Of a stretch of 33,777 nt of DNA, positions 1-33,777 are shown one piece after another. Each line of letters starts with the position of its first letter. Positions within the stretch are counted from its first letter, which is position 1. The notes under the pieces were generated by a model that saw only the letters and a program-made list of their open reading frames with translations, made no database searches and was not told the DNA's origin. The stretch is from Oxalobacteraceae bacterium. GTDB taxonomy: Bacteria; Pseudomonadota; Gammaproteobacteria; Burkholderiales; Burkholderiaceae_D. The stretch spans positions 1 through 33,777 of the forward strand of contig CANIFC010000009.1 in NCBI GenBank assembly GCA_947466695.1. The letters run 5' to 3'. The position numbers and the translations under genes are program-made.

Positions 1-966
1 GAATGAAGCGCAAAAACCATTTCTGGCAAGTTGTATCAACTCTGCGCGACCGAGTTCCAGCGCATCCGTAATGGCGATATAGTTACTGTTCATATAACCA
101 CCAAAATAAGCCGGATCATCGGAGTTGACGGTGACACAGAGACCTGCGCGTAACATACGCGCCAGATTATGCTCACGCAGATTCTTGACCACACAAAGCT
201 TCAAATTGGAGAGCGGACAAACCGTCAGCGGCATCTGGCTATGGATTAACTGCGCCATCAATGCCGGATCTTCTTCGGCACGGACACCATGGTCGATGCG
301 CTCGACTTTGAGCTTTTCCAAGGCACTATGAATGTAGGCAGGAGGACCTTCTTCGCCGGCATGGGCAACCAGGTGAAAGCCCAGCTCAGAGGCCCGGGCG
401 AAAACCGCAGCAAATTTTTCTGGCGGGTTGCCGACCTCGGCTGAGTCGAGCCCGATACCATTCCACAGATCGGCGTATTGATCGCGCAAAGGCAAGGCTT
501 GGACCAACGTGGCAAAGGCATCCTCTTCACTTAAATGACGCAGGAAACAAAGAATCATGCTGCCGGAAAAATCGTGCTCCTGACGCGCGTCCCGTAATGC
601 CCTGGCAATACCGGCAAAGACCGTGGAAGTTGCCACTCCCCTTGCCGTATGTGTTTGCGGGTCAAAAAATAACTCAACATGGCGTACGTTATCGGCTAAG
701 GCACGGTGCACATAAGCCATGGTCAGGTCATAAAAGTCTTGCTCTGTTTGTAAAACTGCAGCACCGGCATAATATAAATCCAGAAAAGACTGCAGGTCAC
801 TGAAGTCGTAAGCGGCGCGGATCTCGTCGACCGAGGCGTAAGGTAAGCTGACATTGTTTCGCTGCGCAAGGGCAAACATCAGTTCAGGTTCGAGCGAGCC
901 CTCGATATGCAAATGCAATTCTGCTTTTGGCAGGCCACGGATAAAGTCGTGTAGTAAATTGTTCAT
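1..966 (-). CDS. Adenosine/adenine deaminase, C-terminus cut by the window edge
   Basis: Not in the ORF track because it runs off the left edge. Reverse-strand translation from the ATG at 966 gives MNNLLHDFIRGLPKAELHLHIEGSLEPELMFALAQRNNVSLPY...HAGEEGPP...VNSDDPAYFGGYMNSNY...LARNGFCASF. The HxH metal motif, HAGE and SDDP are typical of the ADD family; HLHIEGSLEPE is like adenine deaminase-type members. Confidence 0.93.
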   Translation of the reverse strand, partial: MNNLLHDFIRGLPKAELHLHIEGSLEPELMFALAQRNNVSLPYASVDEIRAAYDFSDLQSFLDLYYAGAAVLQTEQDFYDLTMAYVHRALADNVRHVELFFDPQTHTARGVATSTVFAGIARALRDARQEHDFSGSMILCFLRHLSEEDAFATLVQALPLRDQYADLWNGIGLDSAEVGNPPEKFAAVFARASELGFHLVAHAGEEGPPAYIHSALEKLKVERIDHGVRAEEDPALMAQLIHSQMPLTVCPLSNLKLCVVKNLREHNLARMLRAGLCVTVNSDDPAYFGGYMNSNYIAITDALELGRAELIQLARNGFCASF

Positions 967-1540
967 AAGGCGATAACGCTTTTCATATTGTCGATGTTCT
1001 TTAGTGTACGTGGCTCTGCGCGATGCGGCAATGGAGGCAGTGATATATTAACTATCACTAGCGTCGGTATTATTGATGAATTCCTATACCTGGCAGCTCA
1101 GAGCATCCACCTTGCATGTGAGATCAAAGAGACATTGATATTTTCTGATCCCGGGATTTCCGGCAAGCGTCAGGCTGGCCATCCATGGGAAACGCCGGTC
1201 AAAAAAAGCCTGCCGCCAATTTTCGTATGTTAGCGAGGATGATGCTGCGCCAAATTGACCGGGAATTAACCAAAACGCGATATCTGATTGCGTCAATTAC
1301 CGGCAATAGGGAATTTACTCAACGGTGAAGTGACAACCGGACAGTCGTATAACAAGCTCTCTGGCAGCCTGTTTATTCATTATTAGGCTGATGTAGTCCG
1401 GGCGCTGATCTTGTTATCAACTATCTCGGTAAAATTGAATTCTACTGCGATGAAAATGCCGGAGGTGATGAGGATAGTGGAGCTGGCAAAGCTGCCGGTT
1501 GCTGGATCCGGCAACTCTGCTACATGCGATGGTGTTACCT

Positions 1541-1798
1541 TCAATGCAGCAGTATTGACTGGCCCATGTAGTCGTCGAACTGCCCCAGAAAATCATCTAT
1601 TTCCTCTATGCTAGGCTCGCTGGCAATCAGGTCATGGACATCTTTACGGAAATTTTCAGCCATTGATCCGCCAATAAACCATTCACGGCGTACTGATTTA
1701 TCGGTAATTTCGTAACCACCAAAACGCAGGGTCTCATGATCGACATCTGCACCAAATTCTACGACGCTATATTGATCGCTGTTATAAATCAGATTCAT
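1541..1798 (-). CDS. DUF3567 family protein
   Basis: 85 aa, MNLIYNSDQYSVVEFGADVDHETLRFGGYEITDKSVRREWFIGG...EPSIEEIDDFLGQFD; matches the remembered pattern of the short betaproteobacterial DUF3567 family. Confidence 0.8.
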   Translation of the reverse strand: MNLIYNSDQYSVVEFGADVDHETLRFGGYEITDKSVRREWFIGGSMAENFRKDVHDLIASEPSIEEIDDFLGQFDDYMGQSILLH

Positions 1799-1942
1799 TG
1801 TGCATCCTTTCTTTGGTCAAGTTATTGCTTACGGCTAAAACCTACTGTTATGGATATGGTGCTGCTGGAGGACAATTTCAAGACTGACAGTAATAATTAC
1901 GGCAGTGAAAGAAATTGCTTTAATTTTTCACCAGGATGCGCT

Positions 1943-2311
1943 TCACAGGTAAATATTTTGGGAAGGATCAAGTAGTTGATTATAAGGATCTTGTTGCAAG
2001 AATAAAATTATCTTTTCCAGATGTTCACTGCTGGCAAGGCAAAGATACAGTCTTGAAGGTGGCTTTCTCAGTATCCGGTTGAGTGTGACACGCATGACCA
2101 GATTACCAATACAGCACATACAGCCAGGGGCAATCCGGTGCAGCTGAACAAAGGCGTCTGCTTGCAATATATTATTCCCTTCCGGCAAACCCTCCAGAAC
2201 GACTGCGACAGTCTCTGCTCCGGGTTTGAGGGCGAGGGCGGCAACAACCGCCTCCTCCCTTTGTGCATAACTTCCGCCACTGATGATTGTCAGCAGACTA
2301 CGTGCCGTCAT
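1943..2311 (-). CDS. Small CobW/G3E GTPase-like protein with GCMCCIGN motif, lacking a canonical P-loop
   Basis: 122 aa; the GCMCCIGN motif is characteristic of G3E/CobW proteins. Its ATG overlaps the stop of the upstream ntrX-like gene (ATGA-type overlap near 2308-2311). Confidence 0.7.
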   Translation of the reverse strand: MTARSLLTIISGGSYAQREEAVVAALALKPGAETVAVVLEGLPEGNNILQADAFVQLHRIAPGCMCCIGNLVMRVTLNRILRKPPSRLYLCLASSEHLEKIILFLQQDPYNQLLDPSQNIYL

Positions 2312-3033
2312 TCGCCACGTTTGGAGTATTTCACAGACTCGACACCAAGCTGCTTGAGTTTCCGATACAGATGCGTGCGTTCAAGACCCGTTTTTTCGGC
2401 TACCCGTGTCATGCTGCCACCTTCACGGTGCAAATGATATTCAAAATAAATGCGTTCGAAGGCATCTCTGGCTTCTCTCAGTGGCAACTCGAAAGACAGA
2501 TTTGAAAACTGATTATTGGCCACGGTCGCCACCGGGGTGACTGAGCTGGAAAAAGTTTTGGCTTCATAAGCTGATGAAGTCGAACTGAAAGAGTTTCCAT
2601 TCGAGTGACTGGCATGGATTTCCGCCAGAACGACTGGTACGCTCGGCAACGGTGTCCGAACTGCCTCGACGCTGCGACTCAGGCCTTGCTGGACCGCTTT
2701 GAGCAATTTCTGCAGGGCGATCGGCTTTTCGAGAAAATTAAGCGCACCGATGCGCGTCGCCTCAACGGCCGTATCAATCGTCGCATGGCCGGACATCATA
2801 ATCACCGGCATGGTCAGCATACCGTCGCGTTGCCATTCCTTGAGCAAGGTAACGCCATCGGTATCGGGCATCCAGATATCAAGCAAGACCAGATCCGGTC
2901 GAGACTCAAGTCTCGCCACGCGCGCTTGCTGTGCATTCTCTGCCAGTTGAACGACGTGTCCCTCGTCGCCCAGAATCTCCGAAAGTAGCTCCCGGATTCC
3001 CATTTCATCGTCAACAACCAATATGTTTGCCAT
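2308..3033 (-). CDS. NtrX-like response regulator (receiver + Fis-type HTH, no AAA+ domain)
   Basis: Receiver motifs VVDDE, LLDIWMP, MSGHA and the K in FLEKPI; C-terminal FERIYFEYHLHREGGSMTRVAEKTGLERTHLYRKLKQLGV is Fis/NtrX-like. The track start at 3036 is a TTG; the ATG is at 3033. Confidence 0.9.
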   Translation of the reverse strand: MANILVVDDEMGIRELLSEILGDEGHVVQLAENAQQARVARLESRPDLVLLDIWMPDTDGVTLLKEWQRDGMLTMPVIMMSGHATIDTAVEATRIGALNFLEKPIALQKLLKAVQQGLSRSVEAVRTPLPSVPVVLAEIHASHSNGNSFSSTSSAYEAKTFSSSVTPVATVANNQFSNLSFELPLREARDAFERIYFEYHLHREGGSMTRVAEKTGLERTHLYRKLKQLGVESVKYSKRGE

Positions 3034-3125
3034 CAATCTACCTTAAACAAGCTTATTTTCACTCAAACTGAGCGTCTCTGCAGGAGACGTTTATTTGACA
3101 TCAGTAGAGAGAGACTACTGATGCA

Positions 3126-5477
3126 TTACAAATCCGGTGCTAACTTTAACAGCAAAATGGATATTTTTGCACCGTTTGTATCACTACGGTTTTGAATATC
3201 GACTCTACCACCATGTTCATCAATAATTTTCTTCACCATTGCCAGACCCAAACCAGTACCGCGTGGCTTGGAGGTGGCATAAGGCTCAAACGCACGGGCT
3301 AAAATTTTACTCGAAAATCCTGGACCATTATCACTAATCGTTAATTTTACCGCAGAGCGTTCTGTTTTATCCGCACTGGTGTAACGCACGATCTCTGTCA
3401 CGACATCGATCTGCGACGGCAAATGCAATTTGACATTGTCTGCGACGGCATCCTGGGCATTCTGTAGCAAGTTATGAATGACCTGGCGCAATTGGGTCAC
3501 GTCGCCCATCACGGCAGGAAGATCCGGAGCCATCTTGAGACGAATCACGTCGCGTCCGTCGCCGGCCATGTAAAGGGGTAGCACATCATCGATCAAGGCC
3601 GACAAATTCAAGGCACTGAGGACGGCTGGTGGCGTTCTGGCGTAATCGCTGAAATCATCCACCATCCGTTTCATGGACGTTACCTGATTAACGATCGTAT
3701 TGGTACTCTTATTGAGTATCAGTACATCGCTATCACTTAATTTATCCTGCAATTTCATCTGCAAGCGCTCAGCTGAAAGTTGTATCGGCGTTAATGGATT
3801 CTTGATTTCATGCGCTAACCGGCGCGCCACTTCACCCCAGGCAATCGAACGCTGGGCTGAAATGATATTACTGATATCGTCGAAAACAATCACATAACTG
3901 GCAGCCGATGCGACCGGTAAATGGGAGCCGCGCGCCAGCAAAGTGATGCTTTGCTCGACCTCGCTATTTACTTCGCTGATCCCATTAATCGCAATTTTAT
4001 GCTCGTCCTGTTTGCCCTGCTGTGGGCGGGGGACTTCTATTTGCTGCTGCCAGTGCTGCTGCTCTTGTCCCCCGGCTGCCGACTGGGCATGCTGTTCAGA
4101 GAAGGCGCGGTCAATTGCGGCGGCGAATGCCTGCATGCCATTGATTTCTGCCAGCGGCTTACCGATCTGCGCCGTAAAACTTCGCTGCAGGATACGCTCA
4201 ACCGACTCGTTACAGGTTACCAGCCTGGCGGCCTGATCAAGCACCATCACACCGGCAGACATATTGGCGAGTACCGACTCGACATACGCTTTGGCGTTTT
4301 CCAATTCCGTACGGTTTTTTTCTACGGCTGCGCGCGCGTCAAACAGCTGGCGGGTCATGGTGTTGAAAGACTGCGTGAGGCTGCCTAATTCATCAGAACT
4401 GGTCACGATCGGACGTGGCGAAAGGTTCCCTTCGGCGACTGCTTTGGTGCCTTCGGCCAGCAGCAGCAGCGGTCTGGCCAGCTCTCCCGAGATCAGAAAG
4501 GCACTGGTGATCGCGGCAAAAATCGCCAATAACAAGGTCAGCGTCAGGGTAAAGATATACATGGTTTTCAAGCTGCCGCGCCCCAGCGAACGCACCTGGT
4601 ACTCACTCCAGGCACTCCTTAACGCTTCGGCGTGAGTCGCCAGACTGACAGGCACAGGATGAATCAGCTGCAGATACACCGTTTCATTTTGCAGCGACAA
4701 ACCCATGCCTGAGGTTTGTAGCGCAACGACAACCCGGGAGCGCAATACATTGGCCGGCTCGGCAGCCAATACCGGGCGACGCGCACCAGCGCTGACGGCC
4801 AGTGACTGCTCGGGAGCCGTCAATTCAGCGGTACCCTCGGTCACGGCATACATGCGCGTCACCTTGGCCATCTGTATCATCGAGGAAGTGGGCAACTCCG
4901 GAACCAGCACCCTGGCATTCACATTGGCAGCGGTAATCAGGCGGCCCCTGCTATTGACGATGCTGGCTTCTTCCACTTGCATCTGCTCGCGCAAACGCGA
5001 CAGGCGCAATGCCAGTGAGGTTTCAGAAGGCTCGGACAACTGTAACGCCATATTGCGCGCCTTGGTCTGCAAGTCGGCCAGAGAATACTCCAGTGCGCTG
5101 TGACCAAGATTGAGGCCCGATTCCAGTGCTGACTCGACCTTGACGTCAAACCACGATTCGATAGAACGCGAAACGAATTGCACCGAGACAATATAAATCA
5201 CCACCCCCGGCAAAATACCGACCAAAGCGAACAACATCACCAGCCGCGTCATCAGGCGCGAGCCGAATTCACGCGTACGGTAACGACTGAACAGGCGCCA
5301 CAGCAAGGCGACCACCAGACCTGAAAGGGCAAACGCCACCAGCGCATTGGCACCGAGCAGCCAACCAAAGTACTTGGCAAAACTGGCAGAGTTCTCCGAA
5401 GCCGAGGTCAGCAAAAACAGCAGGATGCTCATCAGGGCACCACCGACTGTCAGTGCATACTTTAAGAATCTGGTCAC
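3126..5477 (-). CDS. NtrY-like membrane sensor histidine kinase (TM segments, HAMP, PAS, HisKA, HATPase)
   Basis: 783 aa; H-box RRLAHEIKNPLTPIQLSAERLQ is typical of NtrY; N-box NLLQNAQDAV; GTGLGLAMVKKI. Confidence 0.93.
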   Translation of the reverse strand: MTRFLKYALTVGGALMSILLFLLTSASENSASFAKYFGWLLGANALVAFALSGLVVALLWRLFSRYRTREFGSRLMTRLVMLFALVGILPGVVIYIVSVQFVSRSIESWFDVKVESALESGLNLGHSALEYSLADLQTKARNMALQLSEPSETSLALRLSRLREQMQVEEASIVNSRGRLITAANVNARVLVPELPTSSMIQMAKVTRMYAVTEGTAELTAPEQSLAVSAGARRPVLAAEPANVLRSRVVVALQTSGMGLSLQNETVYLQLIHPVPVSLATHAEALRSAWSEYQVRSLGRGSLKTMYIFTLTLTLLLAIFAAITSAFLISGELARPLLLLAEGTKAVAEGNLSPRPIVTSSDELGSLTQSFNTMTRQLFDARAAVEKNRTELENAKAYVESVLANMSAGVMVLDQAARLVTCNESVERILQRSFTAQIGKPLAEINGMQAFAAAIDRAFSEQHAQSAAGGQEQQHWQQQIEVPRPQQGKQDEHKIAINGISEVNSEVEQSITLLARGSHLPVASAASYVIVFDDISNIISAQRSIAWGEVARRLAHEIKNPLTPIQLSAERLQMKLQDKLSDSDVLILNKSTNTIVNQVTSMKRMVDDFSDYARTPPAVLSALNLSALIDDVLPLYMAGDGRDVIRLKMAPDLPAVMGDVTQLRQVIHNLLQNAQDAVADNVKLHLPSQIDVVTEIVRYTSADKTERSAVKLTISDNGPGFSSKILARAFEPYATSKPRGTGLGLAMVKKIIDEHGGRVDIQNRSDTNGAKISILLLKLAPDL

Positions 5478-6067
5478 TTGTCTTCAGCCCTAAAAATAAA
5501 ATGCTTCCAGTCAGACGACAGACGCCAGTCACTATTATTTAATGAAGTAATCAAAAAGGGTTTTGGTAGCTGGTCGATGTCAAGTTTGAGGCGAATCGAC
5601 GCGTTATAGGTCGCTCCCGGACTGAGCGCACTCTTGTCCGCCACGATCCAGCGCCTTGGCCGCAGTACCAGCGCCATGGCATCCTCCAGCTTGGCAAAAT
5701 TTTGCTGCAGGCTGCCGTTGATTGAGGCCGTGTATTGGCGGGTCCAGAGGTTATAGGCAACCCTGACCGTTTGCGAGGAGCGTATGGTTTTTTCATCGAA
5801 CCAATACCAGCGCGGCCGGGACAACTCGACATCCGTCGTAAAATACATTGGTATGCCGCGTGTGATGGCATCTTCCAGCTCATGACCGAGCTCAAAGGAG
5901 AACGCCGCAACGATACGATACCCTTCTTCGCTGCTCTCCAGCTTGGCCGTGAGGACCTCAACATCGGTCGCCCGGGCGCTGCGCGACGGTATGACCAGAA
6001 GCGCAATGAGAGCCAACAGGCAAGCGAAAAAGGTCGCACGGGAAAAGGTAAAGAAGCGTCGATCCAT
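5474..6067 (-). CDS. DUF4390 domain-containing protein
   Basis: Exported protein (MDRRFFTFSRATFFACLLALIALLVIPSRSARA) lying between rsmB and ntrY, overlapping ntrY by 4 nt. The track start at 6085 is TTG; the first ATG is at 6067. Confidence 0.8.
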   Translation of the reverse strand: MDRRFFTFSRATFFACLLALIALLVIPSRSARATDVEVLTAKLESSEEGYRIVAAFSFELGHELEDAITRGIPMYFTTDVELSRPRWYWFDEKTIRSSQTVRVAYNLWTRQYTASINGSLQQNFAKLEDAMALVLRPRRWIVADKSALSPGATYNASIRLKLDIDQLPKPFLITSLNNSDWRLSSDWKHFIFRAEDK

Positions 6068-6133
6068 GTAAAGATAAAAAAACAAGTGCCTATATCATGA
6101 GTAAGTGATCAACATAATATAGTGAAACCTGTT

Positions 6134-7609
6134 TCAGACCGCCGGTTTTTGGAACAAAGCATAGAACAAACCATCATGATCGTTGTTACCATCCAACTGT
6201 GGCAGCAATTGACCCGGCGCATCGAGGCGTATTGCAGCGTGACGAAGCGCAAAGGCGGCAGCTTGCGCCTCCGACTCCATCGGCCAGATCGAGCAGGTGA
6301 CCAATAACAATTTTCCGTCCGGCTTGAGCATGCTCCACAAATTATCGAGTATCCGTGCCGATGATGCCGCCAGCTGGATCGCATCCATCTTGCGGCGCAG
6401 CCAGCGAATATCCGGATGACGACGCACGACACCGGACGCGGTACAAGGTACATCCGCCAAAATCCGGTCAAAAGCATGACCATCCCACCAGTTGGTCTTC
6501 GCCGCATCACCCTCTTTGGTAACGGCATAGAGTTTTAGCCTGGCCAGATTTTCATGTATGCGTTCGACCCGTTTCGGATCTGAATCGAGCGCCAGCAAGT
6601 CAATCTCGGCCAATTCCAGCAAGTGGCAGGTTTTACCACCAGGGGCGGCGCAGGCATCGAGCACGCGCATGCCGTCCTGCACGTCCAATAAGCCCGCCGC
6701 CAGTTGCGCACCGGCGTCTTGTACAGAGACCATTCCCGCTTCAAATCCGGGGATTTGCAACACCGGCACAGGTTTAGCCAGACGCACTGCGAACGGACCG
6801 ATCTGGGTCGCCGCCATCTGCGCCTGTTCCAGCAAACTCAGGTAAGCGGGAACGGAGGTCTGGCGCAGATTCACCCGCAAGGTCAGCGGCGGCGGCTGGT
6901 TTCCCGAGCGCAAGACCGCTTGCCAGTCTTGCGGATACGCTGCCTTGCATTGATCGACCCACCATTGCGGATAGTTCCAGAGTGCAGTCGGCTGCTTCAT
7001 GACGGTGGCCAGCAAGACGGTCTGCTCGCGTAAAAAGCGCCGTAATACCGCATTGACCATCCCTTTGGCGAACACCATATTCGGGCTCGAAGCGGCGGCA
7101 CTGACGGCCTGATCGACCACGATAAAATCTTCATAGGGCGCCTCTTCGCCTTCTACCTTGACCAGCAAGGTCAGGGCGCAACACATCAGGCTATAAAGTA
7201 GCGGTGGCTCTGGAGGTTTGCTGGTCATCAAGGTCAGCAAGGCGTCAACGCAACCTACCTGGCGCATGGTGCGGTAGGAGATATCCTGAATGGCACCACG
7301 CATCTGTGGTGTGGCATTGGTTTGTGCAAATACTCTGGCCAGTGCCTGCGGCAGGGCGGTACCTTCCAGCACATAGGAAACGGCATGTGCCGCCCCGACC
7401 AGGCTGAACGCAAGCGAGTCCGGCTTGATTCCGGTTGTTTTAAATTCGGTGACTGCCTCAGGCGGTTGCTGCGCAGCCGGGCTGGTACGCTTACCGGCAC
7501 TTGAATCGCTGGCGGTTCTGGTGGTGCTCGCGCGACTCGCCTGTTTCGCCGGTTTGGTCGCGTTACTTGGCTTGGTCAGAGTTTTTCTTACGGGTGGATG
7601 CATGGTCAT
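6134..7609 (-). CDS. rsmB: 16S rRNA (cytosine-5-)-methyltransferase RsmB with N-terminal NusB-like domain
   Basis: SAM-binding CAAPGGKTCHLLE; catalytic ADVPCTASGVVRRHPDIRW and VTCSIWPMESE. Confidence 0.94.
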   Translation of the reverse strand: MTMHPPVRKTLTKPSNATKPAKQASRASTTRTASDSSAGKRTSPAAQQPPEAVTEFKTTGIKPDSLAFSLVGAAHAVSYVLEGTALPQALARVFAQTNATPQMRGAIQDISYRTMRQVGCVDALLTLMTSKPPEPPLLYSLMCCALTLLVKVEGEEAPYEDFIVVDQAVSAAASSPNMVFAKGMVNAVLRRFLREQTVLLATVMKQPTALWNYPQWWVDQCKAAYPQDWQAVLRSGNQPPPLTLRVNLRQTSVPAYLSLLEQAQMAATQIGPFAVRLAKPVPVLQIPGFEAGMVSVQDAGAQLAAGLLDVQDGMRVLDACAAPGGKTCHLLELAEIDLLALDSDPKRVERIHENLARLKLYAVTKEGDAAKTNWWDGHAFDRILADVPCTASGVVRRHPDIRWLRRKMDAIQLAASSARILDNLWSMLKPDGKLLLVTCSIWPMESEAQAAAFALRHAAIRLDAPGQLLPQLDGNNDHDGLFYALFQKPAV

Positions 7610-7713
7610 TTTTGGTTATATCCAGAGCTAACATGTTGAAGGCCGGCCGGCGAGGGCGCTAGTGTAACAGTGGCAAACCCTCAAACGCTGCAGCGACCTC
7701 AATAAAAACGCAG

Positions 7714-8592
7714 TTAACTTGCCTCAGTGTTGCCAGAAGAAATTATAAAATGCTGCTGCTCCAGCCAGTGACGCAGATCATCAAACACGCGGACCGCATC
7801 GACTTCGTTAAAAATTTCGTGATAGAAACCCTGATAGTAAAACGCAGTAGAAAGGGCCGGGTTCAAGCGCGCCGCAAAGCGTTTGCTACCAAGCGGGTCA
7901 ACCAGATGATCGTCCTCTGCCACGAGCAACAATACCGGAATACTCAATTGTGGCGCATGGTCATGCGCGTACCTTATTGCCCGCAACATGCCATTGACCA
8001 GGTTAGCGGTGATCCTGGCATGCACCAGCGGATCATTTTCATATGCCTCGATCACTTCGGCATCGTGCGTCAGATAGCGGGTCTGCAAGCCATTAGGAAT
8101 ACCCATCCCCGGAAACAGGGCGCTGGCGACCTTCAGCAGGAGCGACTGGACACCAGACATGTGCAGCGCCAGCGCCGGCGAAGAGAGAATCAGGCCACGC
8201 AAGGGCGCTAGCCCTTCAGCAGCAAAACGGGCAGCAAATAGACCACCCATGCTATGGCCGAATAACAGGGGCGGTGAGGATAACTTTGCAGAAAAGTCAT
8301 TCATGACGGCGCGGGCATCACCCAACATGATCTGCGGATCAGGCGTATCGCCACGCGCTCCGCCTGAACGGCCATGACCACGGTGGTCGTAGGTCCGCAC
8401 AGTGAAGCCTAGCCTGTTGAAAAAACGGGCGACATGGGCATATCGACCGCAATGCTCTCCCAGACCGTGCATGATGATGACGCCGGGATGCACAGCGAGC
8501 CCCGAAGCCAGCGGCCAGTCCCGCACAAACAGGCTGGTACCGTCCGTTGCCTTGAGCTGAAATTCAAGGGTATTCTCGATATGCCCGGTCAT
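7714..8592 (-). CDS. Alpha/beta hydrolase, monoacylglycerol lipase/lysophospholipase-like
   Basis: HGLGEHCGRYAHVA...TYDHRGHGRSGG...GHSMGG (nucleophile elbow) ...VAEDDHLVDP...GFYHEIFNE (Asp and His). Confidence 0.9.
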   Translation of the reverse strand: MTGHIENTLEFQLKATDGTSLFVRDWPLASGLAVHPGVIIMHGLGEHCGRYAHVARFFNRLGFTVRTYDHRGHGRSGGARGDTPDPQIMLGDARAVMNDFSAKLSSPPLLFGHSMGGLFAARFAAEGLAPLRGLILSSPALALHMSGVQSLLLKVASALFPGMGIPNGLQTRYLTHDAEVIEAYENDPLVHARITANLVNGMLRAIRYAHDHAPQLSIPVLLLVAEDDHLVDPLGSKRFAARLNPALSTAFYYQGFYHEIFNEVDAVRVFDDLRHWLEQQHFIISSGNTEAS

Positions 8593-8596
8593 GGGT

Positions 8597-8941
8597 TTAT
8601 GCGCTCCAGATCACATCGCAATGCGCCTTGTTTGCCGCGTGCAGCATTTCCATCAGGGGATACATGCGGGCAGAAAAACTCACTGGTTCAGGTTTTTCGT
8701 GCTCATGATCATCACCGTCCTGGTTGTGATGAACGTCAACATCACGAACCACCTCACCAGAAACAGGATGGGCACGGCTTTCAACGATTGCCGCTTCAAT
8801 GACCTCGATCGCGCCGGCGGTTTCTTCCGAAGTGATGACACCACGATTGACGTCTTTATGGAGTAACTCCAATGCCCGGCGAGCATGTTCCTTGTACATG
8901 GTCACTTCGGCAGCCGCTTTCGATGTAAAAGTGATTAACAT
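8597..8941 (-). CDS. DUF1840 domain-containing protein
   Basis: 114 aa, MLITFTSKAAAEVTMYKEHARRALELLHKD...MLHAANKAHCDVIW, DUF1840-like; 4 nt upstream of the hydrolase gene on the same strand. Confidence 0.8.
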   Translation of the reverse strand: MLITFTSKAAAEVTMYKEHARRALELLHKDVNRGVITSEETAGAIEVIEAAIVESRAHPVSGEVVRDVDVHHNQDGDDHEHEKPEPVSFSARMYPLMEMLHAANKAHCDVIWSA

Positions 8942-9064
8942 GGATTTTCCTTTTTATGAGTTGAGAGAAACGAACCGCTGCAAATTGTAGTTGATACAGA
9001 CTGGGCCAGATAATAATACTAAACCACTGACCCGGAAGCGCAAGTACTCAAAAATACAAAAAAT

Positions 9065-10321
9065 TTAATGAAAATCCCTGGCTTTGGCTTTGCTGCCAGT
9101 AAATATGACATAGACCAAAGCCTGCAAGCCGAGGCAGAGCGCGAAACTTCCGCGTATGGCGGCCGACTCAGTCCAGCCGATGTGATGAAAAAGATCTATC
9201 GCCACACCAATGCCCCATTGCGTCACAAACGCGCCGATAAACATCAATAAATTATAGGCAGTGCTGACACGCCCGGCCAATGACACAGGAAAAGTCAGGC
9301 AAAGATGGGTTTGCACCAAGGTCAGGACCGTATAAAACAAGGCCATGAGCGGCCACAACCCCCAAGACCATGCCGACTCGGTCAATAACATGGCTAATTG
9401 GGTCAGTATCATTGCCGCCAGCCCGATACTGACGACCCTGGGTACCGCCCAGCCGGGCTTGCCGGGCGCGGCAACGAAACGTGGAGCCCACCAGCCAAGG
9501 GCAAAATATCCCAGCAGAAGTACCAGATTGAGCATGAACAGGGCCTGGGCCGATTGATCTTTGCTCATGCCGAGCACACCGACCATCCACGATCCGGCCC
9601 ACAAGGTTTGCATGGCAACAAAAATGCCCTGTATCACCAGACCCAGCAAGCCCATGCGCCTGAAATAAGGATCGGCAAAAATAGTCCTGTATCCGTGATC
9701 TTTGGCACCCGGTTGCACAGCGGCTGCCGGCGTTGCACGGGCGCGTTCGACCGGTTCCAGCAAGAAATACAAGGCGACTGCCGTCAGCAGCAACAGGGCG
9801 CTGGTGATAAGGAATACGCCACGCCAGCCAACGACAGGCAGCGCCGCGTTCACTGGCACGGTAGCGATCAAGGCACCAGAAGTACCTGCCACCAGCATCC
9901 AGCTGGTCAGCTGACTTTGCTGTTGCGGCGCGAACCAGAGGCGATAGGCTTTCAGTGAAGCCATCAGGCAGGCAGAGACCCCCACGCCGATCAGTGCACG
10001 GCCGATCCACAGGCCAGGCAGGCTGTGGCTGGTAGCAAAGATCGCCGCCCCCAAAGACGCCACCACCAGCAAAGCGGACTCGGTCCGGCGCGGACCATAT
10101 TTATCGAGCCAGATTCCCAGGGGTAACTGCAAAGCACCAAAAGCAAGAAAATACGCAGAAGATAACAAGCCCAGATCAGCGTTACTTAATTGCAATTCTG
10201 CAATGAGCGCTGGCGCAATCACTGCATTGACTGCCCGCAAGGCGTATGACAGAAGGTAGCCGGAGGCAAAACACAGAAAAACGCGTATCGCCATCCGGCC
10301 TTGCAGTGGTGCGCTGGTCAT
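9065..10321 (-). CDS. MFS transporter
   Basis: 418 aa, about 12 hydrophobic segments; LPLGIWLDKYGPRRTES is like the MFS loop 2-3 motif. Confidence 0.88.
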   Translation of the reverse strand: MTSAPLQGRMAIRVFLCFASGYLLSYALRAVNAVIAPALIAELQLSNADLGLLSSAYFLAFGALQLPLGIWLDKYGPRRTESALLVVASLGAAIFATSHSLPGLWIGRALIGVGVSACLMASLKAYRLWFAPQQQSQLTSWMLVAGTSGALIATVPVNAALPVVGWRGVFLITSALLLLTAVALYFLLEPVERARATPAAAVQPGAKDHGYRTIFADPYFRRMGLLGLVIQGIFVAMQTLWAGSWMVGVLGMSKDQSAQALFMLNLVLLLGYFALGWWAPRFVAAPGKPGWAVPRVVSIGLAAMILTQLAMLLTESAWSWGLWPLMALFYTVLTLVQTHLCLTFPVSLAGRVSTAYNLLMFIGAFVTQWGIGVAIDLFHHIGWTESAAIRGSFALCLGLQALVYVIFTGSKAKARDFH

Positions 10322-10332
10322 TGAACTCTGAC

Positions 10333-10836
10333 CTAGCCGGCTTTGAATGACGTCAGGAAGGTATCGATCACCACGGGTGTCAAGTCACTTTCCTTGCCAA
10401 TCACGATCAATTGATAGACCCAGCCACCGTGCTCAATAAAACGTCCGACCAGCTTGACCGCCTGGCCATTCTGCAATTGCCCGGTTGCCTCGATGTCGGT
10501 AGCAGAACCATTGAGCGGCTTACTGGAAGAGGCATGGATATTCTTGAGCATGCCCGCCTTCATTGCCGCCAGCACAGCGGCATATTGCGCAGGATCATCG
10601 ACTTTTGCATAGCCAACTGCGAAACTGATGCTGCCGGCATCGGCGGCGGTCATCTGCATGCGTAATTTGACACCGCTCATTTCTGTTTCACGTGAAATCG
10701 AGGCCGGTTTGGCAGGCAGCAGTACCGTGAACGGTGCATCGACGCCACGCACTTCGCGCCAGTTAAATTTAGGGGAACACGCCATCAGGGTGAATGCCAT
10801 GGCGATGGCAAGAATTTTGAGAAAGGTAGTTTGCAC
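10333..10836 (-). CDS. Putative lipoprotein
   Basis: MQTTFLKILAIAMAFTLMACSPKFNWREV: signal peptide and lipobox-like LMAC; GTG start at 10836. Confidence 0.72.
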   Translation of the reverse strand: MQTTFLKILAIAMAFTLMACSPKFNWREVRGVDAPFTVLLPAKPASISRETEMSGVKLRMQMTAADAGSISFAVGYAKVDDPAQYAAVLAAMKAGMLKNIHASSSKPLNGSATDIEATGQLQNGQAVKLVGRFIEHGGWVYQLIVIGKESDLTPVVIDTFLTSFKAG

Positions 10837-11086
10837 GGAGGGTACTATTTGAGTGAGGTGAACCCCATTGTATGTTATTCAGACCAGATGTATTGCCTTA
10901 CAATGGAATATCACGCCAGCGTTACCGCTCATCGTCTGCCAATACCATTTAAACTCGTACTACTGCCATTGGTCGCTACGCACTGGCCAGCATGAGCAGG
11001 CAGGCCTACAGTGGCGTTGTCGACCGTGTTGTAAAAAAGAGTTACATCACTGAATCGATCCTACAAAAACCACCAGGGAGAGTACT

Positions 11087-11344
11087 GTGAACAAGCTCAA
11101 CAATCAATCAACAGGGCAATTTTTGCGCGATGCAAGCCAGCAATTCCTGCAAACGTTCGTCTCGCTCTTGCACTGGCTGATACAACTGCCATTGCCCGCT
11201 TTACTTCTGGCCTGCCTGGCGGGCGCGCTTATCCTCAGCCTGCTGCCGATGGCGCTCACTTTGTTTGCACTTTTTCTGGCCTGCAAGCTGGCGGCATTGC
11301 TTGTTGCCCGCAGCCCGGCCCAATCAGAGAAGCGACCGAACTAA
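11087..11344 (+). CDS. Small membrane protein
   Basis: 85 aa, strongly hydrophobic centre; GTG start with upstream AGGGAG; directly upstream of the LytS-like kinase gene. Confidence 0.65.
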   Translation: MNKLNNQSTGQFLRDASQQFLQTFVSLLHWLIQLPLPALLLACLAGALILSLLPMALTLFALFLACKLAALLVARSPAQSEKRPN

Positions 11345-11357
11345 GCATGCTTGGCAA

Positions 11358-11372
11358 CCGGGATCATCCCGG
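11358..11372. repeat. 15-bp perfect inverted repeat CCGGGAT-C-ATCCCGG
   Basis: Read directly between the small membrane protein and kinase genes. Confidence 0.8.
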
Positions 11373-11434
11373 AAGTCATGACCTGTCAAGTTCCGTACTG
11401 ACACACACTGCGACGCTACAAAAGGAGTATGACC

Positions 11435-12310
11435 ATGCCCGATGTGACAAATAATAAAATCCTCGCCGTCACCCTAGACGTGGTTGAAACCGTCCGGGTG
11501 CTCTGGTGGCGCCTGGTTGACTGGATCGCCGTTGTGTCCTGGCCCGTCTTGATCATTACCGGCCTCCTGGTATTCGTCCTGCTTGGCCCGATCGGCTTCG
11601 CGCCTCTCGCTGCAGTATTTTTCTGGGGCTCTATCGCCACCAAGATACTGGCCGGTGGCAAGCGTAAAGCCGACTTGGCGGCTAGCGCCGCAGCCGCCAG
11701 AGCCGATGTAGCAACGCTGGAGCGGCGACTACTGGAAGCGCAGATCGCGGCATTGCAGGCGCAGATCGAGCCGCATTTTTTATTCAATACGCTGGCGCTG
11801 ATCGGGCAACTGATCGAGGACGATCCGGCTCAGGCCGCCAGGGTACACTCAGCCCTGATTCAATACCTGCGGGCAGCCTTGCCAAAAATGCGCGCAACAG
11901 GCAGCAGTACGCTTGAGCAGCAGATGGAATTATCGCGCGCCTATCTGGCGATCATGCAGGCCCGCATGGGAGATCGCCTCACGACGAGCATCGAATTAGC
12001 GCCATCATTGAAGCACGCCCATTTTCCGCCGATGATGTTGCAAACGCTGGTCGAAAACGCGATTAAACATGGCCTTGAACCAAAAATCGAGGGCGGACAT
12101 ATCCACATCAGGGCGCAGCGGATAGACGATGATTTACAGGTCGAGGTCAGCGACAATGGTGTCGGCTTTGATGTCCATGCAGATGACGGGGTCGGCTTGT
12201 CCAATATCCGGGAACGGCTGGCGCTGTTATACGGATCAAGAGCGCAACTGACGGTTGAGGCCCTCGCAGACGCTACCCGGATCAGCATCCGCTTGCCCTA
12301 TAGCGAATAA
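11435..12310 (+). CDS. LytS/YehU-type sensor histidine kinase
   Basis: Two N-terminal hydrophobic segments, then LEAQIAALQAQIEPHFLFNTLALI (His_kinase family), TLVENAIKHGLEP, VSDNGVGFD, GVGLSNIRERL. Start chosen at the ATG 11435 (AAAGGAG at better spacing); the ATG at 11429 is an alternative. Confidence 0.9.
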   Translation: MPDVTNNKILAVTLDVVETVRVLWWRLVDWIAVVSWPVLIITGLLVFVLLGPIGFAPLAAVFFWGSIATKILAGGKRKADLAASAAAARADVATLERRLLEAQIAALQAQIEPHFLFNTLALIGQLIEDDPAQAARVHSALIQYLRAALPKMRATGSSTLEQQMELSRAYLAIMQARMGDRLTTSIELAPSLKHAHFPPMMLQTLVENAIKHGLEPKIEGGHIHIRAQRIDDDLQVEVSDNGVGFDVHADDGVGLSNIRERLALLYGSRAQLTVEALADATRISIRLPYSE

Positions 12311-12390
12311 TGACGTTGAGTAAGAGTGTTCAATAACAGGTTAACTACTTGCGTTCAATCAGTGCGACAAATTACGTCATCAGTGATTAT

Positions 12391-12435
12391 TAAGTACTAT
12401 TTTAAGTACCATTTAAGTATCATTTAAGTACCATT
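12391..12435. repeat. Four tandem imperfect 11-12 bp repeats, consensus TAAGTACCATT
   Basis: TAAGTACTATTT / TAAGTACCATT / TAAGTATCATT / TAAGTACCATT at 12391, 12403, 12414 and 12425. Confidence 0.9.
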
Positions 12436-12479
12436 AAAAACAAGCGTTGATCATTACCGACAACTGAAAGCTGATCGTC

Positions 12480-13265
12480 ATGCCTGATAAATTTACCGCC
12501 GTGATTGCCGATGATGAAGCGCCTATGCGCGAGCAACTTAAGGCGCGCCTGAAAGAGGTCTGGCCTGCACTGCACATCGTCGCGGAAGCTGGCAATGGCA
12601 TTGCCGCCATTGAGCTGGCCCGGCTCCATCGCCCGGATGTAATTTTTCTCGACATCCGGATGCCCGGTAAAAATGGCATCGAGGTAGCCAGCCAGCTCGC
12701 GCAAGTGGCGCAGATTGTATTCGTCACCGCCTACGATGAATATGCGATTACCGCGTTTGAACAAGGAGCGATGGATTATTTGCTCAAGCCCGTCGAGGCG
12801 GATCGACTGGCAAGCACGTGCGAGCGGCTGAAGCAACGGCTGCGGGCGAACGGAAGCGCCGGTCCGGACCACTCAGGAGCGGCCAAAATAGAGCAGCTGC
12901 TGGCGCGCATCATGCAACACAGCCAGGCACGAAAACCCGACTATCTGCGCTGGATACAGGCAAGTGTAGGCAGCACCTTACGTATGATCAGTAGCAAAGA
13001 AGTCTTATTTTTTCGCTCCGATGAAAAATATACCCGGGTACAAACCGCACAGGCGGAGTACCTGATCAAAAAAACGCTCAAGGAACTTGAGGAGGAACTT
13101 GATCCCGATGAATTCTGGCGCATCCACCGCTCCTGCCTGGTCAGGGTCGATGCCATATCAGAGGTGACGCGCGATTTTCGTGGACGTCAGCTGATCCAGG
13201 TAAAAAATCATCCGGAGAAACTCGAGGTGAGCCGCAACCATGGACACTTGTTTCAGCAGATGTAA
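12480..13265 (+). CDS. LytTR-family response regulator
   Basis: Receiver IADDEAPMREQL, FLDIRMPGKNG, VTAYDEYAITAFEQGAMDYLLKPV; C-terminal LytTR: VLFFRSDEKYTRVQT...FWRIHRSCLVRVDAI. Confidence 0.93.
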   Translation: MPDKFTAVIADDEAPMREQLKARLKEVWPALHIVAEAGNGIAAIELARLHRPDVIFLDIRMPGKNGIEVASQLAQVAQIVFVTAYDEYAITAFEQGAMDYLLKPVEADRLASTCERLKQRLRANGSAGPDHSGAAKIEQLLARIMQHSQARKPDYLRWIQASVGSTLRMISSKEVLFFRSDEKYTRVQTAQAEYLIKKTLKELEEELDPDEFWRIHRSCLVRVDAISEVTRDFRGRQLIQVKNHPEKLEVSRNHGHLFQQM

Positions 13266-13274
13266 CGGTCGTGT

Positions 13275-14237
13275 TTACGATCCGTGCCGGACCGGCTGAA
13301 ACACCCTGACGGCGAAAGCAACACCGACACACAGCATGCCAACACCGGCCAGTACCTGCGGTTCCGGCCAGACGCCACGAAACAGAAAGGTGTACAACAG
13401 GGCCGCCAGTGTTTCAAACACGATCAAGGAGCCAACCAGGCCTGTCGGCAGTTTTTGGCTGGCATGGTTCCACAGCAGGGTTCCCAGCCACGACGCCAGA
13501 ATTCCCAGCAGCAGCATGATGCCGATGAATTTTTCTGGCTGCGGACCAAGGGGGAAAGCATAAGCGCCAGCTAAAGCGCTGCCACCCAGACCGGAAAACA
13601 AGCCAAATAATGTCAGGCCTGCCAGCGCCAGCGGCAGGGTCGCCAGCCCTTGAACCGTGGCCCAGGTGGTCGAGCTGATGTGGGTGCAGACCTTCATGTA
13701 GCGACTGTTCATGATCGGGTACCAGGTCCATGCCGCTACGGCCACCAGCGTGAGAAAACCACCCTGGATATAGTCAGCCAGACTGCGGCCAGGGCTTAAA
13801 TTGCGCAGTTCCGTCGCATTGACCAGCATCAGCCCGGCAAAAATAATCAGCAAAGGCACCAGCAGCCGGTTCCAGGTAATACGCTCGGAAGGCTGATGCG
13901 GCGACCAGTTGGAGCAAATGGCAATGACAACCGGCAAGGTACCGATCAGCATGGTCGGCAAAGGCGCGTCCGCCAGCTGGATCGCTGATGCCAGGGCAGC
14001 ATAATAAATAATGTTACCAACCAGCGCCAGCCTGAAGGCGGCCAGCCAGTCCTGCTGCCGTAAAACGCTGATGCGCTTGCGATCTAGCCAGGCGGGAATC
14101 AGGGCGATGAGACCAAAGGCAATATAGCGTCCGAACGACAGCATGGTGCCAGGATAGTCGGGCAACAGCAGCGGCGTCACAAAGACCAATCCCCACAACA
14201 AGCCGGCACCCAACGCAGCCAAAACCCCACTCACCAT
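13275..14237 (-). CDS. DMT/EamA-family transporter
   Basis: 320 aa, about 10 hydrophobic segments with the internal duplication pattern of EamA proteins. Confidence 0.85.
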   Translation of the reverse strand: MVSGVLAALGAGLLWGLVFVTPLLLPDYPGTMLSFGRYIAFGLIALIPAWLDRKRISVLRQQDWLAAFRLALVGNIIYYAALASAIQLADAPLPTMLIGTLPVVIAICSNWSPHQPSERITWNRLLVPLLIIFAGLMLVNATELRNLSPGRSLADYIQGGFLTLVAVAAWTWYPIMNSRYMKVCTHISSTTWATVQGLATLPLALAGLTLFGLFSGLGGSALAGAYAFPLGPQPEKFIGIMLLLGILASWLGTLLWNHASQKLPTGLVGSLIVFETLAALLYTFLFRGVWPEPQVLAGVGMLCVGVAFAVRVFQPVRHGS

Positions 14238-14469
14238 GCCGGTTCACCATATTCACCATCCTTGGCTAACTGGCCACATATGGCTATAAAAAATTCCATC
14301 ACGCCACTTTCTCCATAAAAACTTATCGCTCATCATAGAGGATATAAAACTTTATTCGTTAAATCCGGTAGAAAATCTAGCGCCAGTTGTTGTGGTCAAG
14401 TTCATATTTCGGCTCTTTTTGGACTACACTATGCCTGTTATTATTTTGATTCAGTTGATTGGTGTTCCA

Positions 14470-14844
14470 ATGTCGCCTCGTCCGTCTCTACTAATTACGC
14501 TCTTATCACTGGTCATGCTGGCAGGCTGCGACCGGCTTGGACTCGCCGATCCGGCTAAGGACGCCGCTGTTAAAGAGGCAGATGCGCGCGCTACCGGAAG
14601 CGCCTGCCGCCATGCCGGAAGGGCGATTGAGGATTGCTATTCTCAAAATGCAGATTTAGCCCGCTCCGCGGTCTACGCCGGCTGGAGAGAAATGAACGAC
14701 TACATGCGGGAAAATAAAATGGCCGAGGTGAGACCGGAATCTCATGTCCCTGAAGTCAAGGCAACGACCGTCGCAGAAGCAAGTACCAGCGCAGACAGCA
14801 CAAGTGAAAATGCCACAACAAAACCTAAATCATCGAAAAAATAG
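14470..14844 (+). CDS. Small putative lipoprotein
   Basis: MSPRPSLLITLLSLVMLAGCDRLG has lipobox LAGC; internal ATG 14470 preferred over track start 14392 because the signal peptide begins here. Confidence 0.75.
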   Translation: MSPRPSLLITLLSLVMLAGCDRLGLADPAKDAAVKEADARATGSACRHAGRAIEDCYSQNADLARSAVYAGWREMNDYMRENKMAEVRPESHVPEVKATTVAEASTSADSTSENATTKPKSSKK

Positions 14845-15219
14845 CCTTGAGTGCGATCTGCCACAGAGCAAGTGACAATCGCCGCTGGAAAAATGACTAG
14901 CTCCGATAGCACTACTGCAGATATAGTTACCCCCGGATCCGGTCTGGCGCAGCTCACGACTGCGCGTCACGCAGGCAGGCAACGCGGTCATCAGTCCAGC
15001 AACGCAGCAAAAAATGCAGCCAATCAGAAGCATTTTTTCCTTACGGAAATTGACATTGACAATAGCGCCGCTTACATCAATGCGTTTGACAAATTCATGG
15101 GTACGCTGACGTTGTCACGAGCCCGCCCAGATCCATCAGATGACGTACCTACACGCACATACCCGTAATTTACGAAACCATACGTATCTTGCGTAATAAC
15201 CCGGTGAGGATATCCACAC

Positions 15220-15690
15220 ATGCATAATAATGAAGTCTTACTTGAGAAATTTTTTAGCGCCTTTCAACAACTCGACGCCATTGCAATGGTCAGTTGCTAT
15301 GCCACTGACGTACAATTTTCTGACCCTGTTTTTCCTATTCTGCAAGGAACAGAAGTCACCGATATGTGGACCATGCTGACAACCAAGGCGAAGGATCTCA
15401 CGCTGGCGTTTGACAACATCCATGCCGACGACCAGAAAGGTGAGGCACACTGGGTTGCGACCTATCAGTTTTCACAAACTGGCCGTGTTGTGGTCAACGA
15501 CATTCATTCCAGCTTTGTTTTCAGAAACGGCAAAATCATTCGCCAGGTAGATCATTTCAGCTTATGGAAATGGGCTGGCCAGGCCTTGGGGACTAAAGGG
15601 ATCTTGCTGGGCTGGACACCCATGGTAAGAAACACGATACAGATGCAAGCTGCCAAGAACTTGAGAAATTTCCGCTATAAGCGCAACTAG
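15220..15690 (+). CDS. NTF2-like/SnoaL-like family protein
   Basis: 156 aa; LLEKFFSAFQQLDAIAMVSCYATDVQFSDPVFPILQGTEVTDMWTML...VNDIHSSFVFRNGKIIRQVDHFSLWKW. Confidence 0.82.
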   Translation: MHNNEVLLEKFFSAFQQLDAIAMVSCYATDVQFSDPVFPILQGTEVTDMWTMLTTKAKDLTLAFDNIHADDQKGEAHWVATYQFSQTGRVVVNDIHSSFVFRNGKIIRQVDHFSLWKWAGQALGTKGILLGWTPMVRNTIQMQAAKNLRNFRYKRN

Positions 15691-15710
15691 ACGAAAATTT
15701 TACATTGAGC

Positions 15711-15741
15711 GCAGGGAGACGGAACGACTTCGTCTCCCTGC
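15711..15741. terminator. Probable bidirectional terminator hairpin between convergent genes
   Basis: Perfect 11-bp stem GCAGGGAGACG / CGTCTCCCTGC with 9-nt loop GAACGACTT, between the NTF2-like gene (ends 15690) and the DUF1161 gene (ends 15748). Confidence 0.75.
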
Positions 15742-15747
15742 CAAAAC

Positions 15748-15996
15748 TTACTCAGCCATCTTTTTTTTAGCAGTGCTACGGTGGTAGATAATAATTTTTT
15801 TATCCCCTTCACAACTACCCACAATCCTGTTCTTGGTTTCAGTCCCTTTTGCGGCGACTTCCAGACTATAGTTAGTCACATTTTTACCGGCAAGTTTTTT
15901 TTCTATTTTACTTTTTACATCTTCACATGACGTTACCGTCGCCCAACTTGTAACAGAGATCAGAATCAGACTGCTTGCCAAAATACATTTTTTCAT
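15748..15996 (-). CDS. DUF1161 domain-containing secreted protein
   Basis: MKKCILASSLILISVTSWATVTSCEDVKSKIEKKLAGKNVTNYSLEVA...GSCEGDKKIIIY; start placed at the signal-peptide Met (15996). Confidence 0.8.
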   Translation of the reverse strand: MKKCILASSLILISVTSWATVTSCEDVKSKIEKKLAGKNVTNYSLEVAAKGTETKNRIVGSCEGDKKIIIYHRSTAKKKMAE

Positions 15997-16323
15997 AGTG
16001 CATGCTCCTCTGGTTGCTGAATAATTAAAAAATCGCACCGCACTTTTTCCGCGAACTGCCGATAAAGTGCGAACCCGCTACGTTGATGCGTAACTTGTCA
16101 TAAAACATTAGCATCTCTGCCCGATTCTTAATAGGTATTCTTAAGTTTGTGTAATGAAAGCGTGGTAAATCATCCTCGCTGCTGCAGGCGAGCCGCATTT
16201 AGTTGTTTGCGTGTAATTTCTCCGTAGTGACGGCCGCAATAAGCTGCACGTCATTCCCACTGCGATCAAGCCATGATGCGATGGCTATCGGTGATTACAC
16301 AAGAGATGTGTGTCACGCAGCAC

Positions 16324-17526
16324 TTACAGCAAGCCAAGATCACGGGCCTTTATCCCTGAAAAAATCTGTTCGAGCTGAGACCCGTTTAGTCCATAGATTC
16401 TGGCAAACAAACCGCCTAATACCGCACGATATTCATTAAGCACGGGATAATCCCGGTTCTGGAATAATTTCCCCGCTTCCAGCCTGACTTGCTCACCCGC
16501 GATACGTCCGCCCTTGACGCCACCGCCGAGAACCCAATACACCGAACCATGACCATGATCGGTACCGCGCTTTCCATTTTCGCGAAAGGTACGGCCAAAT
16601 TCACTGATGACCACGACCGTGGTATTGCTCCATGCGCTACCCATCTCCTTGCGGTAGGCCACCAGGCCACGCCCCAGTTCTTCAAATTTATTGGCCAGCG
16701 TACCGGTTGCACCGCCTTGATTGACATGCGTGTCCCAGCCGCCGACATCGACAAAACCCAGCGCGTATTTATCGCGCATCAACCTGGCCATGCGTTTCGC
16801 TTCCTGTTCAAAACCCTTGGTCGAGAGCGCATTGCGGTTGGCCGAATTCATCTCTTCCTGCAGGGCCTCTTGCTGGCTGCGGATGACTTCGTCGCGTACT
16901 GTAAAACCCTCGTTGACTTGTTGCGCCAGCGCGGTATGACTGTACATCTGGGAGATAATCGCACTTTGCCGCTGGTCCATATTACTTTTACCCAAAGCCT
17001 TGAGCGCGGTGTTGGCCACCGCGCTATTCCCCTGCATGACAATGGGCAGCTGATCAGTAAATGACATGGCACTGGTGCCGTTTATTTGGGCAGACAGGCG
17101 ATTTAAAAAACCCGAGTGCAAGTTGCGTCTGCCATTGAGGGGTTGGCCCAGTTCAATGCTGTCCTGCGTTTCAAAATGACTGCGCGACACATCATCAGTA
17201 CCGGCAAAAGGAATAAACGCCACTTCGCCGCTCTGGTACAGGGAATAAATGGTCTCGCGCAGCGCCGGATGCAAACCCCAGTCTGCATTCAGCAATAAAG
17301 CGGCTTGTTGATCGTCGGCGCCACCAGGTCTGGCAATGGCAATATTCGGTCTCGATTCATAATAAAAATTGCTCGATGTCGGTATCAGCAAATTGCAGGC
17401 ATCATAGCCACCGCGCAAGAACACCAACAGCAAACGGTTTTGCGTTGCCGGGGCGGCGCTCAGCCCGCTTGCCAATGACATGGCGCCCATTGCAGCGCAC
17501 CCTTTGAGTAAATCGCGACGGTTCAT
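16324..17526 (-). CDS. DUF1501 family protein with Tat signal
   Basis: Twin-arginine leader MNRRDLLKGCAAMGAMSLASGLSAAP; LLLVFLRGGYDACNLLIP, GWDTHVNQGG, VVVISEFGRTFRENGKRGTDHGHGSVYWVLGGGVKGG are characteristic of DUF1501. Confidence 0.92.
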   Translation of the reverse strand: MNRRDLLKGCAAMGAMSLASGLSAAPATQNRLLLVFLRGGYDACNLLIPTSSNFYYESRPNIAIARPGGADDQQAALLLNADWGLHPALRETIYSLYQSGEVAFIPFAGTDDVSRSHFETQDSIELGQPLNGRRNLHSGFLNRLSAQINGTSAMSFTDQLPIVMQGNSAVANTALKALGKSNMDQRQSAIISQMYSHTALAQQVNEGFTVRDEVIRSQQEALQEEMNSANRNALSTKGFEQEAKRMARLMRDKYALGFVDVGGWDTHVNQGGATGTLANKFEELGRGLVAYRKEMGSAWSNTTVVVISEFGRTFRENGKRGTDHGHGSVYWVLGGGVKGGRIAGEQVRLEAGKLFQNRDYPVLNEYRAVLGGLFARIYGLNGSQLEQIFSGIKARDLGLL

Positions 17527-17545
17527 CTGGCGCTCCTTGGTATAT

Positions 17546-19195
17546 TTAGCGACGCATCATTTCCGGCGTTGCGAGAAAAAAGGCATTCCATTCCTGTGGC
17601 GTGCCTGCCTGTTGTAATGCTTGTCTGGAGGCGGGGCTAAAATTTTTCAGCCAGTTTTTCACATAGTCCGAATTCGCCAGAGCAGGGCCGGGAATCTCTT
17701 GCGCGCGTACCGGTAACTGTGAATTTTCCATCTTATTTTCAAGCTTGAACAAACCCGGCGTTCCTGCGGCAATGGTCTTGGCAATATCAAAGCGCAAGGT
17801 CATTTGCCCGGGACTGGCCCAGCTAGTCTCCAATAAGGAATATCCATCTGGCGTCTGGCGACCGTTGATCGGTTCACCGAGCGTGTTAAGCCAGTTGAAC
17901 ATCGGGGCGGTATTCATGATGGTAGTACCGTCGTAAGCCAGGCGCACTGACGACACCACATAATGGAGTGGATCCTTGAACTTGCCACCGAGCGAGAGGA
18001 CAAATTCGGGGGCATCAAACATTGTTCTGAGCACGGCAGGTATATCACCATCGCTGCGTAAAAAACTTTGTGCCATGCGCTCAACGAGCGCCGGACTGGG
18101 ACTGTCAGAGACAAAATACACTGCCAGTTTATGGCTGATGAAGCGTGCCGTAGCGGGCTGGCGGCACAAGAGATTAAGTACGTCGTCGAGCTCACTCAAA
18201 CCGCGGCCCCGGATTGTTTTACCCAGAATTTGCTTATCGCTGAAGTCATGCCGTTTGGGATTGAATTCAAACAGGCCGTTCCTGACATAGGCTCTTTGCA
18301 GCTCAGGTGGCAGGCGCGGCGCGTTAGCGTTAACGCCCAGATTCACCCCGACACCAGTAAGTACGCGGGCCAGTTCCTGTACGTCATTTTGGCTGTAACC
18401 GCTACCGACGCCCATGGTGTGAAGTTCCAGCAGTTCACGCGCATAATTTTCGTTGATGCGTCCCACGGCATTGTGTTCATTATCAAGATAGCGCAACATC
18501 GCCGGATGCAACATCGTGGCACGTAGCAGCGCACGAAAATTACCAAGCGCATGAGGGCGGATAGCCTGCTCTTCAAAATCACCCAGCATGGCGCGCAGAT
18601 TGTGTTTGCCGCTATGGATATTAAAATGATTCATCCAGAACCAGCTCATTTGCTCCTGCATCTGGTTGCTTGAATAGACCGACCTCAGCAGTGCACGGGA
18701 AGCCGCTTCGCGTGCGAGTCGTGTCAATTCCTGCTGATACGCCTTGCGCAGGCTGTCGTCGCTGCCCTTGCTTTGTGCCGCCGTTTCGCGCTGTGACTCC
18801 AGCTCAAACATCAGCTGATCAAACGGCCGGCGTGAGATGCTCATGTCATCGATCTGCTGTTGAATCGCTGCAGGCAAAAGCGCGCTGCGACTGCGCAGTT
18901 GCTGATCCAGATAGCGGTCCATGCCCAGCGCCTGCATCTGACGTGAAGAAGAGGCGCTGGCACCCCAGCTGATGCGGTTCAACAGTTGCAGTGGATCAGC
19001 CTTGGCCTGTTGCAGCGTCATGCGCACTCGCATGTCAACCGGCGGCGCAACGCTCACTGTCGCGATGCTTGACTGCGCCGGTTGACGCGCCATCTGCTTA
19101 CCCGGTGTACTGCAGGCAGACATAAAAACGAGCGCAACAACGCCGAGCGACTGACGAAAAGACTGACGGAACGAAGAGCGGAACAGGGCTGGCAT
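17546..19195 (-). CDS. DUF1800 family protein (putative lipoprotein)
   Basis: LLNRISWGASASSSRQMQALGMDRYLDQQL, MSWFWMNHFNIHSGK, INENYARELLELHTMGVGSGYSQNDVQELARVLTGV are characteristic of DUF1800; start placed at Met 19195 before the FMSAC lipobox-like sequence. Confidence 0.92.
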   Translation of the reverse strand: MPALFRSSFRQSFRQSLGVVALVFMSACSTPGKQMARQPAQSSIATVSVAPPVDMRVRMTLQQAKADPLQLLNRISWGASASSSRQMQALGMDRYLDQQLRSRSALLPAAIQQQIDDMSISRRPFDQLMFELESQRETAAQSKGSDDSLRKAYQQELTRLAREAASRALLRSVYSSNQMQEQMSWFWMNHFNIHSGKHNLRAMLGDFEEQAIRPHALGNFRALLRATMLHPAMLRYLDNEHNAVGRINENYARELLELHTMGVGSGYSQNDVQELARVLTGVGVNLGVNANAPRLPPELQRAYVRNGLFEFNPKRHDFSDKQILGKTIRGRGLSELDDVLNLLCRQPATARFISHKLAVYFVSDSPSPALVERMAQSFLRSDGDIPAVLRTMFDAPEFVLSLGGKFKDPLHYVVSSVRLAYDGTTIMNTAPMFNWLNTLGEPINGRQTPDGYSLLETSWASPGQMTLRFDIAKTIAAGTPGLFKLENKMENSQLPVRAQEIPGPALANSDYVKNWLKNFSPASRQALQQAGTPQEWNAFFLATPEMMRR

Positions 19196-19321
19196 GGCAA
19201 TTGACACTTCCAGATAGATGACTTGTCTGCATACAACGCATGGCAAGAAAATTCGTTGTCCTATAAAGTTGCCCTATACAGAAGATTGGTAACTGCATGT
19301 AACAACCTGACCTAAAAAAAT

Positions 19322-20725
19322 TTATTTTTCGTCCTGGCAAAGCGTTTTCCGGTCTTGCATCATACAACTGGTGAGGCGTTTGCCGCGCTGGTCCCAGGCC
19401 TCCATTTTCCAGCTTTTTCCTATCCGTTCCATGCTCATGAAACCGACCTCATTGGTGTTACTAAAATGCGCTATCTGCGCGCCGGAGTAGGGTGTGACGT
19501 CATCAGGGCGGGGCATCGACAATGGTGTATCGAGCGATGAGCCGCCGTTACCGCTGACAAATTGTGTCGGGTGATCAGAGGCAAAGGTGATGGCCTCAAA
19601 TAAATGGACATGGCCGGCAACGGTCGCTTGTACCTTGGCGGGAAACAAGCGTTGCGGATGACGGTTTTTCATGATGTCTTGCAAGGCCGCATTACCCGGC
19701 AGGTATCCAGGGGCAAATCCCAGAATCGGATGGTGATTAATGAAAATGGAAAAGTCCGCCTGATCAGCCAGGCTGTCAACCGACTTCAATTGCTGCGTAT
19801 AGATCTGGTAAGCACTATCCGTGCTGGCCATGGCCTTGACCGGCACCCTGGCTGAATCAAACACGATCAGTTGCGCAGCCGCGCCGGCGACCGGCCCCAG
19901 CGGAATCGCATAAGGCGCGCTGTAGTCGCCAATGGCATCGTCGCGCTCAAGATTGCAGTCCCGTCCCGGCTCTAGCGGGCGCGGGTCCATGAAGCGCCAC
20001 CAGCCCTGTCCGGCACGCACACAGGACTCATGGTTACCGCGTACCATCACCCATGGCGCCACTGCCAGCAAAGGTGCCGCCGGTGCGAAAAAATCGGCTT
20101 GCCAGGTATCCCAACCGTAACCCCACGGGCTGCCGGCACAATCAGCACTTCCCTCAGCGCAGGCATTTTCACGGTAATGGAAGTCGCCGACATGAATCAC
20201 GAGGTCAGGCTTAAAGCTGGCAGCAGTCCTGATCACTTCCTCAAAGGCCCATTGGCTGGTGTCATTACAGGCCTGGTAGTAGTGATCGGCTTTCTTCATG
20301 CGGCAACCTGTATCACCGATCACGATGATTTTTTGTGCCGAGGGTTTCGGTAGCGGTAACGGGATTCCTTCGATACTGACCGAAGCAACGCCGCTGTTGA
20401 GGATCGCTTCACAGGTTAATACAGGAAATTGCGATGCTTTGGAATCGGCTGGAATGCTGACCGTCTTGCGCTGTGCGATCGTTTCCGCCTTGGCCCTGAC
20501 GTGCATGCGCTGCGCCACACCATCTTGCAACAGCGTCGGACAGCTTGCCTCGGTAGTGACGGCACGCGCCACCGCCTGTCCCTGTGCGCCAAGTACCACC
20601 CAGCTAGCCAGCAATTTACCGGCCATTACAGGTGAATTTTTAACCGGCGTACTGCATGCCGCAAGTATGCCCAGCACCGCCAGCAGACAGGTATTTTTCA
20701 AAAAAGAAGTGCTACTGAACAGCAT
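19322..20725 (-). CDS. Metallophosphoesterase (putative lipoprotein)
   Basis: VIGDTGC, VIHVGDFHYR, VMVRGNHESC, FINHHP, VAGHVHLFE metal-ligand motifs; N-terminal LGILAACS lipobox. Confidence 0.9.
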   Translation of the reverse strand: MLFSSTSFLKNTCLLAVLGILAACSTPVKNSPVMAGKLLASWVVLGAQGQAVARAVTTEASCPTLLQDGVAQRMHVRAKAETIAQRKTVSIPADSKASQFPVLTCEAILNSGVASVSIEGIPLPLPKPSAQKIIVIGDTGCRMKKADHYYQACNDTSQWAFEEVIRTAASFKPDLVIHVGDFHYRENACAEGSADCAGSPWGYGWDTWQADFFAPAAPLLAVAPWVMVRGNHESCVRAGQGWWRFMDPRPLEPGRDCNLERDDAIGDYSAPYAIPLGPVAGAAAQLIVFDSARVPVKAMASTDSAYQIYTQQLKSVDSLADQADFSIFINHHPILGFAPGYLPGNAALQDIMKNRHPQRLFPAKVQATVAGHVHLFEAITFASDHPTQFVSGNGGSSLDTPLSMPRPDDVTPYSGAQIAHFSNTNEVGFMSMERIGKSWKMEAWDQRGKRLTSCMMQDRKTLCQDEK

Positions 20726-20851
20726 GACGGTTCTCCGTTACGTGGCGAGGCAGGGGTTTTGTGCTGCCTCATTGTGCCTGAAATTGATGTAACAACGATG
20801 ATCAGCATAATGACACGCAAGCGCAGCTTGTCGCTGCGCACATTGGCGATG

Positions 20852-22057
20852 TTAGCTAGCCCCTATTACCTGATACGCGAGATTTTTAAATTCAAATGAA
20901 AACGGCTGCCAGAAGGACATCTGGCGCTGCGTCATCAAGACGCCGGCTAAATTGTGCCTTGGTGATATCCACCAATGCGTACCTGCAATGCCACCCCATT
21001 CAAATTCGCCTTCCGAGGCCGCCGGATCCATCGCACCCGGCGTGAGAGTCACGGCTCCACCCAGTCCAAACCCTTTTCCCGGAACGCTGCCCACGCCGGG
21101 AAACGCGATCCTGACACCCTCAGGCAACTGGTTACGCATCATCATGGTAATGGTTTCTGCGCTAAGCACTTGTCTGCCGCCCGGGATAAAACTACGCATC
21201 AGCGCCAGCATGTCGGCGAGGCTGGAGACCAGTCCGCCACCACCGGACAACCTGGCTACCGGCGTCACAAAAGCCCCCGGATAGGGTGAATTTTCCAGCC
21301 GCGTCAAACCGCGTTTGAGAGGATTTCCAGGGTCAGTGGCAGAGTAATAGGCGCTCAGCCGGTCACGCTTATTTTCAGGCACAACAAAGAAGGTGTCGGG
21401 CATACCGAGCGGATCGAGAATACGCCGCTGAATGAAGTCATCAAAGCGTTCACCGCTGATCACTTCCACCAGCCGCGCCAGCACATCGCTGGCAATCGAA
21501 TATTCCCATGCGGTACCGGGATGAAACGACAGCGGCAGCTCTTCAAGTACGTCAATCAGATGCGACAAGGGCGTATAGGCGTGTAATACCTTACGCTCGA
21601 CATAGGCGCGATACATGGTGCTGCCATGGTCAAGCAAGCCGTAGCTCAGGCCCGAAGTATGATTGAGTAACTGGCGCAGCGTAATCGATGACCTGGCCGC
21701 TTCCGTATCCGTGATGTCCTTGCTGCCTTCCTTGAGTACACGCCTGTTACCCAGCTGCGGCAGATATTTTTCTATCTTGTCATCCAGCGCCAGCCTGCCG
21801 TCTTCCATCAACTGCAACACGGCAATCGAGGTGATGAGCTTGGTGTTGGAAAAAATGCGGAACAGGTGATCGGGCCGCATGAGGATGCCATTTTCCTTGT
21901 CGGACCAACCGGCACAATCGCGATACACCAGATCACGTCCGAGCAGCAAGGCGGATGACACCCCGGTCAGGATATTTTTATCCACATAGCGCTGCATCGC
22001 GTCATGAATGGGGCTGAAATCATACGAGCTTTGGATTATCTTCATTGCCGGCTTCAT
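20852..22057 (-). CDS. Serine hydrolase, class C beta-lactamase/EstB-like
   Basis: SxxK motif FRIFSNTKLITSIAVLQLME, LRQLLNHTSGLSYG, EYSIASDVLARLVEVISG. Start uncertain: the track start at 22144 is GTG, ATG candidates are 22057 and 22045. Confidence 0.88.
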   Translation of the reverse strand: MKPAMKIIQSSYDFSPIHDAMQRYVDKNILTGVSSALLLGRDLVYRDCAGWSDKENGILMRPDHLFRIFSNTKLITSIAVLQLMEDGRLALDDKIEKYLPQLGNRRVLKEGSKDITDTEAARSSITLRQLLNHTSGLSYGLLDHGSTMYRAYVERKVLHAYTPLSHLIDVLEELPLSFHPGTAWEYSIASDVLARLVEVISGERFDDFIQRRILDPLGMPDTFFVVPENKRDRLSAYYSATDPGNPLKRGLTRLENSPYPGAFVTPVARLSGGGGLVSSLADMLALMRSFIPGGRQVLSAETITMMMRNQLPEGVRIAFPGVGSVPGKGFGLGGAVTLTPGAMDPAASEGEFEWGGIAGTHWWISPRHNLAGVLMTQRQMSFWQPFSFEFKNLAYQVIGAS

Positions 22058-22254
22058 GTTCAAAAACACTATTTTAACTGCTTGCCAAAGTCTTATCGAT
22101 TCATTGGCATGAATACTTTGCGTGTATGAAATATCGACACGCACGGCAGCTCCGGACTCCTCTGAAAATTACGGCAGATATCCGGAAAAAAATCAGCCGT
22201 GCAAGGTCTGCCCTTTAGCACCTCATGGAAAATATTTACCCGGAAACGATCATT

Positions 22255-23013
22255 TCAGGCAAATTTTTGTTCAGTAATGAGATGACACAGCTCAGCGTAA
22301 CGCACCACTTCGCCGATCACGATCACGCTGGGACTACCCAGACCCGAGCTGGCCAGATCCTGCGATAAGCTTCCTAGCGTACTGATGAGCTGTGACTGAG
22401 TAGAGCAAGTGGCTGACTGGATCACCGCCACTGGCGTCGTTACCGGCAAGCCGCCCGCGATCAATGACTGCTGAATGGAATGGCAATGTGCCACACCCAT
22501 ATAAATGACGAGCGTCAGTCCGGTTTTCGCCAGCGCTGCCCAGTCCGGATTGGTAGCGGCACTCTTGCCATGCCCGGTGACAAAAATAACCCCTTGCGAC
22601 CAGTCACGATGTGTCAAGGGAATGCCCAGCGATGACGGCGCGGCCAGACCACTGCTGATACCGTTGACGACCTCCACGACCACACCTTGCGCCATTAAAT
22701 GCTGGCGCTCTTCGCCACCGCGACCAAAGATGAAAGGATCGCCGCCCTTAAGCCGTACTACGCAGTGGCCGGCCAGAGCTTCGGCAAGCATCAGCTTTTC
22801 AATAAAAGCCTGCGGTGTTGACTGACAGCCACCACGCTTTCCTACCTGCACCACACGCGCGGCAGGGCCGGCGTGCTGCAACACCTCAGGATTGACGAGA
22901 TCATCAATCAGGATGACGTCCGCCAGAGCAATTGCCTTCACCGCCTTCAAGGTCAGCAGATCAGGGTCACCTGGACCAGCGCCAACCAAAAATACTTTAC
23001 CTGTTTTGTGCAT
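22255..23013 (-). CDS. cobA: Uroporphyrinogen-III C-methyltransferase
   Basis: KVFLVGAGPGDPDLLTLKAVKAIALADVILIDDLVNPEVL; RLKGGDPFIFGRGGEE; GLAAPSSLGIPLTHR. Confidence 0.93.
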   Translation of the reverse strand: MHKTGKVFLVGAGPGDPDLLTLKAVKAIALADVILIDDLVNPEVLQHAGPAARVVQVGKRGGCQSTPQAFIEKLMLAEALAGHCVVRLKGGDPFIFGRGGEERQHLMAQGVVVEVVNGISSGLAAPSSLGIPLTHRDWSQGVIFVTGHGKSAATNPDWAALAKTGLTLVIYMGVAHCHSIQQSLIAGGLPVTTPVAVIQSATCSTQSQLISTLGSLSQDLASSGLGSPSVIVIGEVVRYAELCHLITEQKFA

Positions 23014-23335
23014 GTCATTTCCTTTAACCGTTCATTGAGCAGACTTTGCAATAGATGAAGCAACATATGTTCCACCCGCGTAAAAAGATCCATCATGAGA
23101 ATATTTTTAGAAAATAAACGTCGTATAATTTTTTTTGCACTAAAGTGGTGCGCAATAAGGCTAATCTGTAGCGTTTTCGCTTTCAGCACCTTGAGCGGCT
23201 CCAAGGGCAAAATGTGGCAGGACGCTTCGTTCAGATTTTTGAAAAAGTTAATATTTGTCGTCACCATTTAGCGATGGATGTCGTTACGTCGGAAATAAAA
23301 TCGCGACTCTCCAATTTGACGTGTAGTGCATCAAT

Positions 23336-23364
23336 AAAAAAAGCTGACCCGTTTCCGGGCCAGC
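23336..23364 (-). terminator. Rho-independent terminator downstream of putA
   Basis: On the minus strand GCTGGCCCG-GAAA-CGGGTCAGC (one G.U wobble) followed by T7; 30 bp past the putA stop. Confidence 0.9.
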
Positions 23365-23393
23365 CTCTTCATTTCTGACAACAGCGACGTCGA

Positions 23394-26300
23394 TTAGTTG
23401 TCGAGGGTCATCAAACTGGCATTCCCACCGGCCGCGGTGGTGTTGATACAGAGCGCACGCTCGGCCACCAGCCGCCACAAGGGAACTTCGGTATTTTCCT
23501 GAGTTTCAATGACGCAGATAATCGCTTCATTTTGCGCCGCGAACAAATTTTTATACGTCGCCAGCAAACTCCCCTCAACCAATGCAAACTGAACCGCAGC
23601 CTGATCTGCCTCAGCTTGCGAGATGCGCTCGCGGATCACTGCAGGCAAGCCATCGGGCAATAACTGCATGGTCTGCGCCGGAAGTACCGGTGTATTGCCA
23701 GTAGCGAGCAAGGCTGCGAGTTGATTGAGCAGGCAATTGACCGTCGTTGCGGCACAAAACACCCGGCCGCGCGGCGCGAACGACAAGGTATTGCGTTCAC
23801 CCGTTGGTCCCGGTAACACCATGGTCATCTTGTAGGGACTGTGATGGACGTATTTTTCGGCAAATTTGGCGATTTTTTCATGGCCATGTGTTTTCGCCCA
23901 AATCAACAAGGCGTCAAGGGCGCCAGGAGCCTGGCGCTCAAAGACAGTATGTCCGCCTACCGTACCTGCTGGATTTTTTTGTAATCTTTTTAGGTAGAAG
24001 GGACCACCCGCTTTTGGACCGGTACCCGATTTTCCTTCGCCGCCAAACGGTTGCACCCCAACTACGGCACCGACAATATTGCGGTTGACATACATGTTTC
24101 CCACATGTGCCCGCGACGTGATGAAATTAACCGTCTCATCAATGCGCGAATGTACTCCGAGCGTCAGACCATAGCCGGTCGCATTGATCTGCTCGATCAA
24201 CTGAGGCAAATCAGCACGCTTGTAACGCAGGACATGCAGGACCGGACCGAATACCTCTTTTGTCAGTTCCGATAAGGCGCTAATCTCGATCATGGTCGGC
24301 GCGATGAACGTCCCTTTGGCGCAGCAAGCGGGCAGGTCGAGCGTATAGAAATTTTTAGACTGCCCGCGCATCTTCCCGATATGTGCCTGCAGCGCTTGTT
24401 GCGCCTCGGCGTCTATCACCGGACCGATATCGACGGCCAGACGATCCGGCTTGCCTATCTGCAGTTCTTGCATCGCGCCCTTGAGCATGTCGATCGTTTT
24501 TTCTGCAATATCAACTTGCAGGCAAAGTACCCGCAGCGCTGAACAGCGCTGACCGGCGCTGTCAAATGCCGAAGCAATGGCATCATTAACGACCTGTTCC
24601 GGCAAGGCGCTGCTGTCGACAATCATCACATTCTGACCACCGGTTTCGGCAATCAGGGGAATCTCGATATGTTCTGCCAGCGATCGTTTTACCAGCGTAC
24701 GGTTGATGCTCTGTGCGACTTCGGTCGAACCGGTAAAAATGACACCTTTGACGCGCTTGTCGGCGACCAGTTGCGCCCCGACCACCTCACCAGTACCAGG
24801 TAAAAACTGTAATGCTCCACGTGGAACACCCGCTTCATGCAGCAGTTGTACTGCCCGGAAAGCGATTAACGGGGTCTGTTCGGCAGGTTTGGCCAGTACA
24901 ACATTGCCGGCTGCAAGGGCGGCACTCACTTCGCCTACAAAAATCGCCAGAGGAAAATTCCATGGGCTGATACAGACAACACTACCCAGTGCCAGCGAGT
25001 TGGGAGTGAACTCAACCTGCGTGGCGTAGTATCGTAAAAAATCAACCGCTTCGCGCACTTCGGCCAGCGCGTTTGGCAAAGACTTTCCCGCCTCACGAAT
25101 TGCCAGCGCCATGAAATCCAGCGTTTGCGCTTCCATCAGGTCAGCCGCTTTTTTCAGGATGGCGGCACGCTCTGAAGGTGCGACAGTTTGCCAGTCTATG
25201 GCATAATTTTCCGCTTCAGCCAGCGCCGTTTGTACGTCTTGTGCATCGGCTTCAATCACGTAGCCAACGATGTCTTCGTGGTCGGCAGGATTGACGACAG
25301 GGCTCGCATTGGTCGATGAGACAGCAGCATTTAACAGCGGGCCGGCCGTCACTTTTTGCTGACTAAAAAGCGCAAAATGCCGGGCTATTTTTTGTAGCTC
25401 AAGTTCATTACTAAAATCGAGTCCCCGGGAATTTTTTCGCTCAAGTCCGAACAGGTCGGCGGGCAAAGAAATTCCCGCATGCGCAATTCCACCAAGCTCG
25501 CTGGCAATGGCAACAGGATCGGCAATGAGCGACTCAAGCGAAATCGACTCATCAACAATCTGGTTAACGAACGACGAGTTGGCACCATTTTCCAACAGGC
25601 GGCGTACCAGATACGCCAGCAGGGTCTGGTGCGAACCGACAGGCGCGTAAATGCGGCAGGGCTTATCGAGCTTATCCTTGCCAACCACCTGATCATACAA
25701 AGTTTCACCCATGCCGTGCAGGCACTGAAATTCGTAATCTGTAATATTGTCCTGCTGCGCCCAGGTATAAATGGTCGACAAGGTCAGGGCATTATGAGTG
25801 GCAAACTGTGGATAGATCACATCGACTGCCGCCAATAATTTTTGCGCGCATAACAAGTACGAAACATCGGTATAGACCTTGCGGGTGTAGACCGGAAAAC
25901 CACTCATGCCATCAACCTGGGAACGCTTTATCTCCGAATCCCAATATGCACCTTTCACCAGGCGCACCATAAATCGGGTGCCGCTGCGGTGTGCCAGGTC
26001 GACCAGAAAATCGATCACGAAAGGGCAACGTTTTTGGTAGGCCTGCACGACAAAACCGATCCCTTCAAAACCGGCCAGATCAGGATCAAATGCCAGCGCT
26101 TCCATCAGGTCCAGCGAGAGCTCAAGGCGCTCGGTTTCTTCCGCATCAATGTTGATACCAATATTGTAGTTCTTGGCAAGCAGCACCAATTTTTTGAGCA
26201 AAGGCAACAATTCGTTCATGGTACGCGCTCTTTGGGAGCGCGAATAACGCGGATGCAGCGCCGATAATTTAACCGAAATTCCCGGACCATCCTTAATGCT

Positions 26301-27029
26301 GCGCCCGTTCGACGCTTTACCAATCGCGTGAATCGCCGCCTCATAGGCGTTGAAATAAAACGCGGCATCCTGCGCCGTCAATGCCGCTTCACCGAGCATG
26401 TCATAGGAATAGCGATAACCGCGTTTTTCATTGTCGAGACCGTTTTTCAAGGCTTCATCGATCGTCTGTCCGGTAACAAACTGGTTACCCAGCATGCGCA
26501 TCGCCAGATCAACCCCTTTACGGATTAACGGCTCGCCACCCCTTCCAATCAGACGTGTCAACGCAGAGCCCAGGCCCTGATCGGTATTGGTGCTTACCAG
26601 TTTGCCGGTGACCAATAGACCCCAGGTCGCCGCATTGACAAACAAGGACGGCGATTCGCCCAGATGCTTGCGCCAGTCACCTTTGCTGATTTTATCGGCG
26701 ATCAGACGGTCTGCGGTTTGATAATCGGGAATACGCAACAAGGCTTCGGCCATGCACATGAGAGCGACGCCCTCCTCTGAAGACAAGGAAAATTCATGCA
26801 TCAGTGCATCCACACCCGAAGCACGGGTACGCTGCAGGCGCACTGAACTGACCAGTTGGTGCGCGAGTGCCTGAATCTTTTCCTGTGCTTCAGGGTGGGG
26901 ATTGATATTGGCCAGTAACCACTGTACCGAGCTCTGTTCGTCCCTGCGATAGGCCAGTGTAATTGCTTCGCGTAACGGGGTCGCTGGTGCTAATAGTTCA
27001 GCTTGCAAGGCATGGAATGGTGTAGTCAT
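23394..27029 (-). CDS. putA: Bifunctional proline dehydrogenase / L-glutamate-gamma-semialdehyde dehydrogenase, no N-terminal RHH domain
   Basis: 1211 aa; PRODH motifs (SVKLSALHPRYSRSQ, RLVKGAYWDSEIKRSQ, FATHNALT) and P5CDH motifs (FTGSTEVAQSI, DSAGQRCSALRVLCLQ, PFGGEGKSGTGPKAGGPFYLKRL). Confidence 0.95.
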   Translation of the reverse strand: MTTPFHALQAELLAPATPLREAITLAYRRDEQSSVQWLLANINPHPEAQEKIQALAHQLVSSVRLQRTRASGVDALMHEFSLSSEEGVALMCMAEALLRIPDYQTADRLIADKISKGDWRKHLGESPSLFVNAATWGLLVTGKLVSTNTDQGLGSALTRLIGRGGEPLIRKGVDLAMRMLGNQFVTGQTIDEALKNGLDNEKRGYRYSYDMLGEAALTAQDAAFYFNAYEAAIHAIGKASNGRSIKDGPGISVKLSALHPRYSRSQRARTMNELLPLLKKLVLLAKNYNIGINIDAEETERLELSLDLMEALAFDPDLAGFEGIGFVVQAYQKRCPFVIDFLVDLAHRSGTRFMVRLVKGAYWDSEIKRSQVDGMSGFPVYTRKVYTDVSYLLCAQKLLAAVDVIYPQFATHNALTLSTIYTWAQQDNITDYEFQCLHGMGETLYDQVVGKDKLDKPCRIYAPVGSHQTLLAYLVRRLLENGANSSFVNQIVDESISLESLIADPVAIASELGGIAHAGISLPADLFGLERKNSRGLDFSNELELQKIARHFALFSQQKVTAGPLLNAAVSSTNASPVVNPADHEDIVGYVIEADAQDVQTALAEAENYAIDWQTVAPSERAAILKKAADLMEAQTLDFMALAIREAGKSLPNALAEVREAVDFLRYYATQVEFTPNSLALGSVVCISPWNFPLAIFVGEVSAALAAGNVVLAKPAEQTPLIAFRAVQLLHEAGVPRGALQFLPGTGEVVGAQLVADKRVKGVIFTGSTEVAQSINRTLVKRSLAEHIEIPLIAETGGQNVMIVDSSALPEQVVNDAIASAFDSAGQRCSALRVLCLQVDIAEKTIDMLKGAMQELQIGKPDRLAVDIGPVIDAEAQQALQAHIGKMRGQSKNFYTLDLPACCAKGTFIAPTMIEISALSELTKEVFGPVLHVLRYKRADLPQLIEQINATGYGLTLGVHSRIDETVNFITSRAHVGNMYVNRNIVGAVVGVQPFGGEGKSGTGPKAGGPFYLKRLQKNPAGTVGGHTVFERQAPGALDALLIWAKTHGHEKIAKFAEKYVHHSPYKMTMVLPGPTGERNTLSFAPRGRVFCAATTVNCLLNQLAALLATGNTPVLPAQTMQLLPDGLPAVIRERISQAEADQAAVQFALVEGSLLATYKNLFAAQNEAIICVIETQENTEVPLWRLVAERALCINTTAAGGNASLMTLDN

Positions 27030-27218
27030 GATCTCGGTATGATGGTCTGGCTGATGGTCAAATTAGAGGATAAATTGCACTGATTTTGTCAAAATTTACT
27101 TAATTTGATTGTATAGATGAACCGCCATGATTAATTCTGGAAATTTCGATTCATATCAAAATATTATATTTCGTGAGACAATTACACCGAATTTTATTAA
27201 CCCTCACTATGACTTCTT

Positions 27219-27677
27219 ATGCTAGACAAAATCAGTAAAAGAATATTGGCAGAATTGCAAAATGATGGCCGTATTAGCAATGTAGAATTAGCGAACAGAG
27301 TTAATCTTTCTCCTGCTGCATGCCTGGAGCGTGTGCGTAAATTGCAAGAATCTGGTTATATTCTCGGCTACACCGCACAGCTTAATCCGCATCTGCTCGA
27401 CGTTGCCTTGCTGGTATTCATTGAGGTAGTGCTCGACCGCACGACACCCGACGTTTTCGACGCCTTCAAACGCGGGGTACAAGCCATCCCTGAAGTGCTG
27501 GAATGCCATATGGTCGCTGGTGGTTTCGATTATCTCGTCAAGGCGCGTGTCAAAGATATGAACGCCTATCGCGACTTCCTGGGCAAATCATTGTTACAAC
27601 TTAGTGGTGTGCGCGAAACGCATACTTACGCAGTGATGGAAGAAGTTAAAAACACGACTTGCTTACCCATCAGATAG
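27219..27677 (+). CDS. Lrp/AsnC-family regulator, probably the divergent regulator of putA
   Basis: MLDKISKRILAELQNDGRISNVELANRVNLSPAACLERVRKLQESGYILGY HTH; C-terminal RAM/AsnC domain; divergent from putA. Confidence 0.92.
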   Translation: MLDKISKRILAELQNDGRISNVELANRVNLSPAACLERVRKLQESGYILGYTAQLNPHLLDVALLVFIEVVLDRTTPDVFDAFKRGVQAIPEVLECHMVAGGFDYLVKARVKDMNAYRDFLGKSLLQLSGVRETHTYAVMEEVKNTTCLPIR

Positions 27678-27837
27678 GTAAAGATATTTGCTGCAGGATA
27701 TTTGCTGCGAGAGATTTGTGATAGAATATTTTTACCGCTATTTACCGAGGGCTTAAGCTGCATTTTTACGCAACCTGTAAAGCAGGAATCGACAATGATC
27801 ACCAGCCAAGCCTGAAGATAGATCAGGCATCCATGAA

Positions 27838-28506
27838 TCATGTGATATCTGAAACCGCCAGTTTTATTCCAAACGACACAAACACCGCCCCGATCAGGCG
27901 ATTGACTGCCAGCGTCAGCCGTTGATTAACGCGCAAACGGCGACTGGCAAAAGCACTTGTGAACGCCAGAAAATGGCACCACAGCATACCGTTAAAGTTA
28001 AAAATACAGCCCAGAAAAATAAAGGCAATCGTCTTGTCCGGAGCGCTCACGGCAATGAACTGCGGTACAAAAGCAAGAAAAAACATCGCAACCTTCGGAT
28101 TGAGAACATTCGTCAGGAATCCCTGCAAAAAAATTTTCCGGTAACGGGGTTCAACGGTCATCTGAATGATGGGATTAGTCAGAGCTTCTGCCGGCATATC
28201 AGTAACGTTGTCTGATCTATTCCTGGTCAAGATCAATCCCATTCCGACGTACAGCAAGTATCCGGCACCTATCAATTTGACGACCAAAAAAGCCGTCGCA
28301 GAGGTAGCCAGTAATGCCGATAAGCCTAATGCTGCCGCAAAAATATGGACGAAGGTGCCGCTGCCGACGCCAAGGGCAGCAGCAGATCCGGCGCGCCAGC
28401 CCTGACGAGCACTACGTGTCATGATCAGCAGCGAGTCCGGACCTGGAAGCAAATTTAATAACAGACCAGAAATAATAAAAAGTGCGAGATCCTGAGTACC
28501 AAACAT
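27838..28506 (-). CDS. LysE/RhtB-family translocator
   Basis: 222 aa; LLLNLLPGPDSLLIMTRSARQGWRAGSAAALGVGSGTFVHIFAAALGLSALL; FLQGFLTNVLNPKVAMFFLAFVPQF. Confidence 0.92.
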   Translation of the reverse strand: MFGTQDLALFIISGLLLNLLPGPDSLLIMTRSARQGWRAGSAAALGVGSGTFVHIFAAALGLSALLATSATAFLVVKLIGAGYLLYVGMGLILTRNRSDNVTDMPAEALTNPIIQMTVEPRYRKIFLQGFLTNVLNPKVAMFFLAFVPQFIAVSAPDKTIAFIFLGCIFNFNGMLWCHFLAFTSAFASRRLRVNQRLTLAVNRLIGAVFVSFGIKLAVSDIT

Positions 28507-28743
28507 CGTGTTACTTTCTTAAATTGTTTAAAAATAAATATCTATTAGCTCAGAGGTGAATCCTATTGTGCAATAAAGATAGTGTACCGAAGATAAATTG
28601 ACTGTCCCCTGAACCAATATTCGGAAGAGCGAGCGAAACCGCCATAAAATTGACCAGATCCCCGCAGCCGATATAAATTGGCAAAGTAATTATTTTTCGA
28701 CATTTAGCATCACGAAAACCTACACTTTACAAATTTACGTCAG

Positions 28744-28778
28744 TGTTCAACTACATTTAATCAATTGTTCAACTACAT
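28744..28778. repeat. Direct repeat TGTTCAACTACAT x2
   Basis: Identical 13-mers at 28744-28756 and 28766-28778, 22 bp apart start to start. Confidence 0.92.
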
Positions 28779-28913
28779 AAATTATGTAAAAAATAATACT
28801 CGCCTCTTTTATTTGCGCAATTTCGAATTAAAAAGTGTTGCTTTTAAATTTCTAAACTAATATATGAAGGTATTTACAATTAACTTTCAGCGCTTTTAAA
28901 AGCTAAGTTTCAC

Positions 28914-28949
28914 ACCTGAAAAAAAGATTCTTTACCTGAAAAAAGATTC
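28914..28949. repeat. Near-identical tandem duplication ACCTGAAAAAA(A)GATTC x2
   Basis: 28914-28930 (17 nt) and 28934-28949 (16 nt), ending 4 nt before the RsbQ-like ATG. Confidence 0.92.
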
Positions 28950-28953
28950 ATTT

Positions 28954-29757
28954 ATGAATATATTACAAAGAAATAATGTCCGCATAACCGGCAAAGGCGC
29001 GCAACCTATCATTTTTGCCCATGGCTTCGGTTGCGATCAGGTGATGTGGCGCATGATAAGTCCGGCCTTCGAACAAGATTATCAGGTCATCCTTTTTGAT
29101 TACGTCGGTGCTGGCCAGTCTGACCTCGATGCTTACGATCCCTTGCGCTATTCAAGCCTTAATGGTTATGCCAAAGATATCGTCCAAATTTGTGAAGCGC
29201 TTGACCTGCACAATGTCATTCTCGTGGGACATTCCGTCAGCAGCATGATCTGTATGCTCGCCGCAATTGCCATACCGCAGCGCATTGAGAGCATGGTCAT
29301 GATCTGCCCCTCACCTCGCTACATCAATGATCTGCCTGACTATGCAGGTGGTTTTGAACGGGCCGACATCGAAGGCTTGATTGATATGATTTCGCGCAAC
29401 CAGCCTGGCTGGGCTAACTACCTTGCCGGTGTTGTCGCCAAAAATCCGGATCAACCGGCATTGGCGGAAGAACTGGAAGCGAGCTTTTGTGCCATGGATC
29501 CGCCAATCGCCAGACGCTTTGCTGCGACAACTTTTTTAGCGGACAATCGTGTTGATCTGCAGAATTGTAATAAGCCAACCTTAATTATCCAGTGCACTCA
29601 AGACACCGTTTCACCAGTCGAGGTCGGTGATTTTGTACACAGGCAATTGATCAACAGCACTTTGAAAAAAATAAACGCAACAGGGCACTGCCCGCACATG
29701 AGTCATCCAAAAGAGACGATCGATTTAATTAATCAATATCTTAAAAAATCTGCCTAA
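28954..29757 (+). CDS. RsbQ-like alpha/beta hydrolase
   Basis: 267 aa; HGFGCDQVMWRMISPAFEQDYQVILFDYVGAGQSDL, GHSVSSMICMLAA, CPSPRYINDLPDYAGGFE, FCAMDPPIARRFAATTFLADNRVDL, CTQDTVSP, ATGHCPHMSHPKETIDLI closely follow remembered RsbQ motifs, with a Ser-Asp-His triad. Confidence 0.92.
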   Translation: MNILQRNNVRITGKGAQPIIFAHGFGCDQVMWRMISPAFEQDYQVILFDYVGAGQSDLDAYDPLRYSSLNGYAKDIVQICEALDLHNVILVGHSVSSMICMLAAIAIPQRIESMVMICPSPRYINDLPDYAGGFERADIEGLIDMISRNQPGWANYLAGVVAKNPDQPALAEELEASFCAMDPPIARRFAATTFLADNRVDLQNCNKPTLIIQCTQDTVSPVEVGDFVHRQLINSTLKKINATGHCPHMSHPKETIDLINQYLKKSA

Positions 29758-29769
29758 TTTAAGTCATTA

Positions 29770-32223
29770 GTGAACACAACAACTTTAAAATTATCGTTAA
29801 TCGATATTGAGGATGCACCCTGTGGCATTCTGGTGTTTGATGGTGACCTGCGCATCCGCGGGATGAATAAAACACTGGCGGATATACTCGGCCTGGTGCT
29901 GGCTGATGTACCAGGAATGCCGTTTGATCGGTTGCTCACTTCAGCAAACCGTTTAATGTTTCATATCCAGATTCTTACCGTTTTACATATCAATCAGCGC
30001 GTGGAGGAAGTGTCCATTAACCTCGCAGACGTGAACGGCATTAATATTCCCTTTCTTTTTAATGCGGTACAACGCACCTCGGACGATGCGATCCTTACCG
30101 AATGTATCCTTATCCGGGTGAATGAACGCAATCGACTGGAAAATGAGCTGTTTAAAATCAAGAAAGCGACCGAACAATTGCCGGGAGCGGTGTTTCAATT
30201 TCTTTTTCGCGCCGATGGCAGCTCTTGTTTTCCTTACGCCAGTGAAGGTATCCGACACGTTTTTGGCGTCAGTCCCTTGCAGGTACTGACAGATGCCAGC
30301 ATTGCTTTTAAGCGGATTCATCCTGAAGACAGCGATCGGATTGTCAATGGTATTGCAGAATCGTCAAAAACTCTCAGCAACTGGGATCAACAGTACAAGG
30401 TCAATCTTCCGCGCCGTGGTACCCGCTGGCTGGAAGCGCAAGCGACACCTGAGGAACGTTCTGATGGCAGTGTGTTATGGCACGGCTATATCTCCGACAT
30501 TACCGAGCGAAAAACACTCGAAGCTGCTCTCGCATTTGAACATGAACGCACTCTGGTGACGTTAAACTCGATCGGCGATGCGGTCATCACTACGAACCAA
30601 TTTGAAAAAATTGTCTTTATCAACCCAGTGGCAGAAAATATGACGGGTTGGATTCAGGCCGAAGCGGTGGGACAACCGGTGATTTCCGTGTTTAACATTG
30701 TTAATCAACGTACTCGCCTGAGCGAAAAAAGCCCGATTGCCCAGTGCATACAGGACCGCGCTATTGTTGCTTTGGCGAGAGAGACAACACTCATCAGCAA
30801 AGGAGGAGTTGAATACCCTGTCGAATATTCTGCTGCACCAATTTTTTCTTCCCGCGAGACTATCGCCGGAGTTGTCATGGTATTTCGTGATGTGTCAGGC
30901 CAGCGCAGGTTGATACAGGAAGTGGAACACCGCGCCAGCCATGATCATCTGACCGGCCTGTTTAATCGTGTCGAATTTGATCGTGTGATTAAAGAGATGC
31001 TCCATTCTTCTCAGGCGAAAGGAACAGTACACAGTTTATGCTGTATTGATCTTGATCAGTTCAAGATTGTTAATGACAACTGCGGGCATGCTGCAGGTGA
31101 CGTACTGCTCAAGCAAATAGCAGAACTATTACTCAAATCGGTACGTGCCAAAGATACCGTGGTACGTTTGGGTGGTGACGAGTTCGCTCTGCTGCTTGAC
31201 GGCTGCGATATCATTTCGGCGCAACGTATTGCCCAGACAATTTGTGACCGCGTAGCGGAAATTCGCTTTAAACATGATGGAAAACTCTTTCGAATCGGTG
31301 CCAGTATTGGTATTGCACAGATTGATCAACATTGTGATGGCGTACAAAATATTCAGTTGGCAGCAGATGGCGCGTGTTTCTCAGCCAAAAATGCAGGCCG
31401 TGGTCGTGTCCATATCTTTGAAGCAAATAATAAGGCAATGTTAGCCCGGCATGATCAATTACAGTGGTCAGACCGGCTTCAGGAGGCGATAGAAAATAAC
31501 CGTTTCGAACTCTTCGCTCAACCGATCATGCCGTTGCGAGAAAATAGCGCTCCTGGACTGTATTTTGAAGTCCTGCTGCGCATGCGTGACACGGATGGCA
31601 GTCTGATACCACCGGGGGCATTTATTCCTGAAGCGGAGCGCTATGGAGTAATTGCGAAAATTGACCGCTGGGTAATTAGCCGCGTCAGTGCCTGGATGAA
31701 ATTACAGCACGATATTAATGTCCGCATTAACACGATCGTCATTAATCTATCAGGCAAGTCCGTTGGTGACCGTGCGTTCCAGCGATTTGTCACTGAATTA
31801 CTCGATCACGGACAAATAGCCCCTGATAAGCTTTGTTTTGAAATTGCAGAAGCTTCAACGATTGAGCATATCGGTGAAGCCCTGGAGTTTTTTAATGTAT
31901 TGCGTCAACGTGGTCTGCGAATTTCACTCGACAATTTTGGCGGCGGGGTGTCTTCTATGGCAGATCTGAAATTTTTACCAGTCGATTATCTTAAAATTGA
32001 CCGGCGCTTTGTCAATAACATTGCAGCCGATCCAGTCGATTTTGCCATGGTGCGAAGTATCAATGAAATTTCACATCTGACCGGTAAGCTGACGATTGCT
32101 GAATTCGTTGAGAGCGAATCCGTGCTGACACTGTTGCGCGAACTAGGTGTCGACTTTGCCCAGGGTTTTCATATCGGGAAACCACTACCCATAGACCAGA
32201 TATTTCAATGGACACCAAAGTAG
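29770..32223 (+). CDS. PAS-GGDEF-EAL protein (predicted c-di-GMP enzyme)
   Basis: GTG start 13 nt after the hydrolase stop. N-terminal PAS (APCGILVFDGDLRIRGMNKTLADILGL...VEEVSINLADVNGINIPFLFNAV), further PAS regions, RAKD-TVVRL-GGDEF, then FEVLLR, SLDNFGGGVSSM, LKIDRRFV, AQGFHIGKPLP of an EAL domain. Confidence 0.94.
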   Translation: MNTTTLKLSLIDIEDAPCGILVFDGDLRIRGMNKTLADILGLVLADVPGMPFDRLLTSANRLMFHIQILTVLHINQRVEEVSINLADVNGINIPFLFNAVQRTSDDAILTECILIRVNERNRLENELFKIKKATEQLPGAVFQFLFRADGSSCFPYASEGIRHVFGVSPLQVLTDASIAFKRIHPEDSDRIVNGIAESSKTLSNWDQQYKVNLPRRGTRWLEAQATPEERSDGSVLWHGYISDITERKTLEAALAFEHERTLVTLNSIGDAVITTNQFEKIVFINPVAENMTGWIQAEAVGQPVISVFNIVNQRTRLSEKSPIAQCIQDRAIVALARETTLISKGGVEYPVEYSAAPIFSSRETIAGVVMVFRDVSGQRRLIQEVEHRASHDHLTGLFNRVEFDRVIKEMLHSSQAKGTVHSLCCIDLDQFKIVNDNCGHAAGDVLLKQIAELLLKSVRAKDTVVRLGGDEFALLLDGCDIISAQRIAQTICDRVAEIRFKHDGKLFRIGASIGIAQIDQHCDGVQNIQLAADGACFSAKNAGRGRVHIFEANNKAMLARHDQLQWSDRLQEAIENNRFELFAQPIMPLRENSAPGLYFEVLLRMRDTDGSLIPPGAFIPEAERYGVIAKIDRWVISRVSAWMKLQHDINVRINTIVINLSGKSVGDRAFQRFVTELLDHGQIAPDKLCFEIAEASTIEHIGEALEFFNVLRQRGLRISLDNFGGGVSSMADLKFLPVDYLKIDRRFVNNIAADPVDFAMVRSINEISHLTGKLTIAEFVESESVLTLLRELGVDFAQGFHIGKPLPIDQIFQWTPK

Positions 32224-32475
32224 CTCGGGTTATATCAGGTTTTAGCACCATTTGTAGGCATTAAGTATTGCGTCCCGGCTAAATTAACGGCCCATGGGGC
32301 TTATTGGCGCCAACAGAAAAATGACTTTTCCCTCTATGAAATTGACCCGGGACTGACAGAAATGAATAAAGTCGACCTGGCCTGATCACTGGTGCAAAGT
32401 TTTAATCACGTTTTGCACTTGTTACTTGAGACCGCGCAGGATTAACGCCGATAACAATAACGATAACGCTGCTTA

Positions 32476-33180
32476 CTATTTTTTAAGCGATCCAAGCTTG
32501 ATCAGATCATCCATATTTTTACCCTGCTGCTGCAACAAGGCTTCCAACGCCGGTAATAATGGTCCTAAAGTTTCTTGCAGCATGCTACGTACAGTATCAA
32601 CCACGACCTGAGTCTGACGTTCGATTTCAATGTTGAGAACCGCGCCGGCTTTTTTTTCAGAAAATACCGTCATGCGCAAAGTTTCCGGTATCAGCCAAAC
32701 TTCAAACCATCCCTCTTGACGGTTCACTTCTGCGACCGTCAGGCTAGCACCATTAATAGCGATATATCCTTTAGCAAAAATATACCGTAACCATTCTTGC
32801 GGTACCGCAATGCGGATCACAAAATTATTTTCCAACTCACGAATTGTTGCAATACTTGCCTTAAAATCGATATGACCAGAGAGCGGATGGCCACCGATTT
32901 CCGCACCATCGCGAGCCGCCCGCTCAACATTGATGTGACCATTCTGCTGATATTCACCCAAAGTCGTAACCGCCAGGCTCTGCTGCATCACATCAAACTC
33001 GGCGGTATTTTCGTCTTGCAAAGAAGTTACAGTGAGACAAACGCCATCAACGGCGACACTTGCACCAATTTCAAGGTTCTGGCAAAAATTTTCAGGAAAA
33101 CTTAACTTAAAAGTGCGTAGACCCGGCTTATCAGTAATGCTGGCGATTCGGGCAATGCCCTGGACGATACCTGTGAACAT
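32476..33180 (-). CDS. ribE: Riboflavin synthase alpha subunit
   Basis: MFTGIVQGIARIASI start at 33180; two lumazine-binding repeats (GASVAVDGVCLTV; GHPLSGHIDF; INGASLTVAEV). Confidence 0.92.
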   Translation of the reverse strand: MFTGIVQGIARIASITDKPGLRTFKLSFPENFCQNLEIGASVAVDGVCLTVTSLQDENTAEFDVMQQSLAVTTLGEYQQNGHINVERAARDGAEIGGHPLSGHIDFKASIATIRELENNFVIRIAVPQEWLRYIFAKGYIAINGASLTVAEVNRQEGWFEVWLIPETLRMTVFSEKKAGAVLNIEIERQTQVVVDTVRSMLQETLGPLLPALEALLQQQGKNMDDLIKLGSLKK

Positions 33181-33232
33181 GAATATTTCCGCTAAAAAGT
33201 GAATCTGGCGAGATGGTAGATGTGTTTGACGC

Positions 33233-33777
33233 TCAAGTGTCGAGTTGCATATCATGACCCATTTCCGACAACAAAGAATTTTTTGTCATTCCAATTAAAT
33301 TTTCCCTCAACCATTTATGCGCCAGATTGCGGGCGTCACGTTCATGCCACAGCATGTCTATATGAACCTCTGGCAGATCGAAAGGTAGTTTTTTCCACAC
33401 CAGTGCATCCGGCATACCGGTTGAGTTGATCCAATGGTGCGGTAATACTGTCAGCAGATCAGAATTGGCGACCACTTTCCCACCGGTAAAAAACTGATTC
33501 ACCGTGAGTAAAATATGGCGTTCCCTTCCCAGGAGCAACAACGCTTCGTCGACCAGGCCATATGCCCGGCCAGAAAAACTCACCAACAAATGTTTTGCAC
33601 TGCAATAATTATCCAGAGTGAGTTCTTCTTTTGCCAACGGATGATCTTTACTCATGACACACACATAATGTCCTGAATATAAACGTTCGTGACGAATCGG
33701 GCTGCTGGCGACTCCTTGTCCGCCTATCATTTGAGCGACTACACCAGGGAAAAATCCGACCGCCAGGTCAATGTCAC
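33233..33777 (-). CDS. LysR-family regulator, effector-binding domain, N-terminus outside the window
   Basis: Frame open to the window edge: DIDLAVGFFPGVVAQMIGGQGVASSPIRHERLYSGHYVCVMSKDHPLAKEELTLDNY... Confidence 0.82.
   Translation of the reverse strand, partial: DIDLAVGFFPGVVAQMIGGQGVASSPIRHERLYSGHYVCVMSKDHPLAKEELTLDNYCSAKHLLVSFSGRAYGLVDEALLLLGRERHILLTVNQFFTGGKVVANSDLLTVLPHHWINSTGMPDALVWKKLPFDLPEVHIDMLWHERDARNLAHKWLRENLIGMTKNSLLSEMGHDMQLDT

Follow-up and report, generated by a model that had tools for sequence, protein, structure and literature searches.

What does an alpha/beta hydrolase gene do directly upstream of a gene encoding a PAS-GGDEF-EAL protein, and, if the two products form a sensing pair, how do they touch? 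Here we examine such a locus in a 33,777-nucleotide stretch of DNA from an Oxalobacteraceae bacterium (positions 1 to 33,777 of contig CANIFC010000009.1, assembly GCA_947466695.1), hereafter the window. The locus is very probably a sensing module of the RsbQ/RsbP-PAS kind whose output is c-di-GMP, a biofilm messenger. Pairing of this module with such an output is known, and what is new is more modest: a branch of the module that lacks the contact residues required in Bacillus.

The hydrolase, its partner and the branch to which they belong

The two open reading frames of the preliminary description, a hydrolase gene followed by a GTG-started PAS-GGDEF-EAL gene, were confirmed at their coordinates. 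The hydrolase stop codon occupies 29755-29757 and the partner GTG lies at 29770 on the same strand, leaving a gap of 12 nt rather than the 13 nt first given. The pair is present in a single copy in the genome (65% complete, 3.6 Mb; the window is contig 9), and its features are as follows.

28954..29757, + strand: RsbQ-type alpha/beta hydrolase, 267 aa (phmmer and model against RsbQ 1wom)
29233..29235, + strand: catalytic Ser94, RsbQ S96 (alignment)
29311..29538, + strand: cap (lid), residues about 120-195 (helices from model, branch positions from alignment)
29602..29604, + strand: catalytic Asp217, RsbQ D219 (alignment)
29686..29688, + strand: catalytic His245, RsbQ H247 (alignment)
29770..32223, + strand: RsbP-PAS - PAS - PAS - GGDEF - EAL protein, 817 aa, GTG start (open reading frame and domain calls)
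29809..30117, + strand: RsbP-type PAS domain, residues 14-116 (profile of non-branch pairs)
29941..29994, + strand: F-alpha helix of this PAS, residues 58-75, with Met63, Gln67 and Thr70 for RsbP Phe55, Tyr59 and Pro62 (alignment, model)
30100..30219, + strand: linker from RsbP-PAS to second PAS, residues 111-150 (conservation in branch)
30235..30483, + strand: second PAS, PAS_3 (Pfam)
30559..30894, + strand: third PAS (Pfam)
30934..31404, + strand: GGDEF domain, with GGDEF motif at 31171-31185 and RxxD inhibitory site RAKD at 31144-31155 (Pfam, alignment)
31471..32184, + strand: EAL domain, nearest solved relative RbdA/PA0861 (Pfam, similarity search)
31933..31935, + strand: Asn722 of the EAL domain, replacing the second Asp of DDFG, RocR D296 (sequence, alignment)

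Elsewhere in the window, adjoining DUF1501 and DUF1800 genes lie beside a calcineurin-like phosphoesterase gene (16327-19246), and a LytS-type histidine kinase is paired with a LytTR response regulator (11429-13262).

Against B. subtilis RsbQ (1wom, 1wpr), the hydrolase aligns over residues 2-265 with E=1e-95 (phmmer), and against the RsbQ-like protein of Oleispira (3qvm) it gives E=4e-79, whereas its similarity to plant KAI2/D14 is far weaker at only ~1e-50. Its model superposes on 1wom with a TM score of 0.95 (by target length), an rmsd of 1.1 and ~52% identity. We assembled a survey set of 124 distinct RsbQ loci, drawing on 80 GTDB loci and on additional genomes within the family, and the Ser-Asp-His triad is kept in the window and throughout the 124 aligned homologues. 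Both marks of the RsbQ family, the triad and similarity at RsbQ level, are thus present, and by sequence and model the hydrolase is an RsbQ orthologue, bearing out its first description as an RsbQ-like enzyme with an intact triad.

The first PAS domain had been likened to that of RsbP, and this likeness holds up. To avoid circularity, we built a profile from 105 RsbQ-partnered PAS domains, all outside the branch of the window. It matched residues 13-124 of the partner with 90 bits (E=3.8e-24, Z=1e6), far beyond chance, and was specific to this domain: the third, C-terminal PAS scored just 1.4 bits and the second was not reported. The residues that characterise the RsbP-PAS class (C10, L13, L48, a basic residue at 53, E72 and P86) are C, L, L, R, E and P in the window. 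As the class expects, the DIT motif is absent from the end of the first PAS (ECILIRVNERNRLE); it is present at the end of the second. The RsbQ gene lies directly upstream and RsbP-PAS is the most N-terminal domain, as expected of the module.

The exact order of RsbP-PAS, PAS, PAS, GGDEF and EAL occurs in 12 genomes (Undibacterium, Glaciimonas, Janthinobacterium and another genus of the family), and a Rhodoferax locus (L010) with identical architecture minus the EAL is the 13th member of the branch. The pair is adjacent in 13 of 13.

The predicted c-di-GMP output

Pfam resolves the 817-aa partner into PAS, PAS_3, PAS, GGDEF and EAL. The cyclase motifs RLGGDEF, IDLDQFKIVND (metal and substrate binding) and RAKD are all present in the window, and the GGDEF, metal/substrate motif and RxxD site are intact throughout the 13 branch members. 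The GGDEF domain is therefore predicted to be a cyclase, with its active diguanylate cyclase motifs and I-site intact. The EAL domain is altered at one position. It retains the counterparts of RocR E175, N233, E265, E268, D295, K316, E352 and Q372 and differs only at D296, a metal ligand of the EAL domain in RocR (PMC7911125), the window reading LDNFGGG for LDDFGSG. The full set of metal and catalytic residues of an active EAL phosphodiesterase is thus incomplete here. Given this altered metal site beside an intact GGDEF and I-site, the window EAL is on balance probably a weak or dead phosphodiesterase and the net output c-di-GMP synthesis; the EAL may perhaps serve as a binding domain. The output domains are c-di-GMP enzymes, as the preliminary description had it, although the simple turnover that it envisaged fits the altered EAL less well than net synthesis.

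The same module could be bifunctional or act mainly as a phosphodiesterase, with RsbQ and the PAS relieving or triggering degradation of c-di-GMP by the EAL, as in RbdA. The nearest solved EAL is indeed that of RbdA/PA0861, and the EAL Glu, the Asn, both Glu, the Lys, the catalytic Glu of AEFVE and the Gln are kept, so that some residual activity is possible; moreover, five branch relatives (L004, L007, L114, L115 and L148) have intact EAL motifs with DDFG. Against this stand the Asp-to-Asn change at the second Asp of DDFG, shared by the window and Glaciimonas, the further decay of the Glaciimonas EAL, which also has Gln for E265, the loss of the domain in Rhodoferax, and a conservation within the branch of 61% for the EAL versus 70% for the GGDEF. 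We regard a mainly degradative or bifunctional output as rather unlikely.

With net synthesis as the favoured output, the module would probably work as follows. A small-molecule ligand would enter RsbQ, where it would be bound and probably hydrolysed, and RsbQ would then contact the N-terminal PAS of its partner. From there the signal would pass along the helical linker, which at 77% mean pairwise identity is better conserved than any other stretch in the branch, and by way of the second and third PAS reach the GGDEF, which would respond with changed c-di-GMP synthesis. Such a switch may bear on biofilm or motility, as the preliminary description proposed. That RsbQ binds the PAS and needs its triad in this pair is inferred from B. 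subtilis.

A possibly altered contact face

In B. subtilis, F55 and Y59 of RsbP contact RsbQ, and alanine mutants at these positions lose RsbQ binding and signalling (PMC3183031). We transferred RsbP numbering without gaps via Neobacillus L053, in which C10, L13, L48, F55, Y59, P62, E72 and P86 stand at their published positions. Among the 105 PAS domains outside the branch, position 55 is Phe or Tyr in 102, position 59 His or Tyr in 102, and position 62 Pro in 103. The 13 branch members include none with Phe or Tyr at 55 (Met, Glu, Gly, Val or Leu instead), none with His or Tyr at 59 (Gln or Arg) and none with Pro at 62 (Thr, Ala or Ser); in the window, the aromatic residue at 55, the His or Tyr at 59 and P62 are replaced by Met, Gln and Thr. 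Phe56 and His57 are invariant across all 13. Because positions 55, 59 and 62 are a class consensus and not a strict requirement of homology, the window PAS is, as aligned, a member of a divergent branch of the RsbQ/RsbP-PAS module rather than an outsider.

The F-alpha helix is predicted intact by the model, with 55, 59 and 62 spaced i, i+4 and i+7 on one face. A shift of helix register behind the change at F55 was ruled out, the spacing from Arg53 to Glu72 being equal without gaps. AlphaFold modelling of RsbQ and PAS as a linked chain, in which the in-frame stop codon was read as a residue solely to serve as a modelling linker, folded both domains well (mean pLDDT 93) and gave a pTM of 0.75 for the window and 0.72 for a canonical pair (L008), with no confident contact in either, and so speaks neither for nor against binding.

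Branch RsbQ proteins differ from the rest at 12 positions, F111I among them, and seven of these lie in the cap (M146I, K148R, Y150Q, P159G, 176A, S180A and T181M), an enrichment with a hypergeometric P of 0.026, uncorrected for phylogeny. The branch forms a single clade in the trees of both partners, with SH-aLRT support of 100 for RsbQ and of 92 for the PAS, the F-alpha columns being excluded from the latter, and both partners therefore changed on the same lineage. This pattern suggests coevolution of the RsbQ-PAS interface in the branch, as distinct from proving it, since it reflects a single evolutionary event. Inter-protein mutual information over 118 pairs placed cap-to-PAS pairs such as 159-58, 145-57 and 156-52 in its top list; unrelated pairs, 255-56 for example, appear there as well, and with an effective number of only 53 sequences the list is unusable as proof. 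Outside the branch there is no correlation between RsbQ 150 and PAS 59, and three other pairs with Gln59 have Tyr or Phe at 150, so that this link, too, hangs on one event.

We infer that the branch altered how RsbQ and PAS touch. A more specific version, in which the RsbQ cap and the F-alpha face of the PAS changed together in this Burkholderiales branch into a second, orthogonal docking interface, is possible and is offered tentatively; were it true, branch RsbQ and PAS would pair with each other and not with canonical partners. A different reading is that RsbQ no longer touches the PAS and only makes or removes a diffusible PAS ligand, as in Model 1 of Nadezhdin et al. but with no direct delivery. 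The loss of the aromatic residue at 59 and of the proline at 62 speaks for it, as does position 55, which is not only changed in the branch but variable. Nevertheless, adjacency of the genes is kept in every branch member, branch RsbQ has changes of its own that concentrate in the cap, and Phe56 and His57 of the PAS are newly invariant, all of which is easier to reconcile with a contact that has shifted than with one that has disappeared, and we consider a purely diffusible ligand distinctly improbable.

The two published models of RsbQ-PAS signalling disagree on the role of the hydrolase, which in one hands over a product and in the other acts as the receptor, and a branch that has kept the gene pair and the triad while losing the F55 and Y59 contact is a clean natural test. 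Should branch RsbQ still bind its PAS, the interface has shifted and swaps could map it; otherwise the balance tips towards a product that is delivered or diffuses. For such work a c-di-GMP output is simpler to read than sigma-B.

Outputs of the module and comparison with known systems

An RsbP-PAS gene lies directly downstream of RsbQ in 119 of the 124 surveyed loci, two of the five exceptions being at a contig end; the pair is thus conserved in relatives and across phyla. That the neighbours are unrelated, each an ordinary gene of its kind, would sit well with the lack of a strong ribosome-binding site before the partner GTG, but chance association is ruled out by this pairing in many phyla and by the agreement of the RsbQ and PAS trees. 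Distance matrices of RsbQ and PAS are likewise correlated, with a Mantel r of 0.77, the best of 1000 shuffles reaching 0.17. The flanking genes are conserved no further than the nearest relative, which indicates that RsbQ and its partner gene move as a unit.

We typed the outputs of the 119 partners with our own domain profiles. Kinases, with or without a receiver and counting GAF and PAS variants, account for 62, GGDEF without EAL for 25, GGDEF-EAL for 14, short PAS-only or truncated partners for 10, PP2C for seven and STAS for one. GGDEF and EAL partners beside RsbQ homologues, for which the preliminary description had proposed a survey, were found. The accompanying proposal that c-di-GMP turnover had replaced a phosphatase output does not follow: the phosphatase is one of several outputs and a minority, and nothing shows it as the ancestor. 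RsbQ occurs in 10 of 44 genomes of the genus of the window, five with PAS-PAS-PAS-GGDEF-EAL and five with a shorter PAS-GGDEF partner, never together. Within the family 154 of 394 genomes have the module, against 2 of 368 in the rest of the class, counted at the slightly different cut-offs of 1e-60 and 1e-70.

Some partners depart from these architectures. In nine cyanobacterial loci (L012, L017, L018, L033, L037, L045, L048, L055 and L057) RsbP-PAS is followed by GAF and then GGDEF beside RsbQ. In Paenibacillus (L042, L043, L046, L052, L061 and L067) the gene 3' of RsbQ encodes about 170-200 aa, an RsbP-PAS with a helical tail that has neither a fused output domain nor an obvious one next to it; here the RsbQ-PAS module stands alone. 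The partner in an Acidobacteriota locus (L013:6800-7609) is RsbP-PAS plus STAS (Pfam E=6.5e-9), outside the three output classes of the 2011 paper (PMC3183031), and could link RsbQ directly to a partner-switching cascade.

The pairing itself is not novel. Nadezhdin, Brody and Price named the module in 2011 from 45 RsbQ/RsbP-PAS pairs, whose outputs they gave as PP2C, kinase or diguanylate cyclase, with an EAL present in three (PMC3183031); a 2025 eLife paper restated the GGDEF coupling and gave an AlphaFold model of RsbP-RsbQ (PMC12143880). No experiment on a GGDEF-coupled RsbQ pair was found in the literature searched. The closest precedent is one of those three, A1SX34 of Psychromonas ingrahamii, with RsbP-PAS, a heterologous PAS, cyclase and phosphodiesterase (PMC3183031). 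Like the window protein it has an RsbQ gene immediately upstream, RsbP-PAS as its most N-terminal domain, and GGDEF then EAL after extra heterologous PAS sequence; the window differs in having two extra PAS domains instead of one, replaced residues at 55, 59 and 62, and an altered EAL metal site. The B. subtilis RsbQ-RsbP pair, which activates sigma-B on energy stress, shares with the window the ~52% identical RsbQ, the same triad and a homologous PAS, whereas the output of RsbP is a PP2C phosphatase reached via a coiled coil and its contacts F55, Y59 and P62 differ. In Pseudomonas aeruginosa, RbdA/PA0861 is of the same GGDEF-EAL type and provides the nearest solved EAL (E=8e-73) but keeps the Asp pair of DDF where the window has Asn. 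RbdA combines both domains and has been investigated as a factor in dispersal, and we know of no RsbQ partner for it. Plant KAI2/D14 share the fold, the triad and the four-helix cap at ~35% identity; their partners are F-box and SMXL proteins, not PAS domains, and in sequence the window hydrolase is far closer to RsbQ.
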